A stretch of DNA of 64,000 nt from contig CAIJPS010000084.1 of assembly GCA_903822595.1 (NCBI GenBank), forward strand, positions 1 through 64,000, read 5' to 3'. Of this stretch, positions 1 to 64,000 are shown in pieces. Source of the DNA: an uncultured Chlorobiaceae bacterium (lineage in GTDB: Bacteria > Bacteroidota > Chlorobiia > Chlorobiales > Chlorobiaceae). The notes under the pieces are model-generated. The model was not told the DNA's origin and did no database searches. It was given only the letters and a program-made list of their open reading frames with translations. Positions within the stretch are counted from its first letter, which is position 1. Every line of letters begins with the position of its first letter. The translations under genes and the position numbers were made by a program.

Positions 1-258
1 ATCTTTTCTGGTCACTTGCAAAATCTTTTTTTCTTTTCTTTTCAGCTCCCCTGTATTTTACAACACGATAGCCGAAACCTTTCCATTTCGCTTTTCCCTC
101 AACTTCATACTGTCAAATAACGTGCCATCTTTCAGGCTCTTCCCCACTTCCTTATTCGCTTTCGCTCATTCTTCAGTGGGCTCCTAATGTATCATCCTTA
201 TCCTTAACTTCCAAACCTTTTCTTCTCCTTTATTCAAAAAACAAAGGAAATATCCTGT

Positions 259-1956
259 TTATTGTGTCGGTTCAGTTAAAACTGGAACAAATGAGGGCAT
301 CTCAATAGCCATATCCATCTGATGCACACCACGGGCGTACTCCTTCGCTGCTGCAACAAAGCCATGAAAAACAGGATGTACCTTCTGCACCCGTGATTTC
401 AGCTCAGGATGGAACTGTACCCCCACAAACCAGCGGTGATCCTTCAGCTCTATGATCTCAACCAGCTCCCCATTAGGCGACGTTCCGGAAAAAACCATAC
501 CGTTCTCTTCAAAATTTTGACGATACGTATTGTTGAACTCGTAGCGATGGCGATGCCGCTCGTTGATAAGGAACTTCTGATAGACCGCAAAGGCCTTCGA
601 CCCCTCTGTGAGGATACAGGGATAGCTGCCAAGACGCATGGTACCTCCCTTCTCCTTGACCTTTTTCTGGTGCTCCATGAGGTCAATAACCGGAAAACGG
701 GTACGCTTGTTAAACTCCGTGGAGTTGGCATCCTGCAAGCCACAAACGTTACGCGCAAACTCAATGGTGGCACACTGCATACCAAGGCAGATACCAAGGA
801 ACGGAACATTTTGCTCCCTCGCATACTGGATATACTTGATCTTCCCCTCAATTCCCCGATCGCCAAAGCCGGGAGCAACCAGAATACCGTTAACCCCCTC
901 CAACTCCTTTGCAAAATCGAAACGACCCATCTCGGCATCCTCGGCCCGGAGCAGCTTGACGTTAACCCTGACATTGTTACTTGCCCCGGCATGAATAAAG
1001 GATTCAATAATGGACTTGTAAGCGTCAGGGTATTCCGTGTACTTGCCGCATATTCCTATGGTGACCTCACCATCCTGCGGGAACTTCACCTTGTTACAGA
1101 AATCCCGCCAGTAATCGAGTGTGGGCTCCTTATATTTTTTTAGCCCAAGCTTTTTAAGCACACGCAGATCAAGCTTTTCCTTAAGGAGCATCAGCGGCAC
1201 CTCGTAAATCGTGTCGCAATCGTTCAAGCCGATAACATCCAGCTCGTTGACATTGCAAAAATGGCCAACTTTGTTTTTGATATCCCGTGACAATGGTTTT
1301 TCACTGCGACAAACAAGAATGTCAGGCTGGATTCCAACCCCAAGCAGCATTTTCACGCTGTGCTGCGTTGGTTTTGTTTTCAGTTCACTTGCAGCCTTGA
1401 TATAGGGCACAAAAGTGAGATGGATGTTCAACAGATTGCTGTCACCCATATCGAGCTTCATCTGCCGCATCGCTTCAAGAAACGGAAGCGATTCGATATC
1501 GCCGATCGTACCGCCAATCTCGGTAATAAGCACATCAAGATCACCGTTTTTGGCCTGCTCAGCCATCCGATCCTTGATTTCATCAATCACATGCGGCACA
1601 ACCTGAACCGTTGCACCGAGATATTCACCCTTACGCTCCTTGTCGATGACCGATTTATAGACCCGCCCCATCGTCAGGTTTGAAGACTGCGTTGTCGACT
1701 CATCAAGAAAACGCTCATAATGGCCAAGATCAAGGTCAGTTTCAGCCCCGTCATCGGTAACATAAACCTCGCCATGCTGGTAAGGCGACATCGTACCAGG
1801 GTCAACATTGATATAAGGATCATACTTCTGTATGGCCACCTTGAGACCACGTGACTTGAGCAGCATCCCGAGGGAGGCCGACAGAATTCCCTTGCCAAGC
1901 GAGGAAATCACCCCGCCGGTCACAAAAATATGTTTGACATTTTTCGGTCGAGCCAT
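259..1956 (-). CDS. pyrG: CTP synthase
   Basis: Makes CTP from UTP, ATP and glutamine in the cytoplasm, the last step of de novo pyrimidine nucleotide synthesis. The 565-aa protein has the usual two-domain layout. The N-terminal amidoligase domain opens with [16 protein letters not shown] (residues 8-23) and carries [11 protein letters not shown] near 146-156. The C-terminal class I glutaminase domain has its nucleophile Cys390 in GICLGMQC and the His/Glu pair in QFHPE near residue 525. Length matches the family (about 535-565). It is the downstream member of a minus-strand run with the CDGSH gene (42 bp gap) and gyrA. The 258 bp beyond its stop are pyrimidine-rich on the plus strand and show no gene. 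Confidence 0.98.
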
Positions 1957-1997
1957 GAAATCGTCCGTCCTTGATTAATGGTAAATAAAAAATATCG

Positions 1998-2222
1998 TTA
2001 TTGCTCAGCCTTGTGGGAACCATCGCAAAACGGAAAATTCTGCGAACGGCCACAAGCGCATATTGCTACAGTTTTTTCCTCGTCGATCTCCACCTTTACA
2101 GGATGAAGGCCACTGCCTTTATGGGAACCATCGCAATAAGGCAGCTTCTTCGAGCGGCCACAGGCACAATACTGTTTTAAACCTGGCTGTTCCGTTATGA
2201 TCCAGGGTCTTTTCTCTTCCAT
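1998..2222 (-). CDS. Dual CDGSH iron-sulfur domain protein
   Basis: A 74-aa protein made almost entirely of two tandem CDGSH motifs, each of the form C-x-C-x(8)-C-D-G-S-H: residues 19-33 ([16 protein letters not shown]) and 55-70 ([16 protein letters not shown]). In this family each motif holds a 2Fe-2S cluster through three Cys and one His, and the proteins are linked to redox sensing or electron transfer; the specific partner here is unknown. There is no membrane anchor, unlike mitoNEET, so it should be cytosolic. It sits between gyrA and pyrG on the same strand with short gaps (23 and 41 bp), which suggests co-transcription but no obvious functional tie. Confidence 0.92.
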
Positions 2223-2245
2223 ATTTCCTCCGTGGTTTGCACTGA

Positions 2246-4729
2246 CTAAAAAAGATCAATCTGGCCATCAGGGTCTTCTAAAAGCACATCAGCATCGACC
2301 TCCTCATCGCTCTTCGGCACTCGCGCAAGAGCAGAGATAATATCCCCGGCCATCAGCCTGACAAGCCTGACGCCTGAAGTATTCCTGCCAGTCAGACGGA
2401 TATCGGAAACATGCTGGCGATTCACAATGCCCTGTGCCGTTATAATGATCAGATCGTCGTCATCATTGACATCAAGCAGGCCAATCATGGCTCCAATCTT
2501 TTCATGAGCCTTGAGCGTAATCACCCCGCGTGCACCGCGCCGAGTCAAACGGTAATCCTCCACACGGCTTCTCTTGCCAAAACCATTGTCGGTAACGGCA
2601 AGTAGCGCCGTATCAAAACGCTTGGTGGTCACCATTGAAATACATCTCTCGCCCTCATCAAGAGTGATACCCTTGACTCCCATGGCAGTACGCCCCATAG
2701 CGCGGATTTCAGCCTCAGGAAAGCGTACAACAAACCCGGAACTCTTGGCAAGAATAATCTGATGATCGCCATCGGTCAGACGGGCATCGAGCAACTCATC
2801 ATGCTCCTCGATGGTAATGGCGGCAATCCCGTTCTTTCTCGGATGGGAAAACTCTTCGAGAGCGGTTTTTTTGACAATACCCCTGGTCGTCGCCATGACA
2901 ATAAAGCCAGGCTCATCAAAATTACGAATATTGATATAGGCCCTGATTTTCTCATCCTGCTGAAGCTCCATGATATTAGCCAGCGCCCGACCCCTTGCGG
3001 CACGTCCAGCTTCAGGAATTTCATAGACTTTCAACCAGTGACAACGGCCTCTGCTCGTGAAGAAAAGAATATAGTTATGTGTCGAAGCAATAAACATATG
3101 CTCAACAAAATCGTCATGCTTGGCCTGTGCCCCCGTCACCCCCTTGCCCCCACGAGCCTGGCGTCGATAGCCGGAAACCGGGAATCGCTTGATAAAGCCG
3201 TCATGGGTTATGGTGATCACCACATCTTCCTGGGCAATCATGTCTTCAATAGAAAAATCCCCTTCCTGCGGTACAATTTCAGTACGGCGCTCGTCACCAT
3301 ATACTTCCCTGACCTTCAGCAGCTCTTCACGGATAATCTGCATCTGTTTCTCAGGACTGCCGAGAATAAACCGCAGCTCCTCGATAAGGGCAAGAATCTC
3401 CGTGTACTCCATATCGATCTTTTTGCGCTCCATACCGGTCAGACGCTGGAGGCGCATCTCAAGAATAGCTTTCGCTTGCAGTTCTGACAGGCCAAAACGC
3501 TCGATAAGCCTCTCCTGAGCTGTTGAGGCATCCGGTGACTCACGAATTGTGCGAATAACCTCGTCAAGATTATCCAGACAGATCTTCAGTCCTTCAAGAA
3601 TATGGGCCCGTTTTTCGGCTGTCGCAAGGTCAAACTGCGTACGGCGCAGAACAATCTCGTTGCGATGCTTGATATAATAGACCATCATCTCCTTGAGATT
3701 GAGGATCCTCGGCACTCCATCAACCAGCGCCAGCATAATCACCCCGAAAGTATCCTGCATCGGAGTATGCTTGTAGAGATTGTTCAACACAACCATCGCC
3801 ACCGCATCCCGCTTCAGTTCAATCACCAGCCGCATACCGTCGCGGTCAGACTCATCGCGAATATCGGCAATACCTTCAATTTTTTTATCGTGCACCAGCT
3901 CAACGATCTTCTCGATCAGCCGCACCTTGTTCACCTGATAGGGAAGCTCCGTGACCACAATCGATTCCCGACTGTTTTTCGGGGTAATCTCCACAATGGC
4001 CCGCGCACGAATCACCACCTTGCCGCGGCCGGTCATATAAGCCGAACGGACACCCTCATAACCATAGATGATGCCACCAGTCGGAAAATCAGGCGCGATA
4101 ACATATTTCATGAGATCAGCGACTTCCATTTCCGGGTTTGCGATCAGGGCAATCATGCCATCAACAACCTCCCTGAGATTCTGGGGCGGAATATTTGTTG
4201 CCATACCGACCGCAATCCCTGAAGAACCATTCGCAAGAAGATTGGGAATCGCAGAAGGCAGAACGGTCGGCTCCTCAAGGGAGTCATCAAAGTTAAGGGA
4301 ATAGTCAACGGTACCCTTGTCGAGATCCTTGAGCATTTCACCAGCAATGCTCTTCATGCGCACCTCGGTATATCGCATGGCCGCAGGAGAGTCACCATCA
4401 ACCGAACCAAAGTTTCCCTGACCGTCAATCAGGGGATAACGCATGGAAAACTCCTGCACCAGACGCACCAAACTGTCATAAACAGCAGTATCGCCATGGG
4501 GATGAAACTTGCCAAGCACTTCACCGACAACTCGGGCAGACTTTTTATGGGGTTTACCTGCCTGCAGACCAAGTTCATGCATGCCGAAAAGTACCCTTCT
4601 GTGAACCGGCTTCAGACCATCCCGCACATCGGGCAACGCACGACTGACAATAACCGACATCGAATAATCGAGATAAGAACCCCGCATTTCTTCTTCAATA
4701 CTGATCGGGACTATTCTTTCGCGCTGCAT
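2246..4729 (-). CDS. gyrA: DNA gyrase subunit A
   Basis: The DNA-cleaving subunit of the A2B2 gyrase that introduces negative supercoils. I place the start at the ATG at 4729 (827 aa) rather than at the upstream in-frame ATG at 4822, because protein similarity begins at [15 protein letters not shown] and an AGGA sequence lies 7 nt upstream. Visible hallmarks are the quinolone-region motif [12 protein letters not shown] (Thr at the position that is Ser83 in E. coli), the active-site tyrosine in [10 protein letters not shown], and the GyrA-box RRQARGGKG that marks gyrase rather than topoisomerase IV. The C-terminal beta-pinwheel is complete and the protein ends in an acidic tail. Confidence 0.97.
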
Positions 4730-4851
4730 AGGTAAATCCTGGGTGATAATTGATATAAATAACTCAACGGCGTAATGTATAAAAATCCGTCTGAATTCTG
4801 AACGATGCAGTGCTTGCAACAAGTGCTAACTGCAAAAAAATGGGCAGAATA

Positions 4852-5247
4852 TCAGCTCAGTGTAACGACCGGTGCGTCCGACCAGAGAGATTCAAGGTCA
4901 TAAAAATGGCGCTCATCAGGCATAAAAACATGTACAACAACATCAATATAGTCCAAGAGAATCCAATGCATGGAATCCATCCCCTCAACATGCATCGGGC
5001 GCTCACCATCCACCTTGAGCTCATCAATAATATGCTCCGCCGCCGCCTTTGCCTTGCGATCAGAATCAGCCGTCACAATCACAAAATAATCGGTAACCGA
5101 GGTCAGCCCACGGAGATCAAGAATCTTGACCTCTTCACACTTTTTCTCCAAAGCCAGCTCAGCGGCTCTTCTCGCCAGCAACTCACCGACCGCCACCTCT
5201 TTTGCCTCTGCGGTATTCACTATCTCTTCCTCTTTCAAGCTACTCAT
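4852..5247 (-). CDS. rsfS: Ribosome silencing factor RsfS (Iojap/DUF143 family)
   Basis: Binds ribosomal protein L14 on the large subunit and blocks subunit joining when nutrients are short. The 131-aa protein carries the typical core [20 protein letters not shown] (residues about 41-60), the helix [15 protein letters not shown], and the conserved [14 protein letters not shown] segment near 95-108, followed by the [11 protein letters not shown] signature. Length fits the family (105-140). It lies 122 bp upstream of gyrA on the same strand. A strong minus-strand terminator hairpin sits 125 bp before its start, so the transcript that reads rsfS probably begins between 5371 and 5248. Confidence 0.95.
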
Positions 5248-5371
5248 AAACCTCCATCCTTCGTATGTAAACTATATTTTACAACAACTTACCACCAAAA
5301 TGCAACAAAACCGCTACAAAATGGCAATAATGGTAACCCCTGAACATACAAAAAAGCCAGCTCACTGACGC

Positions 5372-5396
5372 AAAAAAAGCCGGGGAGTACCCCGGC
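5372..5396 (-). terminator. Rho-independent terminator without an assigned gene
   Basis: On the minus strand a 7-bp all-GC stem (GCCGGGG, loop TACT, CCCCGGC; bases 5379-5396) is followed directly by seven T residues (5378-5372). This is a textbook intrinsic terminator. No minus-strand gene lies upstream of it: the next coding sequence in that direction is on the plus strand. It therefore ends either a small RNA starting around 5400-5500 or a leader transcript for rsfS. The same interval contains another GC-rich segment (about 5397-5445) able to fold. Confidence 0.7.
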
Positions 5397-5617
5397 ACGG
5401 CCTGGCTTGCCCCCGGCTCCTGAAAACAGCCGAGCGATTCCCATCAATAAAAGCTTAGACGAGCCGGAAAATGCTTTTCATGCAAGGGAAGAAAGAAACT
5501 CATGCCCTCCCCAGCAAAGAATACAGTAATTTGATATCCTCTTTTTTTCCATATTTTTTACCTTACACCTCAGGACTCAGCAACGTTTGCAATAACGCAT
5601 CACTCACGATCACCCGC

Positions 5618-6394
5618 ATGAATACCAGACAACATCCTGCCATTCGTCAGCGGCTACGGCGTTTTACCGTTCTTCTGGCAATGCTGCTCTTTCCGGTTAT
5701 TCTCAACTATTTTTCCCCTTATCTTGTCATTGACGCAGCATCGCACGGCACTGTCAATGGAAGCCTGATCCTCTTCGCCCTGATGTTCCTCTCTTCATTA
5801 TTTCTTGGCCGACTCTGGTGTGCCTGGGGATGCCCCGGTGCGGGTTTGCAGGAGATGCTCTTCAAAGTCAATGGAAAACCTGCCCGGAACAAACGGCTTG
5901 ACTGGATCAAATGGGTAATCTGGATACCATGGATCAGCCTGATCGCGATAATGGCTTTCCGTGCGGGAGGCTACCGGAATATCGATTTCTTCTATATGAC
6001 GGAAAACGGCCTCTCGGTAACCGCGCCCCTGAACTATATCATCTATTACACCGTAGTTGGAACCTTTGTGACACTCTCCTTATGGCTCGGACGACGTGCC
6101 GGCTGCCATGCTATCTGCTGGATGTCGCCCTTCATGATTCTTGGCCGATCCCTTCGGAATCTCTTTTCATGGCCATCCCTGCGTCTTGAAGCAGCTCCGA
6201 CGCAGTGCAGCAGTTGTCATCACTGTACACGGCACTGTCCGATGAGTCTCCCTGTTGAAAAGATGGTCAGCCAGAATGCAATGGAACACCGCGAGTGCAT
6301 CCTCTGCGGCAACTGCATTGACGGATGTGCCAGCAAAGCGATCCGCTATTCCTTCCGCTCAGGTGGAAAGAGTCTGGATGCAAGCCATTTATAA
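5618..6394 (+). CDS. Membrane-bound 4Fe-4S protein (NapH/NosR C-terminal-like)
   Basis: A polytopic electron-transfer protein: several transmembrane segments (for example VLLAMLLFPVILNYF and GSLILFALMFLSSLF), a CxxxCP motif after a helix (RLWCAWGCPGAG) typical of the 4Fe-4S-binding membrane domain of NapH/NosR/CcoG relatives, and a second such motif CHAICWMSPF. The C-terminus has two ferredoxin-type clusters, CSSCHHCTRHCP and CILCGNCIDGCASKA. I chose the ATG at 5618 (258 aa) because the sequence before it reads as a poorly conserved hydrophobic stretch; an in-frame ATG at 5471 would add 49 residues. The electron donor and acceptor are not evident, since no reductase gene is adjacent. Its 3' end overlaps the end of the neighbouring pseudogene by 6 bp. 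Confidence 0.85.
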   Translation: MNTRQHPAIRQRLRRFTVLLAMLLFPVILNYFSPYLVIDAASHGTVNGSLILFALMFLSSLFLGRLWCAWGCPGAGLQEMLFKVNGKPARNKRLDWIKWVIWIPWISLIAIMAFRAGGYRNIDFFYMTENGLSVTAPLNYIIYYTVVGTFVTLSLWLGRRAGCHAICWMSPFMILGRSLRNLFSWPSLRLEAAPTQCSSCHHCTRHCPMSLPVEKMVSQNAMEHRECILCGNCIDGCASKAIRYSFRSGGKSLDASHL

Positions 6395-6956
6395 ACCATG
6401 CTCTGTGAGCCAGCCGAGCATCCGGTCAGCTACTTTTTGCCACTCCGGTTCAAGCATCATGTCATGCGCAATATTCGGAATAACTTCGGCCTCCGTCACC
6501 AAATATGATTCCGGTTGCAACCGGGCAAAATGACGGGCTAAGTCCGAAGCCGGCAATGTTGGCGAAAATAAAACATCTTTCATCAAATCAGGCGTGGCGA
6601 CCATCTGCAAGGAATCAAGAGAGAGCATATACTTGAGAAACGGCACAGGATGCTTTCTGCAATATCGTAATGCTGAACCGGCAAGACCACTCACCGGTAT
6701 GGAAGCCATCAAAATGCCCGCCGGGGCGGTATGGTTTTCCAGATACTTCTGGATCACATATCCCCCCATGGAATGGGCGACAAGTACAGGAGGCATTTTC
6801 TCCTGGCCGATCCATGGAGGCAGGAAAACTCCACATTTCAAACCCGGAAGAGTTGAGCGGTTCAAGCTTGACCTGAAACATCGACTCATAAAATGCTTTG
6901 GCACGCGCCATATCCTGCACCATAATTTCAAACCAGATAACCGCATTGTTAACCAT
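6389..6956 (-). pseudogene. Deletion chimera: VOC/glyoxalase N-terminus joined to alpha/beta-hydrolase C-terminus
   Basis: The 5' part starts at ATG 6956 with a good Shine-Dalgarno sequence (AAGGAG, 7 nt before) and encodes the first ~50 residues of a VOC-superfamily (glyoxalase/bleomycin-resistance) protein: MVNNAVIWFEIMVQDMARAK through FEMWSFPASMDRPG. Near 6800-6812 the similarity stops. From there a different reading frame encodes the back half of an alpha/beta hydrolase, starting at MPPVLVAHSMGGYVIQKYLE, with the nucleophile elbow Ser in HSMGG and a late catalytic His in NIAHDMML. The VOC frame runs on as nonsense to 6615, and the hydrolase part has no own start or N-terminal half. The simplest reading is a deletion that removed the end of one gene and the beginning of the next. 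Confidence 0.75.
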
Positions 6957-7072
6957 TTTTTCTCCTTGAAAATCCTGGCTCATGCAGACAATAGCGACCT
7001 CCACAATAACAGCTTTATGGTAATTTATTGTTCCCATCCGAATATCTGAAGAGCTTCAGATTCTCGGCGAGG

Positions 7073-7198
7073 CTATGCAAAGTTCTTTAGAACCGAATCC
7101 TGGGTGGTGGCGATTTTTTTCATGATGTTGCTGAGCAACGGATAATCTTTGACCTCCTGTCCAGCATCAACGGCTCCCCTGAAGGCAAACCTAACCCT
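7073..7198 (-). pseudogene. Possible orphan C-terminal tail of a lost or frameshifted gene
   Basis: Directly after the stop of the TPR gene, in the +1 frame, the minus strand stays open for about 41 codons: it starts near RVRFAFRGAVDAGQ, contains KDYPLLSNIMKKIATTQ and ends DSVLKNFA before TAG at 7075-7073. There is no start codon of its own. The composition looks protein-like, so it may be the real end of the TPR protein after a frameshift near 7200, or a remnant from the adjacent deletion zone. I do not recognise the family. A perfect 8-bp inverted repeat with a 2-bp loop (7044-7061) lies just beyond it. Confidence 0.3.
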
Positions 7199-7199
7199 G

Positions 7200-7817
7200 C
7201 TAACGCACCCCGCGTCTAACTCTCTGATACTCAGCATCATTGCGCATGATTATCCACATATCCGAACGCAATTCAATCGCTTTTGCTTCCGCCTTCCTGG
7301 CCTCTTCAATTTGGGGTGGCGATGATGAATACAAAAAACGCGCCAAATCGAAGTAGCCCCAAGCATACTGAGGATCAGCAGCAAGGCTTCGGCGCTGCCC
7401 GTCTATAGCCGCGGCGATTCGACCAAGTCGAAAAAGCGAATATGCCCTTAAATTCTGAATGTAAGCGTTATCGGGGTCTGCCGCTAAGACTTCATCATAG
7501 AGAGCCACTGCATCCTCTACACGACCCGCATGAAAAGCATTGATAGCTGCTCTAGCGGCAACAAGCGCTGCTCGGGACTTCGCAAGGTCTGCATGAACGC
7601 TTGTCAGTTCGAGCCTGTAACGTTTAGTATCGGCAATGAGAACTTGTTGTTCATGCAATAAGGTTGCTCGCTGACGCTCAAGGTCGTTCAGCCCAACGAA
7701 AGCATAACCGATAGCGGCCAGCACGAGAAAGAAACCAAACAAGCTCAACACGGCAGATTTATGCGAAGCCTTACCAAGTTCATCAATTTGGCGATCCAAC
7801 TGGTCTGATGTACTCAT
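7200..7817 (-). CDS. Membrane-anchored TPR protein, function unknown
   Basis: 205 aa. A short polar N-terminus is followed by one transmembrane helix (SLFGFFLVLAAIGYAFVGL, residues about 25-43), then a predicted coiled coil (ERQRATLLHEQQ to AKSRAALVAARAA, about 47-92) and TPR-like helical repeats (AFHAGRVEDAVALYDEVLAADPDNAYIQNL; a second unit LGRIAAAIDGQRRSLAADPQYAWGYFDLARFLY). The topology suggests an inner-membrane anchor with a soluble protein-interaction domain. It follows the 92-aa membrane gene on the same strand with a 41-bp gap, and the two probably form a small operon. A frameshift at its very end is possible (see the open frame at 7073-7198). Partner and role cannot be told from sequence. 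Confidence 0.7.
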   Translation of the reverse strand: MSTSDQLDRQIDELGKASHKSAVLSLFGFFLVLAAIGYAFVGLNDLERQRATLLHEQQVLIADTKRYRLELTSVHADLAKSRAALVAARAAINAFHAGRVEDAVALYDEVLAADPDNAYIQNLRAYSLFRLGRIAAAIDGQRRSLAADPQYAWGYFDLARFLYSSSPPQIEEARKAEAKAIELRSDMWIIMRNDAEYQRVRRGVR

Positions 7818-7858
7818 GACGCACCTCCAGTGGACTCACCTGCAATCAAACGCAGAGC

Positions 7859-8137
7859 CTAATTCCACATGACCAGAAGACGGCCAGCCGAGTATGTAAT
7901 AAGGCCGGCCGATCCGAAAAGACCCGTCAACTCTGCTATCCCAGCTTGGCCTTTTAAGAGCAGCACACCCGCACTGACAAGCAACATGGCAAGAGAAACA
8001 GTCGTGACACCCAAATGAACCATCCGCTCAACTTTGAAAAGCTTCGTAAGGCGCTCAACGGCATCCATGCGTGCCTTTAAGTCACGTGGGCCAATAGCCT
8101 TTACCGGATAAGCAGAGTCACCACCTGCTGATTTCAT
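7859..8137 (-). CDS. Small membrane protein, function unknown
   Basis: 92 aa, with an amphipathic basic/acidic N-terminal half (DLKARMDAVERLTKLFKVER) and two hydrophobic segments: HLGVTTVSLAMLLVSAGVLLL (residues about 41-61) and ITYSAGRLLVMW near the C-terminus. I do not recognise a family. It is upstream of, and on the same strand as, the membrane-anchored TPR gene; both have an N-terminal soluble helix and a membrane segment, so a joint membrane complex is plausible but only an inference. Confidence 0.6.
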   Translation of the reverse strand: MKSAGGDSAYPVKAIGPRDLKARMDAVERLTKLFKVERMVHLGVTTVSLAMLLVSAGVLLLKGQAGIAELTGLFGSAGLITYSAGRLLVMWN

Positions 8138-8568
8138 AATCTTTCTCCCGCTTGATTTCAGGAACTATACACTGATGTACGATTGCTAAATGGCTGTACA
8201 TAGGTATTCTACCAAACGCAATCGCTTACAAGGGAATTCTCCAATATCCATCTCTCCATCCCGGAATACCGAATTGTTACAGCTAAATCACTATACGTGG
8301 ATTAACGAATAATAAATGATGCGGCTTGATCTCGATAGGCCAATAACGGCAACTAATAATAATCCCATAAAATCGAAATGACTGGCATGCGCAGTTTTGA
8401 TAACAGCTCAGTTACAAGACAAATCCGTGCTTTTTGCGCAAACACCCCGCAACGACCAGTAAATTACGGGAAAATTGGCAATGAAGGAAATACGAATGCA
8501 ATGTATAGATCAATGCGGTTTGACCTTATTAATATGGAAATGGCACCACGCACACGCCCGTTCTTAGC
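8138..8568. other. Intergenic stretch without a supported gene
   Basis: About 430 bp between the 92-aa membrane gene (reading away) and the end of the epimerase-like gene. It is AT-richer than its surroundings. A plus-strand frame from 8378 into the next gene (102 codons) is open, but it runs antisense into a well-supported gene, has unusual composition and no recognisable motif. No tRNA-like fold, terminator or repeat was found. Confidence 0.5.
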
Positions 8569-9678
8569 CTACAGCACCCTGTCCAGCACCGCGATAATGC
8601 GCCCGGCGGCGGCACCGTCCCATTTTTCGGGAATTTTTGAGCGGCTGGTAATGTGTTTGTGCGTACCGGGGTGGAGGATGTCATGAATACGGCTCCTGAT
8701 CTCCTCTTCATCGAGGCTGACAAGGGCGTTGGTGCCAATTTCGATGGTGGCAGGGCGGGCGGAAGTCTCCATGATGGTGAGGCAGGGCACATTCATGACA
8801 GTGGCTTCCGACTGCATCTCTTCGATATCGGTGAGGAGCAGCAGTGAGTCGCGGAGCAGCTTCAGGAGAACCCCGTGTGCTGGAGGTTCGATCATCTTCA
8901 CGCCTTCTATTTCGCTGAATGCTCCATCCATACCATGTTGCTGGATCAAAGCATCAAGCCCGGCAACGAGCGGGATAACGACAGTAATGTTACCGGAAAT
9001 TTCTTTGAGAAGCCGATGCATCATTTCAAGCGGCTCTTTCGCGGAAAAGCGGCCATCCGGATTCAGGAGCAGCAGCGCGTATTTTTTGGGTTGGACGTCT
9101 GGAACCGTTGGTGTATCGGAATTGTTCGCCTCTTCCATCAGGCCGACAAGGCTGTCAATGAGGAGGTTGCCTGCAAAGAAAACCTTTTCATCGGCGACAC
9201 CTTCGTTGATAAGGTTATATTCTCCGCTGTGTTCGCTGACGAAGTGGAAGTCGGCCATGGAATCAATGACGACGCGGTTCACCTCTTCGGCATCCGAGCG
9301 CTCGTAGCTTCGCAGGCCAGCATCGACTGCGGCAACGGGCAGACCAAGCTTTGCAGCAGTTACAGCGGCTCCAAATGCGGCATTGTCGGAGCCACAGACC
9401 AGGACGAGGTCAGGTTTTTCGCTCAGCATGATTTTTTCCATGGCGGTCATGGCGGCAGCAAGCTGTTCAACCGATGTGCCGTTAGGGAGAGTGATGGTGT
9501 GAGCAGCTTCATCAATACAAAAAATTGCCGCCAGATCGCGGCTGATCGGCTCGGCGCCTTCCACAGCCGCAAGCATCACTACGGGCTGGTAAGCACCCTT
9601 GTTTTTGAGTCCTTTATAGAGCGGGGCAAGCAGAAGAGTGCCAGGCTTGCCTCCGGCGACCAAAAGTAATTTTTTCAC
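8569..9678 (-). CDS. Degenerate UDP-N-acetylglucosamine 2-epimerase-like protein
   Basis: A 369-aa two-domain GT-B-like protein with the overall layout of WecB/MnaA, starting at GTG 9678. The family landmarks are present but altered. GTRPE-type N-terminus reads VAGGKPGTLLLAPL; the LVCGSDNAAFGAAVTAAKLGLP stretch stands where VHGDTxST is expected; DAGLRSYERSDAEEVNRVVID corresponds to the EAGLRT..PEExNR region; AGNLLIDSL matches the GN..D motif. In the C-terminal half the TDSGGxQEEA signature is LLTDIEEMQSEA and the TERPE motif is TSARPAT. Several catalytic or UDP-binding residues are therefore not the consensus ones, so epimerase activity is doubtful; a sugar-nucleotide-binding or altered role is possible. 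It is divergently arranged with the LptA/OstA-like gene. Confidence 0.75.
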   Translation of the reverse strand: MKKLLLVAGGKPGTLLLAPLYKGLKNKGAYQPVVMLAAVEGAEPISRDLAAIFCIDEAAHTITLPNGTSVEQLAAAMTAMEKIMLSEKPDLVLVCGSDNAAFGAAVTAAKLGLPVAAVDAGLRSYERSDAEEVNRVVIDSMADFHFVSEHSGEYNLINEGVADEKVFFAGNLLIDSLVGLMEEANNSDTPTVPDVQPKKYALLLLNPDGRFSAKEPLEMMHRLLKEISGNITVVIPLVAGLDALIQQHGMDGAFSEIEGVKMIEPPAHGVLLKLLRDSLLLLTDIEEMQSEATVMNVPCLTIMETSARPATIEIGTNALVSLDEEEIRSRIHDILHPGTHKHITSRSKIPEKWDGAAAGRIIAVLDRVL

Positions 9679-9797
9679 AGTAAAATCAAAGCTTTGTTAC
9701 ATTGGGGAAAAGATCTTTCAAGAACGCCACTCCGCTGGAGCTTTATACGAATACTTGCGATACTGTCTACAGGTACCAGAAAAAACAACCGAATTCA

Positions 9798-10724
9798 ATG
9801 AGAAAAGTTTCTTTACCGTTGCTCACCGCATTTCTGCTGCTTTTTCTGGCAGCATCCGCCGCGCTTCCATTCCATAATACACTCCAGGCGGAACAAAAGA
9901 AAATTATTCTCCGTCACGCCGATACCATCGAAGGCGGCGAGGGCGAAGGTGGAAGCTACCGCTCAGTTATCGGCAATGTAGTGTTTCAGGACGGCACCTT
10001 GACACTGACATGCGACAGCGCTATCGATTACGAGCGGGAGAACAAAATTGTGCTGAAAGGAAACATTGTCATTACCGACAACTCCTTTGCAATCTATGGC
10101 GACAACGGTCTCTACTTCACTGACAAGCAGACCGGTGAATTACAGGGCAGCGTCCGTGGTCGTATGCTCGACAACTCCCTCTTCGGCAAGTCACGCCGGG
10201 CGGTGGTCAACAAGGCCAACAGCCAGATCTGGCTCTATGACGAAGCTATTGCCTGGCATGAGCAGCAGCAGATAAGCGGAGATATTATTTTGCTCCATTT
10301 CACAGATTCCGGAAGCAGCAAGAAACAGAACATTGATGAAATCCAGATACACGGTAACGCCTTTTTTGCTTCTGCCGATACCCTCTCCCGTTCGCCCGTT
10401 GTCTATGACCAGATCGGCGGCAAAAAGATGGTTATCCGGCTCATCGATGGGTCGAAAGTGACCGGAATAACGGTGACCGATCAGGCGGAGCTCCTCTATC
10501 ACCTCTACAATGAGAAGCGGAAGCCATCGGGAATCAACTATTCGAGCGGGGATATGATTCGGATGTTCTTCTCGGATGGTACGCTGAACCGGATAAAGGT
10601 AACGGGCAATGTCGAGGGAAAACAATATCCCGAAAGTTTCAGGGGAAACTCAAGCATCAACCTTGCAAAATTTGCCTGGAGAGAGCAGGAGAATCCGTTC
10701 AGACAGCAGAAAAGCCTCCCCTGA
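9798..10724 (+). CDS. LptA/OstA-like periplasmic protein (LPS transport family)
   Basis: A 308-aa exported protein. The start at ATG 9798 gives a good signal peptide (MRKVSLPLLTAFLLLFLAASAAL); an earlier in-frame start at 9702 would bury it. The mature protein matches the OstA-like N-terminal domain that forms the beta-jellyroll bridge for lipopolysaccharide: HADTIEGGE, YRSVIGNVVFQDGTLTLTCD, SAIDYERENKIVLKGNIVITD and a repeated pattern of short beta strands through residue ~250. The length exceeds E. coli LptA (about 185 aa), as is common in Bacteroidetes/Chlorobi relatives. Its stop lies inside the stem of a terminator shared with the convergent fmdB-type gene. Confidence 0.82.
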   Translation: MRKVSLPLLTAFLLLFLAASAALPFHNTLQAEQKKIILRHADTIEGGEGEGGSYRSVIGNVVFQDGTLTLTCDSAIDYERENKIVLKGNIVITDNSFAIYGDNGLYFTDKQTGELQGSVRGRMLDNSLFGKSRRAVVNKANSQIWLYDEAIAWHEQQQISGDIILLHFTDSGSSKKQNIDEIQIHGNAFFASADTLSRSPVVYDQIGGKKMVIRLIDGSKVTGITVTDQAELLYHLYNEKRKPSGINYSSGDMIRMFFSDGTLNRIKVTGNVEGKQYPESFRGNSSINLAKFAWREQENPFRQQKSLP

Positions 10725-10738
10725 GAGGAAGGCTTTTC
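10709..10738. terminator. Bidirectional terminator between the OstA-like and FmdB genes
   Basis: Nine-base perfect inverted arms, GAAAAGCCT (10709-10717) and AGGCTTTTC (10730-10738), with a 12-base loop that contains the stop codon of the upstream gene. The A/T ends of the arms give a short U run in either direction, which suits the two converging transcripts. Confidence 0.65.
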
Positions 10739-10767
10739 AAACTAATATGCAGAGCCCTTGGCAAACC

Positions 10768-11028
10768 CTATTTTGCCATCGGGCAGGAGCTTCCCGAGCA
10801 GGCGCCCGTTGAACAGGGTGCCGGAGTAGCCAGTGCTGGTGCAGGCTTGCCGTAATCTGTTTTATAAAAACCGGAGCCTTTCAGCACAAACCCGCCGCTG
10901 GCGCTGATAACCCGCTCAAAACTTTCTGTTTCACATTTCGGGCAAAGCGTCAGAGAAGCGTCGCTCATTTTCTGGACTATTTCAAGCTCATTTCCGCAGT
11001 TGCTGCAACGATACTGATAAGTTGGCAT
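10768..11028 (-). CDS. FmdB-type zinc ribbon protein
   Basis: 86 aa. The N-terminus has the FmdB/CxxC_CxxC_SSSS zinc-ribbon motif: CSNCG (residues 8-12) and CPKCE (residues 34-38), with the typical MPTYQYRC start and the [23 protein letters not shown] segment that follows in this family. The C-terminus is a low-complexity tail rich in Ala, Pro and Cys ([12 protein letters not shown]). Function is uncertain: FmdB was first linked to amide-gene regulation but the family is widespread and largely uncharacterised. It is a single gene on the minus strand, convergent with the OstA-like gene. Confidence 0.88.
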
Positions 11029-11165
11029 CTCTCTATTTCTCCTTGATTAATCGCTTACTGACGGCAACTCTTCTCCGTCACTGTTTTGTTTAAAAAGTTC
11101 GTGGGCCTCAAAAAGGCGCCGTTTTCGTATATAGTGATATTTGCCGGAATATAAAACCCTCTGCC

Positions 11166-11951
11166 GTGATCGTCAAAACCCGGGCCGTGATATTGCGGGA
11201 AACAAAATATCGCGACCAATCCAAGATCTGTTCCCTCTACACCCGTGAATTCGGAAAAATGTCGGTGATCATCAAGGGTGGACGCAACCCGAAAAACAAA
11301 CTCTCAGGCCTCTTCAGCGCGGGCAATGTTGTTGATCTGGTACTCTATAAAAAAAGCAGCCGCGACATCCAGCTCGTCAGTGATGGTAACCTTGTTTTAA
11401 GCCCGATGGTTCCCGATCCGGACCTGGAGCGCTTCGCCATCCTCTACCGCATCATCGACTTTGTGCGCCATACGACCCAAAACGAAGAGAAAAACCTGCC
11501 GCTCTTCACACTGCTGGCAGGAACCCTTGAGCAGCTTTATCATACCAATCTCAATTTCCAGCAGCTTTATGCATGGTTTCTCTTACGCTTTGTCTCACTG
11601 CTTGGTTTTCAGCCCTCCCTTCGAACGTGCGTCTTCAGCGGAGAGGAGCTTCTGCCTGCCATCAAGGCGCTGAATCTCACTGAACTCTATTTTGTGATGA
11701 ACCCCGGCGGGCTTGCGCTGCCCTCCGCAGCAGATCCGGGCATGACGCAAAAGCGCCTCATACCGGTGCGCCTTGCCATGCTGATGAGTGCGCTTGCCGC
11801 AACACGCCTTCCCTCCGACGACTCCATCAAGGCCGACCCCAGTGAGATTGAAACGATCTGGAATCTGCTCCAGGAGTATTGTTCCCTCCATCTGGAACAT
11901 GCACGGGGGAGAAAAAACCTTAACATCATCTCACAAATCCTGCTGAAATAG
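11166..11951 (+). CDS. recO: DNA repair protein RecO
   Basis: A 261-aa recombination mediator that acts with RecR to load RecA on gapped DNA covered by SSB. The start is GTG (11166), giving the canonical VKTRAVILRETKYRDQSKI start. The N-terminal OB fold is seen in LYTREFGKMSVIIKGGRNPKNKLSGLF, and the helical C-terminal domain includes YAWFLLRFVSLLGFQPSLRTC. Only single cysteines remain at the position of the C-terminal zinc motif, so the zinc site looks absent. The length fits RecO. It is 111 bp upstream of hemL on the same strand. Confidence 0.93.
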   Translation: MIVKTRAVILRETKYRDQSKICSLYTREFGKMSVIIKGGRNPKNKLSGLFSAGNVVDLVLYKKSSRDIQLVSDGNLVLSPMVPDPDLERFAILYRIIDFVRHTTQNEEKNLPLFTLLAGTLEQLYHTNLNFQQLYAWFLLRFVSLLGFQPSLRTCVFSGEELLPAIKALNLTELYFVMNPGGLALPSAADPGMTQKRLIPVRLAMLMSALAATRLPSDDSIKADPSEIETIWNLLQEYCSLHLEHARGRKNLNIISQILLK

Positions 11952-12062
11952 AGGCTCCAGCTCTTTTTGGGGTTTTATATCTTGCGGACTATTTCTATCT
12001 TGCGCAAGCCTTTTATTACTCTTATAACGTCCTCTCCAACCAATAAAACAGCATAGTCCGAC

Positions 12063-13358
12063 ATGCCTCAACTCACCAAATCTGCTGAACTCTTTGAGAA
12101 AGCAAAGAAGTTTATTCCCGGCGGCGTGAACTCTCCGGTACGAGCATTCAAATCCGTTGGCGGAACTCCAGTCTACATGGCCAAAGGGTCGGGAGCATAC
12201 CTCACCGACGTTGACGGCAACACCTACCTCGACTATGTAGGCTCGTGGGGCCCCTTCATTCTTGGCAGCATGCACCCGAGAATCACGGCAGCGCTTGAGT
12301 ACACGCTGAAAAATATCGGCACCAGCTTCGGCACCCCGATTGAGATGGAGATTGAAATTGCCGAGCTTCTCTGCAAAATTGTCCCGTCACTTGAAATGGT
12401 GCGCATGGTCAACAGCGGCACCGAAGCAACCATGTCGGCGGTTCGTCTTGCACGAGGCTACACCGGCCGCGACAAAATCATCAAATTCGAAGGATGCTAC
12501 CACGGCCACGGCGACAGCTTCCTCATCAAGGCTGGTTCCGGCGCCCTGACGCTCGGCGCTCCCGACAGCCCCGGCGTCACCAAAGGCACCGCAATGGACA
12601 CGCTCAACGCAACATACAACGATATCGATTCGGTAAAGCTTCTTGTCAACGAGAACAAGGGCCAGATTGCCGCCATCATCATCGAGCCTGTAGCAGGCAA
12701 CACCGGCGTTATCCCGGCCAAACCCGGCTTCCTTGCAGCGCTTCGCGAACTCTGCGACCAGGAGGGCATTGTGCTGATTTTTGACGAAGTGATGTGCGGT
12801 TTCCGCGTAGCACTTGGCGGCGCGCAGAGCCTCTATGGCGTCACGCCTGATCTGACCACCATGGGCAAAATCATCGGCGGCGGTCTTCCGGTTGGCGCAT
12901 TCGGCGGCAAACGCGAGATCATGCAGCGGGTTGCTCCGCTCGGCGATGTCTACCAGGCAGGCACCCTTTCAGGAAATCCGCTGGCACTGACCGCAGGTCT
13001 TGAAACACTGAAAATCCTTATTGAAGAGGATCCCTATCCGGAACTCGAAAGAAAAGCGGTAATTCTTGAAGCAGGTTTCAGCGATAACCTGAAAAAACTC
13101 GGTCTGGACTATGTGCAAAACCGCGTCGGTTCCATGTCCTGCCTCTTCTTTACGGAGACGCCGGTAGTGGACTACTCGACCGCAGTCACGGCCGACACAA
13201 AAAAGCACGGAAAATACTTCCACTCCATGCTCGACCAAGGCATCTACCTCGCCCCGTCGCAGTTCGAAGCGATGTTCATCAGCTTCATGCACACCGACGA
13301 GGATCTTGAAAAAACCATCAAGGCAAACTATAACGCCCTTGTCGCTTCCGGCAAGTAA
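12063..13358 (+). CDS. hemL: Glutamate-1-semialdehyde 2,1-aminomutase
   Basis: PLP enzyme converting glutamate-1-semialdehyde to 5-aminolevulinate, the committed C5-pathway product for haem and (bacterio)chlorophyll. The 431-aa protein starts [21 protein letters not shown] and has the family motifs [22 protein letters not shown], the PLP-phosphate region [16 protein letters not shown] with the ring-binding Asp, and the Schiff-base lysine in [17 protein letters not shown]. The length is normal. In phototrophs this gene carries a high flux. A hairpin lies 15 bp after the stop. Confidence 0.98.
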
Positions 13359-13372
13359 GCTCTGCCTGTTAT

Positions 13373-13400
13373 GAATGGGGGGGAACAAACCCCCTCATTC
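13373..13400. terminator. Strong hairpin between hemL and the DUF190 gene
   Basis: An 11-bp stem (GAATGGGGGGG against CCCCCTCATTC, one G-U pair) closes a six-base AACAAA loop. It lies between two convergent genes and includes the last codons and stop of the DUF190 gene. There is no clear T tract on either side, so it may be a pause or stability element rather than a classical intrinsic terminator. Confidence 0.45.
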
Positions 13401-13730
13401 CATAATCCCCACACGTACATGCTCTCTTGTAATCATCACCCGTCCTGACGCATCCCTCACCAATTGCTGAATAATTGGCAGAAAACTGTCAATCTTCACG
13501 GTGGAATCGACAATCTCGATAATCATGGGAAGGTTTGTGCCTAAATCCATGATTTTTGAGGTGTTGATCTGCAAGTCGTGACCGTAAGAGAGTACTCCCT
13601 TCAGCGCCGTAGCTCCTGCCAGGCCAAACAGGCGGGCTTCACGTACAATCTCTTCATAAAGTGGTCGATGACCATAGCGCACCTGTTCACCGACAAAAAC
13701 CCGCAGCAGTTCCAGATTCTGTAGTTCCAT
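13395..13730 (-). CDS. DUF190 family protein
   Basis: A 111-aa protein of the DUF190 family (ferredoxin-like fold related to PII proteins). Recognisable segments are LLRVFVGEQVRYGHRPLYEEIV, the core ARLFGLAGATALKGVLSYG and LPMIIEIVDSTVKIDSFLP. Members of this family are very often encoded next to crcB fluoride-channel genes, as here (15 bp gap, same strand), which suggests a supporting or regulatory part in fluoride export; the biochemical role is not established. Confidence 0.9.
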   Translation of the reverse strand: MELQNLELLRVFVGEQVRYGHRPLYEEIVREARLFGLAGATALKGVLSYGHDLQINTSKIMDLGTNLPMIIEIVDSTVKIDSFLPIIQQLVRDASGRVMITREHVRVGIME

Positions 13731-13745
13731 CTCTCTTCACCTCCA

Positions 13746-14129
13746 TTAAGTCCAGAGTTTTGCAAAAAGCGCCCCCGTGTAAAGGGCAACGAACCCCCCG
13801 GCGACCGTGCCGGCAAGATAGATCCCTGCATAAAAAAGCTGACCATCCTTGAGCAGTGCCGTATGCTCAAACATATAGGCTGAAAAGGTGGTAAACCCTC
13901 CGCAGAAACCCGTAACCAGAAAAAGCCTCGCTTCAGGCGAAACAAGAGTTGTCGAGACCGCCAGCTCACCAAGAAAACCAATGAGAAAACTGCCAACAAT
14001 GTTGACCGTCAACGTTGCAAAGGGAAAGCCCGGTGCCAGAGGAGCAAACATGAGCCCCACCAGATAGCGCGCCACAGAGCCGAGAAAGCCGCCCGTGCCG
14101 ACAAGCATCACCGCCCCCGCCTGTTTCAT
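13746..14129 (-). CDS. crcB: Fluoride channel/exporter CrcB (Fluc)
   Basis: 127-aa inner-membrane protein with four transmembrane helices. It carries the Fluc motifs VNIVGSFLIGFL in the second helix and GFCGGFTTFSAYMFE in the third, where the Phe-box and Asn line the fluoride pore in characterised relatives. Only one crcB is present, so it should work as a dual-topology homodimer. It is paired with the DUF190 gene downstream. I looked upstream for the fluoride riboswitch and did not find its conserved core. Confidence 0.94.
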   Translation of the reverse strand: MKQAGAVMLVGTGGFLGSVARYLVGLMFAPLAPGFPFATLTVNIVGSFLIGFLGELAVSTTLVSPEARLFLVTGFCGGFTTFSAYMFEHTALLKDGQLFYAGIYLAGTVAGGFVALYTGALFAKLWT

Positions 14130-14171
14130 AACCCGGCCCCCCCGGAATGTTCTGCTGCCGCTGACATGCTC

Positions 14172-14405
14172 TCAGCGGTCGTGACACCCGGTTTGGCCAT
14201 CTTCAATGCGCTTGTGAGCACAACACATTTCATCAAGAATACCGAGCAAGGTGTTGAAAATGCCAATACAGATAATGGTCGGTGCCCACAAACCGATAAA
14301 AATAGCAATCAGTTCATGGTTGTTTATCCCGGTACCAAAAATAAACAGATAGATAGAGAGGAGTATGGACAACGTTGCTCCAATAAAGTAATAGTGCGGC
14401 TTCAT
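14172..14405 (-). CDS. Small two-helix membrane protein
   Basis: 77 aa with two hydrophobic segments (YFIGATLSILLSIYLFIFGTG and LIAIFIGLWAPTIICIGIF) joined by a short polar loop, and a soluble Cys/His-bearing tail (MCCAHKR, TGCHD). I do not recognise a family. It is upstream of crcB on the same strand (42 bp gap) and may share its transcript; a role in fluoride handling is speculation. Confidence 0.55.
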   Translation of the reverse strand: MKPHYYFIGATLSILLSIYLFIFGTGINNHELIAIFIGLWAPTIICIGIFNTLLGILDEMCCAHKRIEDGQTGCHDR

Positions 14406-14502
14406 ACCATCTGCATTTGATTGAGTGATTCATCTCTTCTCAAAATGTAAGAATAATAAGTCCACTAAAAAATCTGTACACAGCTACCTTGACCCTCAAT
14501 CC

Positions 14503-15126
14503 TTATTCAATATCGATATGCACCTCATTTCGCCGCAAAAACGGAAGGGTCCAGGGAGGATCGTAACTCGCTGCACGCGGTTGAGAGCCTGCACGGTACC
14601 CTTTCTTCCCAAGCCACTCAGTCAGCTTTCCGGCATAGCTCCGCAGATTACTTTCTGAATGCAGTCCCGAATATCGGATAACAGCAACTTTTTTCCCCTG
14701 CACAGAACGAAGTGTTACGGCAGGATCAAGAGGTACCGGTAACGTTTCCAGCCGGGATCCTTCAGGCATCACAAATGCCATCACCCAGGCACTTCCCCTT
14801 TTTTCCTGAAGCACCGGTGCAGTCATGGAGATTTTCTCACTGACAGGTTCCTGCAGCACCGGAGCGGTCATAGACAGCTTCTCTTTTGAACGGTTTTTTC
14901 CAAAAATATATCCGGCAAGACGACTGAAACCCGGAGCTCCTGTCTGCCCGTATGCACCTTCAATAATCGTTTCGGCAACAATCATCCCTCCATATTGCCT
15001 CACCTCAATATCTCCGTCCTCCGCAAGTACCTTGTATGGCGGCTCATTTGCCGTACGCTTTCCCAAAACCGAACAGCCGGCAAGCATCAAGCTTGTCATC
15101 AGCAACAGCGACAATCCCCCCATCAT
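14503..15126 (-). CDS. SOUL family haem-binding-like lipoprotein
   Basis: 207 aa with a lipoprotein signal: hydrophobic [10 protein letters not shown] followed by the lipobox LAGC, giving acylated Cys at about residue 18. The mature part is a SOUL/HBP domain: [30 protein letters not shown], the tandem signature [11 protein letters not shown] then [21 protein letters not shown] and the C-terminal [16 protein letters not shown] proteins bind haem or tetrapyrroles in eukaryotes; the bacterial ones are poorly characterised. A periplasmic or outer-membrane tetrapyrrole-linked role would suit a phototroph but is inference. It stands alone, divergent from ruvX. Confidence 0.88.
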
Positions 15127-15326
15127 ATCCTCCTCAGATATTCGTTGTTTTTAAAACCACGTTACAAAGACAAACAACCAGAACAGGGAAAAGGTTTGGA
15201 GATGAAACGATATCAGTGATCAAAGGGCACGGTTCACTTGATAAAGTTGCTATATTTTACTGATTCGGAAACCGCTTCATTCAACAATATTTCACAACTC
15301 ATTCCATCAAGAGAAAGGGCGCAGCC

Positions 15327-15764
15327 ATGAGTCTGACTCAAAAAAAAAGGGTGGTCGCCATCGACTTCGGAACAAAGCGCATTGGAGTGGCCCAGAGCGA
15401 CCCCCTCTGGCTCTTCGCCCAGCCGGTCGGCACCTTTGACCGGGCTGGACTCTCGAAGAGCCTCGATACCATGATGAAAGCGGATGATATTGCCCTAGTC
15501 ATTGTGGGATACCCGCTCAGTGAAGGTGGTGAGAAAAACGCCATGACCGAAGTGATTGACCGCTTTATCGAGACGCTTCATGAGGAGTTTGCACAACTGA
15601 GAATTGAAACCGTCGATGAGCACCATTCATCGAGGGATGCCCGCAGCATCCTGATTGCATCGGGAAAGTCGAGAAAAAACCGTCAGCAAAAAGGAAGGAT
15701 CGACAGTGCTGCAGCATGCGTCCTGCTCAGCCAGTACCTTGAAAGCCATGAGCGAGCACGGTAA
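15327..15764 (+). CDS. ruvX: YqgF/RuvX-type Holliday junction resolvase-like nuclease
   Basis: 145 aa of the RNase H-like YqgF family, involved in 16S pre-rRNA 5' end maturation and proposed as a Holliday-junction resolvase. Motifs: VVAIDFGTKRIGVAQSD with the first catalytic Asp, IVGYPLSEGGEKN, TVDEHHSSRDA with the central acidic residue and a C-terminal GRIDSAAACVLLSQYLE with the last Asp. The length is typical. It leads a plus-strand run with pyrE, tyrA and nadK, but a likely terminator separates it from pyrE. Confidence 0.94.
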   Translation: MSLTQKKRVVAIDFGTKRIGVAQSDPLWLFAQPVGTFDRAGLSKSLDTMMKADDIALVIVGYPLSEGGEKNAMTEVIDRFIETLHEEFAQLRIETVDEHHSSRDARSILIASGKSRKNRQQKGRIDSAAACVLLSQYLESHERAR

Positions 15765-15780
15765 AGTGCCGCGCCGGAGA

Positions 15781-15834
15781 GAAGCGCAACCGCTCAAACG
15801 TTTTTCATTTAGCTTTTGGGAGCGGCTTCTTTAT
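15781..15834 (+). terminator. Candidate terminator after ruvX
   Basis: Imperfect hairpin: GAAG-(bulge)-CCGCTC at 15781-15795 pairs with GAGCGGCTTC at 15820-15829, followed by TTTATCTTTAT. The large loop and bulge make it weaker than a classical terminator, but it lies just after the ruvX stop and before pyrE. Confidence 0.4.
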
Positions 15835-15875
15835 CTTTATCGTTTTCAGTAACCATTTTTATCACTCCTTCAGCT

Positions 15876-16442
15876 ATGCTTGATGTTTTCAAAACAACCG
15901 GCGCTCTGCTTGATGGCCATTTCAGGCTGACCTCCGGCCGCCATAGCAACGCCTATTTTCAGTGCGCCAAGGTACTGCAGCACCCGGAACACCTGACGGC
16001 AATCTGCAGCGAAATTGCAGTCCACTTCAGGGGCAAGGGAGTTGAAACAGTCATCTCTCCGGCCATTGGTGGAATTGTGGTTGGAACGGAGGTTGGACGC
16101 CAACTCGGTGTCAAAACAATCTTTGCCGAACGCAAGGAGGGAACCATGACCATCCGCCGCGGCTTCACCCTTGAGCCCAACGAACGGGTACTGGTTATTG
16201 AGGATGTCATCACCACCGGCGGCTCGGTAGCGGAGGTGATTGAGCTGATCAAGAGCGCTGGAGCGTCACTTGTCGGGGTCGGCTCGGTGGTTGACCGCAG
16301 CAACGGAAAAGTGAAGCTTGCGGACGACCATTTTTCTCTCCTGTCGATGGAGGTGATAAGCTATACTCCTGAAGAGTGCCCTCTCTGCAAAGAGGGTGTG
16401 CCGATTGATGCCCCCGGAAGCAGGGCAAACAAGCAAAACTAA
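15876..16442 (+). CDS. pyrE: Orotate phosphoribosyltransferase
   Basis: Adds ribose-5-phosphate from PRPP to orotate, making OMP in pyrimidine synthesis. The start at ATG 15876 gives 188 aa beginning [21 protein letters not shown], a normal start for the short bacterial type. The key motifs are [13 protein letters not shown] (orotate side), FAERKEG with the PRPP-contacting Lys, and the PRPP-binding loop [14 protein letters not shown]. The C-terminus has CPLCKEG, seen in the thermophile-like and Chlorobi versions. The tyrA GTG start follows 12 bp after the stop. Confidence 0.96.
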
Positions 16443-16453
16443 CCGGCACGACT

Positions 16454-17317
16454 GTGAAGTCACCTATCAGGAGCATCTCATTTATCGGCCTCGGGTTGAT
16501 TGGCATGTCGCTGTTGCGTGCCCTGAAACGCTCCCCGCTGGCCCTTCAAAGCACCATCCTCTTTCAGGGGTTCGACCCGAGCTTTACCGATGGCGACCGC
16601 GAAAGCGTTGAAAAACTTGGCCTTGACCACTTTACTGCCGACAAAACCGCCCTCTACCAGGCTGACCTGATTATTCTTTCAGCCCCGGTCGAGGTCAATA
16701 TCGCACTGCTCGATGAAATCAGCCGACTTGCCCCCCCTTCGACACTGGTGAGCGATGTTTCAAGCACCAAATCGCTCATCGCCCGCAGGGCCCACGAGCT
16801 CGGCCTCCCCTTTCTCGGGATGCACCCGATGGCGGGCAAGGAGCAGCAGGGTTACCGTGAAAGCCACGAGGAGCTGCTGCAAGGGCGCCGCGTGATCCTC
16901 TGTGACGACAACAACCTGCTTGCTGGCGACAAAGGTAGCTTTCTCGTTGCCCTGCTTGAATCGGCGGGCTGCACAACGCTCTCAATGACCCCGGACGAGC
17001 ATGACCGCATCATCGCAAAAATTAGCCATCTGCCTCAACTGCTCTCGACGATGCTGATGACCCACTGCGGGGAGTCGATCAGCAAATCGGGCCCAGGTTT
17101 TGCCACCCTTGCAAGGCTTGCCGGCAGTTCTTGGAAAATCTGGCGGGATATCATCACAACAAACAGCAACAACATTGCCGAGGAACTTGAAGGCTTTTCC
17201 CGGGAACTGGCCCAACTCTCCGGTGAAATACGGCAACGCAACCTCGAGCCGCTCGAATCGCACTTCAATGAGGCAAATCAGCTCTACCAAACCCTTAAAG
17301 AGATGAACCGGTCATGA
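16454..17317 (+). CDS. tyrA: Prephenate (or arogenate) dehydrogenase
   Basis: 287-aa NAD(P)-dependent oxidative decarboxylase of tyrosine biosynthesis. It starts with GTG at 16454. The Rossmann glycine motif is [15 protein letters not shown] (residues about 10-24), then [10 protein letters not shown] and [14 protein letters not shown], the prephenate-binding/catalytic region with the conserved His and Gly, and the helical dimer domain after [19 protein letters not shown]. There is no fused chorismate mutase and no C-terminal ACT domain, so feedback control by tyrosine may be weak. The stop overlaps the nadK start (ATGA), indicating translational coupling. Confidence 0.93.
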
Positions 17318-18171
17318 AATTTGCCATTGTCGTCAATGTTACAAGACAAAACGCACTTGATCTTGCCCGCAGGCTTGCCGAATGGCTTGACGAACGAAAG
17401 GTCGCCTATATTTTTGAAAGCCTCTCTGCGGAACAACTGCAAACAGGCAATTCGGCGCCAATCGAAGAGCTCAGCAAACACTGTGACGCGTTTATCTCGC
17501 TGGGCGGTGATGGAACGCTCCTCTTCACCTCACATTATGCGGTAACAAAACCGGTTATCGGCGTCAATGTCGGCTACCTCGGTTTTTTGACAGAATTTAC
17601 CCAGGCCGAAATGTTCACGTCTGTCGAGCGGGTGCTAAACGGAACCTACACCATTCATACGCGTTCACAACTCGAAGCGGCAGTCTCTATCGACAATGAG
17701 ATGCAGCATCTTCGGGCGCTGAATGACGTGGTCATCGAAAAAGGAGCCTATCCACGTATTCCGACCTTTATTATAAAACTTGACGGCGAGCTGCTCAGCT
17801 CTTATCGGGCTGACGGCATCATTGTTGCCACATCAACCGGCTCAACCGCCTACTCCATGTCTGCTGGCGGCCCCATCATCGCGCCAAAATCAAGCGTCTT
17901 TGTCATCACGCCGATTTGCCCGCACATGCTGACCGTACGGCCCATCGTTATCAGCGACGAGAAGACCATAGAGGTCTCGGTCGATGCCCCTGACGGCTCT
18001 TTTCCGCTGAACTGCGACGGCAACCTAAAAAAAATGCTCACTCCACAGGAGAGCATCACGGTCAGGAAATCATCCGTAGTCATCAATCTTGTCGCCAATG
18101 AAAACCGGGATTACTGTGAAATTCTGCGTACAAAACTGCTCTGGGGCCGCGAGCATAATTTCGGCCAGTAA
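17314..18171 (+). CDS. nadK: NAD kinase
   Basis: 285-aa ATP-dependent kinase making NADP. It shows the GGDGTLL nucleotide-binding motif ([15 protein letters not shown]), the NE/D motif area in [17 protein letters not shown] and the glycine-rich [22 protein letters not shown] signature, all diagnostic for PpnK. It overlaps tyrA by 4 bp. Pairing with tyrA may only reflect operon packing, although TyrA enzymes use NAD(P). The 493-aa unknown gene follows on the same strand 45 bp later. Confidence 0.96.
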
Positions 18172-18216
18172 CCAATGGCCGATTATTTTTCTGAATAAAT
18201 CCGCCAGAACAGCTCC

Positions 18217-19698
18217 ATGAGTAACAGCATCACTTCCGACTCACTCCACCATCTCCTCGGCATTCCTCTCGATACTCCGCTGGGGATTGATGAGATGTGC
18301 AAACGACTCCAGCCAGTGCTCTATCGGGCACCTGAGCTCTCGCCACGCCTGGAGCGCTTTTGTTGCGCCCTTGCCAACGCCATGCGCGCTCTCGGGATTG
18401 CTGTACTTTCAGAAAAAGAGTCTTCGGGAAATGACGGACGCTTTGCTCCCGGTACGGTTATTCTCGCTCCGGGATATTTTCCTGACAATTTGCTTGCAAT
18501 CAACCGCGTCACAACGCTCTACAACAACATCATTGTCGGCATCTACGACGAAGCGGCGCCGCTTACCCCGGACTCCCTGCCACAGGAGAGGCTCGATGCC
18601 ATTGTGGGCCGGCTCGCCCGCGACATGGTGCATATCCTTATCTTTGTCACCGACCACTCATGGAGTATCTGCACCATGAACGGGGGAGTGGTCACCTTCA
18701 ACACCCCGCTCCCCTCACCGGAAGATGTACGCAACACACTGGTACCCAAGCTCACGGCACAGGTTGTTCCGCCAAGAGGTGAAGAGCTGGACATAGAGCA
18801 GGGAGCGCTGGAGACCGGAACCGGGGAGTTTGAGGGTATTGCAGAGGATTTTCTCGAGTGCAGCGCCCTTTGGGGCAGCAATGCCTGCCTCTTGACGCAT
18901 ACCTCAACCGAGGAGCTCGAATACCGCAGCAACTTTTACAAGCGGATTGTTGCCCGCTATCTCGACGAGCGAAGCGGCATGAGCTATGGCTTTTTCGCCC
19001 GCCAGTTGCCGGTTTCGGCAGAGCCCGCACTTATTTTTGAAGAATCCGGATCGACGGACGATCATGGAGAGCATGAGGCGGGCAAGGTTCGGATTCGGGT
19101 GCAGGGACACATCATGCTCGTTCCGATACCACAGGTACGCGTCATAACCACCAGATCGGGGTGCAGAAAAAATCATCTTGAAACCAAGAACGATCTGGTG
19201 GAGATCGGACTCATGCAACGCAACGGGAGGCAACGCGCATACCTCAAGACCCCGAGGAGCTGCCCTTCGGAGATTGTCGTCAAACCCTCCTTCGACACCC
19301 TCACCATTCTGGCACACGCTCTCGGTAATGCCCTGACAGCAAGTATCCTGATGACACTCAGGCCTGAAGCCAGCTTCCCCCGCCATCTGGCCCGCTTCGG
19401 AACTTCGATGACGCACTGGCACGACTATCCGGAGAGCGGGCTGCTGCCAGAAGGGTACCATCTGCACGGAGAAGAGAATCCACCGGTCGCCTGCTCAACG
19501 CCGCAATCGGCGGCATACAGCCTTCTCGGAAAAATCGCGGCTCTTGAACACGCACTTGAAGAGGGAACGGCATACCGGGGAGATGTACATGTGGAACCCA
19601 GCCACGGCACCAACATTGTCGGCATGCTTTCACTTGCAGAAACCGCCCGGCTCATGAACACGGCCCGCACCCCGGAGTTTCTTCAGGAGATGCCGTAA
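18217..19698 (+). CDS. Unrecognised 493-aa protein after nadK
   Basis: A long, well-formed gene that I cannot place in a family. It has no signal peptide and no transmembrane helix, so it should be cytoplasmic. The N-terminal ~170 residues look alpha/beta (ERFCCALANAMRALGIAVLS, TVILAPGYFPDNLLAINRV, ARDMVHILIFVTDHSWSICTMNGG). A central acidic linker follows (about residues 180-215). The C-terminal half includes a basic, Cys-bearing loop (TTRSGCRKNHLE), the stretch DTLTILAHALGNALTASILM and repeated histidines (THWHDYPE, GYHLHGEE). The codon usage and GC content match the neighbours, so it looks like a resident gene, possibly lineage-specific. It is 45 bp after nadK and convergent with the KdsC-like gene (4 bp between stops). 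Confidence 0.8.
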   Translation: MSNSITSDSLHHLLGIPLDTPLGIDEMCKRLQPVLYRAPELSPRLERFCCALANAMRALGIAVLSEKESSGNDGRFAPGTVILAPGYFPDNLLAINRVTTLYNNIIVGIYDEAAPLTPDSLPQERLDAIVGRLARDMVHILIFVTDHSWSICTMNGGVVTFNTPLPSPEDVRNTLVPKLTAQVVPPRGEELDIEQGALETGTGEFEGIAEDFLECSALWGSNACLLTHTSTEELEYRSNFYKRIVARYLDERSGMSYGFFARQLPVSAEPALIFEESGSTDDHGEHEAGKVRIRVQGHIMLVPIPQVRVITTRSGCRKNHLETKNDLVEIGLMQRNGRQRAYLKTPRSCPSEIVVKPSFDTLTILAHALGNALTASILMTLRPEASFPRHLARFGTSMTHWHDYPESGLLPEGYHLHGEENPPVACSTPQSAAYSLLGKIAALEHALEEGTAYRGDVHVEPSHGTNIVGMLSLAETARLMNTARTPEFLQEMP

Positions 19699-19702
19699 AG
19701 GC

Positions 19703-20266
19703 CTACTCCTCCTCTTCTGACTCCTCGACTCCTCTCTCGATGTAGGGCCATTTACCCTGCTTGATAAGAATCATCTCGACCAACTCCCGCACACACCCTT
19801 TTCCACCCTCGTAGCCGGAGATATAACCGACACGGTTCCGGAGATAATCCGCGCCGTCAATGGCGGTCGCGGGCAGGCCAACTTTTGCAAGCACCCCTAT
19901 GTCACCGATATCATCGCCGATATAGGCACACTCCTCATCAGCAAGATCGTGCCGCTGGAGAAAGGCTTCGTAGGAGTAGAGAAGATTTTCCCCGTTGAGG
20001 TAGAGATCCTGCACGCCAAGCGCTTCAAGCAGTGGGCGGTACCCTTCAGCATCCCTTTCCGACAGAACGGCGATATGCACTCCCTGTTTCAGTGCTTCCT
20101 TGATGGCAACGGCATCTCTGACCGAAATTGAACAGAGCTCTCCGCCGTTGGAGTCAAAGGTAATGCGGCTGCCATTCAGGACACCGTCTACGGGAAAAAG
20201 AAGCGCCCGGACGGCTTTGAGGGCAAGATCTATTCTTGACGTTGGATCAGCTTGCGAAGGCTGCAT
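19703..20266 (-). CDS. KdsC-like HAD protein lacking the nucleophilic aspartate
   Basis: 187 aa, related to 3-deoxy-D-manno-octulosonate-8-phosphate phosphatase (HAD subclass C0). The family end is clear: CAYIGDDIGDIGVLAKVGLPATAIDGAD (motif IV acidic pair) and GYEGGKGCVRELVEMIL. Motif I, normally DVDGVLTDG, reads FPVDGVLNGS: the first Asp, which forms the phospho-enzyme, is Pro. The Lys of motif III is also not evident. Motif II is VLSERD rather than the ITGR form. I chose ATG 20266 (typical length); an in-frame start at 20332 would overlap kdsA. It directly follows kdsA, as real kdsC often does. Probably catalytically dead or repurposed; a functional KDO-8-P phosphatase should be sought elsewhere. 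Confidence 0.8.
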   Translation of the reverse strand: MQPSQADPTSRIDLALKAVRALLFPVDGVLNGSRITFDSNGGELCSISVRDAVAIKEALKQGVHIAVLSERDAEGYRPLLEALGVQDLYLNGENLLYSYEAFLQRHDLADEECAYIGDDIGDIGVLAKVGLPATAIDGADYLRNRVGYISGYEGGKGCVRELVEMILIKQGKWPYIERGVEESEEEE

Positions 20267-20304
20267 CCCGAAATATTGAAACCCTTCCAAAAGCGTATGA
20301 TGTT

Positions 20305-21135
20305 TTAGAGTGAATGAAGAGTATGCACGCACCGGTAAAGGTGGAGCAATTGTTTGACCATCGTGCCGAAATCGGCCAGGGCAACCTGTGTGGTGGCATC
20401 CGAAAGCGCTTTCGACGGATCGGGATGAATCTCAAAAAAGAGACCATCCACACCTGCGGCAACTGCTGCCCGCGCAAGGGGCATCACATACTGACGCTCT
20501 CCACCTGAAACCCCCTGGCCCGCTCCCGGCAGTTGCAGGCTGTGAGTCGCATCATAGAGCACAGGATAGCCCGATTCTGCCATTTTGGCCAGCCCCCTGA
20601 AGTCGACAACAAGGTTGTGATAACCAAAGCTTGATCCCCTTTCGGTCAGCATAACCCGTGGGTTGCCCGTCTGAACCACCTTCGCTGCGGCAAGCACCAT
20701 ATCCTCAGGAGCCATAAACTGCCCCTTCTTGATATTGACCGCAAGTCCACTCTCTCCGGCAGCCACCAGAAGTTCGGTCTGGCGGCAGAGAAATGCCGGT
20801 ATCTGCAGCACATCCACATAGCGGGCAGCAAGCGTAACCTCTTTGGTTTCGTGCACATCGGTAATCACCGGCATGTGATAGTTATGGCGAATCTCGGCAA
20901 GCACTTCAAGCGCCTCGGTGTCGCCGATACCGGTAAAGGAGGAACCGGAAGTACGGTTAGCCTTGCGATAAGATCCTTTGAAAATAAAACGAACACCCTC
21001 CTGCCGGCTGATGCGCTGCAACTCTTCTGCCGTCTGCAGAGCCATAGCCCGGCTTTCAATAACGCAGGGGCCCGCTATAAAAAGCGGAGTGCTGTCGTCA
21101 GGAACTGAGAGTGAACCAATCAAGAACTTTTCCAC
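20305..21135 (-). CDS. kdsA: 2-dehydro-3-deoxyphosphooctonate aldolase (KDO-8-P synthase)
   Basis: 276 aa. Condenses PEP with arabinose-5-phosphate to KDO-8-phosphate for the lipopolysaccharide inner core. Motifs: [28 protein letters not shown], the substrate region [54 protein letters not shown] and [13 protein letters not shown]. The Cys in CVIES (normally the Cys of metal-dependent forms, Asn in the others) suggests the metal-dependent class, as does the length. Transcribed from a 121-bp divergent promoter region shared with the half-ClpB gene, and followed by the KdsC-like gene. Confidence 0.96.
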
Positions 21136-21256
21136 GTTATTATCCGTTACTCTTTTTTTAATATTACGGCAGGTGCCGATGATGACTTTAATGTTTTAGT
21201 CCTTAAATTTACAACAATAATTCTTATTCACACTCCGTAATCAAACGCGAAACAGT

Positions 21257-22579
21257 ATGAGCATCGCCGACACGAAACAACGGCTTGAGGAGATAGAAAA
21301 ACAACTCGCAAACCTCATTGAGGAACAGACCGTCATCAAGGCCAAATGGGAAAGCGAAAAGGAGCTGATCCAGTCATCGCGCAACCTGAAATCGCAGCTC
21401 GAAGAGCTTCGCGTGCAGGCCGAAGAGTTTGAACGGCAGGGCGACTACGGCAAGGTTGCTGAAATCCGTTATGGTAAAACCGTAGCCATTGAGCGCCAGA
21501 TCGAAGAAAACCGTCTGAAAATTGAAGCAAAAAAAAGCTCCGGCGACTTGATCATGAAAGAGGAGATCGACGCAGAAGACATTGCCGATATCGTCTCGAA
21601 ATGGACCGGCATTCCTCTCAGCAAGATGCTCCAGTCCGACCGCCAGAAGCTTCTCTTGATCGAAGAGGAGCTGCACAAGCGGGTGATCGGACAGGAAGAG
21701 GCCGTCACGGCGGTCAGCGAAGCGGTTAAACGCTCACGTGCAGGCATGGGTGACGACAAGCGACCGATCGGCTCCTTTATCTTTCTGGGGCCCACCGGCG
21801 TCGGCAAAACCGAGTTGGCCCGCACTCTGGCTGACTATCTTTTTGATGACGAAGATGCCATGATACGCATCGACATGAGCGAGTACATGGAATCACATAC
21901 TGTCAGCCGTCTGGTCGGTGCCCCTCCAGGCTACGTCGGTTATGAGGAGGGTGGACAGCTCACCGAAGCGGTACGCCGCAAACCCTTTGCCGTTGTGCTG
22001 CTTGATGAAATCGAAAAAGCGCACCCCGACGTCTTCAACATCCTTTTGCAGATTCTTGATGATGGACGCCTTACCGACAGCAAGGGACGGACGGTGAACT
22101 TCAAGAACACCATCATCATCATGACGAGCAACATAGGTGCCCAGCTTATACAGTCGGAAATGGAAAAGATGGAGGGAGTTAACCGCGAGGGAATGCTCTC
22201 CGGCCTCCAGGAGAAGCTCTTCCAGCTCCTGAAACAGAAGGTAAAACCCGAGTTTCTCAACCGCATCGACGAGGTTATCCTCTTTACGCCGCTCACCAGG
22301 GAAGACCTGAAAAAAATTGTTCTGATCCAGTTCGACCGCATCAAGGCGACTGCATTGCGGCAGCGCATCAACCTCACCATCTCTGAAGCGGCCATCCAGT
22401 GGTTTGCCAATGCAGGCTTCGACCCAGCCTTCGGCGCCCGGCCACTCAAACGGGTGATGCAGCGCAAAATCACCAACCGTGTTTCAGCGCTCATTCTTTC
22501 GGGTGAAATTCAGGAGGGAGAAGAGGTTGCCATCGATATTGTCGACGGTGAACTCACCATTATGAAAGCACTCTCCTGA
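21257..22579 (+). CDS. clpB: ClpB second half (middle-domain coil plus NBD2), free-standing
   Basis: 440 aa that align only with the latter half of the ~860-aa ClpB disaggregase. Residues 1-90 are the second part of the middle-domain coiled coil ([18 protein letters not shown] to [19 protein letters not shown]), then [21 protein letters not shown], Walker A GPTGVGKT, Walker [15 protein letters not shown], the pore loop [13 protein letters not shown], sensor and arginine-finger regions ([10 protein letters not shown]) and the D2 small domain [13 protein letters not shown]. It has its own ATG and promoter region, and no N-terminal half lies upstream (kdsA is there, on the other strand). From memory, Chlorobaculum tepidum also has two ~440-aa ClpB proteins, so the chaperone is probably split, with the NBD1 half elsewhere. 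Confidence 0.93.
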
Positions 22580-22645
22580 GTCGAGCACCTGCAGAAAGGG
22601 AGACAAAGAACAGTCAATCAATGGAGAGGAAGGAACTCTGAGTCT

Positions 22646-23770
22646 ATGAAAAAAAAGTTACGGGTGATGGCGGCACTGCTGCTCCTCACCCTCTTTTGCG
22701 TGCCGGCACAAGCAGTAAAAAAACCCGACAGCCTCTCCGTTAAAATTGGCCAGATGCTTATGATCGGTTTCCGGGGATTCAGCATTGCCGATTCTCCAGA
22801 GATTGCCAACGACATCCGTGAGCGCCATATCGGGGGAGTGGTGCTCTTTGATTATGATGTTCCCTCCCATTCCCCATCAAGGAACATCAGCAACCCGGAG
22901 CAACTCGCTCGCCTGACGCTTGAGCTGCAAAAGGTGTCGCAAATTCCACTCCTTATAGCCATCGACCAGGAGGGAGGAAAGGTCAACCGCCTCAAAGTGG
23001 CCAGGGGATTCCCTCCAACTGTTTCGGCACAGCATCTCGGAGAACTCAACAATGCGGACAGTACCGGCTTCGCAGCCCGGCAATGTGCCAAAACACTGAA
23101 AGCAATGCACATCGGCATGAATCTTGCTCCTGTGGCCGACCTGAACGTCAATGCGGACAATCCGGTAATCGGCAAGCTTGGCCGAAGCTTTTCATCCGAC
23201 CCTGCCGTGGTCTCCAGCAACATCACCCTCACCTGCAGCGCATACCGTGAAGAGGGCATCATTCCCACACTGAAACACTTTCCTGGCCATGGCAGTTCAA
23301 CCACCGACACCCATCGCGACTTTACCGACATCACGGGAAGCTGGACGGAAAAAGAGCTTGAACCCTACCGCGCCCTGATTGCCGCTGGCTACCATGACCC
23401 CATCATGACCGCGCATGTCTTCAATGGAAAGCTCGACCCCCTCTACCCGGCAACGCTTTCAAAAGCAATCCTCGACGGAGTGCTCAGGAAAAATATCGGT
23501 TTTACTGGAGTGATTGTGAGCGATGACATGCAGATGAAAGCCATTGCAGACCATTACGGCCTTGAAACGGCCATCCAGTTAGCCATTGAGGCGGGTGTCG
23601 ATATACTGCTCTTTGGAAACAACACCTCCTATGATCCCGGGATTGCCTCAAAAGCAACCACAATTATCCGCTCGCTGCTGCAGAAAAAGATCGTCACTGC
23701 AGCGCGCATCGACCGTTCATACCATAGAATCATGGAGCTCAAGAAACGTTATAACATCGATCGCACATGA
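22646..23770 (+). CDS. Exported NagZ-like beta-N-acetylhexosaminidase (GH3)
   Basis: 374 aa with an N-terminal signal peptide (KKKLRVMAALLLLTLFCVPAQA), so it acts in the periplasm or envelope rather than in the cytosol like E. coli NagZ. The GH3 barrel is complete: GQMLMIGFRG, IDQEGGKVNRL, the mobile loop HFPGHGSSTTDTHRD carrying the catalytic Asp-His dyad, and the nucleophile Asp in VIVSDDMQMKAI. Substrates are probably GlcNAc-containing muropeptides or glycans. The stop overlaps the sixA start by 4 bp (ATGA). Confidence 0.92.
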   Translation: MKKKLRVMAALLLLTLFCVPAQAVKKPDSLSVKIGQMLMIGFRGFSIADSPEIANDIRERHIGGVVLFDYDVPSHSPSRNISNPEQLARLTLELQKVSQIPLLIAIDQEGGKVNRLKVARGFPPTVSAQHLGELNNADSTGFAARQCAKTLKAMHIGMNLAPVADLNVNADNPVIGKLGRSFSSDPAVVSSNITLTCSAYREEGIIPTLKHFPGHGSSTTDTHRDFTDITGSWTEKELEPYRALIAAGYHDPIMTAHVFNGKLDPLYPATLSKAILDGVLRKNIGFTGVIVSDDMQMKAIADHYGLETAIQLAIEAGVDILLFGNNTSYDPGIASKATTIIRSLLQKKIVTAARIDRSYHRIMELKKRYNIDRT

Positions 23771-24261
23771 AAACCATCTACCTTGTCCGTCACGCCAAAT
23801 CAGATTGGGGAAACGCCAATACCGGCGATTTCGACCGGACGCTGAACGCTCGTGGCATGAAAAACGCCCCAGTCATGGCGGCACGGCTGAAGCAAAAAGA
23901 AATTCTCCCGGAACTGGTTATTTCGAGCCCCGCAACGAGGGCCCTCACCACGGCGGAGCTCTTCTGCGAAACGCTCGACCTCCCTGAGGAACAGATCCAG
24001 CAGCGTATTGAGATCTACAGGGGAGGAGTACTCGATCTGCTCAAAATTGTCCAGCAGATCCCCGAAACCTGCACAACGGCAATGCTTTTCGGCCACAACC
24101 CGACATTGACGGAGTTTTCAAACCTGCTTGCAGGAAGTTACATCGAAAGTATGGTGACCTGCGGGGTGGCAAAAATTGACCTCGATATCGACTCTTGGAA
24201 AAGTGCAAATCCTGATAGCGGTAAACTGGCATGGTACGACTTTCCCAAAAAGCACCAGTAG
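23767..24261 (+). CDS. sixA: SixA-type phosphohistidine phosphatase
   Basis: 164-aa histidine phosphatase superfamily protein. It begins MKTIYLVRHAKSDWGNA with the phospho-accepting RHxK/S motif typical of SixA. Further motifs are the SSPATRALTTAELFC segment and the second His in MLFGHNPTLTEFSN. SixA in E. coli dephosphorylates a phosphotransfer protein; the partner here is unknown. Coupled by ATGA overlap to the NagZ-like gene; convergent with gpsA (4 bp apart). Confidence 0.92.
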   Translation: MKTIYLVRHAKSDWGNANTGDFDRTLNARGMKNAPVMAARLKQKEILPELVISSPATRALTTAELFCETLDLPEEQIQQRIEIYRGGVLDLLKIVQQIPETCTTAMLFGHNPTLTEFSNLLAGSYIESMVTCGVAKIDLDIDSWKSANPDSGKLAWYDFPKKHQ

Positions 24262-24265
24262 AGGA

Positions 24266-25267
24266 TCAGTCGCGCTCCTGCTTGGGATCGCGGGTCATAA
24301 GATCGAGAATCGCCTGCTGAACCGGCTTTTGCTGAAAAAGCATCTCGTAAACGGCCCGCGTGATGGGCATCTCAACACCGACAGCGCGGCTCAGCTCAAA
24401 CACCGACCTTGAACTGTGAACCCCTTCGGCAATCATGTTCATCTGGCTGATAACCTCATCAAGCGAGCGGCCCCGCCCGATCTCCTCACCAACATAACGA
24501 TTTCGGCTGTGGCGGCTCAGGCAGGTGACCACAAGATCGCCAATACCCGCAAGACCGGAGATGGTAACCGCTTCGCCCCCAAGCTTGATGCAGAGTCTTG
24601 AAATTTCAGTCATTCCCCGGGTAATGATTGCCGCCTTGGCGTTATCACCATATCCGACTCCATCAGAGATTCCAGCCGCAATGGCAATGACATTCTTGAC
24701 CGAACCGGCAATTTCAACCCCGATAATATCGGTATTGACATAGACGCGAAACATGCTCGTATGAAAAACCTCCTGCACCTGTTCAGCCGTAGCGAGCGAC
24801 GAAGAAGAGGCGACAACCGTAGTGGGCTGCTCCTTTGAGACCTCCTCGGCATGGCTCGGGCCGTACAAAGCCGCAACCCGGGATGGAAGCAAATCGGGAA
24901 GCACTTCAAGCAGCACTTCCGACATCCGTTTTCCCGTCCCGATCTCAATCCCCTTGGCCACATTGACCAGAATTTTTCCATTCAAGGCAAGATCACGAAA
25001 GCCGAAAACGGTCTCCCGCAAGGCCTGCGAGGGCACAGCGGTGACAATCATCTCCGACCCGGAGACCAGATCCTGCAAATGAGGAGCTATCTCCAATTTC
25101 TCAGGAAAAAGTACCCCCTTAAGATAGCGGCGGTTTTCACGCTCGGCGCTGAGCGTTGCCGCAAATTCGGGGCGATGCGCCCAGAGGCGCACCTCGTGCC
25201 CTTTTTTCGCAAGCAGCACCGCCAGGGTGGTACCCCAGCTTCCCGCCCCCAGTACAGCAATATTCAT
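24266..25267 (-). CDS. gpsA: Glycerol-3-phosphate dehydrogenase (NAD(P)+)
   Basis: 333 aa; makes sn-glycerol-3-phosphate from DHAP for phospholipid synthesis. The ATG at 25267 starts [20 protein letters not shown], the Rossmann motif at the true N-terminus; the longer open frame (to 25378) runs into plsY and is not family-like. Other signatures are [29 protein letters not shown], the catalytic Lys in [17 protein letters not shown] and [13 protein letters not shown]. It follows plsY by 16 bp, a functional pair: GpsA makes the substrate that PlsY acylates. Confidence 0.97.
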
Positions 25268-25283
25268 CCGTTGTGTCAGTGAC

Positions 25284-25991
25284 TCAATGCTTTTTTCCGA
25301 AGGTAATACGACTTTCGGTACCAGAGAGCAATCTTCTGATATTGGTTCGGTGTGTATAGAGAATTGCAAGTGCAACAACGAGCCCGAAAATCATGAGATG
25401 ATAATCGAGGCTGTCATGAATGGAGAAGGGTTGCCCGAAGAGCCCGACATAGTAATCGAGGCCGGTGCCAAGCTCAAAAATATATTTACGGATGGCAATA
25501 ATCAGCGGAAAGGCGATTGCCGCAAGCATCGAGGCAACAGAGACATGGCGGGAAACATAGACCGTCAGAAAAAAAATAGCCACAACCATCAACATGCTTA
25601 CCGGGGCGATCCCGATGAGCATGCCGGCAGCAGTACTGACCCCCTTGCCTCCCTTGAATCCGGCAAAAAGAGTAAAAACATGGCCAATCACCGCGCTCAT
25701 TCCCGCAAGCAGGCGCAAGGCAACCTCATTCATGTCAGGAAAAGCACCAATCGGGTGATGTCGGAAAAAAGCAACAACCGAGACCGCAGCAACAACGCCC
25801 TTGACAATATCAATCAGGGTTACAATAAGTCCAGGCTTCCAGCCAAGCACCCTGAAGGCATTGGTACCACCAGCATTCCCACTTCCGAAGTTGCGGATAT
25901 CAATCCCCTTGAGCATCTTTCCCGCCACAAGGCTGGTAGGAATAGAACCTATGATGTAGCTCACCGCCAAAATGGCCAGTAAAGTCAGCAT
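25284..25991 (-). CDS. plsY: Acyl-phosphate:glycerol-3-phosphate acyltransferase
   Basis: 235-aa polytopic inner-membrane enzyme making lysophosphatidic acid from acyl-phosphate and glycerol-3-phosphate. Motifs: [24 protein letters not shown], the conserved loop [21 protein letters not shown] with its Ser/Gly/Asn residues, and [19 protein letters not shown]. The C-terminus has one extra helix and a basic tail, longer than the ~200-aa average. Lies between purM and gpsA on the minus strand. Confidence 0.95.
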
Positions 25992-26011
25992 GAATCTTCC
26001 TGATTAGTGCT

Positions 26012-27004
26012 TTATTTTATTCCGGATACAACGCCTATAATGTAAGCATTTTCCTGTTGAGATTTCAAGGAGGTGAGCACCCTCTCTGCCGCATTTTTTT
26101 CAACAATCATCACCAGTCCTACACCAAGATTGAAGGTTCTCCGCATATCCTCCTCAGGAACATTACCTGCCCGGCGGATAATATCGAAAATCAAAGGTTC
26201 CGGCCATGCGTCCCACGCAACATCAAGCGTCAGCCCTTCAGGCACAATGCGCATGGTGTTACCCATCAGCCCGCCACCGGTAATGTGCGAAAGGCCCCTG
26301 ATATCGGGCGAACCAAAAAAGGGCTCAATCAGAGACAGGTAGGAGCGATGCACCTTCAGCAGCTCCTCGCCAATGGTACCCTCAAGGCCCGGAACGCTCT
26401 CCTGCATTCTCCCCTCAAGCACTTTCCTCGCAAGCGAATAGCCGTTGGTGTGCAGACCGTTGGAAGCAAGCCCGATGAGCACGTCGCCCTCCCTGATGGC
26501 CGAGCCATTGATGATTTTTTCATGATCCACAACCCCGACAATGGAGCCCGCAAGATCAAAATCCCGCTCCTGATAGAGACCCGGCATCTCCGCTGTTTCG
26601 CCGCCAATCAAGGCACAGCCATTCTCTCGGCAGGCATTGACCATACCGGTCACCACCGCAGCCGCAATTGCGGGAGTCAATTTTCCGCAGGCATAGTAGT
26701 CCAAAAAGAAGAGTGGCTTTGCGCCACAGACCAGAATATCGTTCACACAATGGTTGACCAGGCAGGACCCCACCGTTTCATACTGGCCAAGCTCAATGGC
26801 AATCTTCAGTTTTGTGCCGACACCGTCAATGCTGCTGACCAGCACCGGTTTTTTGTACTGAGAGAAATCAGGCTGAAAAAAACCGCCGAAAGCACCAATA
26901 TCGGTAATGACACCGGGGGTAAATGTCTGGCGAACCTGGGGCTTGATCATGCGGACAAACTCTTCACCCGCACCGATATCAACTCCAGCTTTTTTATAGT
27001 CCAT
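26012..27004 (-). CDS. purM: Phosphoribosylformylglycinamidine cyclo-ligase (AIR synthetase)
   Basis: 330 aa; closes FGAM to AIR in purine biosynthesis using ATP. Motifs: [15 protein letters not shown] at the start, [19 protein letters not shown], the [21 protein letters not shown] region, [15 protein letters not shown] and the late [12 protein letters not shown]. Length and all core glycine-rich motifs are intact. In the minus-strand series lysC-purM-plsY-gpsA with gaps of 20-45 bp, probably co-transcribed. Confidence 0.97.
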
Positions 27005-27049
27005 GTGTACAGTACCTTTTTATTTATAGCCAATTAAAACGTTTATGCC

Positions 27050-28477
27050 CTACCGGCTCCCTGCCGGAGTTTCAAAAATACCTTCATTCTGCAAATTGGA
27101 AAAAAACTCCCTGTGCAGATTGTTGACCGCCGTGACCACCTCGGGTTCCTCAACCACAACGCCGACATTAATCTCAGACGCCCCCTGTGAAATCATCCGG
27201 AGATTGACATCCTTCAAGGCGCTGAAAATTCGCCCCGCAACACCACGCGACATGCGGAGATTATCACCGACAACGCTGATGGTCGCCACACCATGCTCAA
27301 TATCAACCTCGCCAAGAGTTTTCAGAGCCCCGATCAGCTCGTCACTGAAGCTTTTATCGTCAACCGTCAGCGAAACAGAAACCTCACTGGTCGCAATCAT
27401 TTCAACAGAGACGCCGTAGCGGGCAAAGACATCGAAAAGTTCGTTCATGAAGCCGTGCCGGCCAAACATACGGTTTGAGCGCACATTGATAATGCACTGT
27501 CCCTTCTTGACCGCAATCGATTTGACAAGACCCTCATAACTCATGCCCGAAAGCCGCTGCGGGTCATTGGTAATAATAGTGCCTTTGGCATCAGGATGCA
27601 ATGAGTTCAGCACATAGACCGGAATATTTTTCTGCACTGCCGGAGCGATGGTATCGGGATGCAGCACTTTGGCGCCAAGATAGGCAAGCTCCGCCGCCTC
27701 CGAGAAGGTCATCACCCTGATGCTCCTCGCTTCAGGCACCATACGCGGATCGCAGGTCATGACGCCATCAACGTCCGTCCATATCTGTATCGAGTCGTCA
27801 TTGAGCCATGAGCCAAGCAATGCCGCAGAAAAGTCAGAACCGCCCCTTCCGAGCGTCGTCGTCCGGCCATCCTGGGTTGCGCCAATATAACCCTGCGTCA
27901 CAACGGTCGTTCCGCCATCAAGCAGCGGCCTTATGATGCGACTCGTCCGCGCTTCGCACTCATCCTGCAAGGGACGGGCAAAACCGAAATTGTCATCAGT
28001 AATCATCACCGTACGGACATCCACCCACTCTGCCTTGTGCCCCAGCTCCTTCATGGCCGCGGCAAAAACGGTTGTGGAAAAGAGTTCGCCGAAAGAACAG
28101 AACATATCCCTCGAACGCTCCGTAAGCTCACCCACAATATCAACACCCTTGATCAGCATTTCAAGCCGACCTGCAAGCTCCTCTATTTTGGCGGCAAGTT
28201 CCACCTTCAGTTCCGTACCCTTGATCAGCTCATCGAGCAGATCGAGGTGGAATCTGCGCACCTCGCCCGCAATGGCCATCGCCTCGTCAAGAGCGCTACG
28301 CCCTGCCGCATCGGCGATATGCACAAGCTTATTGGTAATACCACTGCATGCGCTGAGCACCACCAGAGGTACCGCTTTCTGCTCTTCCCTTGCAACAATG
28401 GAGATCGCCTGCCGCATGGCTTTGGCCGTCCCCACTGAAGTCCCACCAAATTTCATCACCGCCATATCTTCACTCAA
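27050..28477 (-). CDS. lysC: Aspartate kinase (monofunctional)
   Basis: 475-aa entry enzyme for lysine, threonine, methionine and diaminopimelate. N-terminal kinase domain: [44 protein letters not shown] and [20 protein letters not shown]-terminal tandem ACT domains from about residue 320 ([19 protein letters not shown] and [19 protein letters not shown]), so feedback inhibition by an end-product amino acid is expected. No fused homoserine dehydrogenase. First gene of the minus-strand group; it diverges from the NlpC/P60 lipoprotein gene. Confidence 0.97.
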
Positions 28478-28580
28478 ATAATTTAATAGAGTATCTTGCC
28501 TCTTGGGTTTTTTACCCGGTTCTTTTCACAGAGAGCCCTGCATTGGCCCTCCTCACCACAAAACTGAAGTTGGACTTCTC

Positions 28581-29201
28581 ATGCAGCAATATTTCCACCA
28601 TACCGCATCACGAAAATACCGGATAAGGCAATGCAGAACAGCAGTGCTTCTCTGCGCCATAGCCGGAATAATACTCTCTGTTACCGGATGCCAGAGCTTC
28701 CGGGGCGGTACAGGATACCGCATGGAGAGCAAATATAGTTTAAAAAACAGAAAATCGCATATCTCCTGCCGCCCGGAAGGCAGCAGCTTTGCAGTCACTT
28801 GCGCCCTGCCGCTGAAGGTAACACCGCAGTCGCTCGACCACCTCTTTTCATCCATTGACGAACAGATCGGCACCAGATACCGTTACGGCGGAGCATCCCC
28901 GGAAGGGTTCGACTGTTCGGGACTGGTGCTCTACCTCTACCAGAAAAACTTCCGTATGATTTTGCCACGCACCGCCAGTGATCTTGCAGCATTCGGCAAT
29001 GTTATACCGAAAAACAGCCTGCATCCCGGTGACCTGGTTTTTTTCAGCAACGAAGGCAGAGATATCGACCATGTCGGCATCTTTACAGGCCAGGAGAGCT
29101 TTGCCCATGCAGCAAGAAACGGCGTCAAGCTCAGCCACCTCTACGAACGCTATTACGAGAGCCATTACGCCTTTGCCACACGCCTCATCACCACCGAGTA
29201 A
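28581..29201 (+). CDS. NlpC/P60 family lipoprotein (murein endopeptidase)
   Basis: 206 aa from ATG 28581. The N-terminus has a hydrophobic stretch ending in a lipobox (SVTGC, about residues 33-37), so it is an acylated envelope protein. The C-terminal NlpC/P60 cysteine peptidase domain is complete: YRYGGASPEGFDCSGLVLYLY with the nucleophile Cys, LPRTASDLA, NSLHPGDLVFFSN, the catalytic His in DHVGIFTG and the third polar His in FAHAARN. It probably cuts the D-Glu/DAP bonds of peptidoglycan stems, like Spr/MepS. An in-frame ATG 78 bp upstream exists but spoils the lipoprotein signal. Confidence 0.9.
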   Translation: MQQYFHHTASRKYRIRQCRTAVLLCAIAGIILSVTGCQSFRGGTGYRMESKYSLKNRKSHISCRPEGSSFAVTCALPLKVTPQSLDHLFSSIDEQIGTRYRYGGASPEGFDCSGLVLYLYQKNFRMILPRTASDLAAFGNVIPKNSLHPGDLVFFSNEGRDIDHVGIFTGQESFAHAARNGVKLSHLYERYYESHYAFATRLITTE

Positions 29202-29287
29202 ACTCGCCCCAGCACCCATCTCTTCTTTGCCGGAGGAAATCAGTATATTCAAAAGCAAACCGTATTAATAATTGTCAGACCCTTTTT

Positions 29288-30154
29288 ATGCCTCAACCCG
29301 GAACAAATAACTTTATCGAACTGGCTTTTCAAATAGGCCCGGACCTTCATGAGCTTTACATCGGCCTGCTTGCCGGAGAGGGCATAGAGTCCTTTCAGGA
29401 AGAGGATCACCAGCTCCTCGCCTATCTGCCCGAAACCGAATGGACCGAGGAGAAAGAGCAGAGCATCCGCGCCATGCTGCAAGAGAGGGTTGGGACTCTT
29501 CCCGCTTACACAGCAACCTTTATCGCCGACAGAAACTGGAACGCCGATTGGGAGGCAACCCTGCAACCCATCGAAATCTCCGATCGCCTCCTGATTATTC
29601 AGAAAAGCAGTGCCGTCACACCGAAACCCGGCCAGATCGTCATCGAAATCAACCCAAAAATGTCGTTCGGCACCGGATATCATGCCACAACACGCCTGAT
29701 GCTGCGCCAAATGGAGCATCTCGAACTGAAAGAGAAAAAAATAATGGACATCGGTACCGGCACCGGCGTCCTTGCCATAGCCGCCCGCAAACTTGGCAAC
29801 AATCGCCCCATTCTCGCCTTCGACAACAACACTTGGGCCGCCGAAAACGCCATCGAAAACATTGCGGAAAACCACGCTGATGAGATCCGGGTCGAACTCC
29901 TCGACGCCGAAGAGGATCTGGTCGTCAACCTCAAAGAGGGCTACGACCTCATTCTGGCAAACATCAACAAAAACGTCATCGACCGCATCCTGCCAGTCAT
30001 CCGCAAATACGCCCCTGCGGCGCCGGTGCTGCTCTCAGGTATTCTTGTCTACGACGAACCCTGGCTGAACAAACTGCTCAAACGGCTCGGCTACACTGCA
30101 GTGCAGACTATCTATGAAGATGAATGGCTTTCGAGCTTTATTAAGCCACTATGA
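29288..30154 (+). CDS. prmA: Ribosomal protein L11 methyltransferase
   Basis: 288-aa SAM-dependent methyltransferase modifying ribosomal protein L11. It has a short N-terminal substrate domain (residues 1-100, with DRNWNADWEATLQPIEIS) and the catalytic domain: FGTGYHATTRLMLRQME, motif I IMDIGTGTGVLAIAARKLG, ILAFDNNTWAAENAIEN and the NxPF-like ILANINKNVI motif. The stop overlaps the ppx start (ATGA). Confidence 0.93.
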   Translation: MPQPGTNNFIELAFQIGPDLHELYIGLLAGEGIESFQEEDHQLLAYLPETEWTEEKEQSIRAMLQERVGTLPAYTATFIADRNWNADWEATLQPIEISDRLLIIQKSSAVTPKPGQIVIEINPKMSFGTGYHATTRLMLRQMEHLELKEKKIMDIGTGTGVLAIAARKLGNNRPILAFDNNTWAAENAIENIAENHADEIRVELLDAEEDLVVNLKEGYDLILANINKNVIDRILPVIRKYAPAAPVLLSGILVYDEPWLNKLLKRLGYTAVQTIYEDEWLSSFIKPL

Positions 30155-31089
30155 AAAAACGAGTTTCATGCATCGATATCGGCACCAACACCGCCCTGTT
30201 GCTCATTGCCGACCTTGATCCAGCGACTGGCTCCATCCAGCCGGTCTACCACAAGCAGACCATCGTGCGGCTTGGCAAAAATGTGGATGCCGCAAAAACC
30301 ATTGACCCGCAAGGATTGCAAAGGCTCATCGACTGCATGATTGACTATCGCCAGCTCAGCGATGAGCACGCAGTCGAAACCATCATCGCCGCAGGCACCA
30401 GTGCCCTGAGAGACGCCAAAAACCGCGCTGAGGTTATAGAGGCGATTGAGCGTGCTGCGGGGATAACCATAGAGTGCATCTCCGGCAAAGAGGAGGCTGA
30501 CCTCACCTTTTGCGGCGCAGTGGCTGGCATGAGCGACATTCCCGAACTCTTCACCGTCATCGACATCGGCGGCGGCAGTACGGAGATCTCCATGGGGTCA
30601 CCAGGCGCCATTACGGAGAGCGTCAGCCTTGACATCGGTTCGGTGAGGCTCACCGAGCGCTTTTTTACCACACTTCCCCCGCCGCAAAGCGAAATTGATG
30701 CCGCCAAAAGCTGCATCGACCAGCTCCTCACTGCAAACATCATTCCTTTTTTTGCATCAAGAGAGCACGTTTATGGCGTGGCCGGCACCATCACCACCAT
30801 CGCCCAGGTAGACCAGGGGCTGAAACACTTCGACGCCCTGAAGGTGCACAACTACCCCCTCACCTACGAGGAGGTGCACGCCTTTCTCGACAGACTCAAA
30901 AAGAGCACCCTTGAGCAGATCATTGAGCTTGGTATCCCCGAAGGAAGGGCCGACGTCATCACCATGGGAATGCTCATCCTGCACCAATTCATGCGCCTGC
31001 TTGGCGTTGGCATGATCCGTGTCAGCATTCAGGGGCTGCGCTTCGGCCTTGCCCAAAGGGAGCTGCTTCGTCTTCAGGAAAACATCTGA
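30151..31089 (+). CDS. Ppx/GppA exopolyphosphatase family protein
   Basis: 312 aa of the actin-like ATPase fold. Motifs are CIDIGTNTALLLIADL (phosphate 1), AGTSALRDAKNR, ISGKEEADLTFCGAV and the phosphate-2 glycine loop FTVIDIGGGSTEISMG. This short form lacks the C-terminal HD-type domain of E. coli Ppx, so it could be an exopolyphosphatase or a (p)ppGpp-related phosphatase. Coupled to prmA by a 4-bp overlap; its last 68 bp overlap the 3' end of the opposite-strand methyltransferase gene. Confidence 0.9.
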   Translation: MKKRVSCIDIGTNTALLLIADLDPATGSIQPVYHKQTIVRLGKNVDAAKTIDPQGLQRLIDCMIDYRQLSDEHAVETIIAAGTSALRDAKNRAEVIEAIERAAGITIECISGKEEADLTFCGAVAGMSDIPELFTVIDIGGGSTEISMGSPGAITESVSLDIGSVRLTERFFTTLPPPQSEIDAAKSCIDQLLTANIIPFFASREHVYGVAGTITTIAQVDQGLKHFDALKVHNYPLTYEEVHAFLDRLKKSTLEQIIELGIPEGRADVITMGMLILHQFMRLLGVGMIRVSIQGLRFGLAQRELLRLQENI

Positions 31090-32284
31090 GCGCGTAGATG
31101 CAGAGCGGATGGCCCGCAGCATCCCTGGTAAAAAAGAGAAAAGCCCTCTCGCTCTCGAGCAGCCGGTATTTTTTCCGAAGCTCTTCCGTCGAAAGGGGAA
31201 AATCGCGCCGCTGGATACTTGACCCTGTAATGGCGTGGCGCTCAAGAAAAGCCCTGAAGCTTTTCGGCTTGTACGGAACACACTCAACCACCCGGAAACT
31301 CCTGCCGGGAAAAGCCTCAATTTTACGGTCAGCCGTGAGGTAATCAACGCTCTTGTTCACAAACTGGAGGCCAGAATCACGCGCAAGCACCGCCGAAAGC
31401 CTCGCCTTGATAATGGCCGGATCAGGCTCGTAGAGATACGTCTTCACCGCCGCCGCAACCACCCTCGGCACATCACCATTCCCACCGGCAACCTCAGTTA
31501 TCTCCTCCGAATCACCGTTCAGGCAAACCGCTTTTACCTGCACAAGCCCACAAGCAGGGTACGCGCGCTCAAGAAGCAGCAGAATCTCCTTGCATTCACG
31601 GTCAACCGACACCACAACAATCGCATGCAAGGCGGGCAACAGCTTTTTCAGCCCGCTGATTTCGAGAGCCGGAGATGCCTTGATGCAAACCCGCTGCGCA
31701 TGACGAAGCAGCAGATCATGAGAGGCCACAACATCCGGACTTGCTGCCTCCAGCGCTACGGAGCGGCGGCCCTCCTCACGACGTGCAGGATCAACAAAGA
31801 TCCAGTCAAAAGAGTCCTCCGGGTACTCCGCAAGCAGGCTGATGCTGTCGCCGTTCTTTACCTGAACATTGTCAACTCCGCTCACCTTCAGATTATGCTC
31901 AACCACGGCACAAAGCAGCGAATCACGCTCGCAGTAAACCACCTCCTGAAACGTCCGCGCCAGAAACATCGTGTCAACGCCAAGACCGCCGCTTAAATCG
32001 ATTGCCCACTTGCCCGACATAAACGAAGCCTTGTATGCCGCCGTGCGCTCCCCGGAGGATTGCTCAAGCGCCAACGGTGTGTAAAGCAGGTTGTGCTGCG
32101 AAAGTGTGGGTAGTTTTTTTACAGCCTTCTGGCGGCAGGCAAGCTGCTCCGCCATTGCGCGAATCGGTAACTCCTTGCGGCCATGAAACTGCATGGCAAA
32201 AGCTGCCGGATCGTCGGAGTAATGCGACGCAAGCAGCGCCTGAATATCCGGGTTAAGCAAGTTTTTAAGTTCTGCGAGGGTCAT
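31022..32284 (-). CDS. THUMP-like class I SAM-dependent methyltransferase
   Basis: 420 aa. The central Rossmann domain has motif I AIDLSGGLGVDTMFLA (about residues 93-108), VYCERDSLLCAVVEHNL, the NGDSISLL segment and motif IV DWIFVDPARREEG. The C-terminal ~100 residues (RVVECVPYKPKSFRAFLER, RDFPLSTEELRKKYRL) correspond to the THUMP-like tail of this family, common in Bacteroidetes and Chlorobi. The substrate, probably an RNA base, is unknown. Its last 23 codons overlap the end of the ppx gene antisense. It starts directly after the mrr remnant (TGA then ATG), so it may have been the second gene of an mrr transcript. Confidence 0.85.
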   Translation of the reverse strand: MTLAELKNLLNPDIQALLASHYSDDPAAFAMQFHGRKELPIRAMAEQLACRQKAVKKLPTLSQHNLLYTPLALEQSSGERTAAYKASFMSGKWAIDLSGGLGVDTMFLARTFQEVVYCERDSLLCAVVEHNLKVSGVDNVQVKNGDSISLLAEYPEDSFDWIFVDPARREEGRRSVALEAASPDVVASHDLLLRHAQRVCIKASPALEISGLKKLLPALHAIVVVSVDRECKEILLLLERAYPACGLVQVKAVCLNGDSEEITEVAGGNGDVPRVVAAAVKTYLYEPDPAIIKARLSAVLARDSGLQFVNKSVDYLTADRKIEAFPGRSFRVVECVPYKPKSFRAFLERHAITGSSIQRRDFPLSTEELRKKYRLLESERAFLFFTRDAAGHPLCIYALRCFPEDEAAPFGQGRSAAPEC

Positions 32285-32490
32285 TCAGTTCTCTTCAAAA
32301 TAGTCCGAATCAAGCCGTTTCAGCTCAGAAACGGCATCTGTGGAGACCGCCACACCAAAATCAGCTCTTCCGGAGTTAATCCAAACTTGCGAGCCAATGC
32401 CTCAACCATTTCCCGGCTGGTATGTTCTTGACCATCACGGCAGAGTTTGAGCAACGGAAGCATAATGCTCTGAAAATCAGGTATCGGCAT
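32285..32490 (-). pseudogene. mrr: mrr restriction endonuclease remnant with internal deletion
   Basis: From ATG 32490 the first ~44 codons encode an Mrr N-terminal winged-helix domain (MPIPDFQSIMLPLLKL, DGQEHTSREMVEALARKFGL, TPEEL). The frame then runs off to a stop at 32320. In the next frame, from about 32358 to 32285, comes a typical Mrr C-terminus: GVAVSTDAVSELKRLDSDYFEEN and stop. The whole catalytic PD-(D/E)xK-type domain (about 220 residues) is missing between them. The two ends of the gene are thus preserved and joined out of frame, which is the signature of an internal deletion. No active endonuclease can be made. Confidence 0.8.
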
Positions 32491-32927
32491 GTCGTTTTTA
32501 CTTTAGGCTGAACGAATACATTTTCTGGCTGCGTCAAACAGAATCGTATCAAATCCAGCTTGACCTGTATTTTTTCGAGACTCTGAATGTAAGCATTGCC
32601 CGCACCAATACTGAGAGGCCAATATTATGCCGAAATTTTTTTCTGATAGGAGTACGGTCGAATCAAGAGCATGGCCTCCACTATTTTTGCTCATTAAACT
32701 TGATTTGAGCAGTACAAAAAGAATATCAAAAACCTTGGCAGCGTAGATGCAGAACGTCAAGCCCCATACTCTCATCAGTTATTTTTTACTCAGTCACATT
32801 TCGAAAGAATAACCACATAGAAAGTGATCATGCGTCTGACGCTGAAGCTTGCGACCGGTGCATGCAACTTTTTTTTCAGCTCTTTCTTTATATCTTTTTG
32901 GTATAAAAACAGCATCAATTAAATACC
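32491..32927. other. Gene-free interval between mrr relic and brnT relic
   Basis: About 440 bp. A 90-codon minus-strand frame (32775-32503) is open but its Cys-rich sequence matches nothing I know and it has no convincing ribosome-binding site. The plus strand has no supported frame. Given relics on both sides it is probably decayed accessory DNA. The brnT promoter is expected at its right edge; the AT-rich stretch 32880-32920 is the best place. Confidence 0.4.
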
Positions 32928-33197
32928 ATGCAATTTGCGTTTGACCCTGAAAAAAGCAGGCTGAACAAAGTTCAGCACAGCATCGACTTTTTTGAGGCTC
33001 AGGCACTGTGGGTTGACAATAATCTTGTTGAAATTCCAGCATAAACCGTGGGAGAGCCTCGGTTTATTGTTATCGGCAAGATTTCAGGCAAATGCTGGTC
33101 TGGAGTGACAACATTCAGAGGTGAAGCCATAAGAATAATTTCAGTAAGAATATCCCGCCCGGAGGAGATAAAAGTTTATGAAAACAGAAGAATTTGA
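32928..33197 (+). pseudogene. brnT: BrnT toxin gene with one in-frame TAA stop
   Basis: Read through, the frame gives an 88-residue BrnT ribonuclease toxin of normal length: MQFAFDPEKSRLNKVQHSID, FFEAQALWVDNNLVEIPA, then TAA (33042-33044, codon 39), then TVGEPRFIVIGKISGKCWSG, GEAIRIISVRISRPEE and KVYENRRI. Everything on both sides of the stop fits the family, including the RRISVR-like core near the end, and there is no shift of frame. One base change (for example AAA or CAA to TAA) explains it. The 38-residue product would lack the catalytic region. Its stop overlaps the antitoxin start by 20 bp, the normal brnTA arrangement. Confidence 0.85.
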
Positions 33198-33417
33198 CAA
33201 AGCCTTTGATGATGGTTCAGATATAACACCTTATCTTGATCTGGACAAGGCTCGTCGGATAAAACAAGAGCATAAGAGGGTAAATGTTGACTTTCCTCTC
33301 TGGATGATCGACTCGCTTGATAAAGAGGAAACACGTCTTGGGGTATCGCGCCAGTCGGTGATCAAAGTGTGGCTTGGAGAGCGCATTGAGCAGCGCCAAC
33401 TGCCTAAGAGGATATGA
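33178..33417 (+). CDS. brnA: BrnT-associated CopG/BrnA-type antitoxin
   Basis: 79-aa DNA-binding antitoxin, intact. The middle has the ribbon-helix-helix signature of BrnT partners: KRVNVDFPLWMIDSLDKEET, RLGVSRQSVIKVWLGERIEQ. The N-terminal part (EEFDKAFDDGSDITPYLDLDKARR) is the toxin-binding segment in this type. A GGAGGAG ribosome-binding site lies 10 nt before its ATG, within the end of brnT. In brnTA modules the antitoxin autorepresses the operon. With its toxin gene broken it may survive as a stand-alone regulator or as a neutral relic. Confidence 0.85.
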   Translation: MKTEEFDKAFDDGSDITPYLDLDKARRIKQEHKRVNVDFPLWMIDSLDKEETRLGVSRQSVIKVWLGERIEQRQLPKRI

Positions 33418-33451
33418 CCGAGGAAATAGAGACAGAGCCGGAATACTCACC

Positions 33452-33748
33452 TCAGAACAGTTGCTTTTTTTTCTGAATCAGCGTGTTGCGGCCAACCGCA
33501 TAAGCGTAGACCGATGCGGGAACAAAGGTAAGCTGCACTCCATTTTCCTCTTTGACCCCCTGCTTGTCGATGGTGGTGACGACGGCCTTCCGGAGCTGGT
33601 TTGTGGCGCAGAAGGATAGGAGTGATTTGAGTTCAGCGGGATGGTTATAGGGATTTCTCGTTCGTTTATTGCTGGAACTTCCGATGCAAAAACAATTTCT
33701 GGCAAGGCGAAAAGCGCCATGTACCTGATCTTGGTTCTCCGATGAGTC
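33452..33748 (-). pseudogene. C-terminal fragment of an ATPase-like protein (possibly COG1373/DUF4143 type)
   Basis: A 98-codon open frame without a start codon ends at TGA 33454-33452. Its last ~60 residues look strongly protein-like: NHPAELKSLLSFCATNQLRKAVV, TTIDKQGVKEENGVQLTF, VPASVYAYAVGRNTLIQKKK. I associate this ending with AAA-type ATPases carrying DUF4143, but only from memory. Upstream sequence (ARNCFCIGSSSNKR) is not convincing. The rest of the gene is absent, so this is a truncated relic in the accessory island. Confidence 0.4.
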
Positions 33749-33812
33749 TCACAATCAATTTGACCAGTTGAACTTAGCGGAATACTTCTTTATCGGCAAC
33801 CTGCACCTGCTT

Positions 33813-35207
33813 CTACTCTTTCCGTGCCTCCTGCTCTTCGTTGGTTAGAGGTTTCTTGCCAGCGCTCCTCACATTGAGCAGTTTACTGAGCAGTTCATAC
33901 CAGAAGTTGGAGCCCATGGAAACCATCAAGGCCGTGATCAGTATACCAAGAAGTTTTTCTGGTGTAAGAAGCTTTTGAATCGATGTATTGTCTCCATCTT
34001 TTATCGGCCAACCGAAAGGAAGATTAATACTGCTGATTTGCTTGAAGTCTTTATTTATCTGTCCAATCTTTTCATTCAAATCATTATCTTTGGCCTCTGC
34101 AACCTTGTCGTTTTCTTTGGTTTTTTGACTGTCCTCACTGGAAACAGTGCCTGTTTTCGACAGTTGTTTCCCGGCATCAACCAAGGGAGATGTTTCCTGC
34201 GCTCCGGGTGATTTTTTCTGGGGCTCCTTGCCTTCACTCCCGGTATTGGCAGATAACTGCTCCGTCAACGCAACTCGCTGCGTGGCGATAGAGACTAATG
34301 ATGCTCTCAGTTCCTTATCGCGATACATTGCTTTTCCCATCTCAAAGGAATCCGCATTCAAGACCAACGCAACAACAACACCCAAAATCACCCCAAAAGT
34401 TTGCGAGTACTTTTTGTACCATCCGGTCACCCGCTCCATCCCCTCATCATACCATTTTTCTACGTTTGCCAGCGCCTTCTCAAGACTGTTTCCAGCAATA
34501 TCGAATAACGGAAGAAGTGTTTTTTTCAGTGCATTATTATCAGGTAAAGCCTCCACCAATGCTCTGACATCTGTTAAATAATCTCCGGTAGCAGGAATCT
34601 TTATCTCATTGAAGATTGATTTGTTAGAAGACCCGCAAACATCTTCGTTTCCACCATTCACGAGATTTTCGACTGTTTTTGTGTACCATTCCTTAACTTT
34701 TTTGAAAACTTCATCGATATCAACGACTGGCGATGCCAGAACCACTTCCAGCTCTTTTTTTATAATGCTTCCATCAGGAAGCTGCGCAACCTTGTCCGTA
34801 AAGCCTTTTATTTCATTTTGATGGTTTGGCTCAGCAATTCTCTCGTTCAGTAATTTTTTAAGAACATCAGGATGCTGCTTCAGGCTCTCAAACAAGGACA
34901 AAACAAAACTGCGGGAAGGAATGTAGGATGGCACCCTGCTTTTGCGTGATGGAAGAGGCACTATGGAATCCAAAAAACTTTTTAAGATATTACCAGGAGG
35001 GGTTTTTCCCATAAAAAACGGTTGCTGATAAAACTTTTCCAACACCTTGGGGTCCTGGATAAGTGCCAGAATACCGATACCAGGCATTCTGGAGCGTTTT
35101 TTTGTAAGGCTTGCAACAATTTCAATGATTGCGGAACAGAGAATGCTCAGGAAAAAGTAGATAAAAGTCAATCCAATAGCCGTATCCAGAATCTGCGAGT
35201 CAAACAT
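33813..35207 (-). CDS. Unrecognised 464-aa membrane protein with tandem WY motifs
   Basis: Three hydrophobic regions: N-terminal IGLTFIYFFLSILCSAIIEIVASL (residues about 11-34), central FGVILGVVVALVLNADSF (about 278-295) and C-terminal LLGILITALMVSMGSNFWYELL (about 425-447). Between the first two lies a soluble domain with two similar pieces, FKKVKEWYTKTVENLV and ALANVEKWYDEGMERVTGWYKKY. Between the last two is a low-complexity, Lys/Glu/Ser-rich linker (about residues 325-400). Similar large proteins with a WYDxxM.R..GWYK segment are widespread, but I know no function. AT-richer than the core genes, monocistronic, in the accessory island. A clear start with AAGGAG lies upstream of 35207. Confidence 0.75.
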   Translation of the reverse strand: MFDSQILDTAIGLTFIYFFLSILCSAIIEIVASLTKKRSRMPGIGILALIQDPKVLEKFYQQPFFMGKTPPGNILKSFLDSIVPLPSRKSRVPSYIPSRSFVLSLFESLKQHPDVLKKLLNERIAEPNHQNEIKGFTDKVAQLPDGSIIKKELEVVLASPVVDIDEVFKKVKEWYTKTVENLVNGGNEDVCGSSNKSIFNEIKIPATGDYLTDVRALVEALPDNNALKKTLLPLFDIAGNSLEKALANVEKWYDEGMERVTGWYKKYSQTFGVILGVVVALVLNADSFEMGKAMYRDKELRASLVSIATQRVALTEQLSANTGSEGKEPQKKSPGAQETSPLVDAGKQLSKTGTVSSEDSQKTKENDKVAEAKDNDLNEKIGQINKDFKQISSINLPFGWPIKDGDNTSIQKLLTPEKLLGILITALMVSMGSNFWYELLSKLLNVRSAGKKPLTNEEQEARKE

Positions 35208-35395
35208 GTTTTTCTCCTTGAATAACTGCTTTCTGATTAAAATAATGGCGAAAGAACCCCCCTATCGCTGAACCAAAGCGTAAAATACGTAATTCCGGAT
35301 CATATTCATAATGCGTTTATTATTCACTCCCGTCCGGTTAAAAACAGAAGAAAATCAGCACTATTTTTTATCAGTGGCACTTCTGTTTACAGCAG

Positions 35396-35569
35396 ATGGG
35401 GAAAACAAAAGTTGCGGGGACCCTTGATACACTGGCCATCATAAAAAATGAGTAGCGCAGACTGGCGAAAGAGTGCGCAAAACTTGACACTATCGAAATG
35501 CGCCAACTGGCAGAAGAGGGGATCAAAACCACGTTGTCATTGAACGTTTACTTTTATCGCGGAAAGTAA
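35396..35569 (+). pseudogene. Small reading frame interrupted by one TAG
   Basis: From ATG 35396 the frame reads MGKTKVAGTLDTLAIIKNE, TAG (35453-35455), RRLAKECAKLDTIEMRQ, LAEEGIKTTLSLNVYFYRGK and TAA. The C-terminal LAEEGIK.TL pattern resembles endings of small antitoxin-like or hypothetical proteins, but I cannot name a family. There is no frame change, only one internal stop, similar to the broken toxins in this window. The predicted protein would be about 56 residues. Evidence is limited to the coding look of the sequence. Confidence 0.3.
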
Positions 35570-35597
35570 ACCTGGCTTATTCTAAATTTACTTTCCG
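35546..35597. repeat. Three-arm inverted repeat with alternative hairpins
   Basis: GTTTACTTT (35546-35554) pairs with AAAGTAAAC (35563-35571). The overlapping arm CGGAAAGTAAA (35560-35570) also pairs perfectly with TTTACTTTCCG (35587-35597). The two hairpins cannot form together. The 11-bp one lies 16 bp beyond the stop of the acyl-CoA ligase gene and could serve as its terminator; the arrangement also resembles a mobile-element end. Confidence 0.5.
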
Positions 35598-35613
35598 TAA
35601 CAAAGAGAGCTGC

Positions 35614-37305
35614 TTAAGCCGCGGCGTCTGCCAAATGGGCTTCCACAAGCTTGCGGCGGAGCACTTTACCTACAGTTGATTTCGGCAGTACCAGGATGAA
35701 TTCAACATGCTTCGGGACTTTATACGCCGCGAGATCTTTACGGCAGTGCTCCCTGAGTTCATCAACAGTCAACTGGGAACCGGGACGCAGGACAACCCAT
35801 GCCTTGACCGCCTCTCCCTGGTAGGGGTCGGGCACTCCGGCTACGCCGACTTCGAGCACTGCGGGGTGAACCGCTATGGCCTCTTCAACATCGCGGGGCC
35901 AGACCTGAAAACCGCCGGGCTTGATGACATCTTTTTTGCGGTCAACAATAAAGAGGTAGCCGTCCTCATCGAGATAACCGAGATCACCGGTATAGAGCCA
36001 GCCGTCACGGAGCACAAGCGCTGTTTCCATGGGGTTCTGCCAGTACTCTTTTATGAGCTGGGGGGCACGCATGGTGATTTCCCCTATTTCAAGCTCCGCA
36101 AGGGTTTCAAGGCCGGTTTCCGGGTCAACAATGCGTATCTCAACATCGGGAATGGGAATACCAACCGATCCGTGCTTATAGGTTCCGAGAATCGGCGTAA
36201 AAACCGAGGCAAGCGCTGATTCGGTCAAACTGTAGGCATCGATAATGCGGCCTCCGGTGAGCTCTTCAAAACGTTTTTTGGTTTCGAGCATGAGCGGTGC
36301 CGCGCCTGAAACGCTGAGTTTGAGCGATTTGAGCATTGAGTGGTCACGCTTGACTTTGGGATGGTTGAGCAGCGCGGTAAAGAGGGTTGGCACACCGGGC
36401 AATACCGCTGCTTTCAGGGTTTTGATGGTGTGCAGCAGGTCGTCAATATCGCGAGGATTTGGCACCAGGGCCACAGGGTAGCGTTCAATCAGTGCGGCTG
36501 TCAGAATCCCGACCTGGGCGTAAACATGGAAAAGTGGCATGTTGAGCAGGATAATATCTTTTCCCTTTTCAAGAATGACACTGAACCAGCTCGCAATCTG
36601 CATACCGGTCATCACCATCCCCTGATGGGAAATGACAACGCATTTGGGGTTGCCCGTTGTCCCTCCGGAAAAGAGGAAAATTGCCGGTTCATCATGCTTG
36701 ATGGCAACCGGAACAAATTTTTTCCCTGATTGAGCAGCAAGAAGGTCGGCAAGCCAATGGTCTCCTGAATGCAGTTTCACCCTGTGACCATCTTTTTTCT
36801 CTTTGACGAGGGTAAAGAGAAGCTTGTTGAGGGGTGAAAGATACTCCTTGATATTGGTTGCAATCACCCTTTTGAGACGCGAAACGGTTTGAGCGCTCTT
36901 GATTTTTTCATAAAAGGAGGTTGAGACAATGACTGTCTCCGCACCGCATTCATTGAGTGCGTGCTCCAGCTCGTTGACGGTATAGAGTGGATTCATAGGC
37001 ACAGCAATGGCTCCGGCTTTCCAAACTCCGAACTCGCTGATCAGCAGTTGCGGTGAGTTTGGCATGATAAGGGCTACCCGGTCGCCCTGACCTATGCCAA
37101 GCGAAAGCAGTGCTGCGGCAAGCGCATCGCTTTGTTTTTCCAGCTCGAGGTAGGAGAGTGCTGCCCCCTTGAAGTACATTGCGGGATAACGGGGCTGCTC
37201 CACGGCACTCCTCCGGAGGACATCAACCAGTGTCTTTTCCGGGTATGGATGAAGCGTGTGGGGAACTCCCTTGTCGTAATGGCGAATCCAGGGTTTTGCA
37301 CTCAT
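35614..37305 (-). CDS. Long-chain fatty acid--CoA ligase (AMP-forming)
   Basis: 563-aa ANL-superfamily enzyme activating a fatty acid through an acyl-adenylate to acyl-CoA. Motifs: the P-loop-like AIFLFSGGTTGNPKCVVISH, the ATP-binding IIDAYSLTESA, GWLYTGDLGYLDEDGYLFIVDRKKD and the C-terminal catalytic lysine region TVGKVLRRKLVE. The N-terminus (KPWIRHYDKGVPHTLHPYPEKTL) is that of FadD-type ligases. It lies 79 bp downstream of bioA on the same strand. A green sulfur bacterium has little use for fatty-acid degradation, so it may recycle or activate exogenous acids; a link to pimelate/biotin is only positional. Confidence 0.9.
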   Translation of the reverse strand: MSAKPWIRHYDKGVPHTLHPYPEKTLVDVLRRSAVEQPRYPAMYFKGAALSYLELEKQSDALAAALLSLGIGQGDRVALIMPNSPQLLISEFGVWKAGAIAVPMNPLYTVNELEHALNECGAETVIVSTSFYEKIKSAQTVSRLKRVIATNIKEYLSPLNKLLFTLVKEKKDGHRVKLHSGDHWLADLLAAQSGKKFVPVAIKHDEPAIFLFSGGTTGNPKCVVISHQGMVMTGMQIASWFSVILEKGKDIILLNMPLFHVYAQVGILTAALIERYPVALVPNPRDIDDLLHTIKTLKAAVLPGVPTLFTALLNHPKVKRDHSMLKSLKLSVSGAAPLMLETKKRFEELTGGRIIDAYSLTESALASVFTPILGTYKHGSVGIPIPDVEIRIVDPETGLETLAELEIGEITMRAPQLIKEYWQNPMETALVLRDGWLYTGDLGYLDEDGYLFIVDRKKDVIKPGGFQVWPRDVEEAIAVHPAVLEVGVAGVPDPYQGEAVKAWVVLRPGSQLTVDELREHCRKDLAAYKVPKHVEFILVLPKSTVGKVLRRKLVEAHLADAAA

Positions 37306-37384
37306 GGCTGTTCTTAACGGTTAATCTTACAAAAATCGAATATAACGGGACATCGTGCATCCTGAAATAATGCGAAACGATAAT

Positions 37385-38677
37385 TTAGCGCATCGATTCC
37401 ACAATATCGCAAACTGCGGCGGTTAATACACCAAGCTCTTCATCGCGTATGATAAAAGGGGGCATGAGATAGACCAGGCGACCAAAGGGACGAACCCATA
37501 CTCCTTTGTCTACAAACTGTTTCTGGATGAGGGCCATATCAACCGGACGGTGCAGCTCGACCACCCCTATGGCACCAAGCACACGAACATCTGTCACATT
37601 GCCTAAAGCCCTGCAGGGTTCAAGCCCCTGACGAAGTCCGGCTTCAAGCCGCAGCACTGCTCTCTGCCAGTCATAACTGCACAGGAGACGAATGCTTGCG
37701 GATGCGACCGCACAGGCAAGCGGGTTTGCCATAAAGGTCGGACCATGCATGAAAAGCCCGGGATTGCCCAAACATATTGCATCGGCAACCTTCTCTGTTG
37801 TCAGGGTTGCGGCAAGGGTCATGTAGCCACCGGTAAGCGCTTTACCGACACAGAGGATGTCGGGCACAATAGCGGCATGCTCCAGCGCAAACATTTTTCC
37901 TGTACGTCCGAAGCCGGTGGCTATTTCGTCAAAAATCAGGAGCACATGGTAGTGGTCACAGAGTTCCCTGAGACGGCGGAGATAGTCGGGGGAATAAAAG
38001 CGCATTCCCCCTGCGCCCTGCACCACCGGCTCGATAATCACTGCGGCAATCTCCCGGTGATGTTGCTCAAGCTTGATGCGAAGATTGGCAATATCCTCGT
38101 CACTGCACGGTTCATCAAATCGGGGTGCTGGTGCTTCGGCAAAATGCTGTTCCGGCATCACCCCTTTGAAGAGGGAGTGCATACCAGTAACCGGATCGCA
38201 GACCGACATGGCTGCAAAGGTGTCGCCGTGGTAGCCGGAGCGAACGGTAAGCAGCCGGTTTTTCAGGGCATCACCCAGAGCCGCCCAGTATTGAAAAGCC
38301 ATCTTGATGGCCACTTCAACTGCAACTGAGCCTGAATCGCTGAAAAAGAGCTTCTGCAGGGGCTCGGGAGTCAGTGCCACCAACTGTTTGGCAAGGGTTA
38401 TGGCTGGTTCATGGGTGATACCTCCGAACATAACATGACTCATCAGTTGCAGTTGACTGACAACCGCCTCATTGAGCACGGGGTGGTTGTAGCCGTGGAT
38501 GGCGGCCCACCAGGAGGACATGCCGTCAACAAGCTTACGGCCATCCTCAAGCTCAAGAAAGACATCGTATGCTCGGGAAACAGCATAGACCGGTAAAGGA
38601 TTCTTTACCGAGGTATAGGGATGCCAGAGATGGCTGCGGTCAAAATCAAGGTCAATGGTGCTGGATTGTATGGCCAT
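37385..38677 (-). CDS. bioA: Adenosylmethionine-8-amino-7-oxononanoate aminotransferase
   Basis: 430-aa PLP enzyme converting KAPA to DAPA with SAM as amino donor. It begins with [20 protein letters not shown], the BioA-specific start, and has [15 protein letters not shown], the [19 protein letters not shown] region, [34 protein letters not shown] and the Schiff-base Lys in [16 protein letters not shown]. Last biotin gene of the minus-strand operon; bioD ends 32 bp upstream. Confidence 0.97.
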
Positions 38678-38709
38678 ATCAGCGGACTAAGTTACTGTAA
38701 AAATTAGCA

Positions 38710-39381
38710 TCAAGAGAGCCGAGCCAAGGCGTCCTCTTCAAGCTGCCCGTCACGCAGGTCAATGAGCGGTGCCATGAATCCCGCCTTGGCAAGGTAGTGA
38801 AGAATCACCTCACGGGTATCATCAGCGATCAATTTCTCGCTCTTCTCAAAACAGTTGTAGATAACCCCCTTTATAACGATTCCCCTGTGCACACAGGCCT
38901 CGATGGAGAGGAGTGTGTGGTTGATGCTGCCGAGCCGGGGGCTCGTCACCAGCAGTAGACCGTACCCAGCATCCCTGATGTAGTCAGCAAAAAGGAGATC
39001 GGGGGTGAGAGGAACAAGGAGCCCTCCAACCCCCTCAAGAAGCACCAGGTCGTAGCGCTGCTGCAGAGCAAGGGTAGAGCTGCGGATATGGTTAAGATCG
39101 ATCCGGGTGCCTTCCAGGGCGGCTGCAAGGTGCGGTGAGGCTGGATAACGAAAAACAGAAGGGCAGGTGAGCCCTTCCCGGTCGGCATCCTGCACTCCAA
39201 TGCCCATCAGGCGACGGTGTTCGAGAATATCTTCCGCTATCCCTTCACAGCCGGTCTGGACAATTTTCTGTGTCATGACCTTTTTGCCTTGCTGAAGCAG
39301 TGCTTTGGCGAGCAGACCGGTCACATAAGTTTTTCCGATTCCGGTATCGATTCCGGCAACAGCAAGAACCGTTCCGCTCAT
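38710..39381 (-). CDS. bioD: Dethiobiotin synthetase
   Basis: 223 aa. ATP-dependent carboxylation and ring closure of DAPA to dethiobiotin. The start at ATG 39381 overlaps the bioC stop (ATGA), gives MSGTVLAVAGIDTGIGKTYV with the P-loop at the right place, and is preferred to the upstream ATG 39405. Other motifs are KIVQTGCEG, LLEGVGGLLVPL and LVTSPRLGSINHTLLSIEA. Translationally coupled with bioC. Confidence 0.95.
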   Translation of the reverse strand: MSGTVLAVAGIDTGIGKTYVTGLLAKALLQQGKKVMTQKIVQTGCEGIAEDILEHRRLMGIGVQDADREGLTCPSVFRYPASPHLAAALEGTRIDLNHIRSSTLALQQRYDLVLLEGVGGLLVPLTPDLLFADYIRDAGYGLLLVTSPRLGSINHTLLSIEACVHRGIVIKGVIYNCFEKSEKLIADDTREVILHYLAKAGFMAPLIDLRDGQLEEDALARLS

Positions 39382-40160
39382 GAGCTTCTCTTTTTCATGC
39401 AGCAATAAAGGGGATGGTAGGTCAGGTAGACGCCATTGTCAGAAGAAAAGAGTCGCCGGTACTCTTTGATAAAATGGAGGTAGCGGCTTTTTGTCCATGA
39501 ACGGCGAAGCAGCCCGTTGACACCGGTAGATCGAATATGGTGCAGCATCGCTTCTGGTGACGGAAACTCCATTCGCAGCGTCTCTTCACGGCTGACGGTC
39601 AGCTCAAAATAACGTCCTGCGAGAAGTTCAAGCTCCCCGAGGGTGTGATAGCTGAGTCCGACACCCTCAATCGTTGATATTTCACGCATGTTCGAGGTTC
39701 CAAAGGTACTGAAAGCGAGCATACCGCCGGGCTTGAGATGATCAGATATCTTTTTGAAAAATCCGTCAAGGTCATCAAGCCATTGCAGTGTGGCATTCGA
39801 CACCACAAGGTCAAGCGCGGAAGGCAACAGCTCCTGGCACTCGATATCCCCTGCAAGAAAATGAAACTCCTCAACGGGATGTCGGTCAAGAACCCCCTGA
39901 AGAGCGAAAAGGCTCTCTTCGACCAGATCATTGGCATAATAGCTCTTGACGAAGCAGCGGCTGAGCAGTTCAGCCATCAGTGACCCTGAGCCTGACCCGA
40001 CTTCAAGAACCCGCTCAAACGATCTGCCCGGCTCCTCGCGGCAGATGATTTCTGAAAGTTCTGCAGCCATCGCTTTCTGCACCACAGCCTGGCTGCCGTA
40101 ACTTCTGAGCGTGCGGCAAAATCGTTCGCGAACCAGTTGCTTGTCGATCAACGGATGCAT
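39378..40160 (-). CDS. bioC: Malonyl-ACP O-methyltransferase
   Basis: 260-aa SAM-dependent methyltransferase that caps malonyl-ACP as a methyl ester so that fatty-acid synthase can build the pimeloyl chain. It has the BioC start KQLVRERFCRTLRSYGSQAVVQ, motif I VLEVGSGSGSLMAELLSRC, LVVSNATLQWLDDLDGFF and LKPGGMLAFSTFG. It overlaps bioG by 13 bp at the start and bioD by 4 bp at the end, so the three are tightly coupled. Confidence 0.95.
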   Translation of the reverse strand: MHPLIDKQLVRERFCRTLRSYGSQAVVQKAMAAELSEIICREEPGRSFERVLEVGSGSGSLMAELLSRCFVKSYYANDLVEESLFALQGVLDRHPVEEFHFLAGDIECQELLPSALDLVVSNATLQWLDDLDGFFKKISDHLKPGGMLAFSTFGTSNMREISTIEGVGLSYHTLGELELLAGRYFELTVSREETLRMEFPSPEAMLHHIRSTGVNGLLRRSWTKSRYLHFIKEYRRLFSSDNGVYLTYHPLYCCMKKRSS

Positions 40161-40837
40161 GCAAGCACCTCCTGCAGGTTCCTGAAATGAAAAAAGGGAA
40201 AGTGGGGCATGTCGGCGATCACGGTTTGAGGAAGACCTTTCCAGGCCCGGTACTGCTGCACTGCCGGAATAACAAGATCACGTCCACCAATAATGGCATG
40301 GTCAAAGCGCCATGCAGTGCCACCTGCCTCGCCCTGCGTCAGGAAGTGCTCCTGCAACCGCTCCAGCTCTTCCTGTTGATCAGCAGCACTGCGGTCGGGC
40401 AACATGCCGGAAAAAAGGGCGTATGCTTCGCCCGAGCCACACATCCTGCGGTTAAAGCGACTGCGGCTCTTTTCAGACCAGGCGGCAAGGGTTGCCTGAA
40501 AAACCGGTGGGCTTATCCCTCTTTCTGCGTTTACCGGATGGAGGGTGCCATTGATGGCAATCGCCCGCTCTATTGGAGGCAGTTCAATATGCTGCGCTAC
40601 CCAGACTCCGAATGACCAGGCAACAATCGTTATGCGGCTATACTGGCTTGCCTCACTCATAACACCCGGTTCCGGCTCAAGGGTGCGATAATCGTGGCAG
40701 AGCAGGATATCGGCATCAAAGCCTTCAGAAAGCGACTCGTCGAGAAGATGGTCGCCAATACGACGATCCATGCCCCATCCGTTAAAAAAAAGCAGAAGCT
40801 CCTCAGCACCCTCTTTTCTGAGCCATGTTGTTTTCAT
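40148..40837 (-). CDS. bioG: Pimeloyl-ACP methyl ester esterase BioG (DUF452)
   Basis: 229-aa alpha/beta hydrolase that removes the methyl ester from pimeloyl-ACP, the step done by BioH in E. coli. It is the DUF452/BioG type: LLLFFNGWGMDRRIGDHL at the start, the nucleophile Ser in ITIVAWSFGVWVAQH, AIAINGTLHPVNAERGI, IGGRDLVIPA with the catalytic Asp and MPHFPFFHF with the His. In some bacteria BioG is fused to BioC; here the two genes are separate but overlap by 13 bp. Confidence 0.92.
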   Translation of the reverse strand: MKTTWLRKEGAEELLLFFNGWGMDRRIGDHLLDESLSEGFDADILLCHDYRTLEPEPGVMSEASQYSRITIVAWSFGVWVAQHIELPPIERAIAINGTLHPVNAERGISPPVFQATLAAWSEKSRSRFNRRMCGSGEAYALFSGMLPDRSAADQQEELERLQEHFLTQGEAGGTAWRFDHAIIGGRDLVIPAVQQYRAWKGLPQTVIADMPHFPFFHFRNLQEVLACIR

Positions 40838-42000
40838 ACCGTTACCCTCCCGATAAGTTCAGGGATTCGCTCAATATCTTCCCATTGCAGTGAGGAACGG
40901 AGCGAAATGCGGATACGGGCGCTCTTGTCCGGAACGGTAGGCGGACGCACTGGCAGACAGAGAAACCCGGCATCCCGAAGCCGGGCTGCCAGGAGCACAG
41001 CGAGGGTGTTGCTGCCGGTAATCACTGGCACAATGTGACTTTCACCCGGCACATCCAGTGATTGGCCTATCAAAGCAGTGCGAAGCCTTGAGGCAAGCTG
41101 CAGGAGCCCCTTCCGCTCCCTGTGCATGACGGCCTGCCGCTCGAGCGTGAGCAGGCTCCAGCCGAGAATGGCGGGGGGCAGTGCCGTGGTAAAAATGAAG
41201 GAGCGCATGGTATTGAGCAGATACTCCCGTAAAAAAGTGCTCATCACCGCATAAGCTCCCGTTGAGGCGAGTGCCTTGCCAAATGTCCCGGTAATGATGT
41301 CGATCTGCTGGACGACACCGGCTGTTTCACAGAGGCCGAGACCGCGCTCTCCGAATACTCCGACACCGTGCGCTTCATCAACAACAAGAACGGCTCCATA
41401 CTTCTCTTTCAGGGCAACAAGCCGGGAGAGGTCGGCAAGGTCTCCGTCCATGCTGAAGACCGATTCGGTGACAATAAATATCTGGCGGTAGCGACCGGCA
41501 GCTCCCGCCAGCAGCTCTTCAAGATGATCGTAGTCCAGATGGCGGTAACGCTGGTAAGGCGCTTCGGCAATCCTCATGCCGTCAATAATGCTTGCATGGT
41601 TTTTTCTGTCACTGAGAACAAGATCATGACGGCCGCTGAGCGCCGGAATGATGCCAATGTTGGCATGATAGCCGCTATTGAAGACCAGCGCTGCTTCACG
41701 TCCATAGAGTGTTGCAAGGGCCGTTTCCAACTGGTCGTAAAGTGGATGATTGCCCGTCAGAAGACGGGAGGATGAGCTGGTCATGGCATATTGCCTCTCC
41801 CTGAGCTCCTCCGCATAGCCGGCAAGCATCTCCCGGTCGTCGCCCAGGCCGAGGTAGTCGTTCGAGGAGAGATTCAAAAGGAGCTGACCATTCACCGCAA
41901 TATGCTTGCCATGCCTGGCAGTGATATCGGGAAGTACCCGGTAGCGGTCAAGGCGCCTGAGCTCTTCGAGCTCCCGGCTGATCCGTTCCTGAAACTGCAT
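40834..42000 (-). CDS. bioF: 8-amino-7-oxononanoate synthase
   Basis: 388-aa PLP enzyme joining pimeloyl-ACP/CoA with alanine to give KAPA. I prefer ATG 42000 (MQFQERISRELEELRRLDRYR) because a start further up would overlap bioB by 29 bp and add a non-family segment. Motifs: NLSSNDYLGLGDD, SSSRLLTGNHPLYDQLE, VLVVDEAHGVGVFGERGLG and the PLP lysine in TGTFGKALASTGAYA. It overlaps the bioG start by 4 bp. Confidence 0.96.
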   Translation of the reverse strand: MQFQERISRELEELRRLDRYRVLPDITARHGKHIAVNGQLLLNLSSNDYLGLGDDREMLAGYAEELRERQYAMTSSSSRLLTGNHPLYDQLETALATLYGREAALVFNSGYHANIGIIPALSGRHDLVLSDRKNHASIIDGMRIAEAPYQRYRHLDYDHLEELLAGAAGRYRQIFIVTESVFSMDGDLADLSRLVALKEKYGAVLVVDEAHGVGVFGERGLGLCETAGVVQQIDIITGTFGKALASTGAYAVMSTFLREYLLNTMRSFIFTTALPPAILGWSLLTLERQAVMHRERKGLLQLASRLRTALIGQSLDVPGESHIVPVITGSNTLAVLLAARLRDAGFLCLPVRPPTVPDKSARIRISLRSSLQWEDIERIPELIGRVTV

Positions 42001-42013
42001 GATAGCGAACCCC

Positions 42014-43018
42014 TTAGTTAAAACTTGCAATCTGACTGGCAAACCTGCGGTCGTCGGCGATATCCCGACCCCGTGTTGTCAGGTAGCCCCCGGTCAGATA
42101 ACCGTTTGCTCCCGAGAGCATCAGCAGTCCCTGAAAATCTTTCATAATCGTCTCCCTGCCTGCGGCAAACTTGATGACTTTATGAGGATGCGCCAGACGG
42201 CAGATGGCAAAGGTTTTTACAATTTCAGCCACGGAAACCGGCTCTTTTCCTGCAAGCGGGGTACCTTCGATGGGCACAAGAACGTTGAGCGGTATAACGG
42301 AAACATCAAGCTCCTGGAGAGCAAAAATCATGGCAATCCGATCCTGCATGGTTTCGCCAACCCCCATAATGCCTCCGCAACAGACAGAGATGTTGTTTTT
42401 TCTCAGCAGTTTGATGGTCTCAATCCGCTCTTCGACGCTATGCGTATCAGCAATGAGCGTATTATATTTGTCGGGCGCAACCTGAATGTTGATGTTGTAG
42501 TGGGCGATGCCGTGCGCTGCAAGTGCTTCCGCAGGCTCTTCGCCCAACATGCCAAGAGAGGCGCAAACACTCAGTTCCGGCAGCTCCGTATGGAGGCGGT
42601 CAATCATGTTGAGTACCCGCTGAAACTCCGGGTTTATCCTTTTATAGCCGTAACCGCTGGTCACAATTCCGAAATGAGAGACTCCTTCAGCGAAACAGTT
42701 CCGCGCCTCAATCAGTACGGACTCTTCATCGACCAGATCATAGACCTCAATATCAGCTCGATTGTGTTTTGACTGTGCGCAAAAGCGGCAGTTTTCACCG
42801 CAGACCCCCGATTTGGCATTCATGATGGAACAGGCATGAAGCGCTTCAGGGCCGCTTCCATAACGGTTTTTGACCTTGTTTGCCAGGGAGGCCAGGTCAA
42901 GCGCAAGTTCACCGGGCAGCTCTGCAAGCAGAAGGGCTTCGGCATGACTGATCGGTTCACCGCTCTCAAGAACGCGGTATGCTGCTTTAATTTGAGGATG
43001 GAGCATAAGTTGATCCAT
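42014..43018 (-). CDS. bioB: Biotin synthase
   Basis: 334-aa radical SAM enzyme inserting sulfur into dethiobiotin. It holds the cluster motif [11 protein letters not shown] (CxxxCxxC, near residues 74-81), the 2Fe-2S ligand region [30 protein letters not shown], and [23 protein letters not shown] near the end. Length is normal for the family. It follows birA by 14 bp and precedes bioF by 13 bp. Confidence 0.97.
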
Positions 43019-43032
43019 AAATAGTAAGGGTT

Positions 43033-44034
43033 TTATAATGATAGAGCAGTTCGCAAATGCGCCTCTCCCGACGAAACAAGGATGGGTTCTCCCTCATCAC
43101 TCTCAAGCTTGAGCTCTCCGCATCGGGAGATCCCCCTCACGGTTCCGCTCAGGCTTCGTTTTAACTGGTCGACCGTCACCACTTTCGACTGCAAGAGAGA
43201 GTGCGCTTCGAGATAGGGAAGAATAAAACCGAGATCCTCCTCCAATAACCATTCGTCATAGAGTGGCTCAAAATGGTTCAGTACTGAGGCCAGAAGCTCC
43301 GGCCTCGAAAAGAGCTGCCCTCTCTCCAGAAAAAGCGAGGTTGCACTATCCTGCAAATCACCGGGAAACTCTGACTGGTTGACGTTGATACCGATACCAA
43401 CAACAACAAAGTGTGTACAGTCAGGTTCTGACTGCATTTCGCACAACACTCCACATAATTTTCTGCCACGGGCAAGAATGTCGTTCGGCCACTTGATCAT
43501 CGCTGCAAGGCCGGAGGAGAAGGTGCTCAATGCCTGGTGGATAGCCGCCGCCACCAGCAGTGTCAGTTGCGGCACTCGAACTGAGGGCACACCAGGCCGC
43601 AGAATCAGGGAAAAATAGAGATTGACTCCAGGAGGCGACACCCAGTTTCGCCCCATTCTCCCCCGGCCACCAGTCTGGGAATCAGCCACAACCACGCTGC
43701 CTTCCGGTGCGCCCTCAACAGCAAGCGCTTTTGCCAGGCTGTTGGTCGATGCGATAACCGGGTGATAGGTGACAGACCTTCCAAATCGGCCTGCAGTAAG
43801 AAATGGCAAGACCTCAGCCTCCACAGGACGACCAGTCAGACCCGACAGTCTGTACCCTCTGCCTGTTACGGCATCAATATGATATCCCTCGCTCCGCAGC
43901 AGGCAAATATGCTTCCATACGGCACTTCTGGTAATACCAAATTCACGGCAAAGCGCTTCTCCCGATAAAAAATCAAAGACTGCGGTCAGACGGTTCAAAA
44001 TCTGTGCGGTAACATCGGTCATGACATGGGACAA
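43033..44034 (-). CDS. birA: Bifunctional biotin ligase/biotin operon repressor BirA
   Basis: 333 aa. Adds biotin to carboxylase carrier proteins and, because it has an N-terminal DNA-binding domain, also acts as repressor. The winged helix is [29 protein letters not shown] (about residues 19-47) followed by the [11 protein letters not shown] wing. The ligase domain carries [22 protein letters not shown], the adenylate-binding loop, and [20 protein letters not shown], and ends in an SH3-like C-terminal domain. In-frame starts at 44034 and 44022 are both possible. First gene of the biotin operon, with a BirA operator upstream. Confidence 0.95.
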
Positions 44035-44065
44035 AAGAGACGGAAAAAAGCTGCTTTTACAGAAA

Positions 44066-44097
44066 ATGTGAACCTGAATGTAGCGCGAGGTTTACAA
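44066..44097. promoter_or_regulatory. BirA operator upstream of birA-bioBFGCDA
   Basis: A dyad read on the minus strand as TTGTAAACC (44097-44089), 14 bases, GGTTCACA (44074-44067). This matches the known BirA operator pattern TTGTAAACC-N14/15-GGTTTACAA with one mismatch in eight at the left arm's symmetric positions. It overlaps a sigma-70-type promoter and lies 33-63 bp upstream of the birA start, and BirA here has the winged-helix domain. Holo-BirA should thus repress the whole operon when biotin is plentiful. Confidence 0.85.
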
Positions 44098-44105
44098 CTT
44101 TGCAA
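44077..44105 (-). promoter_or_regulatory. Sigma-70-like promoter of the biotin operon
   Basis: On the minus strand TTGCAA (44105-44100) as -35, a 17-base spacer, and TACATT (44082-44077) as -10. The BirA operator covers the spacer and the -10 box, the classical position for repression by occlusion. Confidence 0.6.
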
Positions 44106-44158
44106 TTTAAAAAAAACACTCTCCATGCCACACACTCCGTCGCTGGATGAAAAAAGCC

Positions 44159-45883
44159 TCAGCGCTCCACTGCCGCCATGCTGGATGTTTCGTAATTTCT
44201 GCGATAGGTCTGCACTCCCTGAAAAATACCATGAGCAATTTTAGTCTGCTCCTGGCGATCGCGTAGCTTGCGCTCCTCTCCGGAGTTGGAGAGATATCCC
44301 ACCTCAACAAGAGCGCTGGGCATGGAGGGTGTCCATAAAACCATAAAACCGGCCTGATGCACGCCGCGACTCTTATTGACCGTATGCCGAGAATCGGCGA
44401 GAATATGCTGGGCAAGGGATGTAGACTGCCTGGCAAAAGCACTCTGAGCCATACTGCTCATAATGAGATACTCCTCAGTAAACCCTTTATAGGCAAGAGC
44501 ATCGTCAGGTTCTTTCCCAATAACCGAGTTCTCCGTCATTGCAACCTCAAGAGCGGCTTTGGTTTTATGCGGGCCGAGAATATAAACTTCGGAACCGTGA
44601 GCGTTACGGTTGGGACTCGCATTGCAATGCACGCTGATAAAGAGTTTTCCGCCGCTCTGGTTTGCTATTTTTCCTCGTTCATGCAAACGAATAAACTTAT
44701 CCTCCTTTCTGGTATAGATTACCTTCACATCCGGCCACTTCTGTGTGATAAACATCCCGAGATCACGAACGATATTGAGTGCAACATCCTTTTCACAAGT
44801 GCCGTTTTCACCTGTAGTCCCAGGATCCTTTCCCCCGTGACCGGCATCAAGCACAATGGTATCAAGCTTCCACTTTTCAACATCTCGACTGAGAACCTGT
44901 GCAATCTGCCGCTCCTTTTCCTTTCTGCGAATTTCCGCTACATCAGCATTACAGTGGACATAGAGCAGATAACGGTTCTTTTTTTTGTCGCGCTGAAATT
45001 CAACCGAATTGATGACAAATGAGCGATTGTCAAGCGCAACGGTAAACTGCAAACCGCCCCCGGCAGACTCTTTCGGTGTGATGGACCTGACCACACCTCT
45101 GCTGTAAACTTTTGAGAGTGCGTTGATATCACAAGAGGCCTTTTCAAGTGAAAAATAGGTATAACCTTCGGCGTTAAGGGTGACCAGCGAAGCCTGCGTA
45201 GTAACACCTGAAGCCGAAAAACTTATTATTGTTCCGTTCGTGCGGTTCTTGACCTCAATGCCGGTGATAACCGTTCGTCCAGATTCAGCGGGCCTGATTG
45301 CCCCATTGGATGCAAGTTGCCCTTCATTATTGACAATGCCAATGGTTCCAGCCGATTCTCCAAAACTTTTTTTCATAATGACAGCACTTATCTGGCCTGA
45401 CGAATGATTGTACACAACCTCCCTGTCAAGCCAGACCGCAAACAGCCGACATGCCTGGCTGACTGGCAGCCAGATCCTTGATTGCGTCAGCAATGGGGCC
45501 GATGGTAGTTGAATAATCCTTTTAGGAAGTTCCGGATCCCTTGAAAGAACGCGCACAAAATTGTTGCCTGCCATGATCGTACAAATCGTGCCGGGCATCC
45601 CGAAAGATTCTTCGATAACAAGTCCACTTTGCTCCTTGCGGTAACTCAGGCGCAAAGCCCTTGCCATAGATTCAAGATCGATCAACAACGAGCCCGCTGT
45701 TCTCAGGGCAAGAACCTTCATGGTATAACCCTGATCGTTTCCTGTGGTCACAACAAATGGAACCGTTGCCGCTACAGACTTCTCTGAAGGCAGAGCGAAA
45801 AGTGATCTGAAGGGAAGCATCAGCAGAGTCATCACCACCAGAGCAGCCAAACGAGAACGAAAAAAAAGCATAAAGTTGAGCAT
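44159..45883 (-). CDS. N-acetylmuramoyl-L-alanine amidase (AmiC-like, Amidase_3)
   Basis: 574-aa exported peptidoglycan amidase. Signal peptide MLNFMLFFRSRLAALVVMTLLMLP. Residues 40-180 resemble a copper-amine-oxidase-like or AMIN-type binding region (LLIDLESMARALRL, SRIWLPVSQACRLFAVWLD), then a second beta-rich domain to about 320. The zinc amidase domain starts DTIVLDAGHGGKDPGTTG (first His), with CEKDVALNIVRDLG and its Glu, FISVHCNASPNRNAHGSEVYIL (second His) and the final catalytic Glu in PSALVEVGYLSNSGEE. Probably a daughter-cell separation enzyme. Upstream of the biotin operon on the same strand. Confidence 0.92.
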   Translation of the reverse strand: MLNFMLFFRSRLAALVVMTLLMLPFRSLFALPSEKSVAATVPFVVTTGNDQGYTMKVLALRTAGSLLIDLESMARALRLSYRKEQSGLVIEESFGMPGTICTIMAGNNFVRVLSRDPELPKRIIQLPSAPLLTQSRIWLPVSQACRLFAVWLDREVVYNHSSGQISAVIMKKSFGESAGTIGIVNNEGQLASNGAIRPAESGRTVITGIEVKNRTNGTIISFSASGVTTQASLVTLNAEGYTYFSLEKASCDINALSKVYSRGVVRSITPKESAGGGLQFTVALDNRSFVINSVEFQRDKKKNRYLLYVHCNADVAEIRRKEKERQIAQVLSRDVEKWKLDTIVLDAGHGGKDPGTTGENGTCEKDVALNIVRDLGMFITQKWPDVKVIYTRKEDKFIRLHERGKIANQSGGKLFISVHCNASPNRNAHGSEVYILGPHKTKAALEVAMTENSVIGKEPDDALAYKGFTEEYLIMSSMAQSAFARQSTSLAQHILADSRHTVNKSRGVHQAGFMVLWTPSMPSALVEVGYLSNSGEERKLRDRQEQTKIAHGIFQGVQTYRRNYETSSMAAVER

Positions 45884-46115
45884 GATTATCGAAATGCATT
45901 ATGTTTTCCTTACAGCTTATCGGGCAAGGGAATAATAGTAAAATATATTTTTTCTATTCCCTGCAACCCGGTTTTATAGCCGGAAATGATCAATTCGGAA
46001 GAGATCTTGAAGGGCAAAGGAGAGCGCCTGAAAATGGTAAAATTTGTTTTTTGCTTTTCAACACCTATCTTTTTCAAAATTTTACTTGTAACGCTCTTAC
46101 TACCGGGACTGATCA

Positions 46116-48512
46116 ATGGCTTTAAAACCATCAACACTATCCGCCAGAAACAGGACCCTGATTGTTGTCGAATCCCCCTCAAAGGCAAAAACTATCAATA
46201 AATACCTTGGAGACAAGTATACGGTTTTCGCATCGGTTGGCCATATCAAGGATCTGCCGAAAAAGGAGATTGGTCTTGATTTTGACCATCATTATGAGCC
46301 GAGGTATGAAATTATTCCAGGGAAAGAAAAAGTTGTCCATCAGTTAAAAAAACTGGCTGCTGAAGCAGATGCTATTCTGATTGCAACTGACCCTGACCGC
46401 GAAGGGGAAGCAATTGCATGGCATATCTCCAGGGAAATCGGCGTGACAAAGAAACCGGTATCCCGTGTACTTTTTAATGAAATTACCAAAAATGCGATCA
46501 TTGCGGCAATTCAGGCTCCTCGGCAGATTGACGACTGTCTTGTCCGCTCCCAGCAAACCCGTCAGGGTCTTGATAAAATTGTAGGCTACAAGATCAGCCC
46601 CTTTTTGTGGAATGTGGTGTTGCGAGGACTTTCCGCTGGCAGGGTACAATCAGTAGCACTAAGGCTTATCTGCGAACGTGAAGCCGAGATAACCCGGTTC
46701 CAGATTCAGGAATACTGGTCGATTGCGGCTGATTTCCTGACGCCTGGCAAAGAGTCCTTCAGGGCAAGGCTTGTACGCTTCGAAGGTGACAAGCCTGAGA
46801 TCTCCAATCAGGAGCAGGCTGAGGCCTTGGCGGCTCTCATCAGGAAGGGCGATTTCGCTGTCCTGGAGATTGCTCCACGTATACAGCAGCGGAAGCAGCC
46901 TTTGCCGTTTACAACTTCACTCCTCCAGCAAGCGGCATCAAACCAGCTTGGCTTCGGATCAAAGAAAACCATGGGCATTGCACAACAGCTCTATGAGGGC
47001 ATTGACCTTGGTACAGAGGGCACGGCAGGTCTGATAACCTATATGAGAACCGATTCAACACGCATCGGTGCAGAGGCAATCGTCGAGGCAAGAGAGTATA
47101 TCAATCAGCAGTTCGGAAAGGAGTATATCGGTTTTGGCGGAGCAGCAAAACCCGGCAAAAATGCACAGGATGCCCATGAAGCAATACGACCGACATCGAT
47201 TTTAAAAAAACCGGAGCAACTCAAACAGTACCTTTCCGCTGATCAGTTTAAATTGTATGAGCTGATCTGGAAACGTTTTCTTGCAGCCATGATGGCTCCC
47301 GCAAAAATCGAACAGACAAGGGTTGATGTAGAAGATCGTTCGGCAAAGTTCCTCTTCAGGGCAACGGGCAGCAGGGTTCTTTTCCCTGGATTCATGCGCG
47401 TCTATGATGACCAGAAAGAGCTTGATTACGAGGCCCAGACTTCGACGAAGGAGGAGGTGGAAAAGGAGTTGACAGTGAAACTGCCTGACCGTTTGTCGGT
47501 CAGTGACCCTCTTGCCCTTGCTGACCTTGACCAGAAACAGAGCTTTACCCGACCTCCGGCTCGCTACAGTGAGGCAACACTGGTGAAGGATCTCGATCAT
47601 TTTGGTATTGGACGGCCATCGACATACGCCTCTATTTTTTCGACACTGCAGGATCGGCGCTATGTGGAGCTGGAGAAGAAAAAGATTTTGCCTACTGAAC
47701 TTGGCAAGGACGTCTCACTGATTCTTGTTGCCAATTTTCCTGATCTTTTCAATGTTGACTTCACCGCCTTCATGGAGAATGAACTTGACAAGGTGGCAAG
47801 TGGAGAGGATGAATATGAAAAAGTGCTTGATAATTTCTATAAGCCACTTGAGGCGGTACTGAGCCTGCGCAAATCGAATCCGATTGTTCCCCAGAACAAC
47901 GAACCGGATCGCTGTGAAAAGTGCGGTGAAGGGTTGATGGTTGTCAAATGGACGACAAATGGAAAATTTTTCGGCTGTTCATGCTACCCCAAGTGCAAAA
48001 ATATCAAGGCGATAAGCAGCAACAAGGCGAAACCGGTTGATACCGCAATCCTCTGCCCCTCCTGCAAGGAAGGTCATATGCTTTTGCGTAGCGGAAGATT
48101 CGGCACGTTTCTTGCATGTTCCAACTATCCGAAGTGCAATACGCTGCTCAATCTCAGCAAACAGCGCCATATCGAACCAATGAAAACCCCGCCGGTAGTG
48201 ACAACCATTCTCTGTCCAAAGTGTGGCTCACCGCTCTACCTCAGAAGCGGAAAACGGGGGTTGTGGCTTGGCTGTTCAAAATTCCCGAAGTGCAAGGGAC
48301 GTCTCGCCTGGAGCACTCTTGACGAGAGCACTCACCACCACTGGGAAGCAATCATGGCTGAACACCAGAAAGCTCACCCTGCAGTCATACTGAGAATGAT
48401 TGATGGGAAAGCGGTTCCTATGACTATTCCCGTTGATGATATCATCCTCAAGGCGGAAGAGAGCGGACTGATTACCGCTCCCGTTGAAGAGATCGGCGAA
48501 GTCACGCCATAA
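46116..48512 (+). CDS. topA: DNA topoisomerase I
   Basis: 798-aa type IA topoisomerase that relaxes negative supercoils. TOPRIM domain at the start: RTLIVVESPSKAKTINKYLG and ATDPDREGEAIAWHI; catalytic tyrosine in GLITYMRTDSTRIG; DAHEAIRPTS and the RPSTYASIFSTLQDRRY motif. At the C-terminus three four-cysteine zinc fingers: CEKCGEG..CSCYPKC, CPSCKEG..CSNYPKC and CPKCGSP..CSKFPKC, followed by a ~70-residue basic/acidic tail. The last 11 bp overlap the 3' end of feoB on the other strand. Confidence 0.97.
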   Translation: MALKPSTLSARNRTLIVVESPSKAKTINKYLGDKYTVFASVGHIKDLPKKEIGLDFDHHYEPRYEIIPGKEKVVHQLKKLAAEADAILIATDPDREGEAIAWHISREIGVTKKPVSRVLFNEITKNAIIAAIQAPRQIDDCLVRSQQTRQGLDKIVGYKISPFLWNVVLRGLSAGRVQSVALRLICEREAEITRFQIQEYWSIAADFLTPGKESFRARLVRFEGDKPEISNQEQAEALAALIRKGDFAVLEIAPRIQQRKQPLPFTTSLLQQAASNQLGFGSKKTMGIAQQLYEGIDLGTEGTAGLITYMRTDSTRIGAEAIVEAREYINQQFGKEYIGFGGAAKPGKNAQDAHEAIRPTSILKKPEQLKQYLSADQFKLYELIWKRFLAAMMAPAKIEQTRVDVEDRSAKFLFRATGSRVLFPGFMRVYDDQKELDYEAQTSTKEEVEKELTVKLPDRLSVSDPLALADLDQKQSFTRPPARYSEATLVKDLDHFGIGRPSTYASIFSTLQDRRYVELEKKKILPTELGKDVSLILVANFPDLFNVDFTAFMENELDKVASGEDEYEKVLDNFYKPLEAVLSLRKSNPIVPQNNEPDRCEKCGEGLMVVKWTTNGKFFGCSCYPKCKNIKAISSNKAKPVDTAILCPSCKEGHMLLRSGRFGTFLACSNYPKCNTLLNLSKQRHIEPMKTPPVVTTILCPKCGSPLYLRSGKRGLWLGCSKFPKCKGRLAWSTLDESTHHHWEAIMAEHQKAHPAVILRMIDGKAVPMTIPVDDIILKAEESGLITAPVEEIGEVTP

Positions 48513-50640
48513 GCAGGGCAATGCGATAGACAATGAAAGAGAGCACCCAGGCCACACCGAGGGAGTAAAACGAATAGAGCAGTACAGGACGCCAGCGCCC
48601 GACCTCTTTTTTCATCACCCCTATTGCCGCAACGCAGGGAATATAAAGCAGCACAAAAACCATAAGGCTCAATGCCGTTGCCTTGCTGAATGAGGGATCG
48701 TGCCTGAGAATTGATTTCAGCTCAACCAGCCCTTCAGCGCTTTGCCCGATGGAGTAAATGGTGCCCAGTGTGGAAACAACGACCTCCTTTGCTGCAAGCC
48801 CTGTTACAAGAGCGATGCCAATTCTCCAGTCAAAACCAAGAGGCCTGATAAGCGGCTCAAGTAGTTTGCCTGCCCTTCCAGCCAGAGAGTACTCAAGCTG
48901 TTCCGACTTGATACGCAAGTCGAGCTCCTTCTGGCGGGCCCTTTTTTCACCCTCACCCATGCTGCTCGCAGCTATACGGGCAGTTTCTGCCGAAAAGCTT
49001 GCAACAAGAGCTCCATTCCGGGGGTAGTTACTTACCGCCCAGATAATGATGACCGCACCGAGGATGAGTGTTCCAGCTTTTTTGAGATACATCAGCGCTT
49101 TCACCTTCGCCTGAAAGAGTACGGAGGCAAGCGTCGGCCAGCGGTAAGGCGGCAGCTCCATGACAAAGGGTTCTGAATCGCTTTTCAGTACCGTTGACTT
49201 CAGGAGCCAGGCGGTCCAGAGACCAACCACAATTCCGAGAAGATAGATGCCGAACATGACGTTTGCCGCGACATCAGGCGCAAAAAAAGCAGCAGTCAGC
49301 AGGATATAGACCGGAAGTTTGGCCCCGCAACTCATGAAGGGAATAATCATGATAGTGACAAGCCTGTCCGTTCGGCTCTTGAGCGTGCGTGTTGCCATGA
49401 TGGCAGGAATTGAACAGCCAAATCCGGTTATCATGGGAATAAATGATTTGCCATGCAGACCAAAACGGTGCATCAGCCGGTCAATAACAAATGCCGCACG
49501 CGCCATATAGCCGGAAGCCTCAAGAAAGGAGAGACCAATGAAAAGCAGGACAATATTGGGAAGAAAGACCAGGACGCCACCAACACCGGCGATAATGCCG
49601 TCAATGACAATGGAGCGGAGTGTTTCATTCGGCAGAAGAGGCCCGATCACCGAGGCAATGAGTGTAAACAGGAACTCAAGGCCTCTCATAATCGGTGCAC
49701 CAAGTGTAAAGGTCAACTGAAATATGGCCCAGACCACCAGTAAAAAAATCGGGAGCCCAAGCACTCTGTTGAGCACCACCATATCGATATAGTCAGTTGG
49801 AGTGACCTTTACTCCACCCGGCTGACGGACACACTCCTGCATGGCGCCTCGAATAAAGGCGTGACGGTCTTCGATAATGAGCATTTCAGGCTCCGAGTCA
49901 TGCAGTTGTTCAGCCTCCCGAAGTGCATCCTGCAGGGCAATTTCAACCTTCAACCATACAGGATAGCGCTGAACTTCGTGATACACTTCCCTATCGTTTT
50001 CCAGAAGCTTTATGGCAAGCCATCGAGCATTGAAACCGTCAAGCTCCTTTTGATGAACAAGAAACCCGGTAATTTTTTCAACAGAAGCTTCAAGTTCAGG
50101 ACGAAAAAAAAGCTTGTTTTTGCGGATCTCGATATCTTTTCGGGATAGCCGGATAATATGATCGAGCAGCGAATCAAGCCCAATACCCTTCTTGGCAGAA
50201 GTCGCAATAATATGACAGCCGAGAAGCTTCTGCAACTGTTTGATCTCGATAACAATACCCTTCTCTTCGACCTCATCGATCATATTGAGGGCAACAAGAA
50301 AATCAACTTCAAGCTCCATGAGCTGCGTTGTCAAAAGAAGGTTTCTCTCAAGGTTGGGCCCTTCGAGGACATTGACAACAACATCAGGAGCTTCCTTAAG
50401 GAGATACTCTCTGGTTACAATTTCCTCTGGAGAGTAAGGAGTGAGAGAGTAGATCCCAGGCAGATCAACCACCCTGATGTGGTACCCCTTGTACTCAAGA
50501 TAGCCTTCATGCTTTTCAATGGTCACCCCCGAAAAATTTCCAACTCTCTGATGAGATCCGGTAAGCGCATTGAAAAGAGAGGATTTACCACAGTTCGGAT
50601 TACCTGCAAGCGCAACACTGATCTCGTTCTCCTTTCTCAT
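48502..50640 (-). CDS. feoB: Ferrous iron transport protein B
   Basis: 712-aa inner-membrane Fe(II) transporter with an N-terminal G domain. G1 is ALAGNPNCGKSSLFNALTG, G3 VVDLPGIYSLTPYSPEE, G4 ALNMIDE (NxxD). The membrane part contains the two Gate motifs, including FIPMITGFGCSIPAIMATRTLKSRTDR, with the conserved Cys thought to matter for transport, and LVTGLAAKEVVVSTLGTIYS. Its start overlaps the end of feoA by 4 bp, the usual feoAB operon coupling. Confidence 0.97.
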   Translation of the reverse strand: MRKENEISVALAGNPNCGKSSLFNALTGSHQRVGNFSGVTIEKHEGYLEYKGYHIRVVDLPGIYSLTPYSPEEIVTREYLLKEAPDVVVNVLEGPNLERNLLLTTQLMELEVDFLVALNMIDEVEEKGIVIEIKQLQKLLGCHIIATSAKKGIGLDSLLDHIIRLSRKDIEIRKNKLFFRPELEASVEKITGFLVHQKELDGFNARWLAIKLLENDREVYHEVQRYPVWLKVEIALQDALREAEQLHDSEPEMLIIEDRHAFIRGAMQECVRQPGGVKVTPTDYIDMVVLNRVLGLPIFLLVVWAIFQLTFTLGAPIMRGLEFLFTLIASVIGPLLPNETLRSIVIDGIIAGVGGVLVFLPNIVLLFIGLSFLEASGYMARAAFVIDRLMHRFGLHGKSFIPMITGFGCSIPAIMATRTLKSRTDRLVTIMIIPFMSCGAKLPVYILLTAAFFAPDVAANVMFGIYLLGIVVGLWTAWLLKSTVLKSDSEPFVMELPPYRWPTLASVLFQAKVKALMYLKKAGTLILGAVIIIWAVSNYPRNGALVASFSAETARIAASSMGEGEKRARQKELDLRIKSEQLEYSLAGRAGKLLEPLIRPLGFDWRIGIALVTGLAAKEVVVSTLGTIYSIGQSAEGLVELKSILRHDPSFSKATALSLMVFVLLYIPCVAAIGVMKKEVGRWRPVLLYSFYSLGVAWVLSFIVYRIALLMA

Positions 50641-50903
50641 GCCTCAAAACCGGAAAAGGAAGCCGTATCGCCAAGCTCACCGACCTTACAAACCATAACA
50701 CCCTCTGCCTCGGTTTTTCTCATGGCAAGATAGAGCCCCTTGAAAAAAATCTCAATCGGATCGCCGAGCGGAGCAACCCTGAGAACCTTGAATCTGGTAC
50801 CTTTGATCAACCCCATATCCATGATTCTCCTCCGTATGACATTCTCTGCCTTTAAGGCCGTCACTTCAGCCTTGTCTCCCACCTTCAATTCTGATAACCG
50901 CAT
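50637..50903 (-). CDS. feoA: Ferrous iron transport protein A
   Basis: 88-aa cytosolic SH3-like partner of FeoB. The ATG at 50903 has AAGGAG 8 nt upstream and gives MRLSELKVGDKAEVTALKAE, the standard FeoA start; the longer open frame to 50984 includes a non-family stretch that overlaps an inverted repeat. Other motifs are RRRIMDMGLIKGTRFKVLRVAPLGDPIEI and LAMRKTEAEGVMV. Likely iron-regulated; the dyad at 50945-50959 is the best operator candidate. Confidence 0.93.
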   Translation of the reverse strand: MRLSELKVGDKAEVTALKAENVIRRRIMDMGLIKGTRFKVLRVAPLGDPIEIFFKGLYLAMRKTEAEGVMVCKVGELGDTASFSGFEA

Positions 50904-50944
50904 ACCATCATCTCCTTGAAATAAAAAAACAATACCAGATAAAT

Positions 50945-50959
50945 TATATCCTGTATAAC
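50945..50959. promoter_or_regulatory. Candidate operator dyad upstream of feoA
   Basis: TTATA-N5-TATAA, a perfect short dyad 42-56 bp before the feoA start. It could be bound by an iron-responsive repressor or merely reflect overlapping -10-like sequences. It does not match the classical Fur box well. Confidence 0.3.
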
Positions 50960-50965
50960 AGCCAC

Positions 50966-51002
50966 AAGCAAGAAAAAATTGCATCCATTTTTTCTTGCTT
51001 GT
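50966..51002. terminator. Perfect 14-bp inverted repeat between HIT gene and feoA
   Basis: CAAGCAAGAAAAAA (50966-50979) and TTTTTTCTTGCTTG (50989-51002) are exact reverse complements around a 9-base spacer. It lies 31 bp beyond the stop of the HIT gene on the minus strand. The A/T-rich inner arm gives only a weak T run outside the stem, so it is an atypical terminator; it could also shield feoA from read-through or be a mobile miniature repeat. Confidence 0.55.
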
Positions 51003-51032
51003 ACAATTGGGCTATCGCCCGTGAAAAAGGAG

Positions 51033-51413
51033 TTAACGGTGTAGCACAGCGTCAGCGGGGAATGGTGGCCAACCCATCAGGTTTCCACCAAGCAGGTGAG
51101 CGTGAATATGGAGAACACTCTGCATGGCATCCCTGCCTGTATTAAAAACAAGCCTGTATCCAGACTCTCTTATGCCGACGATGTCTGCAACGATTCCGGC
51201 GGCAAGAAGAATATGGCCAGCAATTCCTTCATCTTCCGCAGCGAGATCGTTGAGCGAGACAATATGCTTTACAGGAATGATTAGAAGATGTTGGGACGCT
51301 ACCGGCGTAATATCCCTGAATGCAACAACATGTTCGTTACGATAGACAATCGAAGCGGGAATCTCTCCTCGCACAATGCGACAAAACAGACAATCAGGTT
51401 CCTGATGGATCAT
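51033..51413 (-). CDS. HIT family (HINT-type) nucleotide hydrolase
   Basis: 126 aa. Starts with the zinc-site-like CLFCRIVRGEIPASIVYRNEHVVAF and has the HIT active-site triad motif HIHAHLLGG (HxHxH) near residues 103-109, with the HLLIIPVKHI loop typical of HINT/PKCI-1 proteins. These hydrolyse adenosine phosphoramidates and related nucleotides. Monocistronic-looking; downstream of the 172-aa lipoprotein gene on the same strand. Confidence 0.94.
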   Translation of the reverse strand: MIHQEPDCLFCRIVRGEIPASIVYRNEHVVAFRDITPVASQHLLIIPVKHIVSLNDLAAEDEGIAGHILLAAGIVADIVGIRESGYRLVFNTGRDAMQSVLHIHAHLLGGNLMGWPPFPADAVLHR

Positions 51414-51447
51414 AAGGGTTAACGTTTTTGGCTACAAGGTGCAAGTA

Positions 51448-51966
51448 TCAAGGCTCTTGAACGACAGAAAGTGAAGCGCTACCGTTGCCAGTCATGAGTA
51501 CAACTTTAAGCTTCTCTTTTTCTCCCGAAACAACTCCTCCCGCGCCTTCACCTGAAGTCACAATGGTTGAAACATTTTTGAAACCTTTGCTTTTAAGCTG
51601 GCTTTCGAAATCCTTGACAATGTTTCCAGAAACATTCTCGCAAACAACGCTCCAGTTCTTTCCTTCAGGCGTCTCTGCACGGGTAACTGCCTTTATCTTT
51701 CCCCAGGAAAACTTTGGAACATCAGCAGGCATATCGGCTGGCCAGACCCCGCTGGTGTTCCCCTGAATTTCAATTTTCTGCCCTTCGGACTGGATCGTTA
51801 TGTTGTTGCCACCGGAATTGATGTCGACCTTCTTGCCTGTCGACTGCTCAATCGCTTTTTCCACAAGCACATCTCCAACCTTTTTCTGACAAGAGGAGAT
51901 CGTTGCACTGAGAGCAAGAAGTGCCAGGAAAATCCCGGCAGAACGGACTTTTGATGATACCGCCAT
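51448..51966 (-). CDS. Putative lipoprotein, function unknown
   Basis: 172 aa with a signal peptide ending in a lipobox-like SATISSC (Cys at about 26). The mature part has KKVGDVLVEKAIEQSTGKKVDI, a Gly/Asn/Gln-rich beta segment, WPADMPADVPKF and two repeated-looking alpha/beta strands near the C-terminus (DFESQLKSKGFKNVSTI, EKLKVVLMTGNGSASLSVV). The WPxDxPxxVP..G pattern is seen in other uncharacterised bacterial lipoproteins. I do not assign a function. Confidence 0.7.
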   Translation of the reverse strand: MAVSSKVRSAGIFLALLALSATISSCQKKVGDVLVEKAIEQSTGKKVDINSGGNNITIQSEGQKIEIQGNTSGVWPADMPADVPKFSWGKIKAVTRAETPEGKNWSVVCENVSGNIVKDFESQLKSKGFKNVSTIVTSGEGAGGVVSGEKEKLKVVLMTGNGSASLSVVQEP

Positions 51967-52075
51967 CTTTTATAATTGTCTACGATAATGAAAAGATTTC
52001 AACGAAACTCCACTGCCATAATGTAGGCAAAAGCGGGGAAAGAGGAAAGAGTTGTGTTCTTGCCAGGAAAGCCTG

Positions 52076-53407
52076 TCACTCCGCCGCTGAAGCATCTGCC
52101 GCATGAGCGGATGCCGAATTTGGAACAGCAGACAACTTTGACGCAAGCACTTTATCGATCCGCTGACCATCCAGGTCAACAATTTCCAGACTCCACTCTT
52201 CCCATGTGACAACATCACCAGTCCGGGGCATACGCCCAAGCAGCCACATCATCAAGCCACTGAGGGTATGATAGAGCCCTTTATCCTCTTCCGGAACGCA
52301 CCTCAGCTCAAGCGTATCTTTCAGTTCCGGGACAGGAATAAGACCGTCGAGCAACCAGGAACCGTCATGGCGTTCAACTGCCCATGAATCCTCAAGATTG
52401 CGGGGAACAAACTCACCAGTGACAGCCTCAAGCATATCCTGAAGGGTAACCAGCCCCTGAATTTCACCATATTCGTCAACAACAAAGACCATTTGCGTGC
52501 CTGAGGTCCTGAAATGGTCAAGCAGCTCCATACCTGTAAGTGTTTCGGGGACATAGACGCAGGGCTGCAACTGCGAAGTAAATTCAGTAAGGCCGCCCTT
52601 CAGTGTTTTCGATAAAAGCTGTTTTGCATTGACAACGCCAAGCAGTGATTGCAGCCCTCCATTGCAAACGGGAAAACGGGAGTGCTCCGACTCTGTCACG
52701 CGACTGATATTCTCTTCAAGCGGCCGGGAAACGTCAAGAGAGACAATGTCTGCCCTTGGAACCATCAGCGAACCGAGTTGACGGTCATCGAGACGGAAAA
52801 CATTACGCACCATTTCATGTTCATGCTGCTCAATCACCCCGGCTTCAGAACCCTCCTCAAGCATGGCATGAATCTCTTCCTCCGTAACACCCGGCATAGC
52901 CTGAGAACTCTTTCCCATCAAACGCAGAATAGCATCTGTCGAGGCTGTAAGGAACCTTCCAAACGGACGGGTTAAGGTCGCAAGCATAAGCATGGGACGT
53001 GCAACCATGCACGCAATGCCTTCCGGATTGAACAGACCAAGCCGCTTGGGCACAAGCTCACCAATAACAATGGTGATGTAGGTAATCGAAAGCACAACAA
53101 CAGTGGTGGAAATAATGTGACTTATTTCCGAAGCCATACCAAGCGATTGAAGTTGGAGAGCCAATGGGCCAGCAAGAGCACCTTCACCGAAAATACCATT
53201 AAGAATCCCGATAGAGGTAATGCCAATCTGGATAGTCGAAAGGAAACTGGACGGTTCACGACCAAGCTTCATGGCAACAGCCGCAGCTTTTTCCCCATCC
53301 TCGGCAAGTTTGGAAAGGCGTGAGCGCTTTGCCGTCACCAGAGCAATTTCCGACATGGCAAAAAGCCCGTTAACAATAATTAAAACAAAAAGAAAGAGTA
53401 TTTCCAT
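52076..53407 (-). CDS. CorC/HlyC-family membrane protein (DUF21-CBS-CorC_HlyC)
   Basis: 443 aa: DUF21/CNNM transmembrane domain with MEILFLFVLIIVNGLFAMSEIALVTAKRSRL at the start (residues 1-31) and three further helices up to ~150, two CBS domains (LMVPRADIVSLDVSRPLEENI; QPCVYVPETLTGMELLDHF, with VFVVDEYGEIQGLVTLQDMLEA), and a C-terminal CorC_HlyC domain (WLLDGLIPVPELKDTL). Relatives are linked to magnesium/cobalt efflux, and the old name haemolysin is not supported. It stands alone on the minus strand. Confidence 0.92.
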   Translation of the reverse strand: MEILFLFVLIIVNGLFAMSEIALVTAKRSRLSKLAEDGEKAAAVAMKLGREPSSFLSTIQIGITSIGILNGIFGEGALAGPLALQLQSLGMASEISHIISTTVVVLSITYITIVIGELVPKRLGLFNPEGIACMVARPMLMLATLTRPFGRFLTASTDAILRLMGKSSQAMPGVTEEEIHAMLEEGSEAGVIEQHEHEMVRNVFRLDDRQLGSLMVPRADIVSLDVSRPLEENISRVTESEHSRFPVCNGGLQSLLGVVNAKQLLSKTLKGGLTEFTSQLQPCVYVPETLTGMELLDHFRTSGTQMVFVVDEYGEIQGLVTLQDMLEAVTGEFVPRNLEDSWAVERHDGSWLLDGLIPVPELKDTLELRCVPEEDKGLYHTLSGLMMWLLGRMPRTGDVVTWEEWSLEIVDLDGQRIDKVLASKLSAVPNSASAHAADASAAE

Positions 53408-53836
53408 AAATTATCAGGTTGAACCATTTGGGACAAATAACTTAAAACATTATCGCCGCCATAACCAGTCAGACTGGGGAGTCCCGAACAGTTCTGTTCT
53501 TACACTATTTCAAAAATCAGTATGCTATCAACTACACTTTTATTTTGCGACTTCCAAACCATCAATTTCAATATACAGGTAAAGAAGCAACCGTGAACTC
53601 CCATTATTTTTTTTGCAACCCATTCCCCCATGCGATTGCTGTTGCCAACTCCAGTTTTGCTTGATCTGTACAGAAAATTGCGATCTTCGATGAAGTTCCG
53701 AGCAATTCAATCACAGGTAAAAAATACTCGGCTCTTTTGCATTGGTCAACACAGACAGCAAGAAAAACACTTCATACCGGCAGTGTCATGGCGACACTGT
53801 CAGGGAGATACCAATCACGGGCTTGTTTCGAGACAA
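53408..53836. other. Gene-free stretch upstream of the CorC-like gene
   Basis: About 430 bp between the CorC-like start and the end of the response-regulator gene. No frame is convincing. A 7-bp GC-containing stem (CAGTGTC, loop ATGGC, GACACTG; 53781-53799) lies 38 bp beyond the response-regulator stop and could be a weak terminator, but has no T run. The rest is mixed, with a T-rich run near 53605. Confidence 0.4.
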
Positions 53837-55246
53837 CTATGATGAGTGTCTTGCATCCTTTTTTATAATATCGATATTATATTTTTGCATTTTTCTTATG
53901 AGAGCATATCGGCTGATCCCCAGCACTTCAGATACCATCGTTTGATTAAAGTCACAATCTTCAAGAGTTTTTCGTATAAGCTCGACTTCATTTGTTTTCA
54001 GATTCACTCCCGTATAATCTTTTTTTCGCTTCGGTGAACCAATGGATGATAACGGGAAATCCTTAACCTCAAGAGACTTGCTCTCTGAAAGGATAATCGC
54101 TCGTTCCGTCAAATTTCTCAACTCCCGTATGTTACCCGGAAAACTGTACTTCTCAAGCAACTCAAACACTTCATCGGCAATATATTCAATTGGTTTGTTG
54201 ATTTTTTGTGAAAACTCTTCTGTAAAATCAATCAGCAAAGGAGCGATATCTTCAGGCCGTTCTCTAAGTGGCGGTATGTGTATATGAAGAGTATTCAACC
54301 GGTGAAGTAAATCCAGTCTGAATTTTTTTTCGTCAACCATCTTATGTAAATCACAATTTGTTGCCGCAATTAATCTGAACCTTGGATGTATCGGTTTTGT
54401 ATCACCAATACGTGTAATTTCCTTCTCTTCTATAGCCCGCAAAATTTTTGACTGCAGATTAAACGGCATATCTGCAATTTCATCAAGAAAAAGTGTACCA
54501 TCATCGCAAATTTCAAATAATCCTTTTTTATCAGAAATGGCTCCTGTAAATGATCCTTTTTTATGACCAAAAAACTCACTTTCAATTAAAGAATCAGGAA
54601 TAGCACTACAATTAACGGCACCAAAATAATTGTTTTTTTTCTTACTCATATAATGAATAATTTTTGCAAAAATCTCTTTACCTGTTCCGGATTCTCCAGT
54701 GATAAGCACACTAATATCTTCATATTCGGCGGCCTTTTTTGCCAGTTCGTAAATTTCAATAATTTTTGCACTTTTACCGATACAGTGCCGTCCAATTTTT
54801 GACTCTATCTCATTTGTGATCAATGAGTACTTTTCTTCTATCTGTGCAAGTTTTTGTTGCATATGCAGATATTTCTGTGTGCGCTCTATGGCAATCTGTA
54901 TATCAATATATCTCAGCGGTTTACGCAAGTAGTCAAATGCTCCGAACCGTACCGATTGAATGACCGTATCCATGTCGCCATGTGCTGAAACCATGATAAC
55001 CTCTACATTCGGATAAAGCGATTTAACGTTTTTTAAAATATCAAGTCCATTGGCCCCGGGCAGACGCACATCAAGTATCAAGAGATCAATCTCATTCTTG
55101 CTTAAAATTGCATATCCGTCCTGTGTTGTATTTGCCGCAAATGGAACAAATCCTGAATTTTGCAAATAATCACTGATTTCATTGGTAAAGTCAATTTCAT
55201 CATCAAGTATCAGGACTTTGATTGGCATGATTGATTTTCTGTTCAT
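53837..55246 (-). CDS. Orphan sigma-54-dependent response regulator (NtrC family)
   Basis: 469 aa in three domains. Receiver (7-125): DD15-16, phospho-acceptor Asp59 in LLILDVRLPG, Lys in DYLRKPLRY. AAA+ (about 150-385): Walker A GESGTGKE, the sigma-54 contact loop as GSFTGA instead of GAFTGA, FEICDDGTLFLDEIADMP, LRERPEDIAPLL. C-terminal Fis-type helix-turn-helix NQTMVSEVLGISRYALIRKMQKYNID. No histidine kinase is adjacent. It is AT-rich (many AAA/ATT/TTT codons) against GC-richer neighbours and flanked by 430 and 586 bp without genes, which suggests horizontal transfer or survival after loss of neighbours. Ser for Ala in the sigma-54 loop occurs in some active members. Starts at 55246 and 55228 are both possible. 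Confidence 0.92.
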   Translation of the reverse strand: MNRKSIMPIKVLILDDEIDFTNEISDYLQNSGFVPFAANTTQDGYAILSKNEIDLLILDVRLPGANGLDILKNVKSLYPNVEVIMVSAHGDMDTVIQSVRFGAFDYLRKPLRYIDIQIAIERTQKYLHMQQKLAQIEEKYSLITNEIESKIGRHCIGKSAKIIEIYELAKKAAEYEDISVLITGESGTGKEIFAKIIHYMSKKKNNYFGAVNCSAIPDSLIESEFFGHKKGSFTGAISDKKGLFEICDDGTLFLDEIADMPFNLQSKILRAIEEKEITRIGDTKPIHPRFRLIAATNCDLHKMVDEKKFRLDLLHRLNTLHIHIPPLRERPEDIAPLLIDFTEEFSQKINKPIEYIADEVFELLEKYSFPGNIRELRNLTERAIILSESKSLEVKDFPLSSIGSPKRKKDYTGVNLKTNEVELIRKTLEDCDFNQTMVSEVLGISRYALIRKMQKYNIDIIKKDARHSS

Positions 55247-55832
55247 GAGTAATCGGTCATAACGGATGGATTATTGAGAAAATAAGCGCCCTCCAGCGTA
55301 CAAAGTAATCCGCTTTACGCTTTTTTGCAAAAACCTGAAGAGAACGAATGTTCTCCGGCATAGCATGTGCGCAACTGCATTGCAAAACAGTGATTGGTTG
55401 ATATCTCATGTGCAGTGCCAGATGCCATTTCTCCAAGACTGATCAATTTTTTGGAATGAAACAATTCGCTTGCAATTTTACGCCGCAAAATAGCTCAAAA
55501 AATATCCAGTAACGCCTTCTGCACTTATTTGATTGTTCTTGTCGCTCTGCATGGCAGGAAGGAGGAGAGTTTTCGACAGGGGCAAGCGAGTTGAGCTGCC
55601 GAAACCAGGTTTACAAAACTTATCAACGGTAAGATAAGCAAAGAATGTGGACATACCACGCCGATTTCACATCAGCGCATTCATTATCCAATGAGTATGC
55701 AATAACGCACCCATGCAATTTTGAGCAATGACTGGCAAAAGAATACCAAGACTGAACGCGCCATATAATCGGGCAAAAGGAAAGTAGTAGTCTTTTGCGA
55801 TAAAGCAAACACAAGGAGCTAAACCCCTGATC
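55247..55832. other. 586-bp gene-free stretch between response regulator and sdhB
   Basis: No frame longer than about 70 codons has a protein-like sequence. Base composition shifts from AT-rich near the response regulator to mixed. No complete sigma-54 -24/-12 promoter (GG-N10-GC with the usual context) could be made out on either strand. It should hold the response-regulator promoter and the sdhB 3' end. The short frames at 55623-55885 look random. Confidence 0.4.
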
Positions 55833-56606
55833 CTACAGTGAATCCTTGATAATCTTCTCCTTATCCGCAAAGAGTTTGGCACCAAGAAACTCCCGGTTCA
55901 TGCGGGCAATATTAACCACAGAAATTCCTTTTGGACATTCAGCCTCACAGGCATAGGTATTGCTGCAACTGCCGAAACCAAGCTCGTCCATAGAGGCTAC
56001 CATCTTCTGCACCCGTTTGGCAGCTTCAACCCTTCCCTGGGGAAGAAGTGCAAGATGCGAAACCTTTGCGCCGACAAAAAGCATGGCTGCAGCATTGGAA
56101 CAGGCGGCCACGCAGGCACCACAACCGATGCAAGTTGCCGCATCAAAGGCGGCATCCGACTTCTCCTTTTGCACCGGAATCGTGTTGGCATCAGGCACCC
56201 CGCCGGTATTCACCGACACATAGCCACCAGCCTGTATGATTTTATCGAACGCGCTGCGATCGACAATAAGATCGCGGATGACGGGGAATGCTTTTGCCCG
56301 CCAGGGTTCAATGTGGATGGTCGGCCCTTCCCTGAACGAGCGCATATGAAGCTGACAGGTGGTCACGCCTTTGACCGGCCCGTGAGGACGTCCATTGATG
56401 TACAGACTGCATGTGCCACAAATACCCTCGCGGCAGTCATGATCAAAGGCGACAGGATCGCCACCGGTCATGATGAGCTTTTGATTCAGAGTGTCAAGCA
56501 TTTCAAAAAAAGAGCTGTCGGGCGAGATCCCCGAAACATCATAGGAGATCATCTCCCCTTTGGCCGTAGCGTTTTTCTGTCGCCAGATTTTCAGCGTAAA
56601 GTTCAT
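55833..56606 (-). CDS. sdhB: Succinate dehydrogenase/fumarate reductase iron-sulfur subunit
   Basis: 257 aa with three clusters: plant-type 2Fe-2S ligands in [15 protein letters not shown], and the two bacterial-ferredoxin clusters [17 protein letters not shown] and [14 protein letters not shown]. The start at ATG 56606 ([12 protein letters not shown]) is preferred; GTG 56612 is also in frame. Transfers electrons between the flavoprotein and the di-haem membrane subunit. In green sulfur bacteria fumarate reduction is needed for the reductive TCA cycle, so the physiological direction is probably fumarate to succinate. Follows sdhA by 9 bp. Confidence 0.95.
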
Positions 56607-56615
56607 AATCACCTG

Positions 56616-58556
56616 TTATTTATAGCTCCGCTGTGAGAGCTTGATCTCATTGAATTGAAGTTCCTCACGATGCAACGCTGCTGCAACATCACGCCCCTTG
56701 TATTCCCATGCACCAACGAAAGCAAACCGCTCATCATTGCGCAATGCTTCGCCTTCACTGGTCTGATACTCCTCCCTGAAATGTCCCCCGCACGACTCCT
56801 TTCGTTGCTGGGCATCTCGCACCATGAGCTGGCCGAGTTCGATAAAATCGGCAACCCGGCATGCTTTTTCAAGTTCGGGATTGTATTCGTCCAGTCCTCC
56901 AGGAATGCGCACCCCTTTGGAATATTCGTGGCGCAGTTCCGCAAGCTGATAGAGCGCTTCAGTAAGGCCTGCATCATTTCGCGCCATCCCGCAATATTCC
57001 CACATGATTTTGCCAAGACGACGATGGAAGTGATCGACCGACTCCTTGCCTGAACTGTTTTTGATCTGCTGCAGGCGATCGGTGACTGCTTGCGCCGCAA
57101 CGTTAAATTCGGCAGAGGCTATATCGAACCGGGGGGTATGAATTTCAGCAGCAAGATAGTTTCCGATCGTATAGGGAAGCACAAAATAGCCGTCAGCAAG
57201 ACCCTGCATAAGTGCTGAAGCGCCGAGACGGTTTGCGCCATGGTCAGAAAAATTGCATTCACCAATAGCATAGAGACCAGGAATGGTCGTCATCAGTTCA
57301 TAATCAACCCAGAGGCCTCCCATGGTATAATGGACTGCCGGATAGATCATCATCGGCATTTCATAGGGACTTTGCGCGACTATCTGTTCGTACATCTGGA
57401 AAAGGTTGCCATAAAGGGAATCAATAGCATCATGTCCCTTGCGTTTGATCGCATCAGCAAAGTCAAGAAAAACTGCCATCCCGGTGGAGCCGACACCGAA
57501 ACCAGCATCACATCGCTCCTTGGCCGCCCTTGAAGCCACATCCCTCGGCACCAGATTTCCGAAAGCCGGATAGCGACGCTCCAGGTAGTAATCACGGTCA
57601 GCTTCTGCAATATCGGAAGGTTTGATCGATTTGTTTCTCAGTTTTTCGACATCTTTAATCTTGGCCGGAACCCATATCCTGCCATCATTCCGCAAGCTTT
57701 CACTCATCAGCGTAAGCTTGGACTGTGAATCACCATGCACCGGAATACAGGTTGGGTGAATCTGGGTAAATGAAGGGTTGGCAAACATTGCTCCCCTCTT
57801 GTATGCGCTCCATGCCGGTGTCACATTAGAGCCCATAGCATTGGTGGACAGGAAAAATACATTCCCATATCCACCACTTGCCAGTACAACAGCATGAGCT
57901 GCATGACGCTCTATCTGGCCGGTAACCAGGTTTCTGGCAATGATACCTCGAGCCTTTCCATCAACAAGCACGGTATCGAGCACATCGCGACGATTGAAAA
58001 GGGTGACATTGCCTGCGGCAATCTGACGGCTTAATGCCCCGTAAGCACCAATCAAAAGCTGCTGTCCTGTCTGGCCCCTTGCATAGAAGGTCCTTGATAC
58101 CTGTGCCCCACCGAACGAACGGTTGGTAAGCAGGCCACCGTACTCTCTGGCAAACGGGACACCTTGCGCAACACAAAGGTCAATAATCTCATTACTGACT
58201 TGAGCCAGCCGATAAACGTTGGCTTCACGTGCCCGGTAATCTCCACCTTTGATGGTATCGTAAAAGAGCCGAAAAGCACTGTCACCATCGTTTGGATAAT
58301 TTTTTGCGGCATTGATTCCACCCTGCGCAGCAATACTGTGGGCGCGACGAGGCGTATCCTGATAGCAGAATACCTTTACATTGTAACCGAGCTCTCCAAG
58401 TGACGCCGCCGCCGAGGCTCCGGCAAGACCGGTGCCAATGACAATGATGTCAAGTTTGCGTTTGTTGTTGGGGTTTACCAGTTTGCAGCTCGATTTGTAG
58501 GCAGTCCATTTTTCAGCCACCGGCCCTTCAGGGATTCTGGCGTTGAGGCGTGTCAT
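56616..58556 (-). CDS. sdhA: Succinate dehydrogenase/fumarate reductase flavoprotein
   Basis: 646 aa from ATG 58556 ([21 protein letters not shown]); the longer frame to 58664 overlaps sdhC. FAD-binding motif [27 protein letters not shown], the covalent-flavin His in [18 protein letters not shown], the substrate/catalytic region [18 protein letters not shown] and [30 protein letters not shown]. Length and the ending ([14 protein letters not shown]-like, then [13 protein letters not shown]) match the Bacteroidetes/Chlorobi class, which forms a complex with SdhB and a single di-haem SdhC. Confidence 0.96.
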
Positions 58557-58614
58557 TGAAAAGTGTTGTGAGTGTTGTTTTCGGTAAAAAACACAGTCGT
58601 TGTCGATTATTAAA

Positions 58615-59277
58615 TTATTTGAAAAAATAGAGATAAATCGGTACCAAGCTGAATCCTGCGGCAATAAGAACCGAGTAGGCTGAACCGAGCATCTTTACGG
58701 TATCCGTATACTTGCTGTGGTTCCAGCCAAGGGTCTGAAAAGCCGACTGAATAGCATGATTCAGATGAATACCGAGAAAGATAAAGAACACAATATAGAG
58801 GAGTGAATATAAGGGGGATGAAAACAAAAGCAGGGTGCGATGATAGAAGTCGTGGGTTGCTATTCCGGGTGGTGGCAATACAAGACCAATCTTGATAAAG
58901 TAAAAGTCAATAAAATGGAGGACAAGGAAGATGAAAACAATGATACCGGTATGAAACATGTACTTCGAAAAGAAGGAGGTTTCAGAACTGTTGCTGCATG
59001 CGTATGCAGTTGGCCGTGCTGCCCGATTCTGACCGGAGACCACCAGTCCGAAAAGGATATGGAGCAAAAAACCGGCAAAGAGGACGATCTCAAAGACTTT
59101 GATAAGAGCATTGGTACCCATGAAGGTTGCTGCTTCCGAGAACATACGGCCCCCATCATCTTTCAACAACATCAGATTGATGCCGAGATGCACACATAAA
59201 AATGTAACCAGAAAAAGTCCGGCAAGCGCCATAAGTACCTTTCTGGTAATGGACGAATACAAAAGCATGATATTCAT
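58615..59277 (-). CDS. sdhC: Succinate dehydrogenase/fumarate reductase cytochrome b subunit
   Basis: 220 aa with five transmembrane helices, the single di-haem type that replaces separate SdhC and SdhD. The start at ATG 59277 ([20 protein letters not shown]) puts the first helix [18 protein letters not shown] where expected. Candidate haem-ligating histidines are in [29 protein letters not shown] and [16 protein letters not shown]. Anchors SdhAB and exchanges electrons with the menaquinone pool. First gene of sdhCAB; sdhA starts 58 bp later. Confidence 0.92.
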
Positions 59278-59379
59278 ACTATGGTTATTTCGATGGGAAA
59301 GAACTGCGGGATTATCTCCTGAGGCCTCTAAGGTAAGTTGCTCTTTTATAACTTCCAATAAAAAAATCACGCACTATCC

Positions 59380-60024
59380 TCACCCGTCAATAAAAGCAAC
59401 CGCTCTGACGGGTGAGGCTTCAGCCCCGACAATCTTGAGTGGAAAACCGTAAAAAATGAAAGGAGAATGCAATAGAACGGGCGGACAGACAAGATTTTCG
59501 ATGATAAGGATTTCTTTTTGCAGTAAAATCCTGTGAACAGGATAATCAGCAGATTCAGGTGCATCGACAGAAATCATGTCAACACCTACTCCTTTAAGAT
59601 GAAAACCGGTCAGCCAAAGAGCGGCATCAGAGGAGAGCAGAGGGTAGCCTGCAAAATAGTCTGCTGAGCCCCAGTGTTGGCTCCACCCTGAGCAGAGCAG
59701 CAGAAATTCACTCTTCTGGATGATAGCCCGGAATGGATGAAGCATCTCAACCGTAATCACCCCCCCGGTCAGACCCTGCAGATCAATCGCGACACCCTTT
59801 CCGGCAAACCGCTCAACCGTGAACGCATCAAGCGAGCTGCCTGCCGGAAGGATGTGCGAAGGAAGATCGACATGGGTGCCGGTATGGGAGGAGATGGTCA
59901 TAAGCTGCTCGGCAAAACCCTGCTCCCCAATTGATGCAAGAGAGCGAAAGATCGGAGCGGGAGTGCCGGGATAACAGGGCATTGCGGCCTCAATGGTATG
60001 ACTCAGATCAACAAACCGCATCAC
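59380..60024 (-). CDS. Cyclase family protein (kynurenine formamidase-like)
   Basis: 214-aa metal-dependent hydrolase of the cyclase/KynB family. Motifs: VDLSHTIEAAMPCYPGTPAP and the metal-binding HTGTHVDLPSHIL, with Asp/His at the usual places; DMISVDAPESADYPVHRILLQKEILIIENL near the end. KynB activity is possible but a tryptophan-degrading pathway is not visible here, so the substrate is left open. It overlaps the esterase gene by 4 bp, so the two are translated together. Confidence 0.88.
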   Translation of the reverse strand: MMRFVDLSHTIEAAMPCYPGTPAPIFRSLASIGEQGFAEQLMTISSHTGTHVDLPSHILPAGSSLDAFTVERFAGKGVAIDLQGLTGGVITVEMLHPFRAIIQKSEFLLLCSGWSQHWGSADYFAGYPLLSSDAALWLTGFHLKGVGVDMISVDAPESADYPVHRILLQKEILIIENLVCPPVLLHSPFIFYGFPLKIVGAEASPVRAVAFIDG

Positions 60025-60827
60025 TTGTGTACCTTTTTTCGCTTAATCCGGCTGATGACATAGTCGAGAATCGCCTGCACTGCTTTTTCCTTTTCGCAAT
60101 CGCAAAAGAGCTGGTGGCCGGAACGCTCCAGCCATAAAATCGACTTTTCTGAGGGAGGTGTCGCAATCCTGTTGTACAGTATCATTGCACTTTCAGGACG
60201 CACGGTACGCTCCTTGCGATTGTGTATGATCAGAACGGGTATCGTAATGCGGCCAAGCAGTGGCGTGCTTTTTTTGATCAGGTCGAAAAAAGAGATGATC
60301 GCGTCTGTCGGTACCCACGAATAATGAGGAGTGCAGGTTTTGCATTCCGCTTCGGCAAAATCACTCTTCAACTCCCAATTCTTTATGATTCTGCCAAGAA
60401 GTGGCGCAGCAAAATGGAGCGGACGGCCTGGAGCAAGTACCGAAACAAGTTTGATTGCCGGTGTGGCCAGCACCAGGGAATCAACCTTCTCCCGATACCT
60501 GACGGCGAGGTTCATAGAGAGAAGAGCGCCCATACTGTGACCGATCACAATAATCTGCTCAGCCTCAAGGTTCAACGCGAGAAGCGCCTGTTCGGCATCC
60601 GCCATCCACGCCTCCCATCTCACACCACGGAGCGCCTCCGGCGATGAGGCGCCATGGCCTGCAAGCAGAGGCTGCGCAACCGGAATGCCAAGCTCTTTGA
60701 GGGATGTGTACAACAATTTCACACTATCAAGCGTCGCCGTAAAACCGTGAATGATCAGAACGCCGAAAGGGTTCCGCACCTTATGTTGTAACTCCATAAT
60801 CGACTCTGATACAATCTGACGCTCCAT
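60021..60827 (-). CDS. Alpha/beta hydrolase (carboxylesterase/monoacylglycerol lipase type)
   Basis: 268 aa. Oxyanion region VLIIHGFTATLDSV, nucleophile elbow Ser in IIVIGHSMGALLSMNLA, catalytic Asp near IPVLIIHNRKERTVRPESA and His in LWLERSGHQLFCDCE. The layout resembles Est30-type carboxylesterases and bacterial monoglyceride lipases. No signal peptide. Leads the two-gene unit with the cyclase-family gene. Confidence 0.88.
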   Translation of the reverse strand: MERQIVSESIMELQHKVRNPFGVLIIHGFTATLDSVKLLYTSLKELGIPVAQPLLAGHGASSPEALRGVRWEAWMADAEQALLALNLEAEQIIVIGHSMGALLSMNLAVRYREKVDSLVLATPAIKLVSVLAPGRPLHFAAPLLGRIIKNWELKSDFAEAECKTCTPHYSWVPTDAIISFFDLIKKSTPLLGRITIPVLIIHNRKERTVRPESAMILYNRIATPPSEKSILWLERSGHQLFCDCEKEKAVQAILDYVISRIKRKKVHK

Positions 60828-60934
60828 ATATCAAACCACAAAGGGTTAAACCACTTCTAATATAATGGGGTATAGGGAAAATTCCCTTGAATTGGCTACT
60901 TTTTAAAAAGTAATCCAGGTAAAAAACTGAACCG

Positions 60935-61495
60935 ATGCGAAAGATCTATTTCATCTGGGGACTCCTTCTGCCCCTTGCGCTCAGTTCGTGTTCATCAACA
61001 CGCGCCACCTTTTCAAGACATGACATCAAAGCCATTTCACCGGAAGAAGCTTACCGGCTCGGAAAAATCAAGAACACCCCCTATATCATCAACGGCAGGG
61101 TCTATGTACCCATGAGTTACGAAGAGGCTGCATCTTATCAGGAGACCGGAACAGCATCCTGGTACGGAAAGGAAACTCTTGACCAGCATAACGGTCAGTT
61201 GACCGCTTACGGAGAAACGTTTGACCCGTCCAGTCCGAGTGCCGCGCACAAATATCTCCCGCTGCCAGCTCTTGTACGCGTGACCAATCTGGAAACGTTT
61301 GCATCAATTATTGTCAGGGTCAACGACCGCGGGCCGTTTGTTGACGACAGGGTTATCGATCTGAGCGCAGAAGCGGCCAAGAGACTGGGATTTTACGAAA
61401 AGGGGACGGCGAGAGTCAAGGTCGAGGTTGTCTCCCAAAACAACTCAACCATGCCGGTTATGATGCCGCTCAAGCTTCATCAGCAAGGTTCATAA
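60935..61495 (+). CDS. rlpA: RlpA-like septal ring lytic transglycosylase (lipoprotein)
   Basis: 186 aa. Signal peptide with lipobox (LALSSC, Cys near residue 19). The domain is the double-psi beta-barrel of RlpA: ETGTASWYGKETLDQHNGQ, LTAYGETFDPSSPSAAHKYLP with the active-site Asp, LVRVTNLETFASIIVRVNDRGPF and RVIDLSAEAAKRLGFYEKG. There is no C-terminal SPOR domain, unlike E. coli RlpA, so septal targeting through denuded glycan is not expected. Single plus-strand gene. Confidence 0.93.
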   Translation: MRKIYFIWGLLLPLALSSCSSTRATFSRHDIKAISPEEAYRLGKIKNTPYIINGRVYVPMSYEEAASYQETGTASWYGKETLDQHNGQLTAYGETFDPSSPSAAHKYLPLPALVRVTNLETFASIIVRVNDRGPFVDDRVIDLSAEAAKRLGFYEKGTARVKVEVVSQNNSTMPVMMPLKLHQQGS

Positions 61496-61616
61496 AGTCC
61501 ACCCAGCCAATGTTGTATAACGGAGGGCGTCCCTGCAAAAGTACGATAACAAGAGCAGGAACAATCAGATAGATAGGGCTTGCCAATAATTCACCAAAAC
61601 ACGATTATTTGCTTCC

Positions 61617-62459
61617 TCATGGCAACGCCCTGTTGGATGTAAACCTTTTGCGACCCACTACGACGAGAAGCGCCACTACCCATGTCAAGAGCACAACCAA
61701 AGCAAGCGGTCTGGTACTGCCTGCCGCTTCAGGGCTGATCACCAAGGCGCCAGACCAGGTATTGACGGCAGCATGAAAGAGCATGACCAGTAACAGGCTC
61801 TCTCCAGAGCCGTGATATACCCACGTAATCAGGATGCACAGGGGCATTGTCAGCAAGGCAAAGAGCCAAAAAGGCAGACTATGCTGAGCCGAAGCAGAAA
61901 TGAAGAAGAGCGGCAAATGCCACACCGTCCAGATGACACCCAGAATAAGGCTCTCCCATGGTGGGCTGAACCGTGCCTCAAGTGCCGGAAGAACAACTCC
62001 CCGCCAACCGAACTCTTCGCCCAGCGGCCCACCAATCAAAAAAACGAGTACGATGTTGACCGCTACAATTAACCAGCGAGCGCCAAATGGAACATAGTCG
62101 GGCACGGTGCCACCCAATACGATGTGCCCACCCATAGCCAGCAACATCACCATCGCCGGTCCAAGAATGGCAAGCAGATACCAGATTGGAGAAACGCGCC
62201 ATACCAATGCCCGACCAAGCAACTGACGCAGCTCAGTTCCGCCAGCGTATCTCCAGGTTAACAACAGAGCAACAACGCTCGGCGCAAAACCTCCCAACGT
62301 GATAAAAACAAAGGACGGCACCGGCAGCGAGAGCCGCAGATACTCCGCAATCAACAGCGGCAACCAGATAAGCCATGCGCCGCCAAAGGTTGCCAGCAAA
62401 TATAAGGGGAGTGGAATACAAATTACCGAGTGTGTAGTGCGAGAATGTGCTGGATGCAT
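61617..62459 (-). CDS. CPBP-family intramembrane metalloprotease
   Basis: 280 aa from ATG 62459 (MHPAHSRTTHSVICIPLPLY); an upstream in-frame start at 62513 falls inside the vapC relic. About eight transmembrane helices. CPBP (Abi) motifs: GPLGEEFGWRGVVLPAL, the EExxxR motif 1, VIWTVWHLPLFFI with the metal-binding His, and VMLFHAAVNTW with the second conserved His. Family members cleave CaaX-like or other membrane substrates, or work in bacteriocin self-immunity. The gene begins directly beyond the truncated vapC. Confidence 0.88.
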   Translation of the reverse strand: MHPAHSRTTHSVICIPLPLYLLATFGGAWLIWLPLLIAEYLRLSLPVPSFVFITLGGFAPSVVALLLTWRYAGGTELRQLLGRALVWRVSPIWYLLAILGPAMVMLLAMGGHIVLGGTVPDYVPFGARWLIVAVNIVLVFLIGGPLGEEFGWRGVVLPALEARFSPPWESLILGVIWTVWHLPLFFISASAQHSLPFWLFALLTMPLCILITWVYHGSGESLLLVMLFHAAVNTWSGALVISPEAAGSTRPLALVVLLTWVVALLVVVGRKRFTSNRALP

Positions 62460-62487
62460 GGAACCTCGTTCATCGTTGATGGTCACG

Positions 62488-62574
62488 TTATGACAACCGT
62501 TCCCTTCCTTCACGGATAAAATCTACAATCTCCTTTGACCAAATCAGATAGTGTGTATCAAGTAATATCTTCAT
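62488..62574 (-). pseudogene. vapC: VapC (PIN-domain) toxin remnant
   Basis: ATG 62574 overlaps the antitoxin stop (ATGA) and opens as a PIN toxin, MKILLDTHYLIW, with the first catalytic Asp. After residue 12 the match ends: the frame continues SKEIVDFIREGRERLS and stops at 62488 (28 codons). A complete PIN protein needs about 125 residues. The later acidic residues of the active site are absent, so the toxin is dead. The deleted part seems to have been lost at the boundary with the CPBP gene. Confidence 0.7.
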
Positions 62575-62810
62575 GAATTCAAGAATTCCACGTTCGACAT
62601 TTTCCAATCGTCCCGGAACTCAACTTGTACCTTTCCGGCCAAGAAACCCAGTTTTCTCTCTTTGATTCTTTTGTACTCAGCAATTGGAACAATGACCGCG
62701 ATCGTATGTCGCGTGCGACCAAACGAAATACCGATTTCATTTCCTGATTCGACTTCCTTCAGGAGTGATGAGAGATTTGACCGTACTTCGGCGACAGGTA
62801 CTGTTTTCAT
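62571..62810 (-). CDS. Phd/YefM-family antitoxin
   Basis: 79 aa. ATG 62810 starts MKTVPVAEVRSNLSSLLKEVESGNEIGISFGRTRH, the Phd/YefM fold with a DNA-binding N-terminus; an in-frame ATG at 62834 would only add eight residues. The C-terminal tail (GFLAGKVQVEFRDDWKMSNVEFL) is the typical VapC-binding segment of such pairs. The gene is intact although its toxin is truncated. Confidence 0.85.
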   Translation of the reverse strand: MKTVPVAEVRSNLSSLLKEVESGNEIGISFGRTRHTIAVIVPIAEYKRIKERKLGFLAGKVQVEFRDDWKMSNVEFLNS

Positions 62811-62834
62811 ATTCCGAATATAGATTGAACACAT

Positions 62835-63312
62835 GAAGAACTACAACGACAAATCGTCGGGACAAAAAAACGCTATTTGTAGCTATTGTAACAACGTAGA
62901 AAAATACCCACAGTTACTTTCGACGAATGAAATTCAAAGAGATCTTACCCTTCCCAGGGGTTCCGTCTAACCCGCAAAAAGTCCTCCAGTTAAAAAAGAG
63001 CAAAAGAACCTCGATCGCTCTTATTTCGTAATACATTAACGCTTAAACAGTGCTTGCCTTGTCAAAAACAATTTACTTCGCAGTATAACAAACAATCTCA
63101 GCCGATCAAAACACATCTGCCCGAAACAGACCAAAGCGGCCTCCCCCCGTGAAAACCGTTGACACAAGATGTTAACATCCTTCGTCAACTGATACCCGTT
63201 GGTGCGATTCCGGAGCGATGCTGCATGACAAATCGTCTAACTGACGACTGGTGCCTGTGTGAATTCAGCACGCAGTAAGCCTGTCCGAGTTGATTGAGCC
63301 GTAAAGCGTGCG
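62835..63312. other. 478-bp gene-free stretch
   Basis: Between the antitoxin and the DUF4431-like gene. AT-rich. Contains a perfect 12-bp palindrome GATGTTAACATC (63168-63179) 8 bp after a TTGACA-like hexamer, and a weak hairpin AAGAGC/GCTCTT near 62996-63028. No coding frame is supported. Confidence 0.4.
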
Positions 63313-63600
63313 CTACAAAACTTGAGAGACAATCATAACGAGTGGCCTAATATGCCAAGCTGTATGCTCGTGGAAAACAGTGCCTGTTACGATTACACTT
63401 CTTCCTGCTTTTGCTTTTAATGTACGACCGATTCTTTCTGAGTTTGAATACAATTGAATTTCTGAAATGTCGGTTTCATCACAGTTTATTTCATTTTCTT
63501 GGTCAGCTTTGATTCCCACAGCTACAAAATAGAGGAACTGTGAACTTGCTATATTTCGTGTACGGCACACCGTCGCAGGTTTCGATCCCCATTCGTTCAC
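63313..63600 (-). CDS. DUF4431-like C-terminal domain protein, possibly frameshifted
   Basis: 95 codons. From about residue 22 the sequence resembles the DUF4431 domain: LYFVAVGIKADQENEIN, TDISEIQLYSNSERIG and GRSVIVTGTVFHEHTAWHIRP, ending LVMIVSQVL. The first ~20 residues (NEWGSKPATVCRTRNIA) look unlike a natural N-terminus. In another frame just upstream (from ATG near 63648) a protein-like stretch PLDIKSIGSLPEYLCERMG exists, so a frameshift may have split one gene. Function of the domain is unknown. Confidence 0.45.
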   Translation of the reverse strand: MNEWGSKPATVCRTRNIASSQFLYFVAVGIKADQENEINCDETDISEIQLYSNSERIGRTLKAKAGRSVIVTGTVFHEHTAWHIRPLVMIVSQVL

Positions 63601-63714
63601 AAAGATATTCGGGGAGACTTCCGATTGATTTAATATCGAGTGGCATTGTCATTTTTTAATACCTGACAAAAAGTTATGCCAAGCTAATCGGCTGCAAGGG
63701 ATGGGCAGGAGTTA

Positions 63715-63957
63715 TTAGTAACTATCTTTCCGATGCAATATCCTGCCTATTTCAATCATATTTTCAGACACATCGAATAGAATTCTGTAATCACCAATCC
63801 TGAGACGGTATGAGGGTTCGAAATTTGTCAGTTATTTAACACCTGAGACTTCCGGAAATTTTTGCAGTTCCGAAATTCCCGAATTAATTTTTTCCTTATT
63901 TTTGCAGTCAATCTTTTTCAAATCTCTGATGGCGCTTTTACGGATATAAATGTTCAT
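63715..63957 (-). pseudogene. RelE/ParE toxin gene with one in-frame TAA stop
   Basis: Read through, the frame gives an 80-residue RelE/ParE-type ribonuclease/gyrase-toxin protein: MNIYIRKSAIRDLKKIDCKN, KEKINSGISELQKFPEVSGVK, TAA (63834-63832, codon 42), LTNFEPSYRLRIGDYRILF, DVSENMIEIGRILHRKDSY. The normal family sequence has Lys exactly there (GVKKL), and AAA to TAA is one base change. Before and after the stop the frame is the same and all core motifs are intact. The ATG overlaps the antitoxin end, the usual order. Confidence 0.8.
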
Positions 63958-64000
63958 TTTTCAGATACTCATCAAAGGGAACAGATTCTTCATTTCTTGT
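63938..64000 (-). CDS. Antitoxin C-terminus, cut by window edge
   Basis: The last ~20 codons of a frame entering from beyond position 64000: TRNEESVPFDEYLKNEHLYP and stop. The SVPFDEYLK ending is typical of Phd/YefM/RelB-like antitoxins, and it overlaps the broken RelE/ParE start by 20 bp. Whether the rest is intact cannot be seen. Confidence 0.6.
   Translation of the reverse strand, partial: TRNEESVPFDEYLKNEHLYP

What the first reader, a model, noticed from the sequence alone, without database searches (positions are those of the whole stretch)
19703..20266. KdsC-like protein with the nucleophile aspartate replaced by proline, next to kdsA
Motif I reads FPVDGVL instead of LDVDGVL, and motif II/III residues are also altered, while the acidic motif IV and the GGKGCVRE tail are conserved. 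Selection clearly maintains the fold. It may have become a regulator or scaffold of KDO synthesis, with another phosphatase taking over the reaction.
Basis: partly seen in the sequence, partly recalled or inferred. Interest (0 to 1): 0.6.

Follow-up and report, generated by a model that had tools for sequence, protein, structure and literature searches.

The report
Order-wide inactivated KdsC in green sulfur bacteria
Green sulfur bacteria carry, beside the gene for an outer-membrane sugar synthase, a copy of the next enzyme in the pathway whose essential catalytic aspartate was lost long ago in their common history, yet evolution still preserves the protein, so it has probably become a non-catalytic partner or sensor while another phosphatase does the chemistry.

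Summary
The minus-strand gene 19703-20266 (true start probably TTG at 20290, 14 nt after kdsA) has KdsC sequence and predicted fold. The nucleophile Asp is Pro25 and the motif III Lys is Leu95; the +2 Asp, motif IV and tail are intact. It is not a sequencing error: all 62 readable Chlorobium genes have Pro, using all four Pro codons. In Chlorobiales families f1-f3 all 93 readable genes lack the Asp (Pro, Ser, Ala, Thr, Asn or Val). One deep-branching genome (f4) keeps it, as do all 55 other Bacteroidota KdsC examined. dN/dS is about 0.08, so the protein is maintained. The KDO pathway is otherwise complete and KDO was measured in Chlorobaculum tepidum (PMC12285230), so another phosphatase must act. 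The best candidate is an intact paralog beside a neuB-like gene, missing only from f4 and four less complete genomes. All Asp-less forms share an N-terminal FG(M/I/V) segment absent from the intact forms examined. Best reading: an ancient pseudophosphatase kept as a non-catalytic partner or sensor of KDO synthesis, probably of KdsA. Loss of the catalytic residues is well supported; the role is inference.

The parts
19703..20290 (-). Pseudo-KdsC gene, 195 aa from the conserved TTG start at 20290 (187 aa from the ATG at 20266)
   Evidence: TIGR01670 above cut-off; AF2 model matches E. coli KdsC, TM 0.80-0.87
20192..20194 (-). Codon CCC, Pro25, at the position of the HAD nucleophile aspartate
   Evidence: alignment to E. 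coli and B. thetaiotaomicron KdsC; 62/62 Pro in Chlorobium
20186..20188 (-). Asp27, the +2 acid/base aspartate, retained and invariant
20060..20062 (-). Ser69, motif II Ser/Thr, retained in this gene
19982..19984 (-). Leu95, where canonical KdsC has the motif III lysine
19901..19918 (-). GDDIGD, acidic motif IV, intact
19784..19807 (-). GGKGCVRE tail motif, intact
20243..20290 (-). N-terminal segment MEGFQYFGMQPSQADP; the FG(M/I/V) core is present in all Asp-less forms and absent from the intact KdsC and paralogs examined
   Evidence: 93/93 versus 0/1 (f4), 0/15 and 0/39 (other Bacteroidota KdsC), 0/31 (paralogs)
20305..21135 (-). kdsA, KDO-8-phosphate synthase, upstream in the same apparent operon (14 nt gap)
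   Evidence: PRK05198 379 bits, TIGR01362 355 bits; synteny

Best explanation
The gene encodes a KdsC-derived pseudophosphatase. In the ancestor of most Chlorobiales the nucleophilic Asp was lost, and later, in Chlorobiaceae, the motif III Lys. The protein was kept with its fold, its +2 Asp, its acidic motif IV, Arg71 and the GGxGxxR tail, together with an N-terminal FG(M/I/V) segment that the intact homologs examined lack. I propose that it is now a non-catalytic protein of KDO synthesis: it binds a pathway compound (KDO, KDO-8-P or a relative) in the old pocket and/or docks through its N-terminus on KdsA, tuning or scaffolding the committed step, in the manner of HisZ on HisG. KDO-8-P is dephosphorylated by another phosphatase, most likely the intact YrbI-family paralog at G000:C103:46411-46926. 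Shown: loss of catalytic residues, conservation, predicted fold, linkage to kdsA in Chlorobiaceae and several relatives, completeness of the pathway. Inferred: ligand binding, partner, regulation, and which phosphatase replaced it.
For: Asp lost in 93/93 readable genes of families f1-f3 and kept in f4 and in all 55 other Bacteroidota KdsC examined. Median dN/dS 0.082 in Chlorobium, close to kdsA 0.066 and below the intact paralog 0.113. Pro kept in 62/62 Chlorobium while its codon varies. The predicted fold matches E. coli KdsC. N-terminal segment confined to Asp-less forms. kdsA adjacent in f1, f2 and part of f3, with a 14 nt gap in the window. kdsD, kdsB and waaA present. KDO measured in Cba. 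tepidum (PMC12285230). The intact paralog is in nearly every Asp-less genome (missing from four that are 77-91% complete) and absent from f4, which keeps the Asp.
Against: No interaction or ligand was shown. kdsA is not adjacent in f3 genera g4 and g8, where the Asp-less protein persists. Rate covariation with KdsA is hardly stronger than with an unrelated neighbour gene (partial 0.50-0.52 versus 0.42-0.46). The paralog carries nonulosonate-type features and a neuB-like neighbour, so its coincidence with Asp loss rests on one evolutionary event and one f4 genome.
Confidence: 0.5

Rival explanations
1. Non-catalytic subunit of the intact paralog: the pseudo-KdsC forms mixed oligomers with the paralogous phosphatase and adjusts its specificity toward KDO-8-P.
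For: Canonical KdsC proteins are tetramers (established knowledge); both genes occur together in nearly all Asp-less genomes.
Against: Only about 26% identity; unlinked genes; no rate covariation beyond that with KdsA (partial 0.13-0.15).
Confidence: 0.15
2. The protein left the KDO pathway for an unrelated binding function.
For: Persists where kdsA is not adjacent (f3 g4 and g8).
Against: Adjacent to kdsA in Chlorobiaceae, f2 and part of f3; pocket and tail residues of KdsC are retained.
Confidence: 0.2
3. It is still a KDO-8-P phosphatase that uses Asp27 or metal-activated water in place of the lost nucleophile.
For: Asp27, Asp118 of motif IV and the GGxGxxR tail are invariant; KDO is made in Cba. 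tepidum.
Against: Six different residues replace the Asp, none known to serve as nucleophile in HAD phosphatases; Chlorobiaceae also lost the motif III Lys. HAD phosphatases need the Asp (established knowledge).
Confidence: 0.08
4. A decaying relic without function, or a sequencing error.
For: None beyond the lost catalytic residues.
Against: dN/dS about 0.08-0.18, open frames in nearly all genomes, Pro conserved through synonymous change, presence across three families.
Confidence: 0.02

Closest known systems
KdsC / YrbI KDO-8-phosphate phosphatase (HAD class C0, TIGR01670)
   Same: Sequence family, predicted fold, +2 Asp, motif IV, GGxGxxR tail, kdsA neighbour
   Different: Nucleophile Asp and motif III Lys absent; extra conserved N-terminal FG(M/I/V) segment
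HisZ, regulatory subunit of ATP phosphoribosyltransferase (PMC9734150)
   Same: Proposed analogy only: a non-catalytic protein (related to an enzyme, from memory) that controls a biosynthetic enzyme of its pathway
   Different: Different fold and pathway; HisZ is experimentally proven, this is not; no homology
KDN-9-phosphate phosphatase (BT1713 type, NF058599), closest named kin of the intact paralog
   Same: Paralog scores 139 bits, shares the TGE and AEK positions with it, and lies beside a neuB-like gene
   Different: Below the equivalog cut-off of 180 bits; substrate untested; it is not the window protein

Membership tests
KdsC KDO-8-P phosphatase | Family profile score above curated cut-off | tested here: met
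   TIGR01670 118.2 bits against 106.95; below the equivalog PRK09484 cut-off (115 against 208)
KdsC KDO-8-P phosphatase | HAD class C0 fold | tested here: met
   AF2 pLDDT 82.5; best Foldseek hits are KdsC structures, E 5e-17; predicted, not solved
KdsC KDO-8-P phosphatase | Motif I DxD with nucleophile Asp | tested here: not met
   PVD; Pro in 62/62 Chlorobium
KdsC KDO-8-P phosphatase | Motif II Ser/Thr | tested here: met
   Ser69; Ala in part of genus g2
KdsC KDO-8-P phosphatase | Motif III Lys | tested here: not met
   Leu95
KdsC KDO-8-P phosphatase | Motif IV acidic residues | tested here: met
   GDDIGD
KdsC KDO-8-P phosphatase | Homotetramer | not testable with these tools
   monomer model only
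KdsC KDO-8-P phosphatase | Hydrolysis of KDO-8-P | not testable with these tools
   needs assay
KDN-9-P phosphatase (intact paralog, not the window protein) | NF058599 equivalog cut-off | tested here: not met
   138.9 bits against 180

The most novel reading that the evidence does not exclude
An order-wide pseudophosphatase that acts as a dedicated, ligand-sensing regulatory subunit of KDO-8-P synthase, docking through its N-terminal FG(M/I/V) segment, while a nonulosonate-type paralog took over KDO-8-P dephosphorylation.
Probability: 0.3. Interest if true: 0.7.

Novelty: new variant of a known kind. Interest (0 to 1): 0.52.

Why it matters
A protein of the KdsC family would normally be annotated as the KDO-8-P phosphatase; in green sulfur bacteria that annotation is very probably wrong although KDO is made. 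A long-conserved bacterial pseudophosphatase beside the first committed enzyme of KDO synthesis would be a testable case of an enzyme turned regulator, and it leaves a defined gap: which phosphatase completes KDO synthesis in Cba. tepidum.

Tried and rejected
A kdsA-pseudoKdsC fusion in one MAG (L021) is a frameshift at the end of kdsA, not evidence. Rate covariation first looked strong (partial 0.75 with KdsA), but an unrelated neighbour gene gives much the same, so it is not used. Nucleophile labels 'A' in the tree for genus g2 are an artefact of a text pattern; one search gives the right counts. The first RpoB tree held one wrong frame, and the clade tests used wrong row sets; one search replaces them. 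The N-terminal motif count missed Tyr; one search replaces it. The whole genome was not available as a file. The HAD specificity papers I wanted were not held. No held paper joins KdsC and phosphatase with Chlorobi or KdsC with pseudoenzyme.

Full report
Observation. The gene lies on the minus strand, 19703-20266 from an ATG. It scores above the cut-off of the YrbI/KdsC family (TIGR01670), and its best matches among solved structures are KdsC enzymes. Aligned with them, the nucleophile Asp is Pro25, the +2 Asp is Asp27, motif II is Ser69 (acceptable), the motif III Lys is Leu95, and GDDIGD and GGKGCVRE are intact. Translation probably starts at a TTG/GTG codon conserved in Chlorobiaceae, 24 nt upstream of the ATG (20290), because protein similarity begins there. 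That leaves 14 nt after the kdsA stop.

Not an error. In Chlorobium (group g1) 62 of 62 readable genes have Pro, encoded by CCC, CCG, CCA and CCT (20, 35, 2, 5). The Pro is therefore maintained, not a chance mutation. In the sister genus (g2; named loci include Chlorobaculum) it is Ser 14, Pro 5, Ala 1; in f2 (named match: Chloroherpetonaceae) Thr; in f3 (named match: Ca. Thermochlorobacter) Ser, Asn, Thr or Val. One genome of a fourth family, f4 (Chlorobiales bacterium ES-bin-17), keeps Asp, the Lys and motif IV. All 15 plus 40 other Bacteroidota KdsC examined have Asp. Group codes were matched to names through contig lengths shared.

History. The KdsC tree groups all Chlorobiales sequences (100/99) and puts f4 beside f1 with modest support; a single Asp-less clade is not rejected (p 0.27). 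RpoB rejects f1+f4 (p 5e-5) and does not reject f4 as the earliest branch (p 0.34). One ancestral loss of Asp is the simplest reading; two losses are not excluded. The motif III Lys was kept in f2 and f3 and lost in f1.

Selection. Median dN/dS is 0.082 in g1 and 0.177 in g2, against 0.066 and 0.102 for kdsA and 0.113 for the paralog in g1. Many g1 pairs were saturated at synonymous sites and left out. The AF2 model (pLDDT 82.5) matches E. coli KdsC structures at TM 0.80-0.87. The protein is maintained.

What was kept and gained. Asp27, Arg50, Asp51, Arg71, Asp118, the GGxGxxR tail and Trp173 are invariant. All 93 Asp-less forms have an N-terminal segment with the core FG(M/I/V) (FQYFGMQPSQADPSS in most Chlorobium); f4, 54 testable other Bacteroidota KdsC and 31 paralogs do not.

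The pathway. kdsA and kdsB are present; kdsD and waaA are present in the genomes tested. KDO has been measured in Cba. tepidum cells and vesicles (PMC12285230). Genome G106, one contig of 2,154,946 bases, matches the size I recall for Cba. tepidum TLS (memory); its KdsC reads SLDGV with Ala in motif II, so it lacks the Asp too (L079). A different phosphatase must therefore act on KDO-8-P.

The paralog. An intact YrbI-family phosphatase (DNDGVFTDN, MTGE, KEK, GDDVND) lies at G000:C103:46411-46926, directly before a neuB-like gene without the C-terminal part of NeuB. It occurs in all order genomes searched except f4 and four that are 77-91% complete; f4 also lacks the neuB-like gene. Its best named kin is KDN-9-P phosphatase, below that family's cut-off. 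It is the leading candidate for the missing activity, but its sequence points to nonulosonates, so this is open.

Mechanism. I favour a non-catalytic partner or sensor in KDO synthesis, most likely of KdsA: adjacent genes in Chlorobiaceae, f2 and part of f3, retained pocket residues, and a new N-terminal segment. HisZ on HisG is a working analogy (PMC9734150, seen), not a homolog. Against it, kdsA is not adjacent in f3 g4 and g8, and rate covariation is hardly better than for a linked neighbour. Confidence: loss of the canonical catalytic residues about 0.95, functional retention 0.95, role in KDO synthesis about 0.6, KdsA partner about 0.35.

Verdict. A real, order-wide pseudophosphatase by sequence; a new variant of a known family; the role is unproven but readily testable.

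Noticed in passing
window 21257-22579 (+); G000:C14:77884-79173: ClpB is split into two unlinked genes, N half (profile 1 to about 433 of 853) and C half (about 426-853), in five Chlorobiales genomes from all four families; the C half lies divergently beside kdsA in the window. No full-length ClpB over the cut-off was found in these genomes.
   Followed up: partly
window 18217-19698 (+): 493-aa protein with no Pfam match, conserved next to the pseudo-KdsC in Chlorobiaceae (59 g1 and 16 g2 loci).
   Followed up: partly
L002:1999-2925 (G000:C103:46951-47877): neuB-like synthase lacking the C-terminal part of NeuB, 72-76% identical between Chlorobium and families f2/f3, more conserved than kdsA (49-60%); paired with the intact phosphatase in most genomes examined.
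   Followed up: partly
L021 (G331:C27): kdsA and pseudo-KdsC read as one 479-aa frame through a frameshift at the end of kdsA; single incomplete MAG, probably an assembly error.
   Followed up: yes
L162 (genome G114): Genome G114 (99% complete) shows neither kdsA nor pseudo-KdsC, though it has kdsB and the paralog; possibly a contig gap over the linked pair, not checked.
   Followed up: no
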